Below are positions 1 to 64,000 of a DNA stretch of 64,000 nucleotides, piece by piece. Under the pieces are notes generated by a model that worked only from the letters and a program-made list of their open reading frames with translations, had not been told where the DNA came from and did not search any database. The position numbers were made by a program, and so were the translations under genes. The stretch's first letter is position 1. Each line of letters starts with the position of its first letter. This DNA is from Halorientalis sp. LT38 (GTDB taxonomy: Archaea; Halobacteriota; Halobacteria; Halobacteriales; Haloarculaceae), in the NCBI RefSeq assembly GCF_037031225.1, contig NZ_JAYEZN010000001.1:744001-808000 (forward strand). Reading direction: 5' to 3'.

Positions 1-364
1 GCTGCTGCGGCACAACGAGTTCGAGTCGCGAGTGTTCTTCGTCGCCACCGTGGGCGAGGAGGTGGTCGGCTGGGTCCACCTCGAGATCCCGGAGATCGAC
101 AAGCTCCGCCACACCGCGGAGTTGACCATCGGACTGGTCGAGGCCCACCGGGGGCACGGGATCGGGAGCCGCCTGCTCGATCACGGCCTCGACTGGGCCG
201 CGGAGATGGACCTCGCGAAGGTGTACAACAGTTTCCCGGCGACCAACGAGGGTGCGATAGAGTTCTTCGAGGCCCACGGCGGGGCGGTCGAAGCCGTCCG
301 CGAGGACCACTACCGGATCGACGGCGAGCCGGTCGACGAGGTGATGATGGCGGTCACGCCGTAG
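1..364 (+). CDS. GNAT family N-acetyltransferase (5' partial)
   Basis: Transfers an acetyl group from acetyl-CoA to an amine; the substrate cannot be told. The frame is open from base 2, so the gene begins left of the window, and the GTG at 32 is internal rather than the start. The acetyl-CoA pyrophosphate-binding loop is visible as HRGHGIGSRLL, following a beta-strand of the type AELTIGLV. The end of the domain (YNSFPATNEGAIEFFEAHG) is the usual GNAT helix-and-loop that precedes the last strands. It converges on the XRE regulator gene with a gap of 12 bases. Confidence 0.8.
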   Translation, partial: LLRHNEFESRVFFVATVGEEVVGWVHLEIPEIDKLRHTAELTIGLVEAHRGHGIGSRLLDHGLDWAAEMDLAKVYNSFPATNEGAIEFFEAHGGAVEAVREDHYRIDGEPVDEVMMAVTP

Positions 365-376
365 CGCCAGCGGGGA

Positions 377-568
377 CTACTCCGGATCGAAGACGTCCTC
401 GATCCGGCAGTCGAAGTACCCGGCCAGGTCGAAGGCCAGTTCCAGGGAGGGATCGTACCGGCCGCGCTCGATGGAGTTGATCGTCTGGCGCGTCACGTCC
501 ACCTCGGCGGCCAGGTCGGCCTGGCTCAGGCCGCGTTCCTCGCGGCGCTCGCGCAGGTCGTTTTTCAT
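377..568 (-). CDS. Small XRE-family HTH transcriptional regulator
   Basis: A 63-residue protein that is essentially a single Cro/C1-type helix-turn-helix. The motif LSQADLAAEVDVTRQTINSI (about residues 14-33) is a textbook HTH_3 recognition unit, and the tail RIEDVFDPE is typical of the short YozG-like group. Its start overlaps the stop of the upstream DUF2178 gene by four bases, so both are one transcript and probably translationally coupled. Family knowledge: such pairs of a tiny XRE protein and a DUF2178-type membrane protein are common in archaea. I infer that it represses its own operon through the triple dyad at 994-1042. Confidence 0.88.
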   Translation of the reverse strand: MKNDLRERREERGLSQADLAAEVDVTRQTINSIERGRYDPSLELAFDLAGYFDCRIEDVFDPE

Positions 569-978
569 GTCCGGTAGCGCAGCAGCGTGAAGAGCAGGCC
601 CCAGACCAGGTAGATCGCCGAAAAGGCGTAGAGAACGCCCGAGACGGTCGGCCCGAACTCGTAGTACCCGGTCGCTTCGAGCAGGAAGAGCGTGGCGAAG
701 GTCGGGACGCCGACGTAGGCGAACAGGTTGATGACCGCGTGGCTCGCCCGCTCCTCGATCCGCTGCTCCCGCTCGTCGAGCAACCGGACGGAACTCCCGA
801 ACTGGACGTAGAGCGTCAGGGCGACTCCCGCGACCGCAGCGACGCCGTAGACGGCCAGTCCAGCGACCATCTGATCGAGTACCAGTCCGGCGATGAACCC
901 GGCAAAGGCTACCGCGAAGAGCCCGAGGATCGCTCGTTTGTACTTCTGTCCTCGCTGAATCGGATGTGTCGTGGACAT
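565..978 (-). CDS. DUF2178-like four-helix membrane protein
   Basis: A 137-residue integral membrane protein with four hydrophobic stretches: about residues 15-35, 38-60, 83-103 and 113-133. A charged cytoplasmic-looking loop with the motif LLDEREQRIEERA lies between helices 2 and 3; this loop is the conserved feature I remember for DUF2178. First gene of a two-gene operon with the XRE regulator (four-base overlap). The biochemical role is unknown. The partner may signal through the HTH protein, but nothing in the sequence proves this. Confidence 0.75.
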   Translation of the reverse strand: MSTTHPIQRGQKYKRAILGLFAVAFAGFIAGLVLDQMVAGLAVYGVAAVAGVALTLYVQFGSSVRLLDEREQRIEERASHAVINLFAYVGVPTFATLFLLEATGYYEFGPTVSGVLYAFSAIYLVWGLLFTLLRYRT

Positions 979-993
979 GGGTTTCAGGGCGGT

Positions 994-1042
994 GTAAAGC
1001 GTCGTTTCCGTAAAGCTCGCTTTACAGTAAAGGGTCCTTTAC
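994..1042. promoter_or_regulatory. Three tandem 16-bp dyads: probable repressor operators
   Basis: Three adjacent palindromes occupy 49 bases: 994-1009 (imperfect, GTAAAGCGTCGTTTCC), 1010-1025 (perfect arms, GTAAAGCTCGCTTTAC) and 1027-1042 (perfect arms, GTAAAGGGTCCTTTAC). Consensus is GTAAAG-N4-CTTTAC. They lie between the probable TATA box (1049-1056) and the ATG of the DUF2178 gene at 978, so a bound protein would cover the transcription start. The obvious candidate ligand is the XRE protein encoded second in the same operon. Arms are seen directly; function is inferred. Confidence 0.8.
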
Positions 1043-1048
1043 ACACGC

Positions 1049-1056
1049 ACTTAATC
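1049..1056 (-). promoter_or_regulatory. TATA box of the DUF2178-XRE operon
   Basis: Read on the minus strand the octamer is GATTAAGT. Twenty-five to 27 bases downstream puts the transcription start near 1025, at the edge of the central operator dyad, leaving a leader of roughly 47 bases before the ATG at 978. Confidence 0.45.
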
Positions 1057-1105
1057 CTGTCGCTCATCGGGATGGAACCAAAAAACACGACCTGGCGCCG
1101 GCGCC

Positions 1106-2785
1106 TCAGATCCCGCCGCCCTGGTACTCGCCGAAGACATCCCGCATCGCGTCGCAGATCTCGCCGGTCGTCGCGTAGGCCTTGACAGCGTCGATCAGGT
1201 ACGGCATCAGGTTCTCGTCGCCGCGAGCGGCCTCGCCGACGGCGTCGAGGGCGGCCTCGACGGCCTCGTCGTCGCGGTCCTCGCGGACCTGCGCGACGGT
1301 CTCCTGTTGCTGGGCTTCGAGCGTCTCGTCGACCTCCTCGATGTCCACGTCGTCTTCCTCCTCGACCTGGTACTCGTTGACGCCGACGATGATCCGCTCG
1401 CCCTCCTCCTGTTCGCGCTGGCGTTCGAAGGCCACGTCCTGGATCTGGCGCTGGACCCACTGGTCGTCGATGGCCGGGAGCATCCCGCCCTTCTCGTCGA
1501 TCCGATCCAGGAGCGCGAAGGCCTCCTCCTCGAGGTCGTCGGTCAGGCTCTCGACGTAGTAGCTCCCGCCGAGGGGGTCGATGGTGTCTGCGGCGCCGGA
1601 CTCGTGAGCCAGGATCTGCTGGGTCCGGAGAGCGGTGCGGACGCTGTCCTCCGTCGGCAGGCCGACCGCCTCGTCCTTGCCGTTGGTGTGGAGGCTCTGG
1701 GTCCCGCCGAGGACCGCGGCCAGCGCCTGATAGGCCACGCGAACGACGTTGTTCTCGACCTGCTGGGCCGTCAGCGTCGAGCCCGCGGTCTGGGTGTGGA
1801 ACTTGAGTTGCTTGGACTTGGGATTCTGCGCGTCGAAGCGCTCCTCCATGATCTGGTACCACATCCGTCGCGCGGCGCGGAACTTCGCGACCTCTTCGAG
1901 GATGTTGTTGTAGGAGGCGAAGAAGAAGGACAGCTGGGGGGCGAACTCGTCGACGTCCAGGCCGGCCTCGATGGCCGCCTCGACGTACTCGATGCCGTTC
2001 CCGAGGGTGAAGGCGATCTCCTGGGCGGCGGTCGCGCCGGCCTCGCGGACGTGGTAGCCGGAGATGGAGATGGTGTTGAAGTTCGGGACCTCTGCCGCGC
2101 AGAACTCGAAGATGTCCGTGATGATCCGCATCGACTGCTCGGGCGGGTAGATGTAGGTGTTGCGCGCGATGTACTCTTTGAGCACGTCGTTCTGGATCGT
2201 GCCCCGCAACTGCTCGCGGTCGACGCCCTGCTGGTCCCCGACGGCGATGTACATCGCGAGCAGCACCGAGGCAGGGGCGTTGATCGTCATGCTCGTCGAG
2301 ACCTCGTCGAGCGGGATCCCCTCGAACACCGTCTCCATGTCCGACAGCGAGTCGATCGCGACGCCGGTCTTGCCGACCTCCCCGGCGGCCATCGTGTTGT
2401 CGGAGTCGTAGCCCATCTGGGTCGGCAGGTCGAAGGCCATCGAGAGGCCGGTCTGGCCCTCGTCGAGCAGGTAGTTGAACCGCTCGTTGGTCTCGCTGGC
2501 GGTCCCCATGCCGGCGTACTGGCGCATCGTCCAGAGGCGGCCGCGGTACATCGTCGGGTAGACGCCGCGGGTGTAGGGTTCCTCGCCGGGGAACCCGAGG
2601 TCCTCGTCGTAGTCCAGATCCGCCACGTCCGCGGGCGTGTAGAGGCGTTCCACGGTCTGTCCCTCCGTGTCGGTGGTGAATCGGTCCTCGCGTTCACCGA
2701 ACCGCTCGACGGTCGGCGCGACCGACTCCTCGTCCCACTCGGCCTTCCCCGAGCGGATCTCCTGAAGGTCCTCGTCGTCGAACAT
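1106..2785 (-). CDS. mcmA: Methylmalonyl-CoA mutase, large (substrate-binding) subunit
   Basis: Catalyses the B12-dependent interconversion of (R)-methylmalonyl-CoA and succinyl-CoA, part of propionate and odd-chain or branched amino-acid catabolism in the cytoplasm. The 559-residue protein carries the family signature [19 protein letters not shown] near residue 90, the [18 protein letters not shown] stretch, and [17 protein letters not shown] in the barrel. It is the TIM-barrel half only. The separate small cobalamin-binding subunit used by archaea is not in the window. I start at the ATG at 2785 ([13 protein letters not shown]) because the in-frame upstream extension to 2833 is not mutase-like. 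Downstream genes are not co-oriented closely enough to form an obvious operon. Confidence 0.95.
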
Positions 2786-2913
2786 GCCAGAGGGAACGAT
2801 ACCGCCGTGTAAAAGCGTTGTCTGAGCGGTCACGGTTGCGCCGTCGACGGTCGCGGTTCGACCACCGAAGCGGTCCGAGCGTATTTGTCAGAACGGGAGT
2901 AATGCTGGAGGCG

Positions 2914-4665
2914 ATGAGCACCCACGAACTCGCCTATCAGGCGGTGCTCGCCGTGAGCGGGCTGCTGTGCGTGGGTGTCGCGTCGTACGCCTGGCGACGC
3001 CGGGAGCGACGTGGCGCGAAACCGCTCGTCGGCCTGTTCTTCGCCGTCCTCTTCTGGATCGCGACGACCGCGCTGGTGATCGCCGCCGCCGGGACCCCGA
3101 CCGGCGCGGCCGTCGCGCGGGCCCAGTACGTCGGCGTCACGCTCTCGGTGATGTTCGTCTTCCTGCTGGCGCTCGAGTACTCCGGTCGCGGGGAGCACGT
3201 CACTCGCACGACGGCCGCGCTCTTGCTCGTCGAGCCGATCCTGGCGAACGTGGCCGTCTGGGTGCCCCCGCTCCGCGACCAGTTCCTGCGGTTCGGCGCG
3301 GTGGATCCCGGGACCTACTACGGGTTCGCCTACGAGTTCGGGCCCCTGTTCACTGTTCATACGATCTACTCGTACGTGCTCCTCGTCGCGGCCGCGGTGA
3401 TGTACGTCAGTTTCGCGGTCCGCTCGGAGGAGATCTACCAGCGCCAGACCGTCGGGCTGTTCGTCGGCCTGGTCGCGCCCTGGATCGGGAACGCCCTCTT
3501 CGTGTCCGGGGCCGTCAGCGTCGACGTCACGCCCGTCGGGTTCGCGATCACCGGCGTGGCGCTGTGGTGGGCCATCTTCTACCAGGACTTCCTCGAGGTC
3601 GTCCCCGTCGCGCGCGGGACGGTCGTGGACAACCTCGACGCGGGCGTGGTCGTGGTGGACCGGACCGACCGGATCGTCGGCGTCAATCCCCGCGGACGGG
3701 AACTGCTCGGCGAGACGGAGCCGCTGATCGGCCGCCCCGTCACCGAGGGACTCGCGGAGTTCCCGACGCTCCGTGAGGCGTTCGAGGACCTCTCCGGGAC
3801 CGAGGGGACCGACGAGATGGAGGTGGCCGTCGGCCCGCGGGACTTCCAGGTGAAGGTGTCCCCGCTCGCGAACCAGCGCGACGAGCGGATCGGCCGGCTG
3901 CTCGTGATCGAGGACATCTCCGAGCGCAAACGCCGCCGGCGGGAACTGGAACGCCAGAACGAACAGCTCGAGCAGTTCGCGAGCGTCGTCTCCCACGACC
4001 TCCGGAATCCCCTGAGCGTGGCCTCGAGCCGGCTCGAACTCGGGGTGGAGACTGGCGACCGCCAGCACTTCGAGCGGGTCGAGCGGGCCCACGCACGCAT
4101 GGACCGCATCATCGACGACGTGCTGACGCTGGCCCGGGAAGGCAAGGGCGTCACGGAGACCGAGCGGACGTCGCTGGCCGCGGTCGCGACCGCGGCCTGG
4201 AATCACGTCGCGACGGGCGAGGCGACCCTCGAAGTGGTCGAGGACCGGGCGTTGCTCGCCGATCCGGCACGCCTCCAGCGAGCGTTCGAGAACCTCTTTC
4301 GAAATTCGGTCGAACACGGCGGATCCGACGTCACCGTGACCGTCGGCCCCACCGACGAGGGGTTCTACGTGGCCGACGACGGGCCGGGTATCCCCGAGGC
4401 AGACCGCGACCGGATCTTCGAGAACGGGTACTCGAACGGCGAGGACGGCACCGGGTTCGGTCTCGCGATCGTCCAGACCATCGTCACCGCCCACGGCTGG
4501 GAGATCGAGGCGGTCGAGAGCGAGTCACGTGGCGCGCGGTTCGAGGTCGCCGGCGTCGGGTCGGTCGACGAGCGCCCGCCGGTCGACGGGACGGACGAAC
4601 GCGAACCGGACCCGCTGTCGAGGACCGACGCCGACGAGGCGTCCGCGGACGGCGGTCGCGAGTAA
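2914..4665 (+). CDS. Membrane sensor histidine kinase (7TM-PAS-HisKA-HATPase)
   Basis: A 583-residue sensor. About residues 1-215 form seven hydrophobic helices of the histidine-kinase N-terminal 7TM type. A PAS-like segment follows (DNLDAGVVVVDRTDRIVGVN), then a coiled linker, the HisKA dimerisation helix with phospho-acceptor His361 in SHDLRNPLSV, and a HATPase domain with the N box FRNSVEHGG, G1 VADDGPGIPEADRDRIFE and G2 GTGFGLAIV. The tail is acidic and disordered-looking. No response regulator is adjacent, as is usual for haloarchaeal orphan kinases. I chose the ATG at 2914; an ATG at 2902 is also possible. A TATA-like ATTTGT about 28 bases upstream of 2914 favours a leaderless start there. 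Closely related to the kinase at 8658. Confidence 0.9.
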   Translation: MSTHELAYQAVLAVSGLLCVGVASYAWRRRERRGAKPLVGLFFAVLFWIATTALVIAAAGTPTGAAVARAQYVGVTLSVMFVFLLALEYSGRGEHVTRTTAALLLVEPILANVAVWVPPLRDQFLRFGAVDPGTYYGFAYEFGPLFTVHTIYSYVLLVAAAVMYVSFAVRSEEIYQRQTVGLFVGLVAPWIGNALFVSGAVSVDVTPVGFAITGVALWWAIFYQDFLEVVPVARGTVVDNLDAGVVVVDRTDRIVGVNPRGRELLGETEPLIGRPVTEGLAEFPTLREAFEDLSGTEGTDEMEVAVGPRDFQVKVSPLANQRDERIGRLLVIEDISERKRRRRELERQNEQLEQFASVVSHDLRNPLSVASSRLELGVETGDRQHFERVERAHARMDRIIDDVLTLAREGKGVTETERTSLAAVATAAWNHVATGEATLEVVEDRALLADPARLQRAFENLFRNSVEHGGSDVTVTVGPTDEGFYVADDGPGIPEADRDRIFENGYSNGEDGTGFGLAIVQTIVTAHGWEIEAVESESRGARFEVAGVGSVDERPPVDGTDEREPDPLSRTDADEASADGGRE

Positions 4666-4671
4666 CCCTGC

Positions 4672-5253
4672 TCACCGACCGGTGTCGTACTTGTAGGTGG
4701 CCTCGTCGGGGTCGATGCCGAAGTCCTCCGGGCCCTCCTGGGGCTCGTCCGCCCCCTCGTCGGCGGCCGCGCGTTTGAACGCCTGCCGGAACTTCTGGGG
4801 CATCCGGAACTCGGAGGTGGGGAGGGCCATCGGGACCGCGTCGGGGGCCGTCGCCTCTCGCTTTGCTTCGAGTCGCTCCTGGAGCTTCTCGGGGAGGTCG
4901 CCCGCCTCGATGGGTTCGAACCCGAACTGCCGGAGGTAGTCGGGTTCGCCGGTGAGCGAGTAGACGGTCTCGAAGCCGTCGTCGCCGGCCTTCTGGATGA
5001 GTCGCTCGACGACGTGTGCGCCGACGCCCTGCCCGCGCCAGTCCTCGAGGACGCCGATCGACGTGAGTTCACAGACGTCCGCGTCGTCGGTCTTGTGGAC
5101 GCGCACGCGACCGAAGCCCGCCTTCTGGTTCGTCTCCTCGTCGATGGCGATGACGTAGTCGCGCGACCGGAAGGCGGTCTCGTCCAGGCCCATGTCCTCG
5201 ATGTGATCCAGCAGCCAGACCTCCTCACGGTTTTTCGCGTCCCGGACGTACAT
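4672..5253 (-). CDS. GNAT family N-acetyltransferase with C-terminal extension
   Basis: A 193-residue acetyltransferase. The GNAT core spans about residues 30-120 with the acetyl-CoA loop DWRGQGVGAHVVERLI and the following strand ETVYSLTGEP. The motif ELTSIGVLEDWRGQG and the DYLRQFGF loop resemble ArgA-type or YjgM-like acetyltransferases. Beyond the core there is about 70 residues of charged tail ending in YKYDTGR, absent from minimal GNATs. It converges on the histidine kinase with a six-base gap. Substrate unknown. Confidence 0.85.
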   Translation of the reverse strand: MYVRDAKNREEVWLLDHIEDMGLDETAFRSRDYVIAIDEETNQKAGFGRVRVHKTDDADVCELTSIGVLEDWRGQGVGAHVVERLIQKAGDDGFETVYSLTGEPDYLRQFGFEPIEAGDLPEKLQERLEAKREATAPDAVPMALPTSEFRMPQKFRQAFKRAAADEGADEPQEGPEDFGIDPDEATYKYDTGR

Positions 5254-5328
5254 GTCCGGGTCTTGGCTTCGGTCGGCTAAAAACGTTGGCTGCCCTTCCC
5301 GTGGGCGATCCGACTGTGCCGGGACGGC

Positions 5329-5466
5329 TCAGTCCGAATCCTTGACCGCGATTCGCGTCTCGAGTTCCTCCGCGGCCGGATCGAAGTCCCACTGCTTCGC
5401 GAGGAAGGACACGTCGTTGGCGACCGTCGTATCGATGTATGGACAGTCGTCCTCGACCATGTCCAT
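5329..5466 (-). CDS. Small acidic protein of 45 residues, unknown function
   Basis: ATG at 5466, stop TGA at 5329-5331. The product begins MDMVEDDCPYIDTTVANDVS and ends ETRIAVKDSD. It is strongly acidic with the haloarchaeal G/C-ending codon pattern and no low-complexity bias, which is why I treat it as real. A second ATG lies two codons in. One cysteine, one tryptophan, no membrane segment. It is divergent from the DUF7551-like gene across a 189-base region. It could also be a remnant of the N-terminus of a longer regulator. I do not recognise a family. Confidence 0.5.
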   Translation of the reverse strand: MDMVEDDCPYIDTTVANDVSFLAKQWDFDPAAEELETRIAVKDSD

Positions 5467-5620
5467 TTGCAGTGATATCGTTCAGTACACCTGCACGTCC
5501 GTAACGCCGTCTGGCCAAAAAGATAAGATTAAACCGGGCAGTTAATCTCGACAGGTCGGGTCCACCAACCAGACGACGAGGCGGTGCCGTCTGGCATCGC
5601 CCCGACTCGCCGGACCGAAA

Positions 5621-5628
5621 TCTATTTT
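5621..5628 (+). promoter_or_regulatory. TATA-like element of the DUF7551-like gene
   Basis: TCTATTTT centred about 31 bases before the ATG at 5656. Together with the dyad at 5640-5655 it makes a compact promoter with no or almost no 5' leader. Confidence 0.45.
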
Positions 5629-5639
5629 CACGTGTATGA

Positions 5640-5655
5640 TTTAGGTGAGCCTAAA
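5640..5655. promoter_or_regulatory. DtxR/Idr-like metal-repressor box
   Basis: A perfect 16-base dyad, TTTAGG-TGAG-CCTAAA, ending on the base before the ATG at 5656. It resembles the TTAGG-N4-CCTAA type of site used by DtxR-family iron/manganese repressors, including haloarchaeal Idr/SirR proteins (family knowledge). With the TATA-like element at 5621-5628 the dyad would sit on the transcription start, so binding should repress. No DtxR-family gene is in the window. Confidence 0.65.
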
Positions 5656-6519
5656 ATGGTCGGCGAGACGCTCACGAAGATCCGGGCCCGGATCGAGGAT
5701 CTGGCGGTCGACGGGGGTAGCTACTGGGTCGTGTGCGGTCGAACGGGGGTCTGTCCCGTCCCGGTCGCCGGGAAACGGTTTCCCGACCGGGGGACCGCAG
5801 AGCAGGGGGCGGAGGCGGCCGCAGCCTACCGTGCAGTCCTGCGTCGGTGGGACCCGCGCGCCCCGTGTTACGATTTCATCGCCTGCGAGCGAACGGACGG
5901 GGACACCCGGACAGTCGCGCCGGCGACCAGCGGCGGCGAACCGGGGACGCTGACCGGCTTCTGTCACGACGTGGCCGCCGCGGTGTTCGAGACGCTGTCG
6001 GCCGTGGGGTACGCCGACCTGGAGTCGTCGATCATGGACGTCTACTGCGAGACGGCCGACGCCATCGACGACCCCGACGAGCTCTGCCTGCACCTGCTTC
6101 GCACCCTCTCCTTCGAGCTGGGCGCGCGCCTGTCCGACGGCCAGCAGGCCGCCGTCCTCCGGAGCGCGGCCGACGACCTCGCCGAACCGGCCGGGGCCGA
6201 CCGGCCGCTCGACGCGACCTTCGGGCGACTGCAGCGGCTCGACCTCGTGGGCGAGTACGCCATCGACCGCGACGGCGCGTCGGCCGGCGACCGCGGGTCC
6301 TGGACGGTGACGATCAGCGACTACGCGCTGGCCGCACGGTCGGCGTCGCTGCCGACGCTGCCCATCGCGGTCGACCTCCTCGGCCGGTTCCCCGGCACCG
6401 CGCTGTCGCTGTCGGCGGTCCGCAGACTCGACGGCGAATCCTGGCGGTTCGACGTCACGGCGGGGACGGACGGCCCGTCCCGAGGACTCGTTCGAGCGCC
6501 GACAGGTACCGGGCCCTGA
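5656..6519 (+). CDS. DUF7551/DUF7552-like haloarchaeal protein, possibly metal-regulated
   Basis: A soluble 287-residue protein. The N-terminal segment (IRARIEDLAVDGGSYWVVC then GVCPVPVAGKRFPDRGTAEQ) and the motif AYRAVLRRWDPRAPCYDF match what I remember of a haloarchaea-restricted pair of domains without known function. The C-terminal half (about residues 100-270) is helical and ends in a degenerate strand-rich region. Five cysteines and no transmembrane segment. I start at ATG 5656 because the TATA-like element and dyad lie immediately upstream; the longer frame from 5584 would place the promoter inside the gene. If the dyad is a metal box, the gene is expressed under iron or manganese limitation. 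Confidence 0.7.
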   Translation: MVGETLTKIRARIEDLAVDGGSYWVVCGRTGVCPVPVAGKRFPDRGTAEQGAEAAAAYRAVLRRWDPRAPCYDFIACERTDGDTRTVAPATSGGEPGTLTGFCHDVAAAVFETLSAVGYADLESSIMDVYCETADAIDDPDELCLHLLRTLSFELGARLSDGQQAAVLRSAADDLAEPAGADRPLDATFGRLQRLDLVGEYAIDRDGASAGDRGSWTVTISDYALAARSASLPTLPIAVDLLGRFPGTALSLSAVRRLDGESWRFDVTAGTDGPSRGLVRAPTGTGP

Positions 6520-6594
6520 TCGGGGGCAGGCGGCGGGGAAATCGACTGGAACGGTGGAAACTACTTTGCCGTGGGTGGCCGTGGGGTAGGACAG

Positions 6595-8592
6595 ATGACT
6601 TCGGATTCACTCGCCGATATGGACGAGATCGTCCACGAACCCAGCCGCGAGTTCGTCGAGTCCACGAACGTCTGGGAGTTCATGCAGACCTACGACGTCG
6701 ACGACTACGAGGAACTGATCGAGCGGACGACGACCGAGATCGAGGGAGTTCCCGAATCCGGCGTCGACTGGTTCTGGGACGAACTCGTCGACTACCTCGA
6801 CATCGAGTTCTACGAGGACTACGACCGGGTCCGGGACGACTCGAAGGGACCGCAGTTCACCGACTGGTACCCCGGCGGCGAGCTCAACCTCGCGCACAAC
6901 CTCGTCGACCGCCACGCCGCACTCGACAACGAGCGCCGGAACAAGGTCGCCACCATCTGGGAGGGCGAGGACGGCGAGGTGCGAGAACAGACCTACCACG
7001 AACTTCACCGGGAGGCAAACCAGGTCGCCAACGCGCTCGAGGAACGCGGGATCGAGACCGGCGACACCGTGGGGCTGTACATGCCGATGGTCCCCGAGGT
7101 GACCTCGATCCTCTACGGCTGTTTCAAGGTGGGCGCGATCGCGGTCCCCATCTTCTCCGGCTTCGGCGTCGACGCCACCGCTACCCGCCTCGAAGACCCC
7201 GAGTGCTCGGTGCTGTTCACCGGCGACGGCTTCCAGCGCCGGGGCGGCGAGGTGACCCTCAAGGGCACCGCGGACGAGGCCATCGAGGAGGCCGACACCG
7301 ACGTCGAGTCCGTGATCGTCTACGACCGACTCGGTGCGGAGGTCCCCTGGACCGACGGGCGCGACGAGTGGTGGGGCGACGCCGTCGCCACGCAGGACGA
7401 CGCCTACGACACGAAGGAACTCCCGAGCGACCAGGAGTCGATGCTGCTGTACTCCTCGGGGACGACCGGCAAGCCCAAAGGGATCGTCCACACCCACGCC
7501 GGCGTGCAGGTCCAGTGTCCCAAGGAACTGCACTTCGGCTTCGACCTCAAGCCATCCGATCGGTTCTGCTGGGTCTCCGACATCGGCTGGATGATGGGGC
7601 CGTGGACGCTCATCGGCAACCACACCTTCGGCGGCACCATCTTCATGTACGAGGGCGCGCCGGACTACCCCAACCCCGACCGGTTCTGGGAGATGATCGA
7701 CCGGCACAAGCTCACCCAGTTCGGCATCTCGCCCACCGCCATCCGCGCGCTCCGCAAGCAGGGCGACGACTGGGTCGAGGGCCACGACCTCTCCAGCCTC
7801 CGCCTGCTCGGGTCGACGGGCGAGCCCTGGGACCCCGAGTCCTGGATCTGGTTCCACGAGAACGTCGGCGGCGGCGACGCTCCGGTCATCAACATCAGCG
7901 GGGGCACCGAGATCTGCGGCTGCTTCCTCATGCCACTGCCCACCCAGTCGCTGAAACCCTGTACACTGGGTGGCCCCGGACTCGGCATGGACATCGACGT
8001 CGTCGACCGCGACGGCGAGTCGATCAAAGAGGACCACGAGCGGGGCTACCTCGTCGCCCGCGACTCCTGTCCCTCGATGACCAAGTCGCTCTGGTCGGGC
8101 GACGAGCGCTACCTCGAGGAGTACTGGTCGACCTGGGACGACCTCTGGGACCACGGCGACTGGGCCCAGAAGGACGAGGACGGCTTCTGGTTCCTCCACG
8201 GGCGGGCCGACGACGCCCTCAACGTGGCCGGCCGCAAAGTCGGCCCCGCCGAAGTCGAGGGCGCGGCGATGGACCACGCGGCCGTCAACCAGGCCGCCGC
8301 CGTCGGGGTCGCCGACGACACCACCGGCACCGCGGTCGTCCTCTACGTCATCGTCGAGGAGGGGACCGAGGAGGAAGACGACCTCCGAGAGGAGATCCGG
8401 GCGCAGGTCGGCGAGGAACTCGGCAAACCTTTCAGACCGCGCGAGGTCCTGTTCGTCGACGACTTCCCCAAGACCCAGTCGGGCAAGATCATCCGCCGCG
8501 CCGTCGAGGCGACCTACGCCGGCGAGGACCTGGGCGACATGTCCTCGATCGAGAACCCCGCCGCGCTCGAGGAGATCGAGGACGCCAGATAG
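6595..8592 (+). CDS. acs: Acetyl-CoA synthetase, AMP-forming (or propionyl-CoA synthetase)
   Basis: Activates acetate (or a close short-chain acid) to acyl-CoA using ATP. The 665 residues have the Acs layout: an ACAS_N segment (FTDWYPGGELNLAHNLVDRH), the ATP loop YSSGTTGKPKGIVHTH, the adenylate motif ISGGTEICG, the hinge region RADDALNVAGRKVGPAEVE and the acetylatable C-terminal lysine in PKTQSGKIIRR. I chose ATG 6595 (MTSDSLADMDEI) over 6571; ACTACTTT about 31 bases before it may be its TATA element. The N-terminal 90 residues are a longer acidic leader than in bacterial Acs. Substrate preference cannot be read from sequence. Confidence 0.92.
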   Translation: MTSDSLADMDEIVHEPSREFVESTNVWEFMQTYDVDDYEELIERTTTEIEGVPESGVDWFWDELVDYLDIEFYEDYDRVRDDSKGPQFTDWYPGGELNLAHNLVDRHAALDNERRNKVATIWEGEDGEVREQTYHELHREANQVANALEERGIETGDTVGLYMPMVPEVTSILYGCFKVGAIAVPIFSGFGVDATATRLEDPECSVLFTGDGFQRRGGEVTLKGTADEAIEEADTDVESVIVYDRLGAEVPWTDGRDEWWGDAVATQDDAYDTKELPSDQESMLLYSSGTTGKPKGIVHTHAGVQVQCPKELHFGFDLKPSDRFCWVSDIGWMMGPWTLIGNHTFGGTIFMYEGAPDYPNPDRFWEMIDRHKLTQFGISPTAIRALRKQGDDWVEGHDLSSLRLLGSTGEPWDPESWIWFHENVGGGDAPVINISGGTEICGCFLMPLPTQSLKPCTLGGPGLGMDIDVVDRDGESIKEDHERGYLVARDSCPSMTKSLWSGDERYLEEYWSTWDDLWDHGDWAQKDEDGFWFLHGRADDALNVAGRKVGPAEVEGAAMDHAAVNQAAAVGVADDTTGTAVVLYVIVEEGTEEEDDLREEIRAQVGEELGKPFRPREVLFVDDFPKTQSGKIIRRAVEATYAGEDLGDMSSIENPAALEEIEDAR

Positions 8593-8657
8593 GATCGCGT
8601 TACAACAACTGAGAATCGCGGACGAACACTTACGCGGCCGGGTCCGCCAGTGGACCC

Positions 8658-10358
8658 ATGCCCACCTGGCTGGCGAGTTACCAGGCGGCGCTGCTTCTCG
8701 CCGGCGCGCTCTCGGCGTTCCTCGCGTACTACACCTGGGTCAACCGGGACCGGATCGGCGCGCTGCCGCTCTGTGTCGCCATGGTCGGCGAACTCGGCTG
8801 GATCGGGGCACTTCTCGTGGGGACGCTCGCGCGCGCGACGCCGACGGCACTGCTCGCGAACCGGCTGATCGTGCCGGCGTCGAACCTGGTCGTCGTCGGC
8901 TTCTTCGTCTTCGTCCTCGAGTACACCGATCGCGAGGCGTGGATCCGGCCGCGGTACCTCCTCGCGCTCTCGGTCGTGCCGGTCGTCGCGACCGTTCTCT
9001 CCCTCACCAACCCGGTCCACGGCCTCTTCTTCGAGATCGGTGGGCTCGATCCGATGGGCCCGACCGGCTACGTCATCGATCCCGGACCGGCGTTCCTCGC
9101 GAACACGCTCTTCACCTACGCGCTGCTCGGGGTCGGAACCGTGATGCTCCTCGGCTTCGCGCTCGACGCGGCGGTGGCCTACCGCTACCAGACCGGCGCG
9201 ATTCTGGTCGCCGTCACAGTCCCCTGGGTCGGACACGTCCTCCGGACGGTCGGGCTGGTCCCCTCCGGCACGACGCCGATCGCCTTCGCCGTCACCGGGG
9301 CGGCGTTCGTCTGGGCCGTTCTCAGGGCGCGGTTCCTGGACCTCGCGCCCGTCGGCCGCCACCGCGTCATCGACGACCTCGGCGCCGGCGTGTTCACCCT
9401 CGACCGCGAGGGCCGACTCATCGACGTCAACCCGCAGGGGCGGCGCTTCCTCGACGTCGGCCCCGACGAGCGACTCGTCGGCGAACGCGTCGACGACGTC
9501 CTGACGGACTATCCCGAAGTCCTGGACCAGTACCTCGACATCGCCGGGTTCGAGGAGGACCTCGAGTTCGAGACGGCCTTCCAGGGCCGCGAGTACGCGG
9601 TCGAGGCGTTCCCCCTGACCGACGCGCGCGACCGCCACGTCGGACAGACGATCATCGTGAGGGACGTGACCGATCGCAAGCGCCGCGAGCGGGAACTGAA
9701 GCGCCAGAACGAGCGGCTCGAACGGTTCGCCAGCGTCGTCTCCCACGACCTGCGCAACCCGCTGAGCGTCATCGGCGGTCGCGTCGAGATCGCACGCGAG
9801 AGCGACGACGTGACCCCGCATCTCGACACCATCGCGGCAAACGCGGACCGCATGGAGGAGATCATCGAGGACGTCCTCTCGCTGACCCGGGACGACGACC
9901 TGCGCCGCGACCCCGTCTCGCTCGAAGCCGTCGCGGACGAGGCGTGGGAGCACGTCGACGCGGCCGACGCCACCCTCTCGGTGGTCGACGACGAGGTCCT
10001 CCAGGCCGACCGGTCCCGGCTGTCACAGGCCTTCGAGAACCTGTTCCGCAACGCCGTGGAACACGGCGGCCAGGACGTCACGGTCCGGGTCGGCACCTTC
10101 GAGGACGACCGGGCCAGCGGCGTCTTCGTCGCCGACGACGGGCCCGGCATCCCGACCGACGACCGCGAGCGCGTCTTCGAGGACGGGTTCTCCACTGGCG
10201 ATCGCGGCACCGGCCTGGGCCTCTCCGTCGTCGACGACGTGGCCGGCGGCCACGGCTGGGAGTTGCGAGTGACCGACTCCGCGTCCGGCGGTGCCAGGTT
10301 CGAGTTCGTCACCGACGAGCCGACGGTGACCGCCGTCACCGACGGGTCCGCCCAGTGA
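8658..10358 (+). CDS. Membrane sensor histidine kinase, paralogue of the gene at 2914
   Basis: A 566-residue kinase with the same architecture as the one at 2914: seven N-terminal hydrophobic helices (about residues 1-225), a PAS-like segment (LGAGVFTLDREGRLIDVNPQ), HisKA with phospho-acceptor His363 in VSHDLRNPLSV, and HATPase with FRNAVEHGG, VADDGPGIPTDDRERVFE and GTGLGLSVV. Cytoplasmic halves of the two are similar almost throughout, while the membrane sensor halves share the pattern but less sequence, suggesting duplication followed by sensor divergence. No neighbouring response regulator. Starts at the ATG at 8658. Confidence 0.92.
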   Translation: MPTWLASYQAALLLAGALSAFLAYYTWVNRDRIGALPLCVAMVGELGWIGALLVGTLARATPTALLANRLIVPASNLVVVGFFVFVLEYTDREAWIRPRYLLALSVVPVVATVLSLTNPVHGLFFEIGGLDPMGPTGYVIDPGPAFLANTLFTYALLGVGTVMLLGFALDAAVAYRYQTGAILVAVTVPWVGHVLRTVGLVPSGTTPIAFAVTGAAFVWAVLRARFLDLAPVGRHRVIDDLGAGVFTLDREGRLIDVNPQGRRFLDVGPDERLVGERVDDVLTDYPEVLDQYLDIAGFEEDLEFETAFQGREYAVEAFPLTDARDRHVGQTIIVRDVTDRKRRERELKRQNERLERFASVVSHDLRNPLSVIGGRVEIARESDDVTPHLDTIAANADRMEEIIEDVLSLTRDDDLRRDPVSLEAVADEAWEHVDAADATLSVVDDEVLQADRSRLSQAFENLFRNAVEHGGQDVTVRVGTFEDDRASGVFVADDGPGIPTDDRERVFEDGFSTGDRGTGLGLSVVDDVAGGHGWELRVTDSASGGARFEFVTDEPTVTAVTDGSAQ

Positions 10359-10397
10359 CCGCCCTCGGGTAACCCCGCCCAGCCGACCGGGACGCGA

Positions 10398-11099
10398 TCA
10401 GTCGAGCACGTCGTCCGGATCGACCGACGGGACCGACCCGTCCTCGCCGACCGCCAGCGTGGGCGACTCGTCGCTCCCGGGCAGCAACACCCGCGCGCCG
10501 ACGGAGATGGGTGCGAACACGCCCGCGACGAGCGTCCCGGGATTCGCCAGTGGGGCGCGAACCGCGACGGCGTCCCCGTCGGTCAGCCCGTGCTCGTCGA
10601 CGACTCGCTCGGTCGCCGCCACGAGGTCGGCGTGGCTGTACGTCCCGCGATCGGTCACGAGCGCCGGCTGCTCGGGTGACACGGTACCGGGCGGCATCGT
10701 CGGATTCTCGCTCCAGCTATCCCGTTCGAAGTGAATCACGTCGGCGTCCGCCGGCTTCTCGCCGTAGGCGACCCGTTTCGTCCCCGGCTCGACAGTCAGG
10801 TCCGCGATCGTCTCGGCGGGCGCGACGACCAGTCGGGCGTCGAGGTCCTCGGGGAGCCCGACCCGCACCGGTGCACCGAGCGAGGCGCCGCCGAACACGG
10901 ACAGCAGCGCCTGCGGTACCGGATCGGCGGCCACGGCGACCCCGCGACCGGGACCGACGCCGTGGTACCGGAACAGGCTCGCCGCCTTCCAGGCGTCCGT
11001 GCAGAACTTGTGGGCGGTGTAGGGCTGGGAGCCCGACCCGTCGACCAGCGGCTCCTTCACCCGGCGCTCGCGCGCGACGAGGTCGCCAATGACGTCCAT
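10398..11099 (-). CDS. ANL-fold (acyl-CoA synthetase-like) protein lacking the ATP loop
   Basis: A 233-residue protein that resembles only the N-terminal part of AMP-forming ligases. Residues 25-80 (YTAHKFCTDAWKAASLFRYH then GVGPGRGVAVAAD) match subdomain A; residues 140-210 (YSHADLVAATERVVDEHGL then APLANPGTLVAGVFAP) match subdomain B. Where ligases have the TSGTTGxPKG phosphate loop this protein has only PALVTDRGTYSH, and the adenylate motif, hinge and C-terminal catalytic domain are absent. It is therefore unlikely to adenylate anything. A GACTTAACC element about 30 bases upstream is a reasonable TATA box. Role unknown; possibly a non-catalytic binding or partner subunit. Confidence 0.7.
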   Translation of the reverse strand: MDVIGDLVARERRVKEPLVDGSGSQPYTAHKFCTDAWKAASLFRYHGVGPGRGVAVAADPVPQALLSVFGGASLGAPVRVGLPEDLDARLVVAPAETIADLTVEPGTKRVAYGEKPADADVIHFERDSWSENPTMPPGTVSPEQPALVTDRGTYSHADLVAATERVVDEHGLTDGDAVAVRAPLANPGTLVAGVFAPISVGARVLLPGSDESPTLAVGEDGSVPSVDPDDVLD

Positions 11100-11228
11100 A
11101 CCGGCGCTACCGGCCGGGGACGGTTAAGTCGTCTGCCCCGCGGAGAATCGGCGCGAGGTCGCCAAGGGGGGAAGGTGGGGTTCCGCAATAACGATCCGAT
11201 GACCGATACCGACCCCGCGCCACCGAGA

Positions 11229-11270
11229 CATAATTTTTTCATAATATTAAGTTTAATCCAAGCGGAATTA
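11229..11270. other. AT-rich island between dnaJ and the ANL-like gene
   Basis: About 40 bases of A/T-dominated sequence (including ATAATTTTTTCATAATATTA) in a region otherwise near 70 percent GC. It lies downstream of dnaJ and more than 120 bases upstream of the next start. I see no hairpin strong enough to call a terminator. It could be a distal promoter, a regulator-binding region or a small RNA promoter. Confidence 0.5.
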
Positions 11271-11322
11271 TCCGGGCGCCAGATTACGCCGAGACTCCAG
11301 GGGACGGGGCCGAGCGTGCGAC

Positions 11323-12474
11323 TCAGAAGCTGTTCTTGAGCCGCTCGAAGAAGCCCTGATCGACGTCGACCTCCTCGCCCCCGGCCTCGGCGAACGCTTC
11401 GAGGGCTTCGCGCTGCTCGGCGTTGATGCTCTCGGGCGTAACGACGCGGACGCGGACGAACAGGTCGCCGTTCCCGCGCCCGCGGAGTTTGGGCATCCCC
11501 TTCCCGTCGAGGCGGAACACCTCGCCGCTCTGGGTGTGCTGGGGAATCTCCAGTTCGACCGACCCGTCGAGCGTCGACACCTCGACCGAGTCGCCGAAGA
11601 CGGCCTGCGGGAAGGAGACGGCGTACTCGTGGTAGAGGTCTTCGCCCTCGCGGTCGAACTCGGGGTGGTCCTCGATGGTGACCTCGATCAGCAGGTCGCC
11701 GCTCGGGCCCGCGCCCTCGCCCGGCGCGCCTTCGCCCTCCATCCGGAGGGTCTGGCCGTCCCGGATCCCCGGCGGCACCTCCACCGACAGGGTCACCTCC
11801 TCGCGGACCTGCCCCTTCCCGCGACAGGTATCGCAGGTGTCGCTGTAGAGCGTTCCCTCGCCCTCGCAGCGCCGGCAGGTCGTCGTCTGCTGCACTCGCC
11901 CCATCGGCGTCTGCTGGACGCGGGTGACCTGCCCGCGGCCCTCACACTCCGGACAGGTGCGCGAGTCGCTGTCTGGCGGGTGGCCGTCCCCGTGACAGTC
12001 CGGACAGTTCTCGGGCCTGGTGATGACGAGCTGTTTCTCGACGCCGCTCGCGGCCTCCTCCAGCGTGATCGACAGTTCGGTCCGGAGGTCGGTCCCCTGC
12101 CGGGCGCCGCCCCGTCCGCCACCGCCGCCGAAGAACTGCTCGAAGATGTCGCCCATGTCGCCGAACGGACCGCCCTGCCCGAACGGATCACCGCCCGCGC
12201 CGCGCTGGCCGCGTGCGCCGGCCCCGCCGTCGAAGCCGCCCTGTTTCTGGGCCTGCTCGAAGCGGTCGTGGCCGAGCTGGTCGTAGGCGCGTCGCTTCTC
12301 GTCGTCGGTCAGCACCTCCTTTGCCGTCTTGACCTTCTTGAACTTCTCTTCGGCGTTGGGATCGTCGCTGACGTCGGGGTGATACTCCCGTGCCTTCTCC
12401 CGATAGGCCTGCTTGATCTCGTCTTCGTCGGCGTCCCGGGAGACACCGAGTGCGTCGTAGAAGTCCTCGCTCAT
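11323..12474 (-). CDS. dnaJ: Chaperone DnaJ (Hsp40)
   Basis: Co-chaperone that stimulates DnaK ATP hydrolysis and delivers unfolded clients. The 383 residues show the J domain with HPD (YREKAREYHPDVS), a Gly/Phe-rich linker (GGFDGGAGARGQRG), four CxxCxGxG-type zinc repeats beginning CPDCHGDGH, CPECEGRGQ, CRRCEGEGT and CDTCRGKGQ, and the C-terminal substrate-binding sandwich. I start at ATG 12474 (MSEDFYDALGVSRDA), not the upstream in-frame ATG at 12504. In this genome dnaJ is separated from dnaK by an enoyl-CoA hydratase gene and a gene remnant rather than sitting directly behind it. Confidence 0.97.
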   Translation of the reverse strand: MSEDFYDALGVSRDADEDEIKQAYREKAREYHPDVSDDPNAEEKFKKVKTAKEVLTDDEKRRAYDQLGHDRFEQAQKQGGFDGGAGARGQRGAGGDPFGQGGPFGDMGDIFEQFFGGGGGRGGARQGTDLRTELSITLEEAASGVEKQLVITRPENCPDCHGDGHPPDSDSRTCPECEGRGQVTRVQQTPMGRVQQTTTCRRCEGEGTLYSDTCDTCRGKGQVREEVTLSVEVPPGIRDGQTLRMEGEGAPGEGAGPSGDLLIEVTIEDHPEFDREGEDLYHEYAVSFPQAVFGDSVEVSTLDGSVELEIPQHTQSGEVFRLDGKGMPKLRGRGNGDLFVRVRVVTPESINAEQREALEAFAEAGGEEVDVDQGFFERLKNSF

Positions 12475-12535
12475 TCGTTGTGCCACCCTACTCGGTTGAG
12501 CCACTTGAAAAGAACGGGTCCGGGAGCCCGCACGG

Positions 12536-12790
12536 TCACGACTGCAGATCCGCGTCGGCGACGAGCACGGCCGCCACCCCCAACACCCCGACCGCGGCGA
12601 GCGACGGCGAGACCGCCCCCAGCAGCGGCGTCTCCCGGAGCACCCGCGAAACCGGCAGCCCCAGCCACTGGGCAGTCAGGACGAAGACGCTGCCCCCACC
12701 GACCAGCGCGATCGTCCCGCAGTACACGAGCCACTTCGCGGTCGCCACTACCCGGACACTCGCCCGTACCATCATCCCCCGTCCGTCCAT
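12536..12790 (-). CDS. Small two-helix membrane protein, unknown function
   Basis: About 84 residues with two hydrophobic stretches, roughly residues 17-39 (WLVYCGTIALVGGGSVFVL) and 56-78 (LLGAVSPSLAAVGVLGVAAV). Upstream of dnaJ and in the same direction, 61 bases away. I chose ATG 12790 (MDGRGMMVRAS); 12814 and 12775 are alternatives. An A/T-rich element at about 12811-12825 is a plausible promoter. Family not recognised. Confidence 0.6.
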   Translation of the reverse strand: MDGRGMMVRASVRVVATAKWLVYCGTIALVGGGSVFVLTAQWLGLPVSRVLRETPLLGAVSPSLAAVGVLGVAAVLVADADLQS

Positions 12791-13035
12791 CGTTTCAGGA
12801 GTGGTTCCTGACAACGAAAAATGTTCTCCTGTATATGCGTGTCCAGTTATTACCGGCCCGGTACCGATCGACCGGACTGGGAACCCCGCGTCCGAGTCAC
12901 AAAGCTCCCGCTGGTCGCCTTCTCAAACACCGGAACTCGTGGATCCTGCGCCCGCGAGAAGTTCGCTCACGCTCGTTTCCTGTCTCACCGCGAGAGCTAC
13001 GCGCTCCCGATCCGCAGGGACGGCGGCTCTCGTTA

Positions 13036-13286
13036 CGCGTCGTCGTTCAGCACCGAGGACCTCGCGACAGTTTGGGAGATCACCGGGCAGGCTCGGCGAG
13101 ACGCTCACATCGGCAACTGGAAGTCGGCCTGGGAACGCGAACTCGCCGAGGACGACTACGTCACCGGCGTCATCGTCGACGGAGTCCGCCCAGCCGTCGA
13201 GGCCCTCCAGGCCGACACCCCCAGCCGAAGAGATCGCCCGCCCCGTCCTGGGCACCGGTGCCGACTGCGAGCACCTGCTCACCTGA
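13036..13286 (+). pseudogene. Frameshifted 5'-truncated gene remnant
   Basis: In one frame the sequence reads as ordinary haloarchaeal coding (EDLATVWEITGQARRDAHIG, then WKSAWERELAEDDYVTGVIV) up to a run of five C at 13218-13222. Beyond it, sensible coding (AEEIARPVLGTGADCEHLLT, then stop at 13284-13286) continues only in the next frame. Deleting one C restores a continuous reading ...EALQADTPAEEIARPV.... No start codon exists upstream in frame, and the 80 bases before it resemble the GC-rich hairpin repeats seen in convergent gaps. So this is the 3' part of a lost gene, or less likely a sequencing error in a longer gene. Family not recognised. The remaining bases of the 612-base gap (12791-13402) show nothing else I can support. 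Confidence 0.5.
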
Positions 13287-13402
13287 AACCGGCCGTACAC
13301 CGACCTCGCCCGCACCAGTCCTCCCGCGTCTGCCCCGTCGTCTCCCTCAGCGCGCCAGAGCCACGCAAACCTCTATGATCCACCCCTCTGTATCCCGGGT
13401 GA

Positions 13403-14191
13403 ATGGCCTCGTACGAGACCTTACGCGTAGACCGCGACGACGGCATCGCCACCGTCACGCTCGACACCAACGCCGACCGCAACGGCGTCACCATGAAGTT
13501 GACCGACGATCTCGTCTCCCTCGCCGCCGCCGTCGGCGAGGACCCCGATGTGCGCTGTCTCGTCCTCACCCACGAGGGCCCGTTCTTCAGCGTCGGCGCG
13601 GACCTCTCGGAGTTCGCCGGCGACGCCAGCGACGCCACCTACCTCCGGGAGATCGCCGGCCGCCTCCACGAGGCCATCGTCCAGTTCCACCAGGCGGAGG
13701 TGCCTATCCTCGGCGCCATCGACGGCATCGCCGCCGGGTCCGGATTCAGCATGGCCGTCCTCCCCGACATCGTCCTGCTTTCCGAGGACGCCCGTCTCGA
13801 GTACGCCTATCCCCGCATCGGCCTAAGCGGTGACGGCGGCGCGACGTACTTCCTGCCCCGACTCCTCGGCCTCCGGAAAGCCCAGGAGATCGTCCTGCTC
13901 GACGAACCCATCGACCCCGACGACGCCCTCGAGATGGGGCTGGCCACAGACGTCGTTCCCACCGACGAGTTCGCTGCGCGACGCGACGAACTCGCCCGCA
14001 GCCTGGCGGCCGGCCCCACCGAAGCCCTCGGGAAGAACAAACGCCTCATGGCCGAGAGCTTCGACACCAGCCTCGAATCACAGCTCGCCGCAGAGACCGA
14101 GGCCCTCGCCGACGTCGCCAAAACCGACGACTTCGCCCGCGGCTACGCCGCGTTCTTCGAGGACGACGACCCCGAATTCACCGGCCAGTAG
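13403..14191 (+). CDS. Enoyl-CoA hydratase/isomerase family protein
   Basis: Crotonase-fold enzyme of 262 residues acting on acyl-CoA thioesters, most likely hydrating enoyl-CoA in beta-oxidation. The oxyanion-hole segments are visible: GPFFSVGADLSEFA and AIDGIAAGSGFSMAVLPDIV, followed by the region SGDGGATYFLPRLLG where hydratases carry the catalytic glutamate. That second position reads SGDGG rather than the usual EGG or PGG, so an isomerase or other crotonase reaction is possible. It sits between dnaJ and dnaK on the opposite strand. A second, more canonical homologue is at 42510. Confidence 0.88.
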   Translation: MASYETLRVDRDDGIATVTLDTNADRNGVTMKLTDDLVSLAAAVGEDPDVRCLVLTHEGPFFSVGADLSEFAGDASDATYLREIAGRLHEAIVQFHQAEVPILGAIDGIAAGSGFSMAVLPDIVLLSEDARLEYAYPRIGLSGDGGATYFLPRLLGLRKAQEIVLLDEPIDPDDALEMGLATDVVPTDEFAARRDELARSLAAGPTEALGKNKRLMAESFDTSLESQLAAETEALADVAKTDDFARGYAAFFEDDDPEFTGQ

Positions 14192-14369
14192 CCCGCTCGC
14201 CCGGGCGGTGGCTGCCCGTAGCGACGTCTGGTCGCCGTTCCGAAACTCGAGACGCTCGCTTTCCGAGACCCCGCGGCGACCGAGTCGCGGCGAGCCCTCG
14301 GTCGGTGTCGCCGCCCGAAGACGCCGTCAGCGAACCGCTCTAACGAGCAGACGCGACCGCCTCTTCGCG

Positions 14370-16310
14370 TTACTCGTCGTCGCCCTCGTCGACGTCCTCG
14401 AAGTCGGCGTCGACGTACTCCTCGTCGCCGCCCTCCGCACCCGGACCGGCACCGCCCGGCCCCGGACCGGCTCCCGCACCGGGACCTGCGCCCGCAGCGC
14501 CGGCACCGCCGGCACCCGCGCCGCCCGCGGCCTGCTGGGCCTGCTGCTGGTACATCTGCTTGCCGATCTCCTGGAGTTCCTCAGAGAGGCTCTCCGTCGC
14601 CGACTGGAGGGCGTCCGACGCCGTCTCCAGTTCCTCGCTGTCGACGTTCTCGTACTCCGCGAGCGCTTCCTGCACGCGGTCGATCTCCGCTTCGATGTCG
14701 CTCTTGAGGTCGTCGTCGACCTCCTCCTCGTTCTCCTCGAGGAGCTTCTCCGCGCGCTGGATCGCGGACTCGGCCTCGTTGCGCGCCTCGACGAAGTCCC
14801 GGCGCTTCTGGTCTTCCTCGGCGTGTTCCTCGGCCTCCTGCTGCATCTCCTCGATCTGGTCGTCGCTGAGGCCCGCGCCACCCTCGATGGTGATCGACTC
14901 GGCGTTGCCCGAGCCCTTGTCTTCTGCCTCGACGTTGACGATCCCGTTCTCGTCGATGTTGAAGCCGACCTCGATCTGGGGCGTCCCGGCCGGCGCCGGC
15001 GGGATGCCGGTCAGCTGGAACTCACCGAGGAGTTCGTTCTCCTCGGCCATCTCGCGCTCGCCCTGGAACACCCGGACCTGCACGGAGGTCTGGTTGTCCG
15101 CGGCGGTCGTGAAGATCTTCGACTCCTCGGTCGGGATGGTGGTGTTCTTCTCGATCAGGCGCTCGAAGAGGCCGCCCTTGACCTCGATGCCGAGCGAGAG
15201 GGGCGTCACGTCCAGCAGGACGATGTCGTCCACGTCGCCCGAGAGGACGCCGCCCTGGATGGCCGCACCGAGCGCGACGGCCTCGTCTGGGTTGACGTTC
15301 TTCTTGGGCTCCTGCCCGGTCAGCTCCTCGACCTTCTCCTGAATCTGGGGCATCCGCGTCGAGCCACCGACCAGCAGGACCTCGTCGATGTCCGACTGGC
15401 TGTAGCCGGCGTCCTCGAGGGCCTGCTCCGTCGGCCCGACCGTCCGCTCGACCAGGTCCTCGGTCAGGGACTCGAACTTCGCGCGCGTGATCTTCTGTTC
15501 GAGGTCCTTCGGACCGTCGTCGTCGGCCGCGATGAAGGGCAGGTTGACGGTCGTCTCCTTCCGACTGGAGAGTTCGATCTTGGCCTCCTCCGCCGCCTCG
15601 GTCAGCCGCTGGAGGGCCTGCCGGTCGTCGCGCAGGTCGATGCCGTGTTCGGACTCGAACTCGTCGGCCAGATAGTCGATGATGGCCCCGTCCCAGTCGT
15701 CACCCCCGAGGTCGTTATCGCCGTTGGTCGCGACGACCTCGTAGACGCCGCCGCCGAGATCGAGGAGAGAGACGTCGAAGGTGCCGCCGCCCAGGTCGTA
15801 GACGAGAACCGTCTGGTCGGACTCGTCGTCGAGCCCGTAGGCCATCGACGCGGCGGTCGGCTCGTTGATGATGCGCTCGACCTCGAAGCCGGCGATCTCG
15901 CCGGCGTCCTTGGTCGCCTGGCGCTGGCGGTCGCTGAAGTAGGCCGGGACCGTGATGACGGCCTTCTCGATCTCGTCGCCCAGGTACTCCTCGGCGTCGC
16001 GTTTGATCTTCTGGAGGATCATCGCCGAGACCTGCTCGGGCGTGTAGTCCTCGCCGTCCATCTCGACGGTGTAGCCGTCTTCGCCCATGTGGCGCTTGAT
16101 GGACTGGATCGTGTTCTCGGGGTTCTGGACGGCCTGGTTCTTCGCCGGCTTCCCGACGAGTTGCTCGCCGTCCTCGGTGAACGCCACCATCGACGGCGTC
16201 GTCCGCTCGCCCTCGCTGTTGACGATGATTTCCGGGTCGCCCCCCTCCATCACCGCGAAGGCGCTGTTGGTGGTACCGAGGTCGATACCGAGAATCTTGT
16301 TGCTCGCCAT
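14370..16310 (-). CDS. dnaK: Chaperone DnaK (Hsp70)
   Basis: ATP-driven chaperone of 646 residues. The N-terminal ATPase begins [20 protein letters not shown] and contains [14 protein letters not shown] and [12 protein letters not shown]. The substrate-binding domain carries [12 protein letters not shown] and the helical lid follows. The C-terminus is Gly/Ala/Pro-rich and acidic, ending [14 protein letters not shown], comparable to bacterial-type DnaK acquired by haloarchaea. Start at ATG 16310, preceded by a Shine-Dalgarno-like AGGTGGG at six bases and by ACTTTTAACC about 35 bases upstream as a TATA box, so the message has a short leader. grpE lies upstream in the same direction across a 161-base gap with its own promoter. 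Confidence 0.98.
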
Positions 16311-16316
16311 GTTGTT

Positions 16317-16323
16317 CCCACCT
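16317..16323 (-). promoter_or_regulatory. Shine-Dalgarno-like site of dnaK
   Basis: AGGTGGG on the minus strand, six bases before the dnaK ATG. Noteworthy because most starts in this window look leaderless. It also supports ATG 16310 over the longer frame. Confidence 0.55.
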
Positions 16324-16471
16324 ACCGGTCTGAATCGGTTAAAAGTTGCTAGATCCCAGAGCCCACAGACCGACCGATCCCCGCGCGAGCGGCGTTCTGG
16401 CGGGCGACCAGCGACCGCCACCGGGAATCTTTTACCGTCGCGCTATCCGACCGGTCGTCGGCTCCGGCGGG

Positions 16472-17221
16472 CTACTCCTCGCTGACGGTGACCTGGGCCG
16501 TGCGGATGACTTTCTCGCCCATCTCGTAGCCCGGTCGGTGGACCTCCGCGATCGTCCCCGCCGGCTGGTCGGACTCGACCCGTAGCAGGACCTCGTGACG
16601 CTGGGGGTCGACCTCCTCGCCCGGCTCGGGATCGATCTCGGCGACGTTCTCGCGTTCGAGTTCCTCGTCGAACTGCCGCAACGTCGCCTCGATCCCGTCG
16701 CGGATGTCGGCGCCCTCGTCCTGGTCGAGGGCCCGTGCCAGGTTGTCGCGCACGTCGAGCAGCCGCTCGACCAGGTCCTCGGTGGCCCGCTGTTTCTCCT
16801 CCTCGCGCCGTTTCTTCATCCGCTTCTTGTAGTTCTGGAAGTCCGCCTTCGTCCGCGCGAGCTTCGACTCCAGTTCGTCGGTCTCCGCCTCGCGCTCCTC
16901 GAGGTCGGTCTCCAACTCGTCGACGCGCATCCGGAGCGAGGCGATCTCGTTCGCCAGTTGCTCCGGGTCCGTGGACTCGACGCGTTCGAGCAGGTCTCCG
17001 CCGGCCTCGAAGGCCTCACCGTCGTCGGTGGCCCCCTCGCTCCCGTCATCGCCGTCCTCGGCGTCGCCGTCGCCAGCGTCCTCGGCCGCCTCGTCGAGGG
17101 GTTCCCACTCGTCGGCGGCGGTGCCGTCGGCTGACGCCTCGTCTGCGGTCCGTCCGTCGGCCGCGTCGTCGGCGCCCGGCTCGTCGGCGTCGTCCGTTCC
17201 AGAGGCGTCCTGCTCGCTCAT
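16472..17221 (-). CDS. grpE: Nucleotide exchange factor GrpE
   Basis: Releases ADP from DnaK. The 249 residues comprise a very acidic disordered N-terminus of about 85 residues, a long coiled coil (VDELETDLEEREAETDELES), the motif TKADFQNYKKRMKKRREEE that marks the GrpE helix, and the C-terminal beta domain (DPQRHEVLLRVES, HRPGYEMGEKVIRTAQVTVS). A CTTTTACCC element about 27 bases before ATG 17221 implies a leaderless message. First of the grpE-dnaK pair. Confidence 0.96.
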   Translation of the reverse strand: MSEQDASGTDDADEPGADDAADGRTADEASADGTAADEWEPLDEAAEDAGDGDAEDGDDGSEGATDDGEAFEAGGDLLERVESTDPEQLANEIASLRMRVDELETDLEEREAETDELESKLARTKADFQNYKKRMKKRREEEKQRATEDLVERLLDVRDNLARALDQDEGADIRDGIEATLRQFDEELERENVAEIDPEPGEEVDPQRHEVLLRVESDQPAGTIAEVHRPGYEMGEKVIRTAQVTVSEE

Positions 17222-17288
17222 GGTCGGACAGTGCCGGGCGAGGGGTAAAAGGGTTCAGAAATCGGTCGTCGGCGCGGCGACCGGGGGT

Positions 17289-17894
17289 TCAGGGACCGAC
17301 CGCGAACGCATCGGGATTGTACCGCAGCGCGTCCTCGACGTCCCGCCACTCCCCGAGATCCCTGAGCGCGTACCGGGCGAGGCCGGGGTTTCGGATCAAT
17401 TCGAGTTCCGCCATCCGCAGCCGGGCGGACGCGTACAGGTCCGTCCAGTCGAGCCGGCGCGTCTCCTCCTCGCGGTCGCCCTCGGGTTCGAAGGACAACG
17501 TGCCGTCCTCCACGTCGATGGTCCCGAACTGGTAGCGGGTCCACGCGAGGTACTCGTCGAACGGCACGGTGTCGGTCGGTTCGGACTCGCGGCGGTACTG
17601 GGCCCGGAATCGCTGGTGGGGTTCGTCCCCGCCCCAGAGGTGCCCCCGGGCGAGCAACTTCACCCGCCCGTCGGCTTCGACGGCGAGATGGTAGTCGACC
17701 CGGACGCTCTCGTACCCGCGGGTCCGGAACTCCTCCGTCACCGCCGGCCCGTGCAGGACCAGCTTGTCGGTCCGCTCGAACGGCGGCCGCGTGGACAGCG
17801 CCCGCTCGTAGACCGGCGTACACGGCCGGTTCGCCGCCGCGGCGGAACCGCCCCACGTCTCGGGGTCGGTCTCGTGGGGGTCGACCCAGGGCAT
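17289..17894 (-). CDS. Conserved haloarchaeal hypothetical protein
   Basis: A soluble 201-residue protein beginning MPWVDPHETDPETWGG. It has no membrane segment and no motif I can name. Regions that look conserved are FERTDKLVLHGPAVTEEFRT, the strand pair VDYHLAVEADGRVKLLARGH, and the C-terminal helix ARYALRDLGEWRDVEDALRY. I start at ATG 17894; the frame continues to 17987, but that stretch includes a hairpin and reads poorly. It is divergent from the XPB helicase gene. Confidence 0.65.
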   Translation of the reverse strand: MPWVDPHETDPETWGGSAAAANRPCTPVYERALSTRPPFERTDKLVLHGPAVTEEFRTRGYESVRVDYHLAVEADGRVKLLARGHLWGGDEPHQRFRAQYRRESEPTDTVPFDEYLAWTRYQFGTIDVEDGTLSFEPEGDREEETRRLDWTDLYASARLRMAELELIRNPGLARYALRDLGEWRDVEDALRYNPDAFAVGP

Positions 17895-17956
17895 ACGTGT
17901 CCCTACGTGTCGGCAACATTTGATGGTTTCGTCGACACGGGTCGGGTGACTCGGGC

Positions 17957-17982
17957 CCCACGCATCGCCTTCAGGCGGTGGG
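17957..17982. mobile_element. Possible remnant of an IS200/IS605-type right end (hairpin)
   Basis: Sequence CCCAC-GCAT-CGCC-TTCA-GGCG-GTGGG folds into a stem (17957-17961 with 17978-17982, 17966-17969 with 17974-17977) that strongly resembles the CCCACGCC-TTCA-GGCGTGGG hairpin at the ends of haloarchaeal TnpB-bearing elements. No transposase frame is nearby, so at most this is a leftover end. Confidence 0.25.
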
Positions 17983-18012
17983 TTCATTCGGCCGCCGGGC
18001 GTAGCCGTCGGC

Positions 18013-19452
18013 GTGCTGAGGCTGACGTTCGAGGACGGGACGATCCGGCTGGCCGGTGAGATCCCCGCCGACCTGCCGGGCGTCGAACGCGATCCCCGCT
18101 CACAGACGGGTCGAGCCCCGGCAGTCCAGTACCACCCGATCCGCCGGGCGCTCGCCGACCGCGGCGTCGCGTTCGAGGACCGCGTGCTGGACCTCGCCCC
18201 CCTCGATCTGCGGTCGACCTACGACCTTCGAGCGTACCAGCGCGACGCGCTCGACGCCTGGCTCGACACCGCAGACGAGTCCGGGACCGATAACGGGGCG
18301 AGTGGCTCGGACCGGATCGCGGCCCTCGCGCCACGGGGCGTCCTCGAACTCCCGACCGGCAGCGGGAAGACGGTCATCGGCATCGAGGCGATGGAACGGC
18401 TGGGGACGCCCACGCTGGTCGTGGTCCCGACTATCGACCTGCTCGAACAGTGGCGCCGAGAACTCGAGCGGGAGTTCGACGTGCCGGTCGGGCAACTGGG
18501 CGGGGGCGAACAGGTCCTCGAACCGCTGACGGTCGCGACCTACGACTCGGCGTACCTCCGGGCCGACGACGTGGGCGACCGGTTCGGCCTCCTCGTCTTC
18601 GACGAGGTCCACCACCTCGGCGGGGAGGGCTACCGCGACATCGGCCGACTGTTCGCCGCGCCCGCCCGACTGGGCCTCACCGCCACCTTCGAGCGCCCGG
18701 ACGGCGCCCACGAGGTGATCGCGGAACTCGTCGGCCCGCTGGTCTACCGGCTCGACGTCGACGACCTCGCGGGCGACCACCTCGCACGGTACGACGTCAA
18801 GCGGCTCGAAGTGGCGCTGACTCCCGAGGAGCGCGAGGCCTACGAGCGCCACCAGGGGACGTTCACCGACTACCTCGCCCGCTCGGACATCCAGCTACGG
18901 AGCGGTAGCGACTACCAGGAACTCGTCAAGCGCTCGGGGAGCGATCCCGAGGCACGAGACGCCCTGCTCGCGAAGCAACGAGCCCGCGAGATCATGATGA
19001 ACGCCGACCGGAAGGTCGAGGAACTGGCCGCGCTGCTAGACCGCCACCGCGACGACCGAGTGATCGTCTTCACCGCCCACACGGACCTGGTCTACCGGCT
19101 CTCGGAGCGCTTTCTCGTGCCCGCGATCACCGGCGAGACGCCGGCCGAGGAGCGACGGGAGATCCTCTCGCGGTTCCGCGCGGGGACGTACTCGACCGTC
19201 GCGACGGCGAACGTCCTCAACGAGGGCATCGACGTGCCCGACGCGAACGTGGCCGTCCTGCTCTCGGGCAGCGGGAGCGAGCGAGAGTTCACCCAGCGGC
19301 TGGGCCGGATCCTCCGACCGAAGGAGGATGGCGACTCGCCGGAGGGGACGGGTGGAGAGCGGGAGGTCGGACAGGGAACCGGTCGAGCGTTGCTCTACGA
19401 GATCGTCAGCGAGGAGACGGCCGAGGAGCGCGTCGCGCGCCGGCGACGCTAG
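18013..19452 (+). CDS. XPB/Rad25-like SF2 DNA helicase
   Basis: ATP-dependent 3'-5' helicase/translocase for nucleotide excision repair or transcription-linked unwinding. The 479 residues show a damage-recognition-like N-terminal domain of about 75 residues, RAYQRDALDAW, Walker A ELPTGSGKT, the DEVH box LLVFDEVHHLGGEGY, motif III LGLTATFERPDGA, and a second RecA domain with VIVFTAH, TANVLNEGIDVPDAN and motif VI EFTQRLGRILRPK. GTG start at 18013. The partner nuclease Bax1 lies 0.5 kb downstream in the same direction, separated by an antisense lipoprotein gene whose stop overlaps this one by four bases. Confidence 0.92.
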   Translation: MLRLTFEDGTIRLAGEIPADLPGVERDPRSQTGRAPAVQYHPIRRALADRGVAFEDRVLDLAPLDLRSTYDLRAYQRDALDAWLDTADESGTDNGASGSDRIAALAPRGVLELPTGSGKTVIGIEAMERLGTPTLVVVPTIDLLEQWRRELEREFDVPVGQLGGGEQVLEPLTVATYDSAYLRADDVGDRFGLLVFDEVHHLGGEGYRDIGRLFAAPARLGLTATFERPDGAHEVIAELVGPLVYRLDVDDLAGDHLARYDVKRLEVALTPEEREAYERHQGTFTDYLARSDIQLRSGSDYQELVKRSGSDPEARDALLAKQRAREIMMNADRKVEELAALLDRHRDDRVIVFTAHTDLVYRLSERFLVPAITGETPAEERREILSRFRAGTYSTVATANVLNEGIDVPDANVAVLLSGSGSEREFTQRLGRILRPKEDGDSPEGTGGEREVGQGTGRALLYEIVSEETAEERVARRRR

Positions 19453-19871
19453 ACGCCCGCCGGCCTGGGGTCGAGCACGAAGTCCAGCGCCGATCCCTCC
19501 TCGAAGCGCTCGTAAGGCACTTCGAGGTGGACCTGCACTGTCTGCGTCTCGTTTCCGTCGAGGGTCAGTTCGGTCGATCCGCTGACGATCTCGTCCCCGA
19601 TGGTTCGGGAGACGGTGACATTGACGCCGCGTCGCCAGTCCGCGCCGTTCCGGACCCGCATCTCGACGAGGGTCCGGTTCCCGTCGTCGGCCGGGGCGGT
19701 CGTCCACTCCGGGACCGGGAAGCCAGGTTCCGTGGGAGTCGTCGGCTCAGTCGAACCGTCGTCGTCCGGGATCCCCGACTGGGGCTCCGGCACGGGCCGC
19801 GGCGCGTTCATACAGCCGGCGGTGAGCGCGGCGAGGACCACCAGCACGCACAGTACCTGTCGGCGCTGCAT
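19449..19871 (-). CDS. Small surface lipoprotein
   Basis: A 140-residue exported protein. Residues 1-20 are a lipoprotein signal (MQRRQVLCVLVVLAALTAGC) with lipobox LTAGC, so Cys20 should be lipidated and anchored to the outer face of the membrane. A Pro/Thr/Asp-rich linker of about 40 residues follows, then one beta-sandwich-like domain (NRTLVEMRVRNGADWRRGVN to VQVHLEVPYERFEEG) resembling FxLYD/CARDB-type extracellular domains. ATG at 19871. It lies antisense between the XPB and Bax1 genes, which are usually neighbours. Confidence 0.82.
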   Translation of the reverse strand: MQRRQVLCVLVVLAALTAGCMNAPRPVPEPQSGIPDDDGSTEPTTPTEPGFPVPEWTTAPADDGNRTLVEMRVRNGADWRRGVNVTVSRTIGDEIVSGSTELTLDGNETQTVQVHLEVPYERFEEGSALDFVLDPRPAGV

Positions 19872-19964
19872 ACAGGTCACTGAACCGGCACGCGGCATCA
19901 ATCTTCTCTCTCCCGCCGCCGGCGACTGGCCGGCTTTTTGTCCCTCCGCGGTGACCACTCGATC

Positions 19965-21464
19965 GTGCTGACGAAGGACCTGCTCCGGGTTTCGCGCGCA
20001 GGCGGTGGCTACCAGCCACGGTTCGCCGACGGGGAGGACGAGGCCCTGGCCGCCCGCGTGATCGGGACCTTTCAGGGCCACCTGGAGCAGCCCCGGACCG
20101 CGCTCCAGGAGGCGCTCGCGGCACTCGAACGCGAGGCCAGCGACTTCAAACTCGTCCGGGGATTCGCCAAGCTCGTCGAGCGAGAGGCGACCTTCGAGAC
20201 CCGCGCCCCGGTCGACCCACGACGCGCACGCGAGGCCGCGTTCGCCGCCGCGGCAGGGGTCGGAGTCGTCACCCCGGAGGAACGAGGTCACGCTCTGGAG
20301 AACGCTGCCGCCCGCCTCGACTGTACCCCCGACGAGATCGAGGAGTCGCTGTACGCCGACCGGGAGCAGAATCAGGTCCTCACCGAACTCGCAGTGCGCT
20401 GGGAGCCCGCGGAGCTGGTGGCCCAGTACAACCTCTCGCTGGCGCAGACGGCGCTGTTCGACGCCACCGAGGTCCGGATCCGCGCCTCGGACCCCAGGGC
20501 CGTCGTCTCGGCGGTCAAACGGCTGCGGCTCATGTACGAGATCCGCCGGACAGAGGACGGCCGAGAGGTGGTCGTCACCGGACCCGACGCGCTGTTCCGG
20601 ACCAGCCGGCGGTACGGAACCCGCTTCGCGCGCCTCCTCAGGACCGTCGCCGGTACCGTCGAGTGGGAACTGACCGCGACCATCAACGACCGCGGGACAG
20701 AGCGCGAACTGCGCCTCACCGACGCTGACGTGTCGGTGCCAGACGCCGAGCCGGTGACGGAGATGACCTTCGACAGCGGCGTCGAGGCCGACTTCGCGAC
20801 CCGGTTCCGGTCGCTGGATCTGGACTGGGAACTGGTCAGGGAGCCCGAACCGCTCGCGGCGGGCGCCCACGTCGTCATCCCCGACTTCGCCTTCGACTAC
20901 GAGTTCGCGGACTTCCGGGTCTTCTTCGAGATCATGGGCTTCTGGACGCCCGAGTACGTGGAGAAGAAACTCGAGAGGCTCGCCGCGGTCGAGGACGTCG
21001 AGATGCTCGTCGCGGTCGACGAGAGCCTCGGGGTGGGCGAAGAGATCGATGCCCGCGACCATCGGGCCATCCCGTACTCGAGCACCGTTCGGCTCAAGGA
21101 CGTCAGACGGGCGCTCCGGCGCTACGAGGACGACCTCACTACCGACGCCGCCGCCTCGCTGCCCGACGATCTCGTCCCCGAGGAAGACGTGATCGACCTC
21201 GAAAGCCTGGCCGACCGCCACGGCGTCAGCGTTTCTGCCCTCGAAGGCAAGAAATTTCGGGACCACGCCCGAGTCGGTCGAACGCTGATCCGACCGTCGG
21301 TAATTTCTTCTCTCGAAGGCAATATTTCGGAGGGGATGGATCTCGCGGCCGCCGAGGCGGTTCTCGACGAGTACGGTATCGACGACGCCAGCGCGATCCT
21401 CTCGCGCCTCGGCTATCGGGTCGCGTGGGAGGGACTCGGTGGCGGGACCGTGCGGGAGAAGTAG
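19965..21464 (+). CDS. Bax1-type nuclease, XPB partner (DUF790)
   Basis: Structure-specific endonuclease that binds archaeal XPB and cuts near the ssDNA/dsDNA junction of bubbles (family knowledge). Of 499 residues, the N-terminal part (LTKDLLRVSRAGGGYQPRF) and the helical middle are typical of DUF790. The nuclease-like core is visible at about residues 305-350: VIPDFAFDYEF, then FFEIMGFWTPEYVEKKLERL, i.e. the PD...E...EKK pattern. I start at GTG 19965 because family members begin MLTxDLLRV; the frame extends to 19938. Strong candidate to work with the helicase at 18013. Confidence 0.88.
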   Translation: MLTKDLLRVSRAGGGYQPRFADGEDEALAARVIGTFQGHLEQPRTALQEALAALEREASDFKLVRGFAKLVEREATFETRAPVDPRRAREAAFAAAAGVGVVTPEERGHALENAAARLDCTPDEIEESLYADREQNQVLTELAVRWEPAELVAQYNLSLAQTALFDATEVRIRASDPRAVVSAVKRLRLMYEIRRTEDGREVVVTGPDALFRTSRRYGTRFARLLRTVAGTVEWELTATINDRGTERELRLTDADVSVPDAEPVTEMTFDSGVEADFATRFRSLDLDWELVREPEPLAAGAHVVIPDFAFDYEFADFRVFFEIMGFWTPEYVEKKLERLAAVEDVEMLVAVDESLGVGEEIDARDHRAIPYSSTVRLKDVRRALRRYEDDLTTDAAASLPDDLVPEEDVIDLESLADRHGVSVSALEGKKFRDHARVGRTLIRPSVISSLEGNISEGMDLAAAEAVLDEYGIDDASAILSRLGYRVAWEGLGGGTVREK

Positions 21465-21502
21465 CGAAGCGATTTTCGTCGCGGGTCTCGGATCGTCCAG
21501 CC

Positions 21503-21922
21503 ATGCAGGATCTCAGTGCTCACCACGTCGGCCTGACCGTCGCCGATCTGGACCGGGCGATCGAGTTCTACCGGGACGTTCTCGGACTGGACGTGCTGTC
21601 GCGGTTCTCGGTCGGCGGCGAGGAGTTCGCGACCGGTGTCGGCGTTCCGGGCGCGGCCGCCGACTTCGCACACCTCGACGCCGGCGGCGCTCGCGTCGAA
21701 CTCGTCGCGTACCAACCCGAAGGGGACGGCCAGCCGAGGGCGGAACTGAACCAGCCCGGCGCTTCACACCTGGGACTCGAAGTCGACGACCTCGACGCGT
21801 TCTACGAGGATCTTCCCGAGGATGTACCGACGATCAGCGACCCGCAGACGACCGAGAGCGGAACTCGAATCTGCTTCCTGCAGGATCCAGACGGCCACCT
21901 GGTCGAAGTGCTGCAGCTGTAG
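21503..21922 (+). CDS. VOC-fold protein (glyoxalase/bleomycin resistance family)
   Basis: A 139-residue single-domain vicinal-oxygen-chelate protein. The two beta-alpha-beta-beta-beta halves are visible: HHVGLTVADLDRAIEFYRDV and ASHLGLEVDDLDAFYEDLPE. Metal ligand candidates are the His in HHVGLTV, the Glu in ARVELVAY, the His in SHLGLEV and the Glu in HLVEVLQL near the C-terminus. This matches methylmalonyl-CoA epimerase or glyoxalase I spacing, but the substrate cannot be assigned. ATG at 21503. Confidence 0.85.
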   Translation: MQDLSAHHVGLTVADLDRAIEFYRDVLGLDVLSRFSVGGEEFATGVGVPGAAADFAHLDAGGARVELVAYQPEGDGQPRAELNQPGASHLGLEVDDLDAFYEDLPEDVPTISDPQTTESGTRICFLQDPDGHLVEVLQL

Positions 21923-21955
21923 CGGTCGCTGGGCGGTGGATTGAGCGGCTAGCAT

Positions 21956-22211
21956 CCGGCGGCCGAAGGCCGCCGGTTCACCGGAAGACGGTTCTGCTCG
22001 CACCTGCGGTGCTGCGCGGACTGCGGCTTCCGAGCGCCCCCTCGTTCCCTGCGGTCACTCGCGGGCACACTCCGCGCGACCGAAGGGAGCGCGGAGGGCT
22101 TTTTCGCCCACGTTTTTCAAGTAGTGAGGGAGCGAAGCTCCCTCATACCATGCGAACGGGCCGCTCCGCGGCCCGTGAGCAGAGAGTGGTTCGCGCCGTC
22201 AGGCGCGAACC
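21956..22211. repeat. Array of five GC-rich hairpins in a convergent gap
   Basis: The 305-base gap 21923-22227 between the convergent VOC and PAPS-reductase genes holds perfect inverted repeats: 21956-21964 with 21968-21976 (9 bp, loop GAA), 22070-22077 with 22089-22096 (8 bp), 22125-22133 with 22137-22145 (9 bp, loop GAA), 22156-22164 with 22168-22176 (9 bp, loop TCC) and 22188-22197 with 22202-22211 (10 bp, loop GTCA). A short T-run (22100-22104) lies within. No open frame looks coding. They may act as a bidirectional terminator. Confidence 0.75.
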
Positions 22212-22227
22212 CGACGACGTAAAAGGT

Positions 22228-23196
22228 TCACATGTAGCCGAGGTCGCGCAGGCGCTCCATCAGGTCCTCCTTGTCCTGGGCGCGGCCGGCGCGCTCGGTC
22301 GTGTTCTCCATGTCCTGCAGCCAGGCGGGCTCCTGGGCGGCTTTGTCGGTCGAGACTTCGCTACCCAGCGAGCGGAAGCCGGCGAAGTACTTCGGGCTCA
22401 CGGGGATGTCGTCCTGGGTCAGGTCGTTGGGCAGGTCGTCGCCGGATTCGGGGACGTAGCCGTCGTCGGGGTAGCCGGCGACGGTGTCGGGGACGACGAA
22501 GCCCCAGAAGGCGTCCCAGACCGCGGGTTCGTCGAACTGCAGGATCGGCTGGATGCGGTCGTGGGGCGGGTAGATGTCCGGGTCGTGACGCGGGGAGAAG
22601 AAGGTCTCGTCGGCGCGGGCCTCCTGCTCGTCCCAGCGGACGCCGGAGATGACGCCGTCGATCTCGTACTCCTCGAGGGCGTCGTTGAGCGCGACGGTCT
22701 TCAGCAGGTGGTTGCCGACGTAGGTGTCGAGCAGGAAGGGGAAGTCGTCCTCCTCGTACTCGAGGATGTCGCGGACGTGGTGCTGGTTGTGCTCGCTGAG
22801 GGCGTCGACCGGGATGTCGTCGCCGGGTTCGAGGTCGTTCGCCTCGACGTAGTCGCCGACGTCCTCGTTACGGGCGTAGATGACTTCGAGGTCCCACTCG
22901 TCGGCCCAGTGGTCGACGAAGTCGTGAATCTCGTCGAAGTGCTGGTAGTGGTCGATGAACACCGCCGGGGGGACTTCCAGGTCGAACTTCTCGGCGACCT
23001 CCTTGATGAAGTACAGCGTCAGCGTCGAGTCCTTCCCGCCGGTCCACATCACGGCCGGGTTCTCGTACTGCTCGAGGCCCTCGCGGGTGACCTCGATGGC
23101 CTTCTCGATCTTGTCCTCGATGGACGCGTAGTCGGCGGGATCCTCGCCGTCGCCGTCCTCGTAGTCGACGTCCAGGTAGTCGGGGAATGCTGCCAT
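22228..23196 (-). CDS. PAPS reductase family (adenine-nucleotide alpha-hydrolase) protein
   Basis: A 322-residue PP-loop protein. The pyrophosphate-binding motif is MWTGGKDSTLTL (the SGGKDS motif with a Thr), preceded by a coiled N-terminal helix and followed by VFIDHYQHFDEIHDFVD. The C-terminal half carries SGVRWDEQEARADETFFSPR and the helical segment around AVWDAFWGFVV. The family includes PAPS/APS reductases and the CysD sulfurylase subunit; I see no reductase-type ECGIH cysteine motif, so the reaction may be adenylyl transfer rather than reduction. Start ATG 23196, with an A/T-rich ATAATTATATC element just upstream. Confidence 0.8.
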   Translation of the reverse strand: MAAFPDYLDVDYEDGDGEDPADYASIEDKIEKAIEVTREGLEQYENPAVMWTGGKDSTLTLYFIKEVAEKFDLEVPPAVFIDHYQHFDEIHDFVDHWADEWDLEVIYARNEDVGDYVEANDLEPGDDIPVDALSEHNQHHVRDILEYEEDDFPFLLDTYVGNHLLKTVALNDALEEYEIDGVISGVRWDEQEARADETFFSPRHDPDIYPPHDRIQPILQFDEPAVWDAFWGFVVPDTVAGYPDDGYVPESGDDLPNDLTQDDIPVSPKYFAGFRSLGSEVSTDKAAQEPAWLQDMENTTERAGRAQDKEDLMERLRDLGYM

Positions 23197-23295
23197 GGTG
23201 TAATGAGATATAATTATGCCCGGTAAGTGTTTTTCGGGATTTCGGCGGTGTGGAAATCGGTCCCACGGCGGAGCCGGCCGGCGAATCGGCCCCTG

Positions 23296-23303
23296 TATTA
23301 TAA
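23296..23303 (+). promoter_or_regulatory. TATA box of the 81-residue protein gene
   Basis: TATTATAA, ending 23 bases before ATG 23327; indicates an essentially leaderless transcript. It lies in the 130-base divergent region shared with the PAPS-reductase-family gene. Confidence 0.6.
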
Positions 23304-23326
23304 GGGTGGCTTCCGTACGGGCGGGT

Positions 23327-23572
23327 ATGAGCGAGTTGCAAGCGGACCTCCGGTCGGCGTTCGAGGATGCGGGGTACGACGTGGACGACGTCTCGGTCAA
23401 CCGGGATCGGGTCGAAGTCGTGTTACTGACCGAGGGCGAGAGCGCCAGCGACCTCGAGGCGATCGCCTACGACGTCGTCGACGAGGACGACGTGCTGACG
23501 ATGAACGTGACGACCGAACAGGTGGACGGCCAGGGTCTGAGCACGGTCCTGTCCTTCCGCCAGCGGTCCTGA
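23327..23572 (+). CDS. Small acidic haloarchaeal protein, unknown function
   Basis: An 81-residue soluble acidic protein (MSELQADLRSAFEDAGYDVD...). The predicted pattern is helix-strand-strand-helix-strand, with a regular alternating strand VNRDRVEVVLLTE and a final strand STVLSFRQR, like a small ferredoxin-type fold. The ATG at 23327 is supported by the TATA box at 23296. Divergent from the PAPS-reductase-family gene, which suggests shared control, but I cannot assign a role. Confidence 0.7.
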   Translation: MSELQADLRSAFEDAGYDVDDVSVNRDRVEVVLLTEGESASDLEAIAYDVVDEDDVLTMNVTTEQVDGQGLSTVLSFRQRS

Positions 23573-23649
23573 ACGACGGCAGTGGCAGTCGCTGAGACGG
23601 CAGGCGGTCGGTAGAAGCGTCCGCGGACGGCGGGTCGGCGGCTCCGGCT

Positions 23650-24234
23650 TCAGCTGATGAACTTGTTGTCCCGCCAGTTGACGCCGTTTTCCCCTTCGTC
23701 CTCTCGGGGTTCCTCGACGACGTTGACGGAGGCGGGTCGGTCTTCGCCGTCGACGATGCGGGTCGCGCGGAGTTCGCCGTCGACGGCGACGACGGCGGTC
23801 AGCGTTCCCTTCTCGGCGATCCCGGCGATGCCACAGAGCACCTCGAACATCGGGTACTGGAGCGCGGTGTTCTGCAGAACGGTTTCGCGGTCGCCCTTGA
23901 AACAGGCGTATTCGACGAGTTCGGACTCGATCTCTTCTTCTTCGTCTTCGAGGGTGCCCCACTGCGGACCGCCACCGCCGGGGCCCCCGGGTCGGTCCTC
24001 GGGTTCTTCCTCGTATACCCTGTTTTCGGTGATGCTGGCCTTGAGCTGCGCCGTCGGCGTGTATTTGCTCATGCTCTCGTCGGCCGCGACAGCGCTGATG
24101 ATGAGTGTGTTGTTGCGACGAGTGATGTCGATGTCCTCCATCTCCACCGGGAGATCGGGGTCTTCGAAATACTCGTACACGTCTTCGAGCGGCAATTCGA
24201 GTGTCGAATGGAGTCTGAATACACGGCTTGTCAT
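23650..24234 (-). CDS. DUF7110-like haloarchaeal protein
   Basis: A soluble 194-residue protein beginning MTSRVFRLHSTLELPLEDVY. The N-terminal 75 residues and the C-terminal part (YACFKGDRETVLQNTALQYP, MFEVLCGIAGIAEKGTLTAV) look well conserved, separated by a variable Pro/Gly/Glu-rich linker (about residues 75-105). It matches a haloarchaea-only family I remember as DUF7110; no function is known to me. It converges on the 81-residue gene. Confidence 0.75.
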   Translation of the reverse strand: MTSRVFRLHSTLELPLEDVYEYFEDPDLPVEMEDIDITRRNNTLIISAVAADESMSKYTPTAQLKASITENRVYEEEPEDRPGGPGGGGPQWGTLEDEEEEIESELVEYACFKGDRETVLQNTALQYPMFEVLCGIAGIAEKGTLTAVVAVDGELRATRIVDGEDRPASVNVVEEPREDEGENGVNWRDNKFIS

Positions 24235-24433
24235 GATTTGAATGAGTGGCGGTCGGCTGACACCGGGTCTGTTCGTCGGGATATACGTTCCCCAGTCATA
24301 TATGGCCTGTCCTTCCTGTGGCCTCGGCTAGCTGTGATGTATGGTAGCTGTCACCACAGCCGCGCAGTCGGTGGGTTCGTCACGTCGGCGGGGCGTGTCC
24401 ATGGGACGAGAACACGATAACCGGCAGGTAACC

Positions 24434-24449
24434 AGACAGTTTAGTGTCT
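24434..24449. promoter_or_regulatory. Small dyad over the probable TATA box of the flavoprotein gene
   Basis: AGACA-GTTTAG-TGTCT with perfect five-base arms. The centre AGTTTAGT is the best TATA candidate, about 31 bases before ATG 24473. Short arms could arise by chance. Confidence 0.3.
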
Positions 24450-24472
24450 CGGACGACTACAGAGCGATACCA

Positions 24473-25504
24473 ATGAGCGAGGAACGCGAGTACGAAGTCG
24501 TCGTCGTGGGCGGTGGTCCGGCGGGGTTGACAGCGGCGCTGTACACCACCCGACTCGGCCACGACACCGCAGTCATCAATCGCGGCGGCGGCCGCGCGGC
24601 GATGATGCAGGAAACCCACAACGTGATCGGCATCCCGGAAGACGTCTCGGGCAACGAACTCCTGCAGACCGCGATCGAACAGATCCAGGGGTACGGGGCC
24701 GACTACCACCGGGACTTCGTGAGCGAGGCCGAGCATACCGAGGACGGACGCATCAGGCTCGAAGCCGGCGACGTCACGGCCGTCGCCGACCGGGTCGTCC
24801 TCGCGACCGGATTCTCCGACGGCCGTCCAGACCCGCCGGCACCGCGGACCGGGCGGGGCCTGCACTACTGCCTCCACTGCGACGCGTACATGTTCGTCGA
24901 CGAACCGGTGTACGTGATGGGCCACGGCGACAGCACCGCCCACGTCGCCATGATCATGCTCAACTTCACCGACGAGGTGGACGTCCTGCTGAACGGCGAC
25001 GAGCCCACCTGGAGCGAAGAGACGGACGAACTCGTCCGCGCGCACCCGGTCGACATCGTCGAGGAGGAGGTCACCGAGGTCCACAACGGCGAGGACGGCT
25101 GGCTCGAAGCCCTGACCTTCGCCGACGGCTCCCGCCGGGAGTACCGCGGCGGCTTCGCCATGTACGGCTCGGAGTACAACACGGACCTCGCCGAGCAACT
25201 GGGCGTCGAGCTGAACGACGACGGGACCATCGCGGTCGGCGACCACGGCGCGACCAGCGTCGACGGCGTGTACGCGGTCGGCGACGTGATCCCCGGCCAC
25301 AACCAGATCCCCGTCGCGATGGGCCAGGGGGCGAAGGCCGGCATCGACATTCACTACGACCTGCGGACCTATCCCATGTCGATCGAGGACATCGAGGCTG
25401 CCGGTGGCATCGACGTCGACGACGTGCCCGCGGTGTCCGAGGACATCCGCGCCGCCGCACAGGCCCACCGGAGCGAGGGAGAGGAAGCGAGCGCGGATGA
25501 TTAA
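24473..25504 (+). CDS. Thioredoxin-reductase-like FAD/NAD(P) oxidoreductase
   Basis: A 343-residue flavoprotein with the low-molecular-weight TrxR layout: FAD-binding VVVGGGPAGLTAAL (residues 10-23), the redox pair Cys133-x-x-Cys136 in HYCLHCDAY, and the FAD-closing motif GVYAVGDVIPGHNQIPVAMG. The second dinucleotide loop reads VMGHGDSTAHVAM, weaker than the usual GGGxSA, so the electron donor may not be NADPH. The active site CLHC differs from the classic CATC. It could reduce thioredoxin or glutaredoxin-like partners using an unusual donor. Start ATG 24473, not the longer frame from 24341. Confidence 0.88.
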   Translation: MSEEREYEVVVVGGGPAGLTAALYTTRLGHDTAVINRGGGRAAMMQETHNVIGIPEDVSGNELLQTAIEQIQGYGADYHRDFVSEAEHTEDGRIRLEAGDVTAVADRVVLATGFSDGRPDPPAPRTGRGLHYCLHCDAYMFVDEPVYVMGHGDSTAHVAMIMLNFTDEVDVLLNGDEPTWSEETDELVRAHPVDIVEEEVTEVHNGEDGWLEALTFADGSRREYRGGFAMYGSEYNTDLAEQLGVELNDDGTIAVGDHGATSVDGVYAVGDVIPGHNQIPVAMGQGAKAGIDIHYDLRTYPMSIEDIEAAGGIDVDDVPAVSEDIRAAAQAHRSEGEEASADD

Positions 25505-25562
25505 GCGCCTGAGAGCAGCCACTAGGCAAAGGTATTAATCCGGTTCCGCACCCCGCTGGAGT

Positions 25563-27017
25563 ATGTCGATAGCGTTCCGGTCCGCGACTGACCTCGCGGA
25601 TGCGATTCGGACGGGGGAGGTATCGCCAGTCGAGGTGGTCGAGGCGTTCTTCGAGCGGATCGACGACCGCAACGACGAACTCAACGCCTACGTGAACGTC
25701 CTCAAACATCGCGCACGCGAACAGGCCCGAGAAGCCGAGGCGGCGGTCGAAGACGGAGAGGACCTCGGCCCGCTCCACGGCGTCCCCGTCGCGATCAAGG
25801 ACCTCCACATGGAGATCGATGGCGTTCCCCACACCATGGGACTCGCGCCGCTCGCCGACAACGTGGCCGAGGAGTCCAGCGTGATCGTCGAACGACTGGA
25901 AGAAGCCGGGGCGATCCCGCTGGGGACGACCAACACGCCCGAACTGGGGCACACGATGCGGACGTACAACGAGTTGGTCGGGCCGACGCCGACGCCGTTC
26001 GACCCCGAGGGCGAGTACAACGCCGGCGGCTCCTCCGGCGGATCGGCGGCGGCCCTCGCCGCGGGGCTCACACCGCTGGCGACCGGCTCGGACGTCGGCG
26101 GGTCGCTGCGGAACCCCGCGTCGTGCTGTCACGTCGTCTCGGTCAAGCCGACGTTCGGCCTCGTTCCGATGGACAACCGGCCGGACGCGTTCAGTTCGCA
26201 CTCGCCGGTCGGGGTCTTCGGGCCGATGGCCCGGACCGTCGACGACCTCGCGCTCATGCTCACTGTCCTGGTCGGCCAGGACGACAGCGATCCCTTCAGC
26301 GTCGTCCCGCCCGAGACCGACTACACGGACGCGACCGACCGCGACGCAAGCGAGTTCGACGTCGCGTTCACGCCGGATCTCGACACCTTCCCGGTGGCCT
26401 CGTCCGTCACGTCGATCTGTCGGGACGCCCTCGACGCGCTGGCCGAGGCTGGCGCGACGGTCACGGAGGCCGACGTGGACGGGCCGGACAAGGGCACCCT
26501 GAACTACGCCTACGGGACGGAGGCGACGCCACTGTTCGCGGTCATGGCCCACCACCTGGAGGAGGAGTTCGGCGTGGACGTGACCGGCGAGGACGCCGCG
26601 GACCTCTCCAGCAGTTTCGTCCAGACCGTCCGGATGGGCGACGGGTACGACGCCGTCGACTACCTGAAGACCAACGCGGTGCGGACGGAGCTGTACGACG
26701 CGGTCGAGGCCGTGCTGGCCGACCACGACGCACTGGTGATGCCGACGCTCTCGACGCCGCCGCTGACCCACGACGAACCCTATCCCTCGAAGATCGACGG
26801 CGAGCGCGCCGGCGGGCTACCGATGGACTGGGGCCTCACCTGGCCGTTCAATCTGACCGGCCACCCGGTCGTGGCCGCACCGGCAGGCCTCACCGACGAC
26901 GGCCTCCCCGTGGGACTCCAGATCGTCGGATCGCGGTACGACGAGGCCGACCTGCTCGGCATCGCGGCCGCGCTCGAAGACGCGAACCCCTGGGCCGAAG
27001 ACTATCCTGACGCCTGA
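25563..27017 (+). CDS. Amidase (amidase signature family)
   Basis: Hydrolyses a carboxamide; 484 residues. The Ser-cisSer-Lys triad is complete: Lys79 in VPVAIKD, Ser157 in NAGGSSGGS and Ser181 in GSDVGGSLRNPA, with the expected spacing of 24 between the serines. The rest follows AtzF/GatA-like amidases, but gatB and gatC are not nearby, so a catabolic role is more likely than tRNA amidation. The element GGTATTAAT at about -27 relative to ATG 25563 indicates a leaderless start. Confidence 0.93.
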   Translation: MSIAFRSATDLADAIRTGEVSPVEVVEAFFERIDDRNDELNAYVNVLKHRAREQAREAEAAVEDGEDLGPLHGVPVAIKDLHMEIDGVPHTMGLAPLADNVAEESSVIVERLEEAGAIPLGTTNTPELGHTMRTYNELVGPTPTPFDPEGEYNAGGSSGGSAAALAAGLTPLATGSDVGGSLRNPASCCHVVSVKPTFGLVPMDNRPDAFSSHSPVGVFGPMARTVDDLALMLTVLVGQDDSDPFSVVPPETDYTDATDRDASEFDVAFTPDLDTFPVASSVTSICRDALDALAEAGATVTEADVDGPDKGTLNYAYGTEATPLFAVMAHHLEEEFGVDVTGEDAADLSSSFVQTVRMGDGYDAVDYLKTNAVRTELYDAVEAVLADHDALVMPTLSTPPLTHDEPYPSKIDGERAGGLPMDWGLTWPFNLTGHPVVAAPAGLTDDGLPVGLQIVGSRYDEADLLGIAAALEDANPWAEDYPDA

Positions 27018-27052
27018 TCGGAGAGGGAGTTCGAAAGAAGAAGCGACCCGTC

Positions 27053-27988
27053 TCAGTCCGCGGCGGCTCCCTCGTCGGTGTCGAGTTTGACCAGTTCGTC
27101 GACCTCCGGCACTTCGGCGTCGGCGTCGGTGATGATCTCGATCCTGCGGGTGAGTTTGTCCCGGGAGTACGCGACCAGCGGTGCCGGGTTGATGCCGACG
27201 GTCAGGTCGCTGAAGGTGCCGGCGACGTGGGGCATGAGGTCCTGCAGCGTCTCCTGGACGACGTCCGCGTCGACCTCGCCAGACTGGACGTAGCCCCGGA
27301 CCTTGTTCATCCCGAAGCCGACGTGTCGGCCCTCGTCGCTGCGGATCTTCTCGACGCCCGTGACCAGGCCATCGGCGTTGGGCCAGTCCTTGACGGCGAC
27401 CTCGTCCGACCCCTTGTCGGAAAAGGCCGACTGGAAGCCGTAGTAGCCGGTCTGGGCCAGGACGCTCTCGACCACGAGGTGGTAGTGGCAGTAGGCCTTC
27501 ACGCGTGCCTCGGGCGAGTCGTCGTCGAGGAGTCGCTCCATGGCGTCCTCGGTCTTGTCGAACAGCGCGACGTAGTGGTCGTTGAAGAACCGCTGGTCGG
27601 TCGGCCGCGTCTCCTCGAAGCCCAGCGCCTCCTCGGCCGGGTTGATGACCTCGCGCCAGTAGCGGTCGAAGAACTGCGTGTGTTTGGCCTCCTCGTAGAT
27701 CTGACTGGAGAGGAACATCTGGTCGTTGATATCGTCGAGCACCAGCCCCAGCGGCATCAGGTCCTCCGTCACCGCCTCCTCGCCGGCACCGAAGCGCGCG
27801 ATCGACTTCCGGAGCGTGTCGAACTCGTCCTCCTCGGGCGCGGTCTCGATCATCTGTTCCTTGTCCGCCTTTAGCCCCTCGATCGCGTACGGATCCCAGT
27901 GGCGATAGACGGCGTTTTTGAAATACCCCTGCGCGAACGAATCCGGGTCCAGACGCATGTCCCGGCTCGAGTCCTCCACCTGTGTCAT
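27053..27988 (-). CDS. R2-like ligand-binding oxidase (R2lox), di-metal carboxylate protein
   Basis: A 311-residue ferritin-like protein, usually annotated as ribonucleotide reductase small subunit. All six metal ligands are present with R2 spacing: Glu70, Glu100 and His103 (EEAKH), Glu174, Glu219 and His222 (DEGRH). Val73 lies three residues after Glu70 and Tyr169 five before Glu174, matching the Val-Tyr ether cross-link pair of R2lox (Mn/Fe cofactor, bound fatty-acid-like ligand; family knowledge). There is no adjacent large subunit gene. Start at ATG 27988 (MTQVEDSSRDMRL). An AT-rich CTATTTAAATTG near 28048-28059 is a plausible promoter with a short leader. Confidence 0.85.
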   Translation of the reverse strand: MTQVEDSSRDMRLDPDSFAQGYFKNAVYRHWDPYAIEGLKADKEQMIETAPEEDEFDTLRKSIARFGAGEEAVTEDLMPLGLVLDDINDQMFLSSQIYEEAKHTQFFDRYWREVINPAEEALGFEETRPTDQRFFNDHYVALFDKTEDAMERLLDDDSPEARVKAYCHYHLVVESVLAQTGYYGFQSAFSDKGSDEVAVKDWPNADGLVTGVEKIRSDEGRHVGFGMNKVRGYVQSGEVDADVVQETLQDLMPHVAGTFSDLTVGINPAPLVAYSRDKLTRRIEIITDADAEVPEVDELVKLDTDEGAAAD

Positions 27989-28074
27989 AGTACACCACGT
28001 CAAATGCCAGTCCCACACAAATCCCCGTTGCGGCAGATCTCAGGCTATTTAAATTGGGTCAGTATTATGGGTGC

Positions 28075-28833
28075 TTAAATGAGGTCCGCCGACTCGCCGT
28101 CGGCCGCGAGCGTGCGTGCGACGTACAGCGCCTGCAGGGAGTCGTGCTCGCCGAGGTCGACGTCGGTCCGGTCCTCGTCGAGGAGAACGGTGCCGTCCCG
28201 GAGGACGGTCAGCCGGTCGAGGACGTCCGCGAAGGCGTCGACGTGATGCGTCGAGACGACCACCGCGTTGCCGTCGTCGCGATACGCCGCGAGCAGGTCG
28301 AGCAGGTTCGCCCGCGAGACGTCGTCGAGGTCGCCGAGCGGTTCGTCGAGAAAGACCACGGGCGGCCGGGCGAGCATGGCCAGCGCCAGGTCGAGTTTCT
28401 GCCGGAACCCGCCCGAGAGATCGCCGACCCGCCTGTTCAGTACCCGCGACAGCCGGAGCGTCTCGACGAGTCGCTCGCGCCAGTCCTCGTCGACCCCGCC
28501 GGTCATCGCGCCGAAGACGTCGAGGTTCTCCGCGACGCTGAGGTCGCGGTAGACGTTCGCTCGCTGGAACCCCGGCCCGATCCCGCCCGCGGGGCCGTCG
28601 ACCGTCCCGCTGGAGGGCCGGGTGAGCCCGAGCGCGATCCGGAACAGCGTCGTCTTGCCCGAGCCGTTGGGACCGACCAGCGCGTGAATCGTCCCGGGCG
28701 CGACCGTGAGATCGACCCCCGAGAGCGCCGTCACGTCGCCGTAGGTCTTCGTGACGTTTCGCATCGCGAGCGCCGGTGCCGCCACCTCCTCGTCTGGCGT
28801 CGCGTTCGCGTCGGCGTCGGTTCGTCCCGTCAT
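28075..28833 (-). CDS. ABC transporter ATP-binding protein
   Basis: ATPase subunit of 252 residues. Walker A GPNGSGKTT, signature LSGGFRQKLDLALAML, Walker B PPVVFLDEPLGDLDD and the switch His in VVSTHHVD are all present. Its N-terminus has about 20 extra acidic residues. It overlaps the permease gene at 28830 by four bases, so the two form an operon. With a single ABC-2 permease the pair should be an exporter (drug, lipid or surface polymer); substrate unknown. Sequence resembles NatA/CcmA-type exporters. Confidence 0.92.
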   Translation of the reverse strand: MTGRTDADANATPDEEVAAPALAMRNVTKTYGDVTALSGVDLTVAPGTIHALVGPNGSGKTTLFRIALGLTRPSSGTVDGPAGGIGPGFQRANVYRDLSVAENLDVFGAMTGGVDEDWRERLVETLRLSRVLNRRVGDLSGGFRQKLDLALAMLARPPVVFLDEPLGDLDDVSRANLLDLLAAYRDDGNAVVVSTHHVDAFADVLDRLTVLRDGTVLLDEDRTDVDLGEHDSLQALYVARTLAADGESADLI

Positions 28834-29900
28834 AGCGTTCGCTCGTACCGCTCGATCGAGAGTTTCAGCGCGAGCACGGTCAGGAGGGCAAAGCCGACGA
28901 GCCCGAGGACGTAGTCGCCGTACAGCGCCAGGGACGTCTCCTTCAGCGTCAGGCTCCGGGTGACGATCATCGAGTAGTGCAGCGGGATGGCGCGGGCGAT
29001 CTCCCGGCGGATCGGCGAGAAGAAACCGACGGGGTAGACCAGACTGGAGAAGGAGAAGGCGCCCAGCATCACGGCCACGTTGCTGAAGCGCCCGAGCGTC
29101 CCGAAGTCGGTCAGGAGCATGATGGAGGTGCTGATCGCGGCCAGGGAGACGAACGTCAGGAGGAGGACGGCGACGGCCCCGGACGAGAGAAGCGTCACCG
29201 AGTAGCCAAGCGCCACGGCCACCGCCGCGAACGCGGCCGTCGGGACGAGCATGAGCGCGGCGAAGTAGCCGATCTTCGCGGCGACGAGCGCGTCGAGCGA
29301 GGACTCGACCAGGAGCCTGTCGAGCACCGCGCGTTCGCGCGCCAGGTTGTACGGCAGGTAGGCGAACGCGAACAGGACGACGACCCCGAGCAGGAAGGTC
29401 GGCATGAGGTACTCGGAGAGCGTGTGGGGTTCGCCGACCACCTCGCGCTCGACGGTCACGTCACCGTCGAGGTTTGCGTTCAGATACGCGCTCGCCACAC
29501 TCTGAATCACCTTCGATGGCTCCTCGAACGGCACGACGCTCCCGTCGACCACGAGCGTCAGCGTCGCGTTCGTCGTCGACTCGTCGAGCAACCCGGGCGG
29601 CACTTCGAGGACCGCGTACACCGTCTCTCGTTCCAGCGCGCGCCTGGCCCCGGCCCGGTCCTCGTACAGCCGCGGCTCCGAATACAGCGCCAGTCCACCC
29701 TGGACGGCCCGGAGTTCCTCGTCGGTGACGGTGTCGTCCTCCGCGACGATGCCGATCGGGGTGTCCTCGGGGACGACGGTCCCGAACGCGAGCGTCGTGA
29801 TGGCGAAGAAGGCCGGCAGCAACAGCAGCAAGAAACAGAGGGTCGCGAGCCGGTGCCGCGACCAGAGCACCTCCTTTCGCAGCAGCGACGGAATCGTCAT
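28830..29900 (-). CDS. ABC-2 type transporter permease
   Basis: A 356-residue permease with an N-terminal helix (about residues 17-40), a 130-residue extracellular region (acidic, with the strand-rich part TNATLTLVVDGSVVPFEE), then five or six helices to the C-terminus (from FLLGVVVLFAFAYLPYNLA to VLGLVGFALLTVLALKL). This 1+5 layout is typical of NatB/YhgE-type ABC-2 permeases. Operon with the ATPase downstream (four-base overlap). Confidence 0.88.
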   Translation of the reverse strand: MTIPSLLRKEVLWSRHRLATLCFLLLLLPAFFAITTLAFGTVVPEDTPIGIVAEDDTVTDEELRAVQGGLALYSEPRLYEDRAGARRALERETVYAVLEVPPGLLDESTTNATLTLVVDGSVVPFEEPSKVIQSVASAYLNANLDGDVTVEREVVGEPHTLSEYLMPTFLLGVVVLFAFAYLPYNLARERAVLDRLLVESSLDALVAAKIGYFAALMLVPTAAFAAVAVALGYSVTLLSSGAVAVLLLTFVSLAAISTSIMLLTDFGTLGRFSNVAVMLGAFSFSSLVYPVGFFSPIRREIARAIPLHYSMIVTRSLTLKETSLALYGDYVLGLVGFALLTVLALKLSIERYERTL

Positions 29901-29929
29901 CGACGACCTGACATCGGATCCCGGGGTCT

Positions 29930-31498
29930 TCAGGCTGGTGGGCTGGCGCCCGTCGGGGCGCCCTGGTCAGGTCGATCGATCGCGTAGTCGGACTCCCAGG
30001 CGGTGTCCTCCTCGTCCGGGGTGGCGTAGTCGCCGTCTTCGGGGTCGTACTCCTCGTACGGAGTGTACTCCTCTCGGGGCGTGTACTCCTCGTCGGGGTC
30101 GTACTCGCTGCCGGATTCGTACTCGCCGTCCGAACCCCATCCGTCGTCCTCGCCGAACCCATCGTCCTCACCGAATCCGTCGCCGTAGCCCGACCCGTAG
30201 CCGGTCCCGTTCGACGGGCCCAGGGCGCTCGTGAGGTTCGCCGAGTAGTTGGCGAGGGCCTCGAACGCGTCCGCGAGGCCGGCGGGCGAGCGCTCGAAGG
30301 TCACGACGACGTCCGAGCCGTCCTGCTCGACCGTGGTGTCGTCGAACAGCGCCGCCGTCTCGTTGGGCGGGACGCCGTACTCCGCGAAGGTCATGCTGCC
30401 GTCGAGCATGGCGCGGAGGTCGTCGGCCGTCCCCTCGTCGTGGGCCGCGATCCGGTACTCGATGCCGATGTTCTCGTCGGTCGTGTAGTAGGCGCCAGAG
30501 ACCGAGTCGACGTCCGCGAGCTCCTGCAGGCGCTTGACGTTGTCCGGCACCGAGACGCCGGTCATCGCCGCCGCGCTCTCTGCCTGCTCGGTGTAGTTGC
30601 CCTCGCCGGCGTCCTCGGGGACCGTCACTGCGAACCGGATGTGGCCGTCCCGTGCAGAGCCGAAGGCCTCGCGGAGTTCGTCGCCAACGGGGTCGGCCGC
30701 GCCGCGATCGACGTCGACGGCGTCCTTGACCGCCTCCTCGCTACCGGAGACGAACCGGCCGTCGCCGAGGACCGCGATCCAGGTCGGGCCCTCGTCCTCG
30801 TCCGTGTCGAACTCCTCGTACTCGTCGTCGTCCCAGCCCTCGAACTCGGATTCGGTCTCGAATTCGCCCTCGGACTCGAAGCCACCGTCCGATTCGACGC
30901 CGGTCTCGGCCTCGGCTTCGACGTCGGTCTCGGCGCTGGTTTCGTCGTCCAAATCGTCGCTCTGGTTCACCCGGTAGAGGGTGTAGTCCTCGTAGGTCCG
31001 CTCCTCGTACTCGGCGCCGTCCGCGGTCGACTCGACGAAGTCCTCCGTGTTCCAGTCGGAGTCGATCACTACGGCTTCGTAGTCACGGCTCTCGTCGTCG
31101 CCGTCGTCCGCCCCGTCTTCGCCCTCGTCGTCCTCGCCGCTCCCGTACTTCGAGAAGTACGTCATGCTGTGGAAGCCGTCGATCGAGAGGTTGCTCTCGT
31201 TCTGGGCTTCGGCCATCGACTCCTCGTAATCGTCCGGCCCGTCGTAGCTCTCGTTGGTCGCCTTCTCTAAGTCGATGAATTCGTTGACCAGTTCCCTGGT
31301 CCGCTCGTCGTCGGTCACGTCGCCGTCGACGTGCACCACCGCTTCCGCCTCGCCGGGCACTGCGTTCAGCATCTCGTTACCGCCCAACAGTCCGCCGGTC
31401 AGCGCGACGTAGGTCACCGCGCCGCCGACCGCGACCACGGCGACGCTCGTCAACGCGACCTGGAGCTTGTTCGCCAGCAACGCTTCCGTCAGCGCCAT
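29930..31498 (-). CDS. Large acidic membrane-anchored surface protein
   Basis: A 522-residue protein. One N-terminal hydrophobic helix (LQVALTSVAVVAVGGAVTYV, about residues 12-31) anchors an otherwise very acidic extracellular protein. Two central folded-looking stretches (RFVSGSEEAVKDAVDVDRGA and IGIEYRIAAHDEGTADDLRA) are separated by Glu/Asp/Ser-rich tracts. The last 90 residues are low complexity with repeating units such as GFGEDDGFGEDDGWG and EEYTPREEYTPYEEYDP. The repeated pattern of globular segments is reminiscent of DUF3352-type proteins, but this is tentative. It follows the ABC exporter region but is oriented toward it; it overlaps the short ORF at 31489 by 10 bases. Confidence 0.75.
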   Translation of the reverse strand: MALTEALLANKLQVALTSVAVVAVGGAVTYVALTGGLLGGNEMLNAVPGEAEAVVHVDGDVTDDERTRELVNEFIDLEKATNESYDGPDDYEESMAEAQNESNLSIDGFHSMTYFSKYGSGEDDEGEDGADDGDDESRDYEAVVIDSDWNTEDFVESTADGAEYEERTYEDYTLYRVNQSDDLDDETSAETDVEAEAETGVESDGGFESEGEFETESEFEGWDDDEYEEFDTDEDEGPTWIAVLGDGRFVSGSEEAVKDAVDVDRGAADPVGDELREAFGSARDGHIRFAVTVPEDAGEGNYTEQAESAAAMTGVSVPDNVKRLQELADVDSVSGAYYTTDENIGIEYRIAAHDEGTADDLRAMLDGSMTFAEYGVPPNETAALFDDTTVEQDGSDVVVTFERSPAGLADAFEALANYSANLTSALGPSNGTGYGSGYGDGFGEDDGFGEDDGWGSDGEYESGSEYDPDEEYTPREEYTPYEEYDPEDGDYATPDEEDTAWESDYAIDRPDQGAPTGASPPA

Positions 31499-31578
31499 CT
31501 GATCACCTCGGACCCGCCGGTCGAGTCGATACTGCCCGCGGTCTCACCGCCGTTCGCGTGTTCGCTCCCGTCGGTCAT
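31489..31578 (-). CDS. Candidate leaderless 29-residue ORF overlapping the surface-protein gene
   Basis: ATG 31578 to stop at 31489-31491 encodes MTDGSEHANGGETAGSIDST and a short tail. The stop lies 7-9 bases inside the next gene, whose ATG is at 31498. CTATTTAG at 31601-31608 (minus strand) is about 26 bases before ATG 31578, the right place for a leaderless start, whereas the ATG of the large gene would sit 80 bases into the mRNA without a Shine-Dalgarno sequence. An in-frame ATG at 31593 is also possible. I infer translational coupling. It may be only a leader peptide. Confidence 0.45.
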   Translation of the reverse strand: MTDGSEHANGGETAGSIDSTGGSEVIRWR

Positions 31579-31700
31579 ATGTGAGTTTGCCATCACGATA
31601 GACTAAATAGATTCCCCTCGACTTGTCGTAGCTAACGGCTTCGGTGCCGGAGAAAACGTGCATTGGCGCCGCCGCGACGAATCGAGCGGGGCGATTCGAG

Positions 31701-33389
31701 TTACTCGTGTCGACCTTTCAGGTCCTGCTTGTCGGTCTTGCCCACGTCGGTCAGTGGGATCTCGTCGACGATGTGGACCTCCTCGGGCATGGCCTGTTTC
31801 GGGACCTTCCCCTCGAGGTGCTCGCGGACGTCTTCCTCGGTGAGGTCGCCGTCGTAGTCGGGATCCTCCTCGACGTAGATGACGACGATCTCGCTGCCCG
31901 GACGGTCCGGGTCCGACGCGCCGATGGTGGCCGGGCGGTGGACGCCTGGGTGGGAGAAGAGGACCTCGTCGACCTCCTCGGAGTAGACCTTCAGCCCGGA
32001 GACGTTGATCATGTTCTTCACGCGGTCGACGATGTAGAACCGGCCCTTGGAGTCGATCTTCGCGACGTCACCGGTCGCGACGAACCCGTCGTCGTCGAAG
32101 GGGTCCTTGCTCTCGTCGAGATAGCCCTTCATCCGCTGGGGACCGTTGAGGAGCATCTCGCCCTCGAGTTCCTCGTCGATGGCTTTCCGGAGCGGGATCT
32201 CCTCGCCGCTGTCGACGTCGACGAGTTTGACCTCCGTGTCCGGCACCGGGACGCCGATGGTCGGCATGTCGAACCCTTCCTCGCGGGTGTCCTCGCCGAG
32301 CAGCATGTCCTGGAGCCCGCGGGTGTTGAAGTGCGTCACCGGCGACATCTCCGAGAGGCCGTAGCCCTGGGAGACGCCCTTGGACTTCTCCTCGAACTTC
32401 TCTTTGGTCTCGGTCGCCAGCGGGGCCGACCCCGAGAGCCCGACGACGTCCTGGTCGAGGTCCTCGTTGACGATCTCCATGAACTGGGTCGGGACGCCCA
32501 TCATGATCAGCGGCTCGCGCTCCTCGATCAACTCGACCATCATCTCCGTGTCCCGGGCGTCCGGTACCGTGAGAACGTCGAGGCCGAGTTCGATCAGCGA
32601 GTGCTGGACGGAGTAGCCGTAGGCGTGATACAGCGGCAGGGCCATGACGGCCCCCTCGCTGCCGCGCATCATGTCCGCCATCCGCGACTGGGCGGCGTTG
32701 GCCTGCAGCGCGTTGGCGGTGAGGTTGCGGTGGGTGAGCTGACAGCCCTTCGGGAGGCCGGTCGTGCCACCCGTAAAGAGGAGCGTGTGAACGTCGTCTT
32801 CCACGTCGAACTCGACCTCGGGCGGGTTCGGCTCGGTGGACTCGATCACGTCGGTGAGCCACTCGACGCCCTCGACGTCCTCGTGTGTCTCGGGCGGGTC
32901 CTCGCTGTAGTCGTCGACGGAGGTGAGGATCACGTCCGGGAGGTCGAGCTCCTCCTGCAGGCTCTCGATGAGGTCCCGGTGCTTGTCCTGGCCGATGAGG
33001 ACCTCGGGCTGGCCCTGCTCGAGCCGGTAGATCAGGTCCTCCTCTGCGTCGAGGAAGTCGTTCGGGATGTGGACCCCGCCCGCCCGGGAGATGGCGTTCT
33101 CCGCGATGATGAACTGCGCGGAGGTCGGGAGCACCGTCGCGACGCGGCTGCCCTTTTCGACGCCGCGTTCGCGCAGCGCGGTCGCCAGCCGTTCGACGTC
33201 CTCGACGACCTCGGGATAGTTGTACTTCTGGCCGAGCTGCACGATACCCTGTTCGGGGTACTCCTCGGCCGAGTCGTAGAGGAACTGGTGGACCGGCTGA
33301 TCGGGGTACGGTTCGAGCGTCTTCGGCACGCCGAACTGTTCGTACTCGGCGAACCACGGCTGCTCCGGGAGCTCGGTTGCGTCTGACAT
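31701..33389 (-). CDS. Long-chain acyl-CoA ligase, AMP-forming
   Basis: A 562-residue ligase that activates fatty or aromatic acids to CoA thioesters. ATP loop LLFTGGTTGLPKGCQLTHRN, the gate-like QGYGLSEMSPVTHFN, DGFVATGDVAKID, the hinge DRVKNMINVSGLKVY and the terminal lysine region LTDVGKTDKQDLKGR are all present, so unlike the protein at 10398 this is a complete enzyme. A TATA-like ATTTAAGCC is about 30 bases before ATG 33389. The 298-base divergent region to the DUF5305 gene (33390-33687) carries promoters and no convincing gene. Confidence 0.92.
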   Translation of the reverse strand: MSDATELPEQPWFAEYEQFGVPKTLEPYPDQPVHQFLYDSAEEYPEQGIVQLGQKYNYPEVVEDVERLATALRERGVEKGSRVATVLPTSAQFIIAENAISRAGGVHIPNDFLDAEEDLIYRLEQGQPEVLIGQDKHRDLIESLQEELDLPDVILTSVDDYSEDPPETHEDVEGVEWLTDVIESTEPNPPEVEFDVEDDVHTLLFTGGTTGLPKGCQLTHRNLTANALQANAAQSRMADMMRGSEGAVMALPLYHAYGYSVQHSLIELGLDVLTVPDARDTEMMVELIEEREPLIMMGVPTQFMEIVNEDLDQDVVGLSGSAPLATETKEKFEEKSKGVSQGYGLSEMSPVTHFNTRGLQDMLLGEDTREEGFDMPTIGVPVPDTEVKLVDVDSGEEIPLRKAIDEELEGEMLLNGPQRMKGYLDESKDPFDDDGFVATGDVAKIDSKGRFYIVDRVKNMINVSGLKVYSEEVDEVLFSHPGVHRPATIGASDPDRPGSEIVVIYVEEDPDYDGDLTEEDVREHLEGKVPKQAMPEEVHIVDEIPLTDVGKTDKQDLKGRHE

Positions 33390-33687
33390 CTACGTTTATT
33401 TCTCATCCCCCGTGGCTTAAATCCGCATGATTAGTCACGCGGGACATGGCCGGAACGGGGCGTTTTCCGGACGCACCCGGTTATTTTCGGGCCTTCACGT
33501 TCGAGGGGGGCTCGGCACCCCAGAACCACCTCGATTACGAACAGATTCCAGGGCGTCGCGCCCCACACCGGCAGCGCCGGGACGAGCGACACCGCGGCGA
33601 TCCGCGGGTGCCCGATCGACCACCGTCTCGTTACGCGAACTGTAGCGGGGCAAACGGTTTACACCGACGGCTCTCTGTGGGTAGACG

Positions 33688-34902
33688 ATGAGTGCCTGGA
33701 ACCGTCGCCTCAGGTCCGTCCTCGACCGGCGGTTCGTCCTGTTCGTGCTCCTCCTCCTCGCGCTGACGCTCGCCGGCGGCTGGCTCTCCTATCAGGCCTA
33801 CGGGACGACAGAAACCGCCGTCGAGCAGCGACCCGGCCCCACCGCGACGTTCGTCGGCGAGTTCGATCACGGCGCCGACGTCGCCGTCGACGGCCCCGTG
33901 TTCGCCGAGGGCGAACGCCTCGCCAACAGGTCGACGTACTTCACCCGGACAACGCCGGTCCTCGACGGCCGGTTCCGGTACACCTACTCCGCGACCGGCG
34001 ACGGGAACCTCTCGGTCACCGCGACGGTCGACACCGTGTTTCGGTCCGTCGACGACTCGGGCGGCGACACAGGCGAGTACTGGCGCGTGCGCCGGGAGGT
34101 CAACCGGACGAGCGCCGTGCTCGCCCCGACCGAAGAACTCGACGTTCGGTTCTCCGGCAACGTCACCGAACTGATCGACGAGATTCGGCGGTACGACGAG
34201 TCGGTCGGGCGCACGCCCGGCTCGCTCGAGATCGCGTTCGTGACGACCGTGACCGCCGAGGGAACCGTGAACGGCGAGCCAACGGCGCGCAGCCAGACGT
34301 ACCGCCTCGGCGTCGACCCCGACGGGAGCGTCTACCGCGTGGCCGACCCCGGGCCCGTCACGAACGAGACGAGCGGCCCGCCCCGGGAGGTCAGGGTCGA
34401 GGTTTCGCCGGGCCCGCTCGAACGATTCGGCGGGCCCGCGGCGGCCGTGCTCGGCCTGCTCGGCCTGCTCTCCCTCGGCCACCTGCGATACCGCGGCCGC
34501 CTGGCCCTGGACGATCGCGAGCGAGCCACCCTGACGTTCGAGCGGGACCGCTCGGAATACGACGAGTGGATCACCACTGGACGGCTCCCCCGCGAGACGC
34601 GAGAGAAACCGACCGTCGAGGTAGACTCGCTCGAAGGCCTCGTCGACGTCGCCATCGACAGCGACCGCCGCGTCATCGAACACGAGTCCCGCCGGGAGTT
34701 CGTCACCGTCGTCGACGACGTGGTCTACCGATTCGCCCCGCCTCGGGACCCCGACGACGAGTCCGATCAGGAACCGATCCCGACCACAGACGACCCGGAC
34801 GAGTCAGATCGCCAGTCCCACGACTCGTCCAGCCAACCGATCACGTGGACCGACCGCGAAGACGAGGACGCTCGATCGACCGACTCACCGAACCGGGACT
34901 GA
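33688..34902 (+). CDS. DUF5305-like two-helix surface protein
   Basis: A 404-residue membrane protein: helix 1 at about residues 17-38 (FVLFVLLLLALTLAGGWLSY), an extracellular beta-rich domain of about 200 residues (NGxS/T sites such as NRTS and NVTE), helix 2 at about 249-268 (AAAVLGLLGLLSLGHLRYR), then a cytoplasmic domain and an acidic tail. The layout matches DUF5305, which in haloarchaea often sits near SipW-like signal peptidases; none is here. Divergent from the acyl-CoA ligase. Confidence 0.75.
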   Translation: MSAWNRRLRSVLDRRFVLFVLLLLALTLAGGWLSYQAYGTTETAVEQRPGPTATFVGEFDHGADVAVDGPVFAEGERLANRSTYFTRTTPVLDGRFRYTYSATGDGNLSVTATVDTVFRSVDDSGGDTGEYWRVRREVNRTSAVLAPTEELDVRFSGNVTELIDEIRRYDESVGRTPGSLEIAFVTTVTAEGTVNGEPTARSQTYRLGVDPDGSVYRVADPGPVTNETSGPPREVRVEVSPGPLERFGGPAAAVLGLLGLLSLGHLRYRGRLALDDRERATLTFERDRSEYDEWITTGRLPRETREKPTVEVDSLEGLVDVAIDSDRRVIEHESRREFVTVVDDVVYRFAPPRDPDDESDQEPIPTTDDPDESDRQSHDSSSQPITWTDREDEDARSTDSPNRD

Positions 34903-34927
34903 TCCCGTCGCTCACGGTTTCATATTA

Positions 34928-35083
34928 CGGAGACGCTCACTGCGTTTGCGTCCCCTATCTCACGGCTCGCTTCGCTCGCCGTTCGATAATTCGGAGACGC
35001 TCACTCCGTTCGCGTCTCCCTGCTCACGGCTCACTCCGTTCGCCGTTCGCAAATTCGGAGATTCTCCCTTCGGTCGAATCACC
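34928..35083. repeat. Tandem 64-bp repeat with internal hairpins in a convergent gap
   Basis: CGGAG begins at 34928, 34992 and 35056, an exact 64-base period. Copies 1 and 2 match at roughly four of five bases; copy 3 is partial (about 28 bases). Copy 2 holds a perfect 8-bp stem, 34993-35000 with 35012-35019. The bases GCTCACTCCGTTCGC recur in the unit. It fills the gap between the convergent DUF5305 and ferredoxin genes and reaches the base before the ferredoxin stop codon. Confidence 0.8.
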
Positions 35084-35410
35084 CTAGTCGTCCCCCGCCA
35101 CTTCCACGACCCCGTCCGCGTCCTCTTCGATACTCGGCGGATACTCCCCTCGATCCAGCACGAGATCGGACTGCGGTCGAGCCATACAGGTCAGCGCGTA
35201 CTCCTCTCGCTCGGCGTCGGTGAGTCCGTGCGCTGCCGGCTGCGTGACCTCCCCCTCGAGGACCTTCGCAGAACACGCCAGACACATCCCGACCCGGCAG
35301 GAGTACTCCTGAGCGATCCCCTCCTCGATGCACCGTCTGAGGATCGTGTCCGTCTCCGAGACCGTGATCCGTTCCCCCGTCCCCGCGAATTCCACGGTGT
35401 AGTCGGTCAT
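35084..35410 (-). CDS. 2Fe-2S ferredoxin
   Basis: Electron carrier of 108 residues. Cysteine pattern SCRVGMCLACSAKVLEG then TCMA, i.e. C-x4-C-x2-C...C for a plant-type [2Fe-2S] cluster. The chain begins MTDYTVEFAGTGERITVSET and is shorter than the halophilic ferredoxin with its acidic insertion. ATG at 35410. It is divergent from a geranylgeranyl-reductase gene (110 bases apart), a flavoenzyme that needs reduced carriers; it may supply electrons, by inference. Confidence 0.92.
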   Translation of the reverse strand: MTDYTVEFAGTGERITVSETDTILRRCIEEGIAQEYSCRVGMCLACSAKVLEGEVTQPAAHGLTDAEREEYALTCMARPQSDLVLDRGEYPPSIEEDADGVVEVAGDD

Positions 35411-35520
35411 GCCCCCCGATTCGGTGCCACCTGTCAAAGGTCTTTATCCCCGAATCCGTCGCCTCGCAGGGGACGAATTGGGAATAAAGAGTTTTCTCGG
35501 TGGGGCAATCAGGGGCGCAC

Positions 35521-36933
35521 ATGGCTACTCAGGAGACCGACGCCGGCGGATCGGGTGCCGGCGGCGGGACCCGAACGTACGATATCGTCGTCGTGGGGGC
35601 GGGGACGGCGGGATGTTACGCGGCCGCGACCGCGGCACGGGAGGGACTCGACGTCGCCGTCGTCGAGCGCAAATCGGAGGCGGAAGCGGGCCACATCGCC
35701 TGCGGGGACGCGCTCAAGGGCGCCGACCAGTTCCCGGAGAGCATCCCCAAGTCCCAGATCGAACCGGCGTTCACGAACACCGTGGTCGACCACGGTCGGT
35801 TCGAGATCCCCTCGGAGGACGCGATTCTCGACATCCCGGTGCCGGGCGAACTCGCCGTCATCGACCGGTGGGAGTACGGTCGCCTTGTCATCGAGGGCGC
35901 CGAGAAGGCCGGCGTCGAGTTCCACTACGACACCGTCGTGCAGGACGTCCGGCAGGACGAGTCCGGGCGCGTGACCGGTGTCACCGCCCGGCGGCGCGGC
36001 GACCCGGTCACCTACGAGGCCGACGTGACCATCGACGCCGCGGGCGCGCTGTCGATCCTGCAGGACAAGGCCGACCTCGACGAGGCGACCTTCGACACGA
36101 ACGTCCGGTACTCGCAGTTCTCCTCGGGCTACCGCGAGATCATCGAGGTCGACGAACCCGTCGACTGGTCGGACGCGCTCGTGTTCAAGCCGACGAAGCG
36201 TGCGTCGGGGTACCTCTGGTACTTCCCGCGCACGCCGACCGAGATCAACGTCGGCCTGGGCTTCCAGATGAACGAAGAGCCGATGAAACTGGTCGAGGAC
36301 CTCAAGCGCGACGTCCGCAACCGGCCGGAGTTCTCGAACGCGACGGTCACCGACAAACTCGGCGCGGCGCTGCCGACCCGACGCCCCTACGACTCGGCTG
36401 TCGCCCCCGGCTTCATGGCCGTCGGCGACGCCGCGGGGCACGTCAACCCCACCACCGGCGGCGGCATCGCCGGCGCGGCCTACGCCGGCCAGTACGCCGC
36501 CGAAGAGGCGATCGACGCCATCGGCGACGGCGACCTCGACGAGGGCGCGCTCTGGGAGTACAACAGCCGGATCATGGACCACTTCGGCGGGCGCTACGCC
36601 GCGCTGGACGTCTACAACATCTTCACGATGGCCTACGATCTGGACGACCTGATGGCGCTGCTCGCCGCGATGCCGGGCGAACAGCTCGCCGAGGCGCTCT
36701 ACGAGGGCTCGACGGACGTGAGCCTCCCGCTGAAGGTCAAGACGGCGATCAAGACCTTCGGCCACTGGAAGACCATCTACGACCTCTACAAGACCAAAGG
36801 CCTGGCCGACCGCCTGCTCGACCACTACGAGACCTACCCCGCGTCCCCCGACGGCTTCGAATCCTGGCGGAGCGAGCGCGACGACCTGATGGACGAGATC
36901 TACGAGACGACCGGCGCCGAAGCGAAGTACTGA
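35521..36933 (+). CDS. Geranylgeranyl reductase family flavoprotein
   Basis: FAD-dependent reductase of 470 residues of the type that saturates geranylgeranyl chains of archaeal lipids or related isoprenoids. The Rossmann motif VVVGAGTAGCYAAATAA opens the chain after a short acidic leader; CGDALKG, GYLWYFPRTPTEINVGLGFQ and AVGDAAGHVNPTTGGGIAGA (FAD binding) follow. The C-terminal 100 residues are helical. ATG at 35521, with a GGGAATAAAG element about 40 bases upstream. Divergent from the ferredoxin gene. Chain specificity cannot be determined. Confidence 0.88.
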   Translation: MATQETDAGGSGAGGGTRTYDIVVVGAGTAGCYAAATAAREGLDVAVVERKSEAEAGHIACGDALKGADQFPESIPKSQIEPAFTNTVVDHGRFEIPSEDAILDIPVPGELAVIDRWEYGRLVIEGAEKAGVEFHYDTVVQDVRQDESGRVTGVTARRRGDPVTYEADVTIDAAGALSILQDKADLDEATFDTNVRYSQFSSGYREIIEVDEPVDWSDALVFKPTKRASGYLWYFPRTPTEINVGLGFQMNEEPMKLVEDLKRDVRNRPEFSNATVTDKLGAALPTRRPYDSAVAPGFMAVGDAAGHVNPTTGGGIAGAAYAGQYAAEEAIDAIGDGDLDEGALWEYNSRIMDHFGGRYAALDVYNIFTMAYDLDDLMALLAAMPGEQLAEALYEGSTDVSLPLKVKTAIKTFGHWKTIYDLYKTKGLADRLLDHYETYPASPDGFESWRSERDDLMDEIYETTGAEAKY

Positions 36934-37105
36934 CCTGTCCCTCGACGGCAACAATCCGTATTTGCCTTAAACTACCGGTGGTTCGCCGCTCAAGATTTAT
37001 CAGTCCAAACTGAAAAAGAAGCGAACACGACGGGGCGGTGCCGACGTGGGCACGTGGGGCGAAAACGGGCTCGACGGTGGGGCGCCGCACCCGGTGGGGG
37101 CAACA

Positions 37106-37633
37106 ATGAACGTCAAAGGACTATTCACGGACGATTCGGCAGTGTCGCCGGTCATCGGCGTCGTGCTGATGGTCGCGATCACGGTGTTGCTGGCGGCGAC
37201 GGCAGCCACATTCTTCATCGGCATCGGGCAGGACAACAGCAACAGCACGCCGCAGGTGGCGACGAGTTTCGACTACGATCAGGAGATGCATTCGAGTGGA
37301 AACTATCGGGTGGACACGCTGAAGATCAGCCACGACAGCGGTGACACGATCACCGCGAAGAACCTCGACATCGTGGTGTCTGATGCGGAGACGTACGACA
37401 CGTCGGGGGGCGGTAGCTATTCGGATCTGAACGACCGGTACCAGTGGGACGAGTTCGACGGTGTCGGGGGCAGTGACAGCAAGGTCTCCGGCGGAGATAC
37501 TGTCAAGCTCGAAGCCGGCCAAGATCCGTTGGCTTCCGACGACGGTCTCCGACTGGACGGCGCGACCGTCAAGATCGTCTGGGACGACCCGGGCAGTTCC
37601 TCGACGTTCACGCTGAACACCTGGGAGAACTGA
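37106..37633 (+). CDS. Type IV pilin (archaeal, DUF1628/PilA-like)
   Basis: A 175-residue pilin-like protein exported through the prepilin-peptidase route. Residues 5-38 carry the conserved segment DDSAVSPVIGVVLMVAITVL with the hydrophobic assembly helix; a Thr/Asp/Gly-rich beta domain follows with N-linked-glycosylation-type sites. ATG 37106 is preceded by GGTGGGG at six bases (Shine-Dalgarno-like). GATTTATC at about 36994-37001 is a likely TATA box, giving a leader near 80 bases that contains CAGT-CCAA-ACTG. Solitary gene; no pilB/pilC neighbour. Confidence 0.88.
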   Translation: MNVKGLFTDDSAVSPVIGVVLMVAITVLLAATAATFFIGIGQDNSNSTPQVATSFDYDQEMHSSGNYRVDTLKISHDSGDTITAKNLDIVVSDAETYDTSGGGSYSDLNDRYQWDEFDGVGGSDSKVSGGDTVKLEAGQDPLASDDGLRLDGATVKIVWDDPGSSSTFTLNTWEN

Positions 37634-37667
37634 GGGAGACACGACCGCCTTTTTCCGCAGTCGCGGC

Positions 37668-38948
37668 TCAGGGAGCCTCGCGTCCGAGCGTGAGGAGCGC
37701 GTCCCTGAGGACCGCGACCCCGATCTGAAGCGAGTCCTCGTCGACGTCGAAGGTTGCGGTGTGGTGGCCGCCGGGGTGGTCGGTGCCGACGCACACGAAG
37801 GCGGCTTTTCCGCCGTGGTCCTGCACGCGGTCCATCAGGTAGGTCGCGTCCTCGCTGCCGCCCAGGTCGTCGTGACGCAGGACCGACTCGACGCCCTCGG
37901 TCCGGCCGGCGACGGCCTGGACCACGTCGACCACCTGGGGATCGTTCTCGGCGCTGGGGGCCTGGCCCGCCGTCTCGATTTCGACCTCGCAATCGTGCAT
38001 CGTCGCGGCCGATTCGATGATGCGGTCGGCGTGCTCGCGCATGTAGGTCATGAGGTCGGTGGTCTCGCCGCGGACCTCGCCCGCGAGATACGCCGACTCG
38101 GGGACGATGTTGGTGGCGGTCCCGCCGCCGACGTCGCCGGCGTTGACCCGGGTGGCGCCGTCTTCGTGCCGGGGGATGGCGTAGAGGTTCTGGACCGCTG
38201 CGGTCATCGCCTGCACGGCGTTGCGGCCCTGGCCGGGGTGGCCGCCCGCGTGGGCCGATTCGCCCGCGAACTCAGCGCGGAACTGACTGACCGCGAGGAA
38301 GCCCTCGACGCCCGCGACGACCTCGCCGGTGGGGTGGTCCAGGCCGATGTGGAGCGCCAGCAGGTAGTCGACGTCGTCGACGACGCCGCTCTCGGCCATC
38401 GGCGCCGCGCCGCCGACCACCTCCTCGGCGGGCTGGAAGAGCACTTTCAGCCGGCCGGGGAAGTCACGGTCCGCGAGGGCTTCGAGCACGCCGAGGCCGA
38501 TGGTCGCGTGGGCGTCGTGCCCGCAGGCGTGCATCGCACCCGTCTCGGAGCGGAAGCCGTCGGCCGCTGGCTGGTGGTCGGGGCTCTCGGACTCGGCCCG
38601 CGGGAGGCCGTCGATGTCGACCCTGAGCCCGACCGTCGGGCCGTCCCGGTTCCCCTCCAGCACGGCGACGGCACCGGTGTAGCCGCCGGCGAGGCGATCG
38701 AGGATGTCGGGGTCGGCCCCCGTCTCGCGGGCGCGGTCGAGCCAGGCGTCGAGTTCGTCGTCGTCGGGCACGGCCATCCGCGCGTCCGCGTCGAGGACCT
38801 CGGGGCCCACGAGGAGGTCGTCGACGCCGATGGATTCGAGTGCTTCGACGACGCGGGCGGTGGTCCAGAACTCCCGCCAGGCGGGTTCGGGTCGGCGGTG
38901 AAACTCGCGGCGGAGGGCGACGAGACGGTCGCGATCGACGTGGTTCAT
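37668..38948 (-). CDS. M20-family amidohydrolase (IAA-amino acid hydrolase-like)
   Basis: Metal-dependent hydrolase of N-acyl amino acids or related amides; 426 residues. The metal-binding HACGHDAHATIGLGVLEAL, catalytic Glu in QPAEEVVGGA, and His in ALHIGLDHPTG and GTDHPGGHHTATFD are as in the M20D group, with the dimerisation domain (FAGESAHAGGHPGQGRNAVQ) in the middle. Its N-terminus (RREFHRRPEPAWREFWT) matches aminobenzoyl-glutamate/IAA hydrolases. It converges on the pilin gene. Confidence 0.9.
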   Translation of the reverse strand: MNHVDRDRLVALRREFHRRPEPAWREFWTTARVVEALESIGVDDLLVGPEVLDADARMAVPDDDELDAWLDRARETGADPDILDRLAGGYTGAVAVLEGNRDGPTVGLRVDIDGLPRAESESPDHQPAADGFRSETGAMHACGHDAHATIGLGVLEALADRDFPGRLKVLFQPAEEVVGGAAPMAESGVVDDVDYLLALHIGLDHPTGEVVAGVEGFLAVSQFRAEFAGESAHAGGHPGQGRNAVQAMTAAVQNLYAIPRHEDGATRVNAGDVGGGTATNIVPESAYLAGEVRGETTDLMTYMREHADRIIESAATMHDCEVEIETAGQAPSAENDPQVVDVVQAVAGRTEGVESVLRHDDLGGSEDATYLMDRVQDHGGKAAFVCVGTDHPGGHHTATFDVDEDSLQIGVAVLRDALLTLGREAP

Positions 38949-39032
38949 ACCGGACCGAGCAGCGGGAACGACTTAACTCGTGTCCCGGCGCCAACGGGAG
39001 AGACGGAGCGGGAGAAAGGTCGGAGAGAGGCC

Positions 39033-39356
39033 TCAGGTAGTCTGGCTCCGCTGTTCGATCTCGGCGGAGACGTGGACTTCCTTCGGGATGTCCCGTTCGG
39101 CGACGGAGCGGGCGAACTCGTCGTGACCGACGATCTCGATGGTGCGGGTGTAGACGGTGTAGGCCCAGGGCTGGAAGTGGGCGCCGTCGTCGACGAGGGA
39201 CTTCAGTTGCGGGACACGCTTGTCCACCGGCGGGTGGGGGTGTGGCCCTTTCAGTTCGACGCCCTTGCGCGCGGCGGCCTCCTTGATCGTGGTGACCACG
39301 TCCTCGAGGAGGTGACGATCGCCGCTTTCGAGCGTGAGCTTCGTGACGAACGGCAT
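39033..39356 (-). CDS. uS10/mL48-type small protein
   Basis: A 107-residue protein resembling ribosomal protein S10: PFVTKLTLESGDRHLLEDVV at the start, then HPHPPVDKRVPQLKSLVDDG and the strand YTVYTRTIEIVGHDEF. Haloarchaea carry such paralogues beside the true rpsJ, which normally lies next to the EF-1A gene; that neighbour is absent here, so I do not call it rpsJ. ATG at 39356; the frame extends to 39392. Function outside the ribosome unknown. Confidence 0.8.
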   Translation of the reverse strand: MPFVTKLTLESGDRHLLEDVVTTIKEAAARKGVELKGPHPHPPVDKRVPQLKSLVDDGAHFQPWAYTVYTRTIEIVGHDEFARSVAERDIPKEVHVSAEIEQRSQTT

Positions 39357-39463
39357 ATAGCGGGTCGATGACGCCGACGGGGAAAAACCCATCTCTCTGC
39401 CGCCGGTCGGAACCGGTTCGGGCTCCGATATTCTCTTAAGTACTGGTCGAATATCGTAGGGTA

Positions 39464-39889
39464 ATGATGGAGGCCACGAGCGCGGGAGCCATCCTCTTTC
39501 GCGATACGCGTGGCCGCAGGGAGTACCTCCTGCTCAAGAGCCGCCCCGGCGATTGGGAATTCCCCAAGGGCGGCGTCGAGGGCGAGGAGGAACTCCAGCA
39601 GACTGCGATACGCGAAGTGAAAGAGGAGGCCGGAATCGCGGATTTCCGGCTGTTGGACGGCTTCCGGGAAGATTACGACTACGTGTTCGAAGCGAACGGC
39701 AAGACGATCCACAAGACCGTGCACCTGTTCGTCGCCAAGTCGTTCGAGGCGAGCGCAGAGCTCTCGAACGAACATCGCGACATGCAGTGGCGCGATTACG
39801 ATCAGGCGATAAACACCGTCACGCAGGACGGTCCCCGCGAGATCCTGGAACAGGCCCACGAGTTCCTGAACGAGGAGACGGACTTTTGA
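39464..39889 (+). CDS. Nudix hydrolase, Ap4A-hydrolase-like
   Basis: A 141-residue Nudix enzyme. The full box GX5EX7REUXEEXGU reads GGVEGEE...AIREVKEEAGI (about residues 36-58), preceded by WEFPKGG, and the C-terminal part (EHRDMQWRDYDQAINTV) matches diadenosine tetraphosphate hydrolases. Likely cleaves Ap4A or similar nucleoside polyphosphates in stress response. A CTCTTAAGT element at about -30 before ATG 39464 gives a leaderless start. Divergent from the S10-like gene. Confidence 0.9.
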   Translation: MMEATSAGAILFRDTRGRREYLLLKSRPGDWEFPKGGVEGEEELQQTAIREVKEEAGIADFRLLDGFREDYDYVFEANGKTIHKTVHLFVAKSFEASAELSNEHRDMQWRDYDQAINTVTQDGPREILEQAHEFLNEETDF

Positions 39890-39907
39890 GCCGGTCCAGG
39901 GATTCGC

Positions 39908-40396
39908 TCAGGCCCGTTTGACGACGACCGTGTTCGCCGCGAGGTCGCCGAGGCGCTGTTTGTCCTCGGTGAGGCCGATACTGAATAGTCCGATCGCGTA
40001 CGGCGGATAGACGAAGAGGAAGTCGATGATCCGGAGCAGGTGACGGATCACGGCCGCGCCCGGCGTGCACCGCCCGCCGTCGGCCTTGGCGACGACCAGC
40101 CCGAAGACCCCCTTCCCGGGCGTGTAGCCGATAGCAGCCTCGAACAGCGGTTTGTACAGCAGGAAGGCGAACAGGAAAAGGAGCAGGAAGAGGACGCCGC
40201 CGATGCCGGTAAACGCGTCGAACGCGGCCGTGGGGTCACCGGAGAGAAGCATCGAACCGCCGCCGAGAAGCCCGACGAACAGGTAGACGAACCCGAAGAC
40301 GCCCCCGACGATCGTCCCGTCGACCAGATACGCCAGGATGCGCTGAAAGGTCACTTTGTCTGCGGTTCCGAGCGCCGGTTCCGGATGTCGTTCCAT
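39908..40396 (-). CDS. RDD-family membrane protein
   Basis: A 162-residue membrane protein with the RDD pattern: Arg and Asp in the first helix (FQRILAYLVDGTIVGGVFGF), helices at about residues 24-48, 75-97 and 125-145 (RHLLRIIDFLFVYPPYAIGL), and the GYTPGKGVFGLVV motif before the last pair. Role unknown; RDD proteins are proposed transport or anchoring partners. Divergent from the DUF5787 gene across a region containing the palindrome ATTACGTAAT (40420-40429). Confidence 0.85.
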   Translation of the reverse strand: MERHPEPALGTADKVTFQRILAYLVDGTIVGGVFGFVYLFVGLLGGGSMLLSGDPTAAFDAFTGIGGVLFLLLFLFAFLLYKPLFEAAIGYTPGKGVFGLVVAKADGGRCTPGAAVIRHLLRIIDFLFVYPPYAIGLFSIGLTEDKQRLGDLAANTVVVKRA

Positions 40397-40437
40397 CGTG
40401 TTCGTCGTGTCATACGTCTATTACGTAATTGTTCCGA

Positions 40438-40542
40438 ATGGAAGTCGTCGAAATCAACCGGAACGCGTCGAACGCGACGTTCGGGCCGGAACGATTCTCG
40501 ACCGGAGGACAACGTTTTGGTGGTCCGTCGTGTTCGGGGTAG
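40438..40542 (+). CDS. Candidate 34-residue ORF just ahead of DUF5787
   Basis: ATG 40438 encodes MEVVEINRNASNATFGPERF and stops at TAG 40540-40542, two bases before the GTG start of the next gene. The element TCTATTAC lies about 20 bases upstream. Composition is coding-like but not strikingly so. It may be a coupled leader peptide or chance. Confidence 0.3.
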   Translation: MEVVEINRNASNATFGPERFSTGGQRFGGPSCSG

Positions 40543-40544
40543 CT

Positions 40545-41612
40545 GTGACGAGCACCGAGCCGGAGTTCGTCTTCGAGTTGCGGGTCTGTCAGTGGGCCGA
40601 GCGCAACTGGCCGCCCGTCGGCGACGGCGACGCGGACACGGTCCCCCTGATCGCCCGACAGCTCGGGACGAAGTACCGGCGGTGGGACACCGTCGTCGTC
40701 GAGGCCGACCGGGACGCACTCCGAGACCGGGCCGATTTCGGCGCCGAGGGCCTGAACTCCGACCTCCTCCACGTCGTCCGCAACGCTCCGGCCGAGTGGG
40801 CGTGGTATCAGGACGCCCTCCCGGATCCGGGCTACCCCTGGCGGTACGTCCGCGAGGCGGTCCACGAGGCCGCCGACCGCGACCTGATCGAGAAACGGAG
40901 CGGCGCGAACGGCCGGATCGAGTTGCGCCGCTTCCAGCCGTATCCCGACTGGATCGAGCGGATCGTCGCGATCGAGAACAAACCCGACCTCGACCGCGCG
41001 GCGGCGCGGACGCTGGCACCCCAGATCGAACGCGACGTGGCGCTGGGGCTGGCCGACGAGGTCTGGGTGGCCACGGCCCGGACCGGCGGGAGAGTCGAAC
41101 CAGCCCTGCTCGAAGATTTACCTGTGGAAGCCGGCATCCTGACGGTCGATCCGACCGCCAACGGCCCCGCGGGAGACCAGGCGGTCGACGTGGCCTGGAA
41201 TCCCCGAACGCTCGCGCCCGGCGAGCCTGGTACCCGCATCACCGACCGGCCGACAGGCGCCGATCACGACGCCTCGGCGGCCCGGTTCGAGTACGCCGAT
41301 CCGGCGTGGAAGGCGGGCAAGCGCCGCGAGATCGCCGAGCGCGCCTACGAGCGAGGGTGGCGCGCGTACGCGGACACCATGCGTCCGGACTGCAGGCACT
41401 TCCGCCTCCGGACGGAGGCCGGCGACGCGCTCCCCTGGTGTGCGGCCAAGGGCTGTCACCAGACGGCCGGCGAGTGCGCCGGATCGTGCGGGGAGTTCAC
41501 CCCCGAACCGCCGACCTGGCGACAGCGGGACTGGCCGATCGCCGGCGGGCCGGGGAAAGCCCTCAAGCGACTGCTCGAGGGCCAGCGGCGGCGTCGGCGG
41601 CCGGGGCTGTGA
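40545..41612 (+). CDS. DUF5787 protein; possible Fe-S PD-(D/E)XK nuclease
   Basis: A 355-residue protein of a haloarchaeal family of unknown function. I see a literal nuclease-like motif: Pro134-Asp135, then Glu144-x-Lys146 in IVAIENKPD, followed by a helix with Gln160 and the strand DEVWVAT, which is the beta-beta-beta-alpha-beta order of the restriction-endonuclease-like fold. One cysteine lies near the N-terminus (Cys15 in ELRVCQWAERNW) and five at the C-terminus (Cys283, 299, 304, 311, 315). N-terminal plus C-terminal cysteines around a PD-(D/E)XK core is the layout of Cas4/AddB-type [4Fe-4S] nucleases. Start at GTG 40545; the upstream frame runs through the promoter. Basic C-terminal tail suggests DNA binding. 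Confidence 0.7.
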   Translation: MTSTEPEFVFELRVCQWAERNWPPVGDGDADTVPLIARQLGTKYRRWDTVVVEADRDALRDRADFGAEGLNSDLLHVVRNAPAEWAWYQDALPDPGYPWRYVREAVHEAADRDLIEKRSGANGRIELRRFQPYPDWIERIVAIENKPDLDRAAARTLAPQIERDVALGLADEVWVATARTGGRVEPALLEDLPVEAGILTVDPTANGPAGDQAVDVAWNPRTLAPGEPGTRITDRPTGADHDASAARFEYADPAWKAGKRREIAERAYERGWRAYADTMRPDCRHFRLRTEAGDALPWCAAKGCHQTAGECAGSCGEFTPEPPTWRQRDWPIAGGPGKALKRLLEGQRRRRRPGL

Positions 41613-41701
41613 ACACGACAGCGAACCGTGGCGTGCGTGTCTTTATCACGGTGGCCGTCGTACCGGGAGCATCTCGGTCGCCGGCGCGCGTCGGCGACGC
41701 C

Positions 41702-41710
41702 GGGAGGTGA
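41702..41710 (+). promoter_or_regulatory. Strong Shine-Dalgarno of the 42-residue zinc protein
   Basis: GGGAGGTGA, near-perfect complement of the archaeal 16S 3' end, three bases before ATG 41714 (GGAGG core six bases away). One of the strongest such sites in the window; it fixes the start of a very short gene. Confidence 0.75.
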
Positions 41711-41713
41711 CCT

Positions 41714-41842
41714 ATGGCAAAGATCGAATGCGAGAACTGTGGCCGAAAGGTGACGGTCGGTAGAGAGGGACAGGAGTCACGCGCGCCGATGCGGTACTGC
41801 CGCCGGTGCGGTGACGAACTCCCGGAACACCCGGGCCTCTGA
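41714..41842 (+). CDS. Small double-CxxC zinc-ribbon protein
   Basis: A 42-residue protein with two knuckles, IECENCGRK and RYCRRCGDE, separated by 19 residues: a classic four-cysteine zinc ribbon. Ends LPEHPGL. Translation is supported by the near-perfect ribosome-binding site at 41702. Located 101 bases behind DUF5787 and in the same direction, so it may be co-transcribed. Small zinc proteins of this kind in haloarchaea affect metabolism and biofilm by protein contacts (family knowledge); specific role unknown. Confidence 0.8.
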   Translation: MAKIECENCGRKVTVGREGQESRAPMRYCRRCGDELPEHPGL

Positions 41843-41928
41843 GCGGGGGCCGCTACCGGCGGGGCCCCGAACGGACGAGCGGCGACGGAATCGCCGTGAC
41901 CCCGGAAGGCGAGCGGAGGCGTCGGCGA

Positions 41929-42405
41929 TCAGTCGAGTTCCTCGACGGTGAACTCCTCGCGAGCGACGGCCAGGCGGTAGGTGGGGACCGTGCGCCTGAT
42001 CCGCTCGGCGATCCCCTTATCTGAGAGGCTCCGGAGCGCCGACCGCACGTCGTCGATCTCGGGGTCCTCGCCGGTCTCGCGGAGGTCGTGCAGGACCGAG
42101 ACGACGCTCTGGGAGCGCTCCTCGGGGCCGGCGAGGACCTCGATCACGGCGGCCTGCAGCGGCGGGACGCGGACGATCCGTTCGCCTTCGGGGTCGTCGG
42201 CGCCGACCATCGCGTTGGCGGCCTCCGTCGCGCAGATGAGGCTGTTCTCGTCGCGGTAGTAGTAGTCCTTGAGTTCGTCCTCGAGGTACTGGTGGACGTC
42301 GCTGCCGCTCTCCAGGTCCCACCTGTCCTGGAGCTCGGCGTTCTTCGTCGGCTGGAGCGCGACGACGTCCGCGAGTCGCTCGCGGGCCTCGTCCGAAAGC
42401 GTCAT
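41929..42405 (-). CDS. DUF5797-like winged-helix protein
   Basis: A 158-residue protein beginning MTLSDEARERLADVVALQPT. The N-terminal part (LQDRWDLESGSDVHQYLEDE, YYYRDENSLICATEAA) matches a haloarchaeal family I remember as DUF5797. The C-terminal half (VVSVLHDLRETGEDPEIDDV then RSALRSLSDKGIAERIRRTV) has the helix-turn-helix-wing pattern of a winged helix. Likely a transcriptional regulator; target unknown. Divergent from the enoyl-CoA hydratase gene. Confidence 0.75.
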   Translation of the reverse strand: MTLSDEARERLADVVALQPTKNAELQDRWDLESGSDVHQYLEDELKDYYYRDENSLICATEAANAMVGADDPEGERIVRVPPLQAAVIEVLAGPEERSQSVVSVLHDLRETGEDPEIDDVRSALRSLSDKGIAERIRRTVPTYRLAVAREEFTVEELD

Positions 42406-42509
42406 CGAACCCGGCTACGCCGAGGACGTATTTTGGTGTTCTGCATCTGCGCTGTCAGCCGGCCGACGCGCGGGCCAGCGCTTATCTCCGCGCCGGCCGG
42501 AGGAGAGCC

Positions 42510-43283
42510 ATGGACTGGGACACAGTCACCCTCGACCACGACGACGGCGTCACGACCATCACGATCGACCGCCCCGACCGCCTGAACGCGCTCAACGTCG
42601 AGACCCTGGACGCGCTCGACGAGGCCCTCGACGAAGCCGAAGCGCAGGACACGCGCGTCCTCGTCGTCACCGGTGCCGGCGAGGACGCCTTCGTCGCCGG
42701 CGCGGACATCGCCTACATGAAAGACATGGGCGTCGAGGCGGCCCAGGCCTACGCCGAGCGCGGACACGCCGTCATCAACCGGGTCGACACCTTCCCGGCA
42801 CCGGTGATCGCGGCGGTCAACGGCTACGCCTTCGGCGGCGGCTGCGAACTCGCGCTCGCCGCCGACCTGCGGGTGGCCAGCGAGCGCGCCGTGCTCGGCC
42901 AGACCGAGATCGACCTCGGGATCGTCCCCGGCTGGGGCGGCACCCAGCGGCTCGCCCGCCTCGTCGGCGACGAGACGGCCCGGCGCATGGTCTTCTTCGG
43001 CGACCGCGTCGACGCCGAGGACGCCGACCGCCTCGGCCTCGTCGGCGACGTCGTCGCCCACGACCAGCTCGACTCGTTCGTCCGGGACATGGCCGACGAA
43101 CTGGCCGCGAAACCCGCCTTCGCCCTCCGGACGGCCAAGGAGGCGCTCGACCAGGTCCACCGGACCAACCTCGAAGCCGGCCTGCGATACGAGAAACGCG
43201 TCTGGAGCGGGCTGTTCGGCACCGCCGACCAGGAGGAGGGCATGACCGCCTTCGTCGAGGACCGCGAACCGGAGTTCGAGTGA
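42510..43283 (+). CDS. Enoyl-CoA hydratase
   Basis: A 257-residue crotonase with canonical motifs: GAGEDAFVAGADIAYM and NGYAFGGGCELALAADLRVA for the oxyanion hole, then FGQ-like LGQTEIDLGIVPGWGGTQRL carrying both catalytic glutamate positions. Hydrates trans-2-enoyl-CoA in beta-oxidation or branched-chain catabolism. More typical than the homologue at 13403. ATG at 42510. An alpha/beta hydrolase gene follows 63 bases downstream. Confidence 0.93.
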   Translation: MDWDTVTLDHDDGVTTITIDRPDRLNALNVETLDALDEALDEAEAQDTRVLVVTGAGEDAFVAGADIAYMKDMGVEAAQAYAERGHAVINRVDTFPAPVIAAVNGYAFGGGCELALAADLRVASERAVLGQTEIDLGIVPGWGGTQRLARLVGDETARRMVFFGDRVDAEDADRLGLVGDVVAHDQLDSFVRDMADELAAKPAFALRTAKEALDQVHRTNLEAGLRYEKRVWSGLFGTADQEEGMTAFVEDREPEFE

Positions 43284-43346
43284 GCAGGCCGCGCCTCGTT
43301 GCGCCGCTCGCCGAAAGAATAAGGGTCTACGACCCGCTGGCCGGGT

Positions 43347-44288
43347 ATGGCTCTCGAACCTCACGACGTCGCGGCGCGGGACGGAACGCGGCTCAGGCTG
43401 TGGGAGCAGTCGGCCACCGATCCCGACCGGGCGGTCCTGTTCGTCCACGGCGCGACCTACGCGAGCAGCGCCAACTTCGCGCCGCGGGGCGCGCCGGAAT
43501 ACTCCTGGCTCCGCGCGGTCGCCGCAGACGGCGACGCCGCCTTCGCGCTGGACGTGCGCGGCTACGGCGATAGCGAACGCCCGGCCGCGCTCGATGGCGA
43601 CCCGACGGCCGCCGAGCCCCCGGTCCGCGCCGACGTCGCGGCCGCCGACCTCCGAGACGCCCTGGCCGCCGTCCGTGACCGGGTGGACTGCCCCGTCCAC
43701 CTCGTCGGGACCTCGTGGGGGACGATGATCTCGGGCCGCCTGCTCACCGACCACGACCCCGAGGTGGCCTCGGCCACGTTGCACGCGCCGGTCTACCGTC
43801 CCGGACGGGAACTCGTCGAGGGGTTCGACCTCGGCGACCCGCCGCGAGCCTCCCGGACGCTCTCCCGGGCGGAGGCGAAACGCCGGTGGGACAGCCAGTT
43901 ACCGGGCGACGCCGCCTCGTATCGCGGCGGGAGCGGCGACGAGGACCCCGTGTTCGACGCCTTCTGGCGAACGCTCTTCGAGTCCGGGCAGGGCCGGGGC
44001 GACGACGAGATCGTCGCGCCGAACGGCACGCTGCTGGACCTGCGCGACGCGGTCGACGGCGATCCCGGCTACGATCCGGCGGCCATCGAGGCCCCGACGC
44101 TCGTGATCCGAGGGTCACGCGATTCGACCTCGACGCGGGCCGACGCGACGGCGCTCTACGACGACCTGGCGGTCCCCGACTCGGCGAGCCAGTACGTCGA
44201 GATCGCCGGCGGCACACACTACGTCCACCTCGAGGACCGCCGCCACGCGCTCTACGACGCCGTCGCCGGCTTCCAGGATCGGTACTAA
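43347..44288 (+). CDS. Alpha/beta hydrolase
   Basis: A 313-residue hydrolase. Oxyanion HGATY, nucleophile elbow VGTSWGTM (Ser), acidic residue in PTLVIRGSRDSTS and His in GGTHYVHLED give a complete Ser-Asp-His triad. No lid insertion is evident beyond the segment at about residues 150-215. Substrate unknown; it follows an enoyl-CoA hydratase in the same direction, so a thioesterase or ester hydrolase role is possible. Confidence 0.87.
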   Translation: MALEPHDVAARDGTRLRLWEQSATDPDRAVLFVHGATYASSANFAPRGAPEYSWLRAVAADGDAAFALDVRGYGDSERPAALDGDPTAAEPPVRADVAAADLRDALAAVRDRVDCPVHLVGTSWGTMISGRLLTDHDPEVASATLHAPVYRPGRELVEGFDLGDPPRASRTLSRAEAKRRWDSQLPGDAASYRGGSGDEDPVFDAFWRTLFESGQGRGDDEIVAPNGTLLDLRDAVDGDPGYDPAAIEAPTLVIRGSRDSTSTRADATALYDDLAVPDSASQYVEIAGGTHYVHLEDRRHALYDAVAGFQDRY

Positions 44289-44304
44289 CCCGACCGACCG
44301 ATCC

Positions 44305-44811
44305 TCAGTCCTCGAGCGACGCGAGGGTCTCCCCCACATCCGCCCAGTGGCTCCCCTTCCAGAAGCACTGCTCGCAGTCGCGACAGCGCCAGACCGGCGT
44401 CTCGGCTGGATCGGGCGCGTACCCCGGCGTGGATTCGTCGTCGGTGAGGGGCTCGACGACGCCGTTGCACCGGCTACAGCGGACCGGGCGGTCGCCGAGT
44501 TCGAGTCTGAAGCCGGCGTCGCGGAGTTCCCGGAGCTGTTCGACCGGCTCCCGTTCGGTGAGCAGCACCGAATCGTCCGTGCGCGCGGCGAGGCCGCGAT
44601 CCCTGGTCAGCAGGGTGCGGCCCTCCGCCCGCGAGAGGGCCAGAATCCGGTCGTCGGCCTCCAGATCGCGGTCCAGCGCGTAGACCGCGTCGAAGCCGCA
44701 CATCCGCAGGTAGGTCGCGAGTTTCCCGAGCATCACGTCCAGCACGAGCCGATCGCCGGATCGGACCGGTTCGGAGTTTTGCCCCCCAGCAGCACCGCTG
44801 TCCCGATCCAT
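44305..44811 (-). CDS. Mut7-C RNAse-domain protein
   Basis: A 168-residue PIN-fold protein with a zinc ribbon. The PIN-like half starts LVLDVMLGKLATYLRMCGFD and contains LLTRDRGLAAR; the ribbon has CSRC and CRDC, ending FWKGSHWADV. Its ATG overlaps the last base of the PolX stop codon (TGATG), so the two are translated from one mRNA. The family is suspected to be RNA or DNA processing; pairing with PolX hints at a repair link. Confidence 0.85.
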   Translation of the reverse strand: MDRDSGAAGGQNSEPVRSGDRLVLDVMLGKLATYLRMCGFDAVYALDRDLEADDRILALSRAEGRTLLTRDRGLAARTDDSVLLTEREPVEQLRELRDAGFRLELGDRPVRCSRCNGVVEPLTDDESTPGYAPDPAETPVWRCRDCEQCFWKGSHWADVGETLASLED

Positions 44812-46553
44812 CACAGCCCCAGGAAGTCGCGCAAGCCGTCGGCGTCTCGCGTGTTGATCACGTCCCCGGCTTCGGCCCAGCCGCGGCGGGCTGTGTGCAC
44901 GCCGTAGCGAACGTACGCGAAGGTCCCCGGCTGGTGGGCGTCCGTGTCGATGGCGATGGACGCCCCGGCCTCGATGGCGGGTTTGACCCTCGCGCCGTCG
45001 AGGTCCAGCCGCCGCGGATCGCTGTTGACCTCCAGGGCGGTCCCGGCGTCGGCGGCCGCCGCGGCCAGCCGTTCGACGTCGACGTCCAGGCCGCCGCGCT
45101 GGTTGAGCATTCGTCCCGTCGGGTGACCCAGCACGTTCACCTCCGGGTGTTCGACGGCCGTCACCAGTCGGTCGGTCCCGTCGCCGTCGAGGCCGGCGTG
45201 GGGCGAGGCGACGACAAGATCCAGTTCGGCGAGCACGTCGTCGCCCACGGAGATCGAGCCGTCGGCCCCGATATTGGCCTCGACGCCGGCGAACAGGTCG
45301 ACCGCGACCTCGTCGTCGACCGCCCGGATGGCGTCGATCTGCTCGCGCAACTCGTCGTCGTCGAGGCCCACGCCGCCGACCATCCCCGGGCCGGTGGCGT
45401 GGTCGGTGATCGCCAGGTAGTCGTGGCCGAATTCCGCGGCGGCCTCGGCCATCTCCCGGATGGTGTTGCCCCCGTCGGACCACTCGGTGTGGGTGTGGAG
45501 ATCGCCGCGGACCTCGCTCTCGGCGAGCAGGTCGGGGAGATCGCCGTTCGCCGCGGCGTCGATCTCGCCGCGGTTCTCCCGGAGTTCCGGCGGCATCCAC
45601 GGCAGGTCGAGGGCCTCGTACATCTCCGCCTCCGTCGCGCCACCGACGCGCTCGCCGGCGCGCTGGTCCGCGTCCGGATCGTCCACGGCCGAGACGTCGA
45701 AGATACCGTACTCGTTCATCTTCAGGTCGCGGTCGATGGCGCGGTTCCGGAGGGCGACGTTGTGGTCCTTGCTACCCGTGAAGTACTGGAGGGCGGCGCC
45801 GAACTCCGGGGGATCGACCACCCGGAGGTCGACGCGGAAGTCGTCGACCCGGAGGCTGGCCTTCTTCGTTCCCGCCTCGATCACGGTGTCGGCGGCGTCC
45901 CAGCCGGTGAAGCCGTCGATCACCGCGTCGGGGTCGTCGCTGCCGACCAGCACGTCCACGTCGCCTATCGTCGGCCGCCAGCGCCGGATCGACCCCGCGA
46001 GTTCGACCTCCCCCACCGCGTCGACGCCGGCCAGGTGTTCACGAACGCGATCGCCGTACGGTCGGGCCTCGCCGAGCAGTTCCCGCTCGTGGGCCTCGCG
46101 GGCGAACTCGATCCCCTCGAGGATGTTCTGTTCGGTCTTCTCGCCGAAGCCGGAGATCGCCTGGATCTCGCCGGCCTCGGCGGCGCCTTCGAGGTCGTCG
46201 AGCGTCTCGATCCCCAGTTCCTCGTAGAGCGTTCCGACGGTCTTCGGGCCGACGCCCTCGACGCTCGTGAGCGCGGCCATGTCGACCGGCAGTTGGCTCC
46301 GGAGTTCGTCCAGTTCCTCGATTCCGCCGGTCTCGACGTACTCGACGATCTTCGAGGCGATGGCGTCGCCGACCCCCTCGATCTCCTGGACGCCGTCCTC
46401 GCCGTCGGTCGCGAGGTGTTCGATCGCGGCGGGGCTGGCCCGGACGTTCTCGGCCGCGCGCCGGTACGCGCGGGGCTTGTACTCGACGTCTCTGGCCTCC
46501 AGCAGGTCGGCGAACTCCTCCAGGAGGCTCGCCACCTCCGCGTTGCGGCTCAT
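44811..46553 (-). CDS. polX: Family X DNA polymerase with PHP domain
   Basis: Gap-filling repair polymerase of 580 residues. Order: N-terminal 8-kDa-like helical domain (LLEARDVEYKPRAYRRAAEN), helix-hairpin-helix motifs (IEGVGDAIASKIVEYVE, SVEGVGPKTVGTLYEELG), the palm with RRWRPTIGDVDVLV, and a C-terminal PHP phosphoesterase domain starting RGDLHTHTEWSDGGNT and DYLAITDHATG. The PHP part can give 3'-5' exonuclease or phosphatase activity. First gene of the polX-Mut7C operon. Confidence 0.95.
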   Translation of the reverse strand: MSRNAEVASLLEEFADLLEARDVEYKPRAYRRAAENVRASPAAIEHLATDGEDGVQEIEGVGDAIASKIVEYVETGGIEELDELRSQLPVDMAALTSVEGVGPKTVGTLYEELGIETLDDLEGAAEAGEIQAISGFGEKTEQNILEGIEFAREAHERELLGEARPYGDRVREHLAGVDAVGEVELAGSIRRWRPTIGDVDVLVGSDDPDAVIDGFTGWDAADTVIEAGTKKASLRVDDFRVDLRVVDPPEFGAALQYFTGSKDHNVALRNRAIDRDLKMNEYGIFDVSAVDDPDADQRAGERVGGATEAEMYEALDLPWMPPELRENRGEIDAAANGDLPDLLAESEVRGDLHTHTEWSDGGNTIREMAEAAAEFGHDYLAITDHATGPGMVGGVGLDDDELREQIDAIRAVDDEVAVDLFAGVEANIGADGSISVGDDVLAELDLVVASPHAGLDGDGTDRLVTAVEHPEVNVLGHPTGRMLNQRGGLDVDVERLAAAAADAGTALEVNSDPRRLDLDGARVKPAIEAGASIAIDTDAHQPGTFAYVRYGVHTARRGWAEAGDVINTRDADGLRDFLGL

Positions 46554-46615
46554 TGCCCGCTCGTTGGCGCGCCCGGCCTATCAATTCCCGGTGCGCCCGG
46601 CGCCAGGCCAGTCGC

Positions 46616-47065
46616 TCACCGCCCACGACCGACGCCGACGCCGCTGCTGTCGTCGTCGTGGCCCAGCGCCTTCTTGAGGAACTTCGTCCAGCGTTTCCGG
46701 TCCTGGGTCTCCTGGGCCTTCGCCTCGCGTTCCAGATCGGTCGGGCCCAGACTCTCAAGCGCGTTGAGCGCGCGGTCGATCCCGATGATCGCGCGTGCGA
46801 GTTCCTCGCCCTCCTCGAAGCTGATGTCGCCGTCCTCGATCAGTTCCTTGCGCTGGATACGCTCGCGGCGGAGGTTCTTCTTGGCTCGCTCGACGCGATC
46901 GCGTTCCCCCTTCGGGACGGTGTCGCGGCGCTTGATCTCGAAGACGAAGGCGCGGAGGTCGAGGGTCTCTCCCTGGACCGTGATCTCGTCGGGGATGTCC
47001 GCGCCCACGGTCGCGCCGTCGCGCCCGATGCGCTCGAGGAGCTGTTTGCGCTGGAACTCCTGCAC
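46616..47065 (-). CDS. DUF5788-like haloarchaeal protein
   Basis: A 149-residue, highly charged soluble protein. The N-terminal part (QEFQRKQLLERIGRDGATVG, GETLDLRAFVFEIKRRDTVP) and the helical core RAKKNLRRERIQRKELIED match a family I remember as DUF5788. The C-terminus is a Glu/Arg helix ending in a Gly/Asp tail. I use the GTG at 47065; a TTG at 47092 is the only alternative further out. Upstream of polX in the same direction. Confidence 0.7.
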   Translation of the reverse strand: MQEFQRKQLLERIGRDGATVGADIPDEITVQGETLDLRAFVFEIKRRDTVPKGERDRVERAKKNLRRERIQRKELIEDGDISFEEGEELARAIIGIDRALNALESLGPTDLEREAKAQETQDRKRWTKFLKKALGHDDDSSGVGVGRGR

Positions 47066-47178
47066 GGACGACGATGGGAGCGCGACGGACAAAACAGTCC
47101 CGGACCGGCCCCGTGTCGGGCGAACGGCGGGCGTGCAGGGGGGAAGACATTTCCGGGGCGGATTCCTACCCCGCCGTA

Positions 47179-48132
47179 ATGGCGAAGTGCGACGAGTGTG
47201 GGAGAGAGGAGAACATGCCGTACCAGTGTCGCCACTGCGGGGGGACCTACTGCGGCGATCACCGCCTCCCCGAGAACCACGGCTGTCCGGGCCTGGAGAA
47301 TTGGTCCGACCCGGGCGGCGTGTTCGACAGCGGCTTCGACGACTCCGTCGACGGCAGCGGCGGTGGCGGGTGGGGGAGTTCGGCGAGCGGCGGCGGTATC
47401 CTCGCGAAACTCGGCATCGATACCGGCCCCGGGAGCACGCTCGGGTACTTCCGCGGGAACGTCACGTACCTGTTTCTGGGCATCATGTGGATCACGTTCG
47501 CGTTTCAGCTGCTGGTGTTCCCGGCGCTGGGCTATCCGCCGTCGAGTTCGCTCTGGGAAGCGGTGTTCGTCATCTCTCCGCAGCACCCCGAGTACGTCTG
47601 GACCTGGGTCACGTCCATCTTCTCGCACGGCGGGCTCTATCACATCGCTGGCAACAGCATCGTGATCTACTTCTTCGGCCGGATCGTCGAGGAGTACATC
47701 GGTTCCCGCGACTTCGCACTCCTCTTCCTCGGGAGCGGGATCCTCGCCGGCCTCGGTCAGATCGCGATCCAGGCCTATCAGGGCATCCCGACGGGGGCGC
47801 TCGGTGCCAGCGGCGCTGCGCTCGCGATCATGGGCGTCCTCACAGTCCTGAACCCGAACATCAAGGTGTACCTCTACTTCATCCTCCCCGTCCCGCTGTG
47901 GGTGCTCACGGTCGGCTACGCCGGCCTCACCGTGTTTGGCATCTTCGGGGCCTACGGAGGGGGCATCGCCCACGTCGCTCACGGGGTCGGCCTCGTGATC
48001 GGCCTGCTGTACGGCCAGCGCGTCAAAGACAAACTCAGCGCGCCCTCCCAGCTCCAGCTCGGCGGCGGCATGCGCCGCGGTCCGGGCGGTCCAGGGGGTC
48101 CCGGTGGGCCAGGCGGCCGCGGCCCGTTCTGA
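47179..48132 (+). CDS. AN1-zinc-finger rhomboid intramembrane protease
   Basis: A 317-residue membrane serine protease. Residues 4-37 are an AN1-type zinc finger (CDECGREENMPYQCRHCG, GDHRLPENHGC), followed by a Gly/Ser linker and six hydrophobic helices. The catalytic Ser is in GALGASGAALAIMG and the partner His in GGGIAHVAHGVGLVIG. The C-terminus is a Gly/Pro-rich tail (GGPGGPGGPGGRGPF). It cuts transmembrane substrates in the bilayer; AN1 fingers often bind ubiquitin-like or other proteins. The endonuclease V gene starts three bases after its stop, suggesting an operon. Confidence 0.9.
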   Translation: MAKCDECGREENMPYQCRHCGGTYCGDHRLPENHGCPGLENWSDPGGVFDSGFDDSVDGSGGGGWGSSASGGGILAKLGIDTGPGSTLGYFRGNVTYLFLGIMWITFAFQLLVFPALGYPPSSSLWEAVFVISPQHPEYVWTWVTSIFSHGGLYHIAGNSIVIYFFGRIVEEYIGSRDFALLFLGSGILAGLGQIAIQAYQGIPTGALGASGAALAIMGVLTVLNPNIKVYLYFILPVPLWVLTVGYAGLTVFGIFGAYGGGIAHVAHGVGLVIGLLYGQRVKDKLSAPSQLQLGGGMRRGPGGPGGPGGPGGRGPF

Positions 48133-48135
48133 CCG

Positions 48136-48942
48136 ATGGAGCCAGTCCGCCCCGAGTTCGTCCCCGACGCGAGTCTCGACCGGGCGGAGATGGAAGCTCT
48201 CCAGATCGACCTCGCCGAGGAGGCGGTCTTTTCCGACGACTTCGACTTCGATCCCGAGCGAGTCTGGCCCGCTCGCGAGTCCGGCCAGCGGGAACTCGGC
48301 GACGAAGACGGCGCAGATCCAGAGGCGGCCGCACCGGTCGTCGTCGGCGTCGATCAGGCGTTTCTGGACGACGGGCGGGCCGTCTCGGCGCTCGTCGCCC
48401 TCCAGGCTGGGGAGGTGATCGAACGCGCCCACGCCGTCGCGCCGACCGAAATTCCGTACATTCCGGGCCTGTTGTCCTTCCGCGAGGGGGGCGCGATCCT
48501 GGCCGGGTTCCGGGAGCTGTCGGTCGACCCCGACATGGCACTCTTCGACGGGAGCGGCCGCATCCACTACCGGGAGGCGGGGATCGCGACTCACATCGGC
48601 GTGATGCTCGATCTGCCCAGTGTCGGCGTCGCGAAGAACTTGCTCTGCGGGGACGCTCGGAAATCGACCGAGGGGCTGGCCGAGGGCGAGCGCGTCCCCA
48701 TCGAAGCCAACGAGAAGGTGACCGCGCCGGACGGGACCGTCATCGGCTACGCCGTCCAGTCGCGCCAGTACGACTCGCCGAACCAGTACATCAACCCGCT
48801 GATCGTGAGCCCGGGCCATCGCGTGAGCGCCGAGACGGCGGCCGACCTCGTCCTGGCGTGTTCCGCGGGGTACAAGCTCCCGGAGCCGACGCGGCTGGCC
48901 GACGCCTACGCCGACGAGTTGAAGGCCGAACTCCAGGACTGA
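48136..48942 (+). CDS. nfi: Endonuclease V
   Basis: Cuts DNA (or inosine RNA) one phosphodiester 3' of deaminated bases. The 268-residue protein has the family motifs VVGVDQAF (Asp), the wedge PYIPGLLSFREGGAI, the Asp/His region LFDGSGRIHYREAGIATHIG and VAKNLLCGDAR. An N-terminal acidic extension of about 65 residues precedes the core. Gap to the rhomboid gene is three bases. Confidence 0.95.
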   Translation: MEPVRPEFVPDASLDRAEMEALQIDLAEEAVFSDDFDFDPERVWPARESGQRELGDEDGADPEAAAPVVVGVDQAFLDDGRAVSALVALQAGEVIERAHAVAPTEIPYIPGLLSFREGGAILAGFRELSVDPDMALFDGSGRIHYREAGIATHIGVMLDLPSVGVAKNLLCGDARKSTEGLAEGERVPIEANEKVTAPDGTVIGYAVQSRQYDSPNQYINPLIVSPGHRVSAETAADLVLACSAGYKLPEPTRLADAYADELKAELQD

Positions 48943-48948
48943 AGGGAA

Positions 48949-49728
48949 TTATCGGTCGCGGACGTGCGGCTCGGGCATCAGATCGTCGAACGGCTGGTCG
49001 TCGATCCACTCGCAGAGTTTCACCAGTTGCTCGCTGGCGGCTTCGAAGAGTTCCTCGCCTTTCTCCGGCGTCGCGTCGGTCTGGTCGCCGAGCACGCCGT
49101 TGTCGGTGTTGTCGGCGGCGTCGTAGAACGTCCGCGCGCCGAATTTCATCGTCCCGGCCTCGTCGACGCTCGGAACGCCGCCGTCGCGGGCGTCTTCGAG
49201 ACGGTCTGCGTGGACGAGTTCCTCGGCGATGTGCATGATCATCGCGGTCTCCTTCGGGCCGCCGTGGGGGCCGTTCTGGGCGAACAGGTCGTCGACGAGG
49301 TCGGGGATGGACTCGTCCCACATCCACTCGACGGCGAAGGCGGTCTCGGTCTCGTGGAGGCGGCGGCCGACCTCCTGGAGGTGCTGGACGTTGCCGCCGT
49401 GGGCGTTGACGTAGACGATGCGGTCGATGCCGTGGTAGGTCAGGTTGCGGGAGAAGCTCTCGACGTAGTCCCGGAAGACGGACGGATCGACCCACATCGT
49501 CCCGTGGAACTGGCGGTGGTGGGGCGAGACGCCGACGTTGATGGTGGGCGTGCAGAGGTAGCCCGTGCGCTCGGCGACCTCGCGGGCCAGCGCTTCGGCG
49601 ATCAGGTGGTCGGTCCCCTCGGGCAGGTGGGGGCCGTGCTGTTCTGTCGAGCCCAGTGGCACGATGGCCAGCGACTCCTCCTCGAAGTACGCGCCCAGGT
49701 CGGGCCACGTCTCGTCGGCGAGATACAT
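48949..49728 (-). CDS. Creatininase-family amidohydrolase (ArfB-like)
   Basis: A 259-residue metal hydrolase. Metal-binding motifs: VPLGSTEQHGPHLPEGTDHL, the Asp-bearing loop, VYVNAHGGNVQHLQEV, and a Glu in PKETAMIMHIAEELV. The family includes creatininase, MftE and archaeal ArfB, which deformylates the purine-like intermediate in riboflavin/F420 chromophore synthesis. Nothing nearby identifies the substrate. It converges on endonuclease V (six-base gap). Confidence 0.88.
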   Translation of the reverse strand: MYLADETWPDLGAYFEEESLAIVPLGSTEQHGPHLPEGTDHLIAEALAREVAERTGYLCTPTINVGVSPHHRQFHGTMWVDPSVFRDYVESFSRNLTYHGIDRIVYVNAHGGNVQHLQEVGRRLHETETAFAVEWMWDESIPDLVDDLFAQNGPHGGPKETAMIMHIAEELVHADRLEDARDGGVPSVDEAGTMKFGARTFYDAADNTDNGVLGDQTDATPEKGEELFEAASEQLVKLCEWIDDQPFDDLMPEPHVRDR

Positions 49729-49817
49729 GTTTCAGGGGCAGGGATTCCGGCCCCAATAGCCTGCCTATCCGGGCGAAAGGCTGGTAATTTAACAGCAGGG
49801 CGAGCGATTCGTCGGGT

Positions 49818-50645
49818 ATGACAGCGAAGACGGTGCTGATCACGGGGGCGTCGTCGGGGATCGGACGCGCGAGCGCAGAGGCGTTTCTCGACGAGGACTG
49901 GACGGTCTACGCGACGGCGCGGGACACCGACGACGTCGCCGACCTGGCCGAGGCGGGCTGTGAGACGCTGGAACTCGACGTGACGGTACAGGGCGACGCC
50001 GAGGCGGCCATCGAGCGCGTGATCGAGGAGGAGGGGCGTCTCGACTGCCTGGTCAACAACGCCGGCTACGCGCAGTTCGGGCCCGTCGAGGACGTCCCGA
50101 CCGAGCGCGTCCACGACCAGTTCGACGTCAACGTGTACGGTCCCCACCGGCTGATCCGCGAAGCGTTGCCGCACATGCGCGAGCAGGGCGACGGGACCAT
50201 CGTGAACGTCTCCTCGGTCGCGGGCCGCATCGCCACGCCGGGGATGGGCGTCTACAACAGCTCGAAGTTCGCCCTGGAGGGACTAACCGACGCGTTGCGC
50301 GCCGAGGTCGACGACTACGGCGTCGACGCCGTCCTGATCGAACCGGGGCCGGTCGACACGAGTTTCGGCGACCGCGCGGACGAGGAACTCGACGACGGCA
50401 CCGAGCGCTCGGGCGCCTACGAGTCGATCTACGCCTTCTACGAGGAGGGCCAGACCTTCGGCGGCGCGAGCGCGCTCTCGATCCCGCCGACGGACGTCGC
50501 CGAGACGATCCTGGAGGCCGCCTGCTCGCCCGACCCCGAACCGCGCTACCCGGTCGGCCAGGTCGCGAAGTACTCCGTCCTCTTCCGGTTCGTCCCCGAC
50601 CGGATCCGCGACGGCGTGTACCGACTGGCGGGGAAACTACCGTGA
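49818..50645 (+). CDS. Short-chain dehydrogenase/reductase
   Basis: A 275-residue classical SDR: cofactor loop TGASSGIGRASAEAF, NNAGYAQFG, and the catalytic Ser (NVSSVAGRIA) with YNSSK (Tyr-x3-Lys). It probably uses NADP or NAD; the residue after the second strand (TARDTDD) hints at NADP. Its stop overlaps the glycerate kinase start by four bases (operon). Substrate unknown, though the kinase suggests a small hydroxyacid or sugar-acid pathway. Confidence 0.92.
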   Translation: MTAKTVLITGASSGIGRASAEAFLDEDWTVYATARDTDDVADLAEAGCETLELDVTVQGDAEAAIERVIEEEGRLDCLVNNAGYAQFGPVEDVPTERVHDQFDVNVYGPHRLIREALPHMREQGDGTIVNVSSVAGRIATPGMGVYNSSKFALEGLTDALRAEVDDYGVDAVLIEPGPVDTSFGDRADEELDDGTERSGAYESIYAFYEEGQTFGGASALSIPPTDVAETILEAACSPDPEPRYPVGQVAKYSVLFRFVPDRIRDGVYRLAGKLP

Positions 50646-51967
50646 TCGACGACCGCGAGGCGCTGGCCCCGAGCCCGGCGCACGAACTCGCGCTCGACTG
50701 CGTGGAAGCGGGCATCGCGGCCGCACATCCCCACCGGGTCGTCGGCGACCGCCTCCACCTGGAGGGCGACCAGCTACGGGTCGAAGACGAACTGTTCGAC
50801 CTCGGCGCGTTCGACGAGGTCGTCGTCCTCGGCGGCGGGAAGGCCGCCGCCCAGGTCGCGGCGGCTCTCGAAGACGTGCTCGGCGACCGCCTCGACGGGG
50901 GCGTCGTCGTCACCAACGACCCCGTCGAGACCGAGTGCGTCACCGTCCGCGAGGGCGATCACCCGGTCCCCAGCGAGCGCGGTGTCGAGGCCGCACAGGC
51001 TGTCCGCGACGCCGCGGACGCGGCCGACGACGAGACGCTCGTGCTCGCGGTGCTGACCGGCGGCGGGAGCGCGCTGTTGCCCGCGCCGGCCGATGGACTG
51101 GACCTCGCCGACCTCCAGTCGGTGACCGAATCGCTCCTGGACGCCGGGGCGCCCATCGAGGCGGTCAACGCGGCCCGGAAACACTGCTCTGCGATCAAAG
51201 GGGGGCAACTGGCCCGCGCGGCCGACCCCGCGACGGTCTGCACCCTCCTGTTCTCCGACGTGGTCGGCGACGATCCCGGCGTGATCGCCAGCGGGCCGAC
51301 GGTCCCCGATCCGACGACCTTCGCCGACGCCCGGCAGGTCCTCTCGGCGTACGACGTGGACGCCCCAGAGGCAGTCACCGACCGGATCGAACGGGGCATT
51401 GACGGGGAGATCGACGAGACGCCAACCGCCGACGACCCGATCTTCGAGAAGACGAGCACGCACGTCCTCGCGAACGGCCGAACGGCCATCGACGCGGCCC
51501 GGGAGACCGCCCAGAAGGCGGACCACGAGTCGCTCGTCCTGGCCGCCGGCATCGAGGGCGAGGCCCGCGAGGTGGCCCGGACGCACGCCGCCGTCGCGAC
51601 CGAGGCCGTCGAGCGCGGCGACCCCGTGGAACCGCCGGCGGTCGTCGTCTCGGGTGGGGAGACGACGGTCACCGTCCGGGGCGACGGCCGCGGCGGCCCC
51701 AACTGCGAGTTCGCGCTGAGCGCGGCGCGCTCGCTGCCCGACGGCGCGGTCCTCGCCGCCGTCGACACGGACGGCCTCGACGGCGCGAGCGAGGTGGCCG
51801 GCGCCGTCGTGGACGCCGAGACGGTCGCCGACGACGAGGCGGCCGGGCAGGCGCTCGCGGACAACGACGCGGCTGGCTTCCTGGCCGATCGGGACGCGCT
51901 CGTCGACACCGGTCCGACGGGGACCAACGTCAACGATCTGCACGTGCTGGTCGTCGACGGGGCCTGA
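50642..51967 (+). CDS. Glycerate 2-kinase (GckA/MOFRL family)
   Basis: Phosphorylates D-glycerate to 2-phosphoglycerate using ATP; 441 residues. Features: VVVLGGGKAAAQVAAALEDV, the phosphate loop LTGGGSALLPAPADGLDL, RKHCSAIKGGQLARAA, TLLFSDVVGDDPGVIASGPT and the C-terminal MOFRL domain with GPTGTNVNDLHV. GTG start, overlapping the SDR stop by four bases. With the SDR upstream it probably feeds a three-carbon acid into glycolysis. Confidence 0.93.
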   Translation: MIDDREALAPSPAHELALDCVEAGIAAAHPHRVVGDRLHLEGDQLRVEDELFDLGAFDEVVVLGGGKAAAQVAAALEDVLGDRLDGGVVVTNDPVETECVTVREGDHPVPSERGVEAAQAVRDAADAADDETLVLAVLTGGGSALLPAPADGLDLADLQSVTESLLDAGAPIEAVNAARKHCSAIKGGQLARAADPATVCTLLFSDVVGDDPGVIASGPTVPDPTTFADARQVLSAYDVDAPEAVTDRIERGIDGEIDETPTADDPIFEKTSTHVLANGRTAIDAARETAQKADHESLVLAAGIEGEAREVARTHAAVATEAVERGDPVEPPAVVVSGGETTVTVRGDGRGGPNCEFALSAARSLPDGAVLAAVDTDGLDGASEVAGAVVDAETVADDEAAGQALADNDAAGFLADRDALVDTGPTGTNVNDLHVLVVDGA

Positions 51968-52031
51968 GAACGCCCGGATCGGTCGAGGGGGTTTCGGTCG
52001 ACTTTTTGCGGACCCCGACGGAATTTCGGGT

Positions 52032-52208
52032 ATGGACCTCGACCTGTCGACGGCGGTGCTGGCGGTTCACGTGCTCGTGGGGGCGGTGTTCGTCGGACTG
52101 GGCATCCAGAACCTCGTCGTCGGCCGCGAGATCGGCCTCGTCCTGAACGGGGTGCTCGGCCTCGCGATCGTCGGGATGGGCGTCGGGATCTCGCGACTGA
52201 TCGACTAG
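52032..52208 (+). CDS. Small 58-residue two-helix membrane protein
   Basis: ATG 52032 to TAG 52206-52208. Two hydrophobic stretches, about residues 5-26 (LSTAVLAVHVLVGAVFVGLG) and 33-54 (EIGLVLNGVLGLAIVGMGVG), flank a short polar loop with one Arg and one Glu. It lies 64 bases behind glycerate kinase and its stop overlaps the stop of the convergent Get3 gene by four bases. Family not recognised. Confidence 0.7.
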   Translation: MDLDLSTAVLAVHVLVGAVFVGLGIQNLVVGREIGLVLNGVLGLAIVGMGVGISRLID

Positions 52209-53356
52209 TCGAGACAGGCCGCGACGACGCGCAGGAGTGTCTCTCCGCGCACCTCGTCGGCGAACAGGGGCACGCGCTTGACGTCGTGGCCCCGGAAGAG
52301 GTCCTGGGCGTCGCGAAGCGCCTCCTGCTGGACCTGCCACCGCCGCTGACAGAACTCACAATCCTCCAGATCGGGAGAGACGAACCAGTCGCCCTCCACG
52401 TCGGCCACGTCGGTCAGGTCCTGCATGACGCGGTTGACGACCACCGTCTCGACCGGGATCCCGAACGACTCCAGTCGGTCGAGCAACCGCTGGGACTCCA
52501 TCACGCTCAGCCCCTCCGGGACCATCACGATCCGGAAGTCCGTCTTGGCCGGGTCCCGGAGGACCGCCCGGAGTCGCTCGATGCGCTCGCGCAGTTGCTC
52601 CATGTCCTGCATGTCGGCCCCCGCGTCGTCGTCGCTCCCGCCGAAGGGGAGCGAGTCGAAGAGGCCGCTCATGCGCTGGCGGAGTTTGAGGAGGCGCCCG
52701 ACCATCGAGTCCAGCAGTTCCGGCAACTCGAGCAGTCGGAGGGTGTGCCCGGTCGGCGCGGTGTCGACGATCACGCGGTCGAAGCGCTCGTCGTCCATGT
52801 ACTCGAGGAGGAGTCGCATCGCCGCGGCCTCGTCCATGCCCGGCATCGGGCCGGCCAGGGGGTCGGCCTCGGCCGCACCCGCTGCGTTCGGTCCGGCACC
52901 GGGTCCCTCACCGGCGTTCGCGCCGGCTCCAGCACCACCCTGTCCCGTGCCTTCCTGGCCCATTCCGCCCTGTCCCATGCCACCCATCGGACCGCCACCG
53001 CCGAGCAGTTCGCCGAGACCGCCCATACCGCCGAGGCCGCCCTCGGCGTCGAAGGGGCCGTCGCCGACGGCGTCCTCCGGGTCGATCTCGGCGGCGTAGA
53101 GGGGAATCTCCTCGCGGATCCGCGCGGGTTCGGCCGGGATCTCCGTCTCCAGCGTGTCCGACAGCGAGTGGGCCGGGTCGGTCGAGACGACGAGCGTCGC
53201 GGTGCCGTCGCGGGCGCTCGCGAGCGCCGTCGCGGCCGCCATCGTCGTCTTGCCGACGCCGCCTTTCCCGCCGTAGAGCACGTACTCGGCCGCGTCGACG
53301 CCGGTCGGGACGGCCGCGTCGTCGATCTCCTCGACGGGCTCGACCTCGATGTCCAT
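52205..53356 (-). CDS. ArsA/Get3-family ATPase with Gly/Met-rich insertion
   Basis: Tail-anchored-protein-targeting or anion-pump ATPase, 383 residues. Deviant Walker A LYGGKGGVGKTT (residues 27-38), STDPAHSLSDTLE (switch I), DTAPTGHTLRLLELPELL (switch II) and the CxxC zinc site DLEDCEFCQRRWQ. One ATPase domain and no arsenite-efflux neighbours favour Get3 over ArsA. Residues about 106-165 are an unusual insertion rich in Gly and Met (GGMGQGGMGQ, GAGAGANAGE) in the region of the client-binding helices. Start at ATG 53356, not the extended frame to 53521. Confidence 0.92.
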   Translation of the reverse strand: MDIEVEPVEEIDDAAVPTGVDAAEYVLYGGKGGVGKTTMAAATALASARDGTATLVVSTDPAHSLSDTLETEIPAEPARIREEIPLYAAEIDPEDAVGDGPFDAEGGLGGMGGLGELLGGGGPMGGMGQGGMGQEGTGQGGAGAGANAGEGPGAGPNAAGAAEADPLAGPMPGMDEAAAMRLLLEYMDDERFDRVIVDTAPTGHTLRLLELPELLDSMVGRLLKLRQRMSGLFDSLPFGGSDDDAGADMQDMEQLRERIERLRAVLRDPAKTDFRIVMVPEGLSVMESQRLLDRLESFGIPVETVVVNRVMQDLTDVADVEGDWFVSPDLEDCEFCQRRWQVQQEALRDAQDLFRGHDVKRVPLFADEVRGETLLRVVAACLD

Positions 53357-53462
53357 ACCAGTGGGTTCGGCGGCGGACTTGTGTACCCGTCGGTCCGGCG
53401 GTGTCGGGGTCGCGACCTTCGCCCGCCGACACCGTTTTCGGCCGCGACGCCCTCGTTGGGAC

Positions 53463-54323
53463 ATGACCGAGCCAGCCCCCGCGCTCCCCGAGGACACTCG
53501 GGTCGGACGCGTCGCCCTCACCGTCGGGGACCTCGACGAAACCCTGGCCTTCTACCGCGACGTGGTCGGGCTCGAAGTCCACGAGCGCGACGACGACGCC
53601 GACGGCGACCGCGCAGTCCTCGGCGACGGGAGCGATCCCCTGCTCGTCCTCCGGGAAGACGCCAGCACCGCCCCCAGAGACCAGGCTGCGGCCGGACTCT
53701 TCCACACCGCCTTTCGCGTCCCCTCGCGGACCGCACTTGGCGACGCGCTCGACCGGGTCAAGAGCCGGTGGCGACTCGACGGCGCGTCAGACCACCGGGT
53801 GAGCGAGGCGCTCTACCTCTCGGACCCGGAGGGAAACGGCGTCGAGATCTACCGCGACCGCCCGGCGGAGGCGTGGCCGATCGACGACGACGGCCGCGTG
53901 CAGATGGACACCGGCCCGCTCCCGCTGGACGAACTGTCTGCAGCGGCCGCCGGAGACGACCGCGCACCGACGGGAACGACCGTCGGCCACGTCCACCTGG
54001 AGGTGACCGACCTGGCGGCCGCCCGGCCCTTCTACGTCGACGGCCTCGGCCTGAACGTCCGACAGGAGTGGGCCGACGACGCCCTCTTCCTCGCCGCGGG
54101 CGAGTACCACCACCACGTCGGCCTGAACACCTGGCGCGGCCGGTCCGAGCCCGCCGGCGAGCGCGGCCTGGCGTGGTTCGAACTGGTCGTGCCCGACGAG
54201 GAGACGCTCGCGGCCGTCGAGGGACGCCTCACGGCACGGGACGTAGGGACGACGCGCCGGGACGGCCGACTCGACAGTGCGGACCCGGACGGGATCGAAG
54301 TCCGCCTGCGGACCGAGCGCTGA
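53463..54323 (+). CDS. Two-domain VOC (extradiol-dioxygenase-like) protein
   Basis: A 286-residue protein with two VOC modules, about residues 12-140 (RVGRVALTVGDLDETLAFYR) and 177-285 (TVGHVHLEVTDLAAARPFYV). The second carries HHHVGLNTW and a terminal Glu, the arrangement of catechol 2,3-dioxygenase-like CatE proteins that bind iron. Ring cleavage is not proven. ATG at 53463 (MTEPAPALP); the frame extends to 53349. Confidence 0.88.
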   Translation: MTEPAPALPEDTRVGRVALTVGDLDETLAFYRDVVGLEVHERDDDADGDRAVLGDGSDPLLVLREDASTAPRDQAAAGLFHTAFRVPSRTALGDALDRVKSRWRLDGASDHRVSEALYLSDPEGNGVEIYRDRPAEAWPIDDDGRVQMDTGPLPLDELSAAAAGDDRAPTGTTVGHVHLEVTDLAAARPFYVDGLGLNVRQEWADDALFLAAGEYHHHVGLNTWRGRSEPAGERGLAWFELVVPDEETLAAVEGRLTARDVGTTRRDGRLDSADPDGIEVRLRTER

Positions 54324-54378
54324 GCGGTCGCTGGCGAGCGTGGTCGATCGGAGACCGCGAGAGAGAACGGAAGGTGGG

Positions 54379-54534
54379 CTAGGACCGCGAGGATCGGGCC
54401 TCGCGGACGTCGTTGCCGTCCCTGATCTTGTCCTCGCAGTTGGGACAGACACGCGGTGCGTCGAGAGTCTCGGGCGTGAACACCCGGACGTACGCCTCAG
54501 TCACGAAAGAACCGCAGTTCTGACACTCAGGCAT
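54379..54534 (-). CDS. DUF7563-like small zinc-finger protein
   Basis: A 51-residue protein, MPECQNCGSFVTEAYVRVFT..., with CQNC and CPNC knuckles about 22 residues apart: a four-cysteine zinc finger. It matches a small haloarchaeal family I remember as DUF7563, widespread and unknown in role. ATG at 54534; the frame continues to 54627, but the extension is basic and promoter-like. It lies between the helicase and double-VOC genes. Confidence 0.82.
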   Translation of the reverse strand: MPECQNCGSFVTEAYVRVFTPETLDAPRVCPNCEDKIRDGNDVREARSSRS

Positions 54535-54623
54535 CCGACTGAATCCGAGGTAGCGGCCTACATATGCTTTCTGAAACACACTCGCGAGTTGCCACCGAAA
54601 CCGGGTGCGTGAATCGCCCGCGG

Positions 54624-57116
54624 TCACTCCGGAGCGGTCCGCTCGCTCCAGAACGACTCGAACTGCGAGGCGAGGAAGTCCGGCGTCATCCTGACGAACT
54701 CCCGGCGCTCGGCCGGGGAGAGGTACTCGTGGACCGAGTGGACCGCGTCGGGGCCGTAGCGCTCCCCCACGAGGAGCCTGACGCCCTCCTCCTCGGTGCC
54801 CCTGATGACCCGGCCGATGGCCTGGCGGGCGCGCCTGACCGCGGGGACCGTCAGGGCGTACTCGAACGCCACGTCGTCGCCGAACGCGCGGCCGTAGGCG
54901 GTCCGGACCGCGCGGACGCGGGGCGAGCCGATGTTGACCAGCGGGATGCCCACGACGGCGCAGGCGTGGAGTTTGTCGCCGTCGTAGTCGACGCCCTCGG
55001 TGAGCGTCCCGCGCGTGCTCGTGACGAGGACTTTTCCGGGCCCGCGGAAGAACTCTCGCTTCAGCTCCTCGGTGGCCTCGTTGCTGGAGCTCTCGTCGAC
55101 GAGGACCGGCTTCTCGACCACCTCGCGGAGGTAGTCGCCGGCCCAGGCGGCCTCCTGGTAGTTCGGCATGGCGATCATGACGTTGCCGGGGCTGCGCGCC
55201 ACGGTCCGGAGCACCTGCTCGTACTCGTCGCGGACGCGGTTATCGTGGTCGCGCACCGGGTCGCCGCGGTTGCGGGCGGTGTAGGCCGTCGCGTCGACCT
55301 GCCAGCTCGCCCGGTTCTCCTCGGGGAAGCCGAGGCCGTAGGATCTGGTCTGGACCGGCCGGCCGGGGTCCTCGTCGGAGGCCGCGAGGCCGCCGGTCCC
55401 CGTGCGCTCGATGGCGTCCAGTCCCGAGACCCTGGTGAACACGTCGAGCGGTTCCAGCGTCGCGCTCATCAGGACCCCGCCGCCGAGTTCGTCGAAGATG
55501 CCCCTGAGCGCCTCCGCGGGCATGCAGTCGTAGAGCAGGAGGCCGGCGGTGTAGACCTCCTGCCAGGGGTTCGCGGTCGCGCCTTTCTCGGAGGGGGAGT
55601 GTTCGAGTTCGATTTCGCGGAAGGCGGTGACGTGGTCGCGCTCGTACCAGTTGCCCATGACGGCGCCGACCGCCGCGGCCACGCACTGGCGGTTCTCGCC
55701 GAGTTCGTCCAGCGTCGTCTCGATCGCGGTCCCGACGCCAGCCAGCGACCGCCACAGGCCACCCGTGTAGTCCTGGCTTTCGGCCCACTCGGTCAGGTCG
55801 TCGACTTCCTCGGCCTCCGGATCGCGCAGGGGGACCTCCAGGTCCTCCTCGGGCAGGGAGTCGAGGTCCCGCTCCCAGCCGCGGCCGAACTCGTCGTCGA
55901 GGTGGTCGGTCACCCGGTCGTCGAGCCAGCGCACGAGGTCGTCGTAGAAGTCCCGCGCGGTCTCGATGGCCTCGACGGGCACGTCGTGACTCGACAGGCG
56001 GTCGTCGACCTCGCGCTCGTGTTCGCGGCTCTGACCCCGTAGCTGGAGCAACTGGTTGCAGTCGTTGCGCGCGCGAACGAGCGTGTGGCGACCGACCCGA
56101 TCGGAGAGCAGGTCGCGGACTCTGCCCTCCAGCCGATGCGCTTCGTCCACGATCACGAAGGTGTTCTCGTCGAGCACCGCCGAGAGCAGCGGGCGGGACT
56201 TGGGGTCGAACAGGTGATTGTAGTTGCCGACGACGACGTCGGCTTCGCCGAGCAGGACGCTCATCGCGCGGTGGGGACAGGTGCCGTGGACGACCGATTC
56301 GGGCAGGAACTGCTCCGAGGTGAGGACGTTCTCCTCGCCGTCGGTGAAGTCGACGGGCGAGCCCTTGTTGCGCGCGTACCAGTCCGCCTCGAAGGGGCAG
56401 AACAGCGGCGGGTCGTCGCCGTCGACCATCTCCTCGGGCGCGCGGGGCTGTTCGCTCCGGTAGGGCGACTCGACGCCGGCGGTCTCCAGGCGGTCGTCGG
56501 CCATCGTGTTGAACTGCTCGGGGTCGCGGCGGGCGGCCTTGGCCAGGTCGCTCGCGCGCTGGGGGTCCCACCACTGGTCGTCCTCGTCGCCGTCACCGGG
56601 GACCGCGGCGTCGGCCGCGGCCGGGCGATGGGCCTCGCTCCCGCCGTCGGATTCGACGAGGTGGGCGGTGTCCTCCCGGAGGTCCTCACAGCGGTCGTGG
56701 ACGCTCGCGTCCCGGGGGAAGACGTCCTCGCGGCCGTAGGGACAGAGGTCGCGCTTCCCCACGAGGGCGATGCCGTCGAGGGGCTGATCCAGACCGGAAT
56801 TGATCACCCGGAGGTCCTCGACGAACTGGTCGAGTTGCTGTTTGACGGGCGTGACGACCACCACGCTCTCGTAGTCGTCCTCGCGGACGAGGGTGGCCGC
56901 CGCCGTCAGCGCGGCCATCGTCTTCCCCGTCCCACAGGGGCCCTCCATCGCGAGGTAGCCGTTCGCGCGCCCGACCTGGATGGCCGACTCGACGGCGTCG
57001 GGCTGGTTCTCGTAGGGTTCGTCGTAGCCGAAGTACCGCCGCCAGGCGGGTTCGTCGGCTTCCGCATCGGCGTCTCCCTCCGCCGCCGACGCCCCGGCGC
57101 CCTCGCGATCGCTCAT
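54624..57116 (-). CDS. XPD/Rad3-like Fe-S DNA helicase
   Basis: A large SF2 5'-3' helicase of 830 residues. Walker A EGPCGTGKTMAAL (about 58-70), a four-cysteine Fe-S region between motifs I and II (LCPYG, DRCEDL, LFCPFE, GTCPHR), DEAH box FVIVDEAHRLEGR, and a second domain with MSATLEPLDVF, VLVTSTRGTLTEGVDYDGDK and motif VI RRARQAIGRVIRG. Used in excision repair or unwinding of special structures. Together with XPB and Bax1 it rounds out an archaeal NER-like toolset. Start at ATG 57116; the frame runs on to 57989 only antisense to the aminotransferase. Confidence 0.93.
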   Translation of the reverse strand: MSDREGAGASAAEGDADAEADEPAWRRYFGYDEPYENQPDAVESAIQVGRANGYLAMEGPCGTGKTMAALTAAATLVREDDYESVVVVTPVKQQLDQFVEDLRVINSGLDQPLDGIALVGKRDLCPYGREDVFPRDASVHDRCEDLREDTAHLVESDGGSEAHRPAAADAAVPGDGDEDDQWWDPQRASDLAKAARRDPEQFNTMADDRLETAGVESPYRSEQPRAPEEMVDGDDPPLFCPFEADWYARNKGSPVDFTDGEENVLTSEQFLPESVVHGTCPHRAMSVLLGEADVVVGNYNHLFDPKSRPLLSAVLDENTFVIVDEAHRLEGRVRDLLSDRVGRHTLVRARNDCNQLLQLRGQSREHEREVDDRLSSHDVPVEAIETARDFYDDLVRWLDDRVTDHLDDEFGRGWERDLDSLPEEDLEVPLRDPEAEEVDDLTEWAESQDYTGGLWRSLAGVGTAIETTLDELGENRQCVAAAVGAVMGNWYERDHVTAFREIELEHSPSEKGATANPWQEVYTAGLLLYDCMPAEALRGIFDELGGGVLMSATLEPLDVFTRVSGLDAIERTGTGGLAASDEDPGRPVQTRSYGLGFPEENRASWQVDATAYTARNRGDPVRDHDNRVRDEYEQVLRTVARSPGNVMIAMPNYQEAAWAGDYLREVVEKPVLVDESSSNEATEELKREFFRGPGKVLVTSTRGTLTEGVDYDGDKLHACAVVGIPLVNIGSPRVRAVRTAYGRAFGDDVAFEYALTVPAVRRARQAIGRVIRGTEEEGVRLLVGERYGPDAVHSVHEYLSPAERREFVRMTPDFLASQFESFWSERTAPE

Positions 57117-57163
57117 TGGAAACAGGTGGGGACCTCCTCGGGTATGAACCTCCGGATTCGCCC

Positions 57164-58264
57164 TCAGTCGAAGTAGTCGGCCAGGCGCTCGGCGGCCGTC
57201 TCGACCCGCGGGGTGACGAGGGCGAACCGGAACCAGTCGGTCCGCGACTCGCCGAACGCTGCTCCGGGCATCCCGGCGACGCCCGCCTCGTCGATCAGCC
57301 GCTCGACGTTCGCCATCGTCCCGGGGAAGCCCTCGAAGCGCGCCATGACGTAGAAACTCCCCTCGGGCGTCGTGTACGCGGCCCCCGCCTCGTCCAGCGC
57401 GTCGGTGAACGCCGCGATCCGGGAGCGGAGCAGGTCGCGGTTGCGCGCGAAGTAGTCCGGCGGCGTCTCCCGGAGCGCGCGCAGGACGGCGTACTGGGCC
57501 GGCCGACTGGTCGTCACGTTGGTCAGCATGTGCCGCGTGCGGAACCCGTCGACCAGCGGGCCGGGGACGACGGTGTAGCCCACGCGGAACCCGGTGATCG
57601 CGAGCGACTTCGAGAAGGAGTTGGTGACGATCCGCCGGTCGGAGTCGATCGCCAGCGCGCTCGCGAAGGCCTCCTCGTAATCGAAGTGATCGTACACCTC
57701 GTCGCTGACCAGCAGGGCGTCGTAGGTCTCGGCGACGTCGACGAGTTCGCGGAGGGCGTCTTCTGGATAGATCGCGCCGGTGGGGTTGTTCGGCGTGTTG
57801 ACCGCGATCAGCGCCGTGTCGTCGCTCGCCGCGGCCCTGACGGCGTCGGGGTCCAGCCGGCCATCCTCCTCGACGTCGACGTACCGCGGCGTCCCGCCGA
57901 GCAGGTTCGTCCGCCCGGCGTAGTAGGGGTAGACCGGATCGGTGAGGAGCACCTCGTCGCCGGCGTCGCGAGCGAGCGCGGCGGCCCACGCGAGGTGGTT
58001 GGCCTCCCCAGCGCCGTTCGTGACGAGCACCTGCCGGACGTCGACGCCGCGGCGGGCCGCGATCTCCTCCCTGAGCGCCCGGAGCCCCTCGCTGGCGGGG
58101 TACTGGAATCGGTCGGGTTCGGCCTCGGCGTACTCGGCCAGACCGTCACGGAGCGCCTCCGGTGGCTCCCAGTCCGGGTTCCCGCTCACCATGTCGACGA
58201 CGTCCCCCGACGCCGCGTCCGCGTACTGCATCACCCGAAAGAACTGCGGCCGCTCGTAGTCCAT
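57164..58264 (-). CDS. PLP-dependent class I/II aminotransferase
   Basis: A 366-residue fold-type I enzyme. PLP lysine in NSFSKSLAITGFRVGYTVV, with PNNPTGAIY and LLVSDEVYDHFDYEEAF in the active site and Arg in the C-terminal domain (DWFRFALVT). Resembles aspartate or histidinol-phosphate-like aminotransferases; the amino donor and acceptor cannot be set. ATG at 58264. Upstream of the XPD-like gene by 47 bases in the same direction. Confidence 0.9.
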   Translation of the reverse strand: MDYERPQFFRVMQYADAASGDVVDMVSGNPDWEPPEALRDGLAEYAEAEPDRFQYPASEGLRALREEIAARRGVDVRQVLVTNGAGEANHLAWAAALARDAGDEVLLTDPVYPYYAGRTNLLGGTPRYVDVEEDGRLDPDAVRAAASDDTALIAVNTPNNPTGAIYPEDALRELVDVAETYDALLVSDEVYDHFDYEEAFASALAIDSDRRIVTNSFSKSLAITGFRVGYTVVPGPLVDGFRTRHMLTNVTTSRPAQYAVLRALRETPPDYFARNRDLLRSRIAAFTDALDEAGAAYTTPEGSFYVMARFEGFPGTMANVERLIDEAGVAGMPGAAFGESRTDWFRFALVTPRVETAAERLADYFD

Positions 58265-58350
58265 ACCCCCACACGACGGCCCCGAAACCTGTGTCTTTCC
58301 ACAGCGATCGAGAACCTGTAAGACAGTAATGTAATTCCGCGGCGAATGGG

Positions 58351-58357
58351 TTTATAT
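58351..58357 (+). promoter_or_regulatory. TATA box of the 146-residue gene
   Basis: TTTATAT, 26 to 32 bases before ATG 58383: a textbook haloarchaeal leaderless promoter. Confidence 0.7.
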
Positions 58358-58382
58358 CCGATGGGCGTCACAATTATCAGTC

Positions 58383-58823
58383 ATGAAACCCCCCTCGATC
58401 GGTCGGAAGCCGTCGGAGCGGCATTTCCTGTGGAAACCGGACGAGGACCACGATACGAAGCGGTTCGACAGGAACTACTTCGAGAAGTGGTGCCGGCATC
58501 TCGGTCTCGATTTCGAGACGTACTCGCGGGTGGACCACGAGCGCGCGGAGGAATCACGGACGCAGTACCAGTGCGTGTTCAGCACCGAGTCCGGGTCGGG
58601 CGACTCCTTCTCGGTGGGGGGCGAGGAGTGGGACATCCAGACCGGCGAGTCGCCCCGGACGTTCATCGAGATCGACGAGGAGGGAGTCATGCGCATCCAG
58701 GGCTGGACGACCGAGCGGATCCTCGACGTGACCGAACTCTGGCACGACGGGCCGGAACTGTACGTCGCCGCCGAGGGCAAGGAGAAACCCCTTCGCCTGG
58801 ACACGCGCGACCTCGTGGACTGA
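58383..58823 (+). CDS. Conserved haloarchaeal hypothetical protein
   Basis: A soluble 146-residue protein, MKPPSIGRKPSERHFLWKPD..., with a basic start and acidic remainder. The regions CVFSTESGSGDSFSVGGEEW and FIEIDEEGVMRIQGWTTERI look like a small beta-rich fold. Two cysteines. The start is fixed by the TATA box at 58351. I recognise related haloarchaeal proteins but no function. No partner gene is evident. Confidence 0.7.
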   Translation: MKPPSIGRKPSERHFLWKPDEDHDTKRFDRNYFEKWCRHLGLDFETYSRVDHERAEESRTQYQCVFSTESGSGDSFSVGGEEWDIQTGESPRTFIEIDEEGVMRIQGWTTERILDVTELWHDGPELYVAAEGKEKPLRLDTRDLVD

Positions 58824-58865
58824 GCGACCGGGGCCTTCATTGACTGCGCGGGCAATCTCCTGGAT

Positions 58866-59387
58866 ATGCGCGAGTACGCGTCGGACCCACCCGTCGAACA
58901 GACCGTGGGGGACCGACTCCGCGAGGCCGGCCAGACCGTGGCCGTCGCCGAGGGCTGCACCGGCGGGCTGGTCGCGGCGCTGTTGACCGCCGAACCGGGC
59001 GCCAGCGACTTCCTCGACCGGGCGCTCGTCCCCTACTCCTACGACTCCCTGCGAGAACTGCTCGCGATCGATCGCGAGACGCTGGACGAACACGGCGTGG
59101 TCAGCGAGCAGACCACGCGAGCACTGGCGCGGGCCGTCCGCGACACGGCGGGGACGACCTGGGGACTCGCGACCGCCGGCGTCGCCGGGCCCGACGGCGG
59201 GACCGCCGAGAAACCCGTCGGCACTACCTTCGTCGGCGTCGCCTTCGCCGGCGAGTGGGGCAGCGGGGAGTCGGGCGCGACGGTCGACCGCTACCGGATC
59301 GAGGGCGACCGCGCGACGGTCCGCGAGCGAGCGGCCCGGCGGGCGCTGTCGGACCTCGCCAGTCACGTCGCCGATCGCGGCGACTGA
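58866..59387 (+). CDS. CinA C-terminal-domain (PncC-like) protein, catalytic residues altered
   Basis: A 173-residue protein of the NMN-deamidase/CinA family, which opens nicotinamide mononucleotide to nicotinate mononucleotide. The P-loop-like motif reads AEGCTGGLVAALL (residues 28-40) instead of AESCTGG, and the segment usually GSS...RG.V.YSN..K..LL reads GASDFLDRALVPYSYDSLREL, which removes the usual lysine. GLATAGVAGPDGGTAEKPVG is intact. It may therefore be inactive or act on another amide. Short gap (42 bases) after the 146-residue gene. Confidence 0.82.
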   Translation: MREYASDPPVEQTVGDRLREAGQTVAVAEGCTGGLVAALLTAEPGASDFLDRALVPYSYDSLRELLAIDRETLDEHGVVSEQTTRALARAVRDTAGTTWGLATAGVAGPDGGTAEKPVGTTFVGVAFAGEWGSGESGATVDRYRIEGDRATVRERAARRALSDLASHVADRGD

Positions 59388-59483
59388 TCGGGCCCGCACG
59401 ACCCGGAGACGGCGGACGTCCGTCCGACGCCGTCCCTCGATTTTCGAAAACGGTTTGAACGGCCTGCCCATCCTCCCCGACGG

Positions 59484-59978
59484 ATGAACAAAGCGGGCCA
59501 CGTCCTGAACGCCGTGCTCCTGAGCATCGGCCTGGGCTACATCCTCGAACCGGCCGGCGACTTCGGGACCTTCCAGACAATCGCCGAGGTCTCCGTCCCC
59601 GTCACGCTCGGCGCGCTCTTCCCCGACGTCGACACCGCCTTCGGCCGCCACCGCAAGACGCTGCACAACTTCCTCGTCCTCGGCGTGTTCGTGGCCTACC
59701 CCTTCGTCTTCGACAACCTCCAGTACGTCTGGCTGGGCGTGCTGACCCACTACGTGCTCGACCTGCTCGGCAGCAAGCGCGGACTGGCCCTCCTGTACCC
59801 CTGGGAGGAGGAGTTCTCCCTCCCCGTGGGCGTCTCGACCTCCAGCAAGTGGGCCACCCCGATGACCCTCGCCGTCACCGGGTTCGAGCTACTCGTCGTG
59901 GCGCTCCTGCTCGTCTTCGCACCCGCCTACGTCCCGCCGGAACTGATCGAACACGGGACGCGGGCCTTCGGTCTGTGA
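59484..59978 (+). CDS. YdjM-like membrane-bound metal-dependent hydrolase
   Basis: A 164-residue membrane protein with four hydrophobic segments and the His/Asp residues of the DUF457/YdjM family: LFPDVDTAFGRHRKTLHNFL and GVLTHYVLDLLGSKRG. An intramembrane or membrane-surface metal site is likely; family members are proposed phospholipid or DNA-damage-linked hydrolases. ATG at 59484. Converges on the PHP gene. Confidence 0.82.
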   Translation: MNKAGHVLNAVLLSIGLGYILEPAGDFGTFQTIAEVSVPVTLGALFPDVDTAFGRHRKTLHNFLVLGVFVAYPFVFDNLQYVWLGVLTHYVLDLLGSKRGLALLYPWEEEFSLPVGVSTSSKWATPMTLAVTGFELLVVALLLVFAPAYVPPELIEHGTRAFGL

Positions 59979-60008
59979 GTCGCAGTCCAGGCGCTCACTG
60001 CCTCCCGC

Positions 60009-60782
60009 TCAGTACAGCCGGACGTCGTCGAACTCGTCGCGGTAGAAGATGTGTCCCGGGTGGGTCGGTTCGGTTCCCTGCAGGTAGATCCGGTCGAACT
60101 TCTTGTACGTGTTCTCCCAGAACAGGTGTGCGAACTCCGCCGTCTTTCGAAGTCGGTGATCGAGCCCCTCGCGGTGGAAGATCCGCCGCGGCGCCCCCGC
60201 CTGTAACGCGGTCACGAGGTCCTCCGTGCTCTCCATCGGTTCCCGGAAGCTGGTCCACACCTCGCCCACCGTCTTCGGCAGGTGGGCGTAGGAGGAGGCG
60301 AAGGTCGGCAGGCCCGTGTCGCGGGCGATCTCGAGGGCCCGCCGGTTGTCCCGCTTCCAGTGTTTGGGGTTGTACACCTCCACGGCGTCTATCTGCTCGC
60401 GGTACTCCCGGATCTGTTCGATATCCAGGCTCACCGTCAGGAACTCGGGGTGGGGCACCAGGACGGCGGCGTTCTGCCGACGGAGCTCCGCCATGGTGCC
60501 TTCGAGGGTCAGAAAGTCCGGCACCGGGTCGGAGAGGCCGACGGCGAGGACGTGTCGGCGCGAGCGCCAGTCGCCGGTGAACAGTTCCCGGGCGGGGACC
60601 ACCAGCAACTCGTCGTCGGAGTAGCGCGCGGCCGCCTCGCGGATATCCGGCAGCCGGGTGAAGTGTGGCGCGTAAACCAGCGCGTCCAGCCCCCGGGCTT
60701 TCGCCCGGCGGACTACCTCGTCGTCGAGGATCTTCACGTGCATGTCGACCCGGAACCCGTCGTCGCTCGCCCCACCAGCCAT
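60009..60782 (-). CDS. PHP-domain phosphoesterase-like protein, variant motif I
   Basis: A 257-residue PHP protein. The first metal motif is RVDMHVK instead of the usual DLHxH, followed by APHFTRLPD, the Glu/His region VVPARELFTGDWRSRRHVLA, VPHPEFLT and SSYAHLPKTVGEVWT. The C-terminal 60 residues (GLDHRLRKTAEFAHLFWENT) are a basic extension seen in haloarchaeal relatives. Hydrolysis of a phosphoester is likely only if the remaining ligands bind metal. ATG at 60782. Confidence 0.8.
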   Translation of the reverse strand: MAGGASDDGFRVDMHVKILDDEVVRRAKARGLDALVYAPHFTRLPDIREAAARYSDDELLVVPARELFTGDWRSRRHVLAVGLSDPVPDFLTLEGTMAELRRQNAAVLVPHPEFLTVSLDIEQIREYREQIDAVEVYNPKHWKRDNRRALEIARDTGLPTFASSYAHLPKTVGEVWTSFREPMESTEDLVTALQAGAPRRIFHREGLDHRLRKTAEFAHLFWENTYKKFDRIYLQGTEPTHPGHIFYRDEFDDVRLY

Positions 60783-60881
60783 TTGTCGTCGGGGATTTCG
60801 GCGGTCGGCTCATATTGATTCTGGTTTCGCGCAGCCGAGCCTGGCGAACGTTTTTATCGATGCCGGGACACTGTCGGATCG

Positions 60882-61181
60882 ATGCCACACTGGGAGTGCG
60901 CGATCGAGGGCGACACCGACCGATACGAGCGCGTCGAGGACCTCATCATCCACCAGGCCACCGAACACGACCGCATCGAGTGCCAGGTCTGCGGGACCGT
61001 CCTCCCCGACGGCTACTTCGCGATCCGTCACGCCTTCGACGAACACAGCCGCGCCGAGTACGTCCGCGCCTACGACGCGACCAGCGACGAAGTCCGCCGC
61101 CGCGAGAAGGTCAAAGAGGCCATCGAAGAGACCGCCGACATCAACGAAGTCATCGACCGCCTCGAAGGCACCGGGCGCTGA
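60882..61181 (+). CDS. Small C2H2-type zinc-finger protein
   Basis: A 99-residue protein with a clear C2H2 finger in its second half: ECQVCGTVLPDGYFAIRHAF then DEH (C-x2-C, H-x4-H). A first, degenerate finger (WECAIEGDTDRYERVEDLI then HQATEH) has only one cysteine where two are expected. The C-terminal helix REKVKEAIEETADINEVIDR is charged. A TTTTTAT element about 30 bases upstream supports ATG 60882. Probably nucleic-acid or protein binding; no specific role known to me. Confidence 0.75.
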   Translation: MPHWECAIEGDTDRYERVEDLIIHQATEHDRIECQVCGTVLPDGYFAIRHAFDEHSRAEYVRAYDATSDEVRRREKVKEAIEETADINEVIDRLEGTGR

Positions 61182-61340
61182 CCTGATTCTCGGTCCACCG
61201 GACTCCCGACCGACGTTTCTTCACACCCTCCCGGCGCTCGCTTCGCTGGTCGACGCTCGGGACGACCGCAAAGAACGAGTCGCGGACGCTAGCGCTCTTC
61301 TGCGTCTCGCGGGTCGTTCCACTCCCCGCTCGACTGTTCC

Positions 61341-61424
61341 GAGGAGCGGATCGCTTCGCTCACCGCTCCTCGCTGTCCTCGCGAACGAAGTGAGCGGGGG
61401 CTCAGTGGAACGCGTTAGCGTTCC
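61341..61424. repeat. GC-rich hairpins in a convergent gap, one overlapping the nusG stop
   Basis: Two perfect stems: 61341-61349 with 61363-61371 (9 bp, 13-base loop) and 61407-61413 with 61418-61424 (7 bp, loop GTTA). The second loop holds two of the three bases of the nusG/spt5 stop codon (61415-61417). The 233-base gap 61182-61414 also carries GCGAACGAAGTGAGC at 61381-61395, the same kind of motif as in the 64-bp repeat. No gene is evident. Probably terminates both convergent transcripts. Confidence 0.65.
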
Positions 61425-61852
61425 TCAGAGTCCAGCACGCGAATCTGGTCCCCGCGCACGGTGACGGGAATCGGGACCGTCGCCTCGTACAGCTCGACGG
61501 TGACCTGATCCTTGGACTCGTCGATCCGCTGGACCTGGGCCTTCTCGCCCTTGAACGGGCCGGCGATGAGTTCGACGATGTCGCCCTCGGCGATCCCCTC
61601 CACGTCGGGTTTCGGCGAGAGGAAGTGCTCGACCTCGGCGATCGAACTCTTCCCCTGGACGACCCCGCGCATGTGGGGGATCTCGTCGGAGATGCGCTCG
61701 AAGACGGCGTGGTCGTCGGCCTCGACCATCACGTAGCTGGTGAGGCTGTCGGGTGCGAGGGCGGCGTGGATCGACGGCTCCTCGCGGTTCATGATCATGT
61801 CCGCGACGGTGCGCTCCTGACTGGCCGTGGTTTTGACTGCGAAGATACCCAT
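61415..61852 (-). CDS. spt5: Transcription elongation factor Spt5 (NusG)
   Basis: Processivity clamp of archaeal RNA polymerase, 145 residues. NGN domain ([20 protein letters not shown] to HMRGVVQG) followed by a KOW domain with [20 protein letters not shown]. Directly behind secE with a one-base gap, the order normal for archaea. Binding partner Spt4 is not in the window. Confidence 0.97.
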
Positions 61853-61853
61853 G

Positions 61854-62021
61854 TTAGGCGGGGATGAAGCTCATGAGCAGGAAGATGATGAAGCCCAGCA
61901 GGCCGACCAGGACGATCCCGGCCCCCGCGATCTTGGCGATCTGGGAGAACTCTTCCCACGACGGAGTGCTCGCGAGTTTCAGCACCCGAACGTAGGAGGT
62001 GAGGTCGTACGGTACTTGCAT
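61854..62021 (-). CDS. secE: Protein translocase subunit SecE
   Basis: A 55-residue single-pass membrane protein, gamma subunit of the SecYEG channel: [32 protein letters not shown], then the helix [19 protein letters not shown]. The surface helix and tail-end helix are the minimal archaeal SecE form. Start ATG 62021, stop 61854-61856. Confidence 0.95.
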
Positions 62022-62113
62022 GTCCGGGTGTAACCACCGGTCCTTTTTCTATCTATTGGTACTGGCCCCGTCGGACGAGTGAGCCAGCGGCGAGAAGAGA
62101 GCGCTCGGAGGCG

Positions 62114-63271
62114 TTACTCGACGTAGTCGATGTCGTCGCCCAGGTTCTCGGCTGCCTGTTCGACCTCCGTCTCGTTCTTGCCGTAGATCTGTGGGCTCTC
62201 GACGCCCGTGACGACGATCATGGTCTCCATTTTGCCCTCGAAGTCCTGGTTGACGCTGGCGCCCCAGATGATCCGCGCATCCGGATCGATCCGGTCGTAG
62301 ATCTCCTCGACGACGCCCTCCGCTTCCTCGATGGACATGTCCGGCCCACCGACGACGTTCACGAGGGCGGAGTTGGCCCCGTCGAACTCCACGTCCAGGA
62401 GGGGCGATCTGAGTGCCGATCTGATCGAATCCTGGGCCTTGTTCTCCGAGTCGGACTCGCCGAGGCCGATCATGGCGACGCCGCCGTTCTCCATGATCGT
62501 CCGAACGTCGGCGAAGTCGACGTTGACGAGGCCGGGCTTGGTGATCAGTTCGGTCATGCCCTTGACCGAGCGCATCAGCACGCGGTCGCAGATCTTGAAG
62601 GCGTCCTGCAGCGGCATGGAGGGCGCGTAGTCGAGCAGGCGGTCGTTGGGGACGACGATGACCGTGTCGGAGACGGCGCGCAGGCGTTCGAGGCCCGCGT
62701 CGGCGTTGGCCCGCCGTCGCTCACCCTCCGCGGTGAAGGGGATGGTCACGATGGCGATGGTCAGCGCGCCGGCCTCCTGTGCGGCCTGGGCGACCACCGG
62801 GGCCGCGCCGGTACCGGTCCCGCCGCCGAGACCCGCCGTGACGAACACCATGTCCGAGCCGTCGATGGATTGCTGGATGTCCTCGATGTTCTCCTGAGCG
62901 GCCTCCTCGCCGATCTTGGGGACCGAGCCCGCGCCGCGGCCGCCGGTGCGCTTCTTGCCGATGAGGATCTTCGTGTCGGCCTTCACCTCGTCCGCGAGGT
63001 GCTGGGCGTCCGTGTTGGCGGCGACCAGTTTCGCGCCGTGGATGCCCTCCTCCATCATCCGGGTGACCGTGTTGCCGCCCGCGCCGCCGCAACCGACCAC
63101 CGTGATCTTCGTCTCGAGGTCCTTGACGACGCTCGCCAGTTCCTCGTCGGACATCTGTCCCGAAGTCGAGACGTCTTCGGCGGACGCGGTCCCGCTGTTT
63201 TCCGGTTCCTCCGGACTCTGTGCCGGCTCCTCCTCGCTCTCCTCCATGGCGTCGTTAATAATGGAGTCCAT
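62114..63271 (-). CDS. ftsZ1: Cell-division GTPase FtsZ (FtsZ1 type)
   Basis: Tubulin-like division protein of 385 residues. Acidic N-terminal extension of about 50 residues, [20 protein letters not shown], the tubulin signature [36 protein letters not shown] and the T7 loop [16 protein letters not shown]. The order ftsZ-secE-nusG is the haloarchaeal FtsZ1 context. ATG at 63271. A GATAATTAATG element near 63295-63305 is the likely TATA box. The gap to dtdA (63272-63367) holds an inverted repeat described separately. Confidence 0.96.
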
Positions 63272-63305
63272 ATTTAAAGGGGAAATTGCAGAGCAGCATT
63301 AATTA

Positions 63306-63380
63306 TCTTTCCCCTCCTGTCAGACGCTCGTCACACATTTCGCGCGGTCTGGTAGGGAGTAATTAACTCAGAGGGGAAAG
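63306..63380. promoter_or_regulatory. Spaced inverted repeat upstream of ftsZ1
   Basis: CTTTCCCCTC at 63306-63315 and GAGGGGAAAG at 63371-63380 form a perfect 10-base inverted repeat 55 bases apart; GGGGAAA recurs at 63278-63284. One arm lies within the end of dtdA. It could be a regulator site for ftsZ1 or chance. Confidence 0.3.
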
Positions 63381-64000
63381 CGGTCCTCCCGTTGCGAGCG
63401 GACCTCGGCGGGCGGAATCGTCCGTCCGTTGACTTCCACGGGTTCGCCGGCTGACAGGCGACCGAACTTCGGGCCCTCCGGGACGCCCAGCGTCTTCGCC
63501 TTCCCGGGATCGAACGTCTCGGTCCGGACGACGACGGCGTCTGCCTGCCGCTCGACCGCGTCGTACCCCGCCTCCAGTAGGGAGACGATACCGTCGATAA
63601 TCGCCTCGTACGCTTCCCCGGACGCGAGGGCTGCGTCGCCCGCGACCCGGTTGCCGTTCTCGTCGGTCTCGAATGCCAGGGCCCGCTCGGCCACGATGGC
63701 CCTGGATCGATCCTGGTCGACCCCCTGGGCCGCCTCGAACAGCGCTTCGGGGAGCGAGACGGTCTCGAAGTCCGCGTCGGGCGCGGCGTCGCGAGCGGGG
63801 TCGCCGAAGCGGAGCCCCTCCGCGACCGGAGAGAGCGCCGCCTCGAGCCGCGTGGCGAGCGCGACGGGGACGCCGGTCACCTCCTGCACCCACGTCTCGC
63901 CGACGGTTCGGTATCCCAGCGCCTCGATCTCGGCGGCGAGGTCGGGGTGGTCGCCGTCGATCACGGCGTGGGTGGCCGCGCTCTCCGCGAAGGCGGCTTC
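63368..64000 (-). CDS. dtdA: D-aminoacyl-tRNA deacylase DtdA (5' partial)
   Basis: Removes D-amino acids from mischarged tRNA (GEK1/DtdA family of archaea and plants). The frame is open to the window end; the visible part reads EAAFAESAATHAVIDGDHPD and continues to ...REDRFPL. The motif SAATHAVIDGDH and the later PEGPKFGRLSAGEPVEVNGR are characteristic of the C-terminal half. The GTG at 63964 is internal. Upstream of ftsZ1 in the same direction. Confidence 0.9.
   Translation of the reverse strand, partial: EAAFAESAATHAVIDGDHPDLAAEIEALGYRTVGETWVQEVTGVPVALATRLEAALSPVAEGLRFGDPARDAAPDADFETVSLPEALFEAAQGVDQDRSRAIVAERALAFETDENGNRVAGDAALASGEAYEAIIDGIVSLLEAGYDAVERQADAVVVRTETFDPGKAKTLGVPEGPKFGRLSAGEPVEVNGRTIPPAEVRSQREDRFPL

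Follow-up and report, generated by a model that had tools for sequence, protein, structure and literature searches.

DUF5787, a haloarchaeal protein family that our literature search found mentioned in no paper, is in our reading a haloarchaea-specific pair of MmcB-like PD-(D/E)XK endonucleases that have a winged helix separating motif II from motif III, bear a module of four cysteines (Cys4) toward the C-terminus, and would act in replication or repair, one of the pair (copy B) being bound to PCNA. We put the probability of this reading, which draws on sequence comparison and predicted structures, at roughly two in three. The other member (copy A) is encoded in the window analyzed here, a stretch of 64,000 nucleotides from the 3.58 Mb genome of Halorientalis sp. 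LT38, by an open reading frame with a GTG start, placed by the ORF call where an earlier note on this DNA had also put it (Table 1). That note had read the protein as a conserved haloarchaeal Fe-S nuclease resembling Cas4 and AddB, located outside any CRISPR system and serving repair or defense.

Copy A belongs to DUF5787 by a strong Pfam match (PF19100, 394.8 bits, E = 3.5e-118, residues 35-320), and PF19100 was the only Pfam family to match at E-values up to 1; searches against NCBIfam, PADLOC, and PHROGs returned nothing useful. By sequence, no related entry was found among solved structures, the phmmer matches in the PDB (AssT and L44e) and the profile matches there not being significant, and a profile comparison with known nucleases gave no significant sequence-level link. 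The closest named relatives of copy A are from Halorientalis species (81-84% identity). Profile searches detected DUF5787 in every genome of the source organism's GTDB family (116/116) and in 289/292 genomes of the class, nearly always as two copies, which bears out the expectation that the protein is conserved in haloarchaea. Haloferax volcanii, which is genetically tractable, also scores for DUF5787. The three class genomes in which the family is missing (G134, G291, and G346, two of them from one family) yielded no divergent homolog when re-searched with a wider profile, and suggest either lineages that branched before the family arose or later loss. In the rest of the phylum there was no match at the Pfam cut-off. 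Sub-threshold PF19100 C-terminal matches in methanogens proved, in those inspected, to be zinc knuckles of methionyl-tRNA synthetases that share the cysteine pattern by coincidence; one such knuckle, ECDQGC, lies in a gene at positions 3498-5495 (minus strand) of locus L110.

In the source genome, copy B is located at C1:2514673-2515470 (L070 7893-8924, minus strand). The two copies are about 33% identical (84 copy A and 20 copy B sequences), and a tree of 59 A and 40 B sequences, drawn from many families, places them in separate clades, each with 100/100 support. The simplest history that these clades suggest is therefore a single duplication before the radiation of these haloarchaeal families, with both copies kept.

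Conservation was assessed in alignments of 84 copy A and 20 copy B sequences, the latter set later widened to 42, and in a 79-sequence alignment spanning both paralogs. Residues conserved throughout A and B, or nearly so, are Glu7, Glu11, Glu19, Arg38-Gln39, Gly41, Arg45, Asp48, Tyr133-Pro134, Trp136, Glu144-Asn-Lys146-Pro-Asp148, Gln160, Asp164, Asp171, and Cys283/299/311/315. From these a catalytic set of Glu11, Asp48, Glu144-x-Lys146, and Gln160 is predicted, in PD-(D/E)XK order. The earlier note had pointed to a literal motif made up of Pro134-Asp135, Glu144-Asn-Lys146, and Gln160. All of these residues are present, and Glu144, Lys146, and Gln160 are invariant in the 84 orthologs and 20 paralogs; in the wider set of copy B, Glu144 and Gln160 are found in 42/42 sequences and Lys146 in 41/42. 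Asp135, on the other hand, varies among the 84 copy A sequences (D 67, E 9, A 4, S 2, N 1, R 1), which makes the written “PD” a coincidence; the predicted motif II aspartate is Asp48 instead.

Table 1. Features of DUF5787 copy A and its conserved neighbors (positions in the window).
Feature	Position	Strand	Basis
DUF5787 copy A, predicted PD-(D/E)XK nuclease, 355 aa	40545..41612	+	ORF; PF19100; AlphaFold2 (AF2) model
Predicted nuclease core, residues 7-201	40563..41147	+	AF2: a1 7-21, b1 32-41, b2 46-55, b3 137-145, a2 151-167, b4 172-178, b5 197-201; Foldseek
Candidate acid of motif I: Glu11, helix a1; Glu7 and Glu19 conserved to the same degree	40575..40577	+	Conserved in both paralogs
Cys15	40587..40589	+	Copy A 83/84, one gap; copy B C 36, S 4, A 1, gap 1 (n = 42)
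Asp48, motif II predicted catalytic aspartate in strand b2, RRWDTVVVE	40686..40688	+	Invariant in 79-sequence alignment; 42/42 copy B
Predicted winged-helix insertion separating motif II from motif III, ~residues 64-131	40734..40937	+	AF2; Foldseek
YPDW133-136; Y, P, W invariant, Asp135 variable	40941..40952	+	Alignment
Motif III (ExK), Glu144-Asn145-Lys146, where strand b3 ends	40974..40982	+	84/84 copy A, 20/20 copy B
Motif IV residue Gln160, helix a2; Asp164 also invariant	41022..41024	+	Alignment
Four-cysteine module Cys283, 299, 311, 315 (C-x15-C-x11-C-x3-C), putative Zn or Fe-S	41391..41489	+	84/84 copy A, 42/42 copy B
Conserved tail found in copy A only, WPIxGGPGxxxxRLLxxxRRRRRPG, lacking a PIP box; includes helix 338-350	41532..41609	+	Alignment; AF2
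NUDIX hydrolase, conserved upstream neighbor	39464..39889	+	21/31 loci; same strand in 19/19 measurable
DUF5797, convergent neighbor	41929..42405	-	25/31 loci

An AlphaFold2 model of copy A, built from 79 sequences, has a mean pLDDT of 87.5 and a pTM of 0.88, and a model of copy B, of lower confidence (pLDDT 78), is arranged in a similar way. The modeled topology of copy A is alpha-beta-beta-[winged helix]-beta-alpha-beta, with the motif II aspartate in the second strand, the (D/E)xK in the third, the motif I acid (Glu11, or else Glu7 or Glu19) in helix 7-21, and motif IV (Gln160/Asp164) in helix 151-167. These are the placements by which the PD-(D/E)XK superfamily is defined, and that definition allows core insertions that are entire domains (PMC1913061). 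Together with the conserved motifs, this order of elements speaks for the part of the earlier note that had predicted a PD-(D/E)XK nuclease. The predicted insert consists of helices 72-80, 88-91, and 99-111 and strands 115-119 and 125-129, and its Foldseek matches are the winged helices of CodY, MarR, Fur, and TFIIE. Searched against the PDB, the model matched the type IIS enzyme PaqCI (probability 0.97) and then winged-helix proteins; against viral models (BFVD), MmcB-family DNA repair proteins took ranks 1, 4, 10, and 12, the best of them with E = 3.2e-4 and a probability of 1.00. Whole-chain TM-scores were low (0.28 by query length), a point against the reading, although low values are to be expected when the query has several domains. 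That winged-helix domains dominate the fold matches in the PDB would also suit a catalytically dead nuclease fold reused, through its winged helix, as a DNA-binding regulator. We consider this quite improbable, given that both paralogs rank the residues of the active site among their most strongly conserved ones, which a dead enzyme would not need.

MmcB (PF06319/DUF1052, COG5321) is an SOS-regulated PD-(D/E)XK endonuclease that protects Caulobacter from mitomycin C (PMC9578287). By Foldseek its core structure matches the one predicted for DUF5787, and the two share the motif II aspartate, an ExK followed by a D-L/F element, a beta-strand, and an “lPxxaGl” segment. In phage MmcB proteins, which were located by length and tblastn, the order is ECDLLAI..IEVKISRADL with a later P..aGl, and copy A has WDTVVVE..IENKPDL..lPveaGil in the same order. 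Unlike DUF5787, MmcB proteins are bacterial or phage-encoded and about 160-190 aa long, have adjacent motifs II and III, and lack both the winged-helix insert and the Cys4 module. Copy A had no match to PF06319, and hhalign of DUF5787 against MmcB aligned one short stretch of 17-31 columns (P = 0.013), a suggestive result that falls short of significance. The COG5482 putative nucleases also combine a PD-(D/E)XK domain with a winged helix, which is C-terminal there and inserted into the core in DUF5787 (PMC1189080).

The cysteines had been part of the ground for likening the protein to Cas4 and AddB, which have the superfamily fold predicted for DUF5787 and, like it, cysteines close to either terminus. 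In that arrangement, Cys15 and three C-terminal cysteines would jointly bind a [4Fe-4S] cluster and so clamp the two ends of the nuclease domain to each other, and the near-complete conservation of Cys15 in copy A fits it. Of the five C-terminal cysteines singled out earlier, however, only Cys283, 299, 311, and 315 are invariant, Cys304 being variable in copy A (R 45, C 30; n = 84), and Cys15 gives way to Ser or Ala in 5 of the 42 copy B sequences, in which the other four never vary. Both the variability of Cys304 and the replacement of Cys15 in some paralogs make a Cas4-type 1+3 cluster unlikely. The spacing differs as well: all 30 haloarchaeal Cas4 proteins compared have C-x2-C-x4-9-C, as opposed to C-x15-C-x11-C-x3-C in DUF5787, and in the model about 80 residues, including a long helix, separate the nuclease core from the cysteines. 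Profile comparison with the same 30 Cas4 proteins revealed no similarity (hhalign P 0.29-0.47), copy A did not match PF01930 (Cas4), a PF01930 search of the source genome found no Cas4, and the folds closest to the model belong to MmcB-like proteins and, in the PDB, to PaqCI and winged-helix proteins. We regard the Cas4-like Fe-S reading as unlikely on three grounds: the paralog can do without the N-terminal cysteine, the cysteines are spaced differently, and profile similarity is lacking. In the MmcB-like reading, the four invariant C-terminal cysteines are a likely metal site. An Fe-S cluster held by these four without Cys15 is possible, and the zinc-knuckle matches in methanogens give a hint of possible zinc binding by the C-x3-C pair.

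Copy B probably is tethered to the replication clamp PCNA through a C-terminal PIP box, as judged from its sequence. A terminal QxxhxxF box, RRQ[SA]GLDRF-x or a close variant (consensus end RRQSGLDRFG), is found in 42/42 copy B sequences and 0/84 copy A sequences, compared with about 1% of neighboring ORFs by chance (the raw count of 21/871 includes the copy B genes themselves). The haloarchaeal PIP box has been described as QxxLxxFx (PMC7776575), and in the source genome FEN1 ends in QTGLDRWT and copy B in QSGLDRWG. The basic tail of copy A is as strongly conserved as this box. A PIP box at the C-terminus of a PD-(D/E)XK nuclease has a precedent in NucS/EndoMS, a PCNA-binding RecB-like nuclease (PMC4929162), although NucS has an OB/Sm-like N-terminal domain followed by a C-terminal nuclease, whereas the predicted nuclease of DUF5787 is N-terminal and carries the winged-helix insert. 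A second parallel is NreA, which is archaea-specific, ends in a PIP box as copy B does, and has a Cys4 site in many members. NreA interacts with PCNA, and Haloferax requires both the protein and its PIP motif for the repair of mitomycin C damage (PMC4929162). Nre proteins differ from DUF5787 in having no recognized nuclease motif, and copy A had no Pfam match to either NucS or Nre. Comparison with MmcB and NreA suggests, by analogy, a role in repair.

The gene context of the two copies points to no repair role. Next to copy A, the most stable neighbor is DUF5797, itself another haloarchaeal family without known function, and the conserved NUDIX hydrolase gene lies upstream. A small ribosomal-protein-S10-like gene (39033-39392, minus strand; PF00338, 62 bits), possibly an S10 paralog, is found near copy A in 15/31 loci. 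With these three as the conserved neighbors, the gene's setting is indeed outside CRISPR, as the earlier note had stated. A few kb downstream in the window are genes for a Mut7-C RNase-domain protein (44308-44760, minus strand) and a PolX-type DNA polymerase with a PHP domain (44811-46553, minus strand), so that DNA-metabolism genes are present in the region. Copy B is flanked by a group comprising eIF2-gamma, a PIN-domain gene, Rpb7, and DUF359 in 15-16/20 loci, with an AAA ATPase in 16/20 and a metallo-beta-lactamase gene in 11/20; the housekeeping genes beside it are eIF2-gamma, Rpb7, DUF359, S24e, and TsaD. In the source genome, a gene for an RNA-ligase-domain protein (PF09414; L070 13237-14082, minus strand) lies a few genes from copy B.

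Such neighbors, namely eIF2-gamma, Rpb7, S24e, TsaD, and the PIN-domain gene at copy B and the NUDIX and S10-like genes near copy A, could be taken to mean that DUF5787 is an RNA-processing nuclease and not a DNA enzyme. This is improbable in our judgment, as a DNA substrate is what the winged-helix insert and the PIP box of copy B suggest, and the genes around copy B are transcribed divergently or convergently and do not form an operon with it. Still less probable is a restriction or antiviral defense nuclease, the second of the roles that the earlier note had offered, even though a PD-(D/E)XK fold with a winged helix and a type IIS restriction enzyme as the best PDB match would fit one. Against it, the family is near-universal in the class, present in two copies, and vertically inherited; nothing in PADLOC or PHROGs matches copy A; and the conserved context of either copy includes no methyltransferase or CRISPR genes. 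DUF5787 was found neither in 50,697 phage records nor in viral contigs, and its plasmid occurrence is limited to one record (Natronorubrum, 828 kb). The first of those roles, repair, is plausible.

For a DNA repair endonuclease, the conserved residues and modules suggest how the parts could work together. The winged helix and the Cys4 module would recognize a DNA structure or lesion, Glu11, Asp48, and Glu144 would bind Mg2+, and Lys146 would position the water that cuts the strand. PCNA would deliver copy B to sites of replication and repair, while copy A may act free or as the partner of copy B. What the comparisons and models show is a predicted fold, conserved motifs, a duplication, near-universal presence, and the sequence of a PIP box; nuclease activity, PCNA binding, metal, substrate, and an A-B partnership are what we infer from them. 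Going further, we tentatively propose, at somewhat less than even odds, that A and B, possibly as a heterodimer, make up a DNA repair endonuclease system that is linked to PCNA, specific to haloarchaea, and new in its architecture, with a winged helix interrupting the nuclease core and a Cys4 module coming after it. Most haloarchaea would have inherited such a system from their common ancestor, and it would perform a core job, for example crosslink, mismatch, or replication-fork processing, to which no enzyme has been assigned in these organisms.

Almost every haloarchaeon thus carries two copies of a predicted nuclease, one of them clamp-tagged, that has apparently gone unstudied. DUF5787 adds an unusual predicted architecture to the PD-(D/E)XK superfamily, and it may supply a piece missing from haloarchaeal repair.
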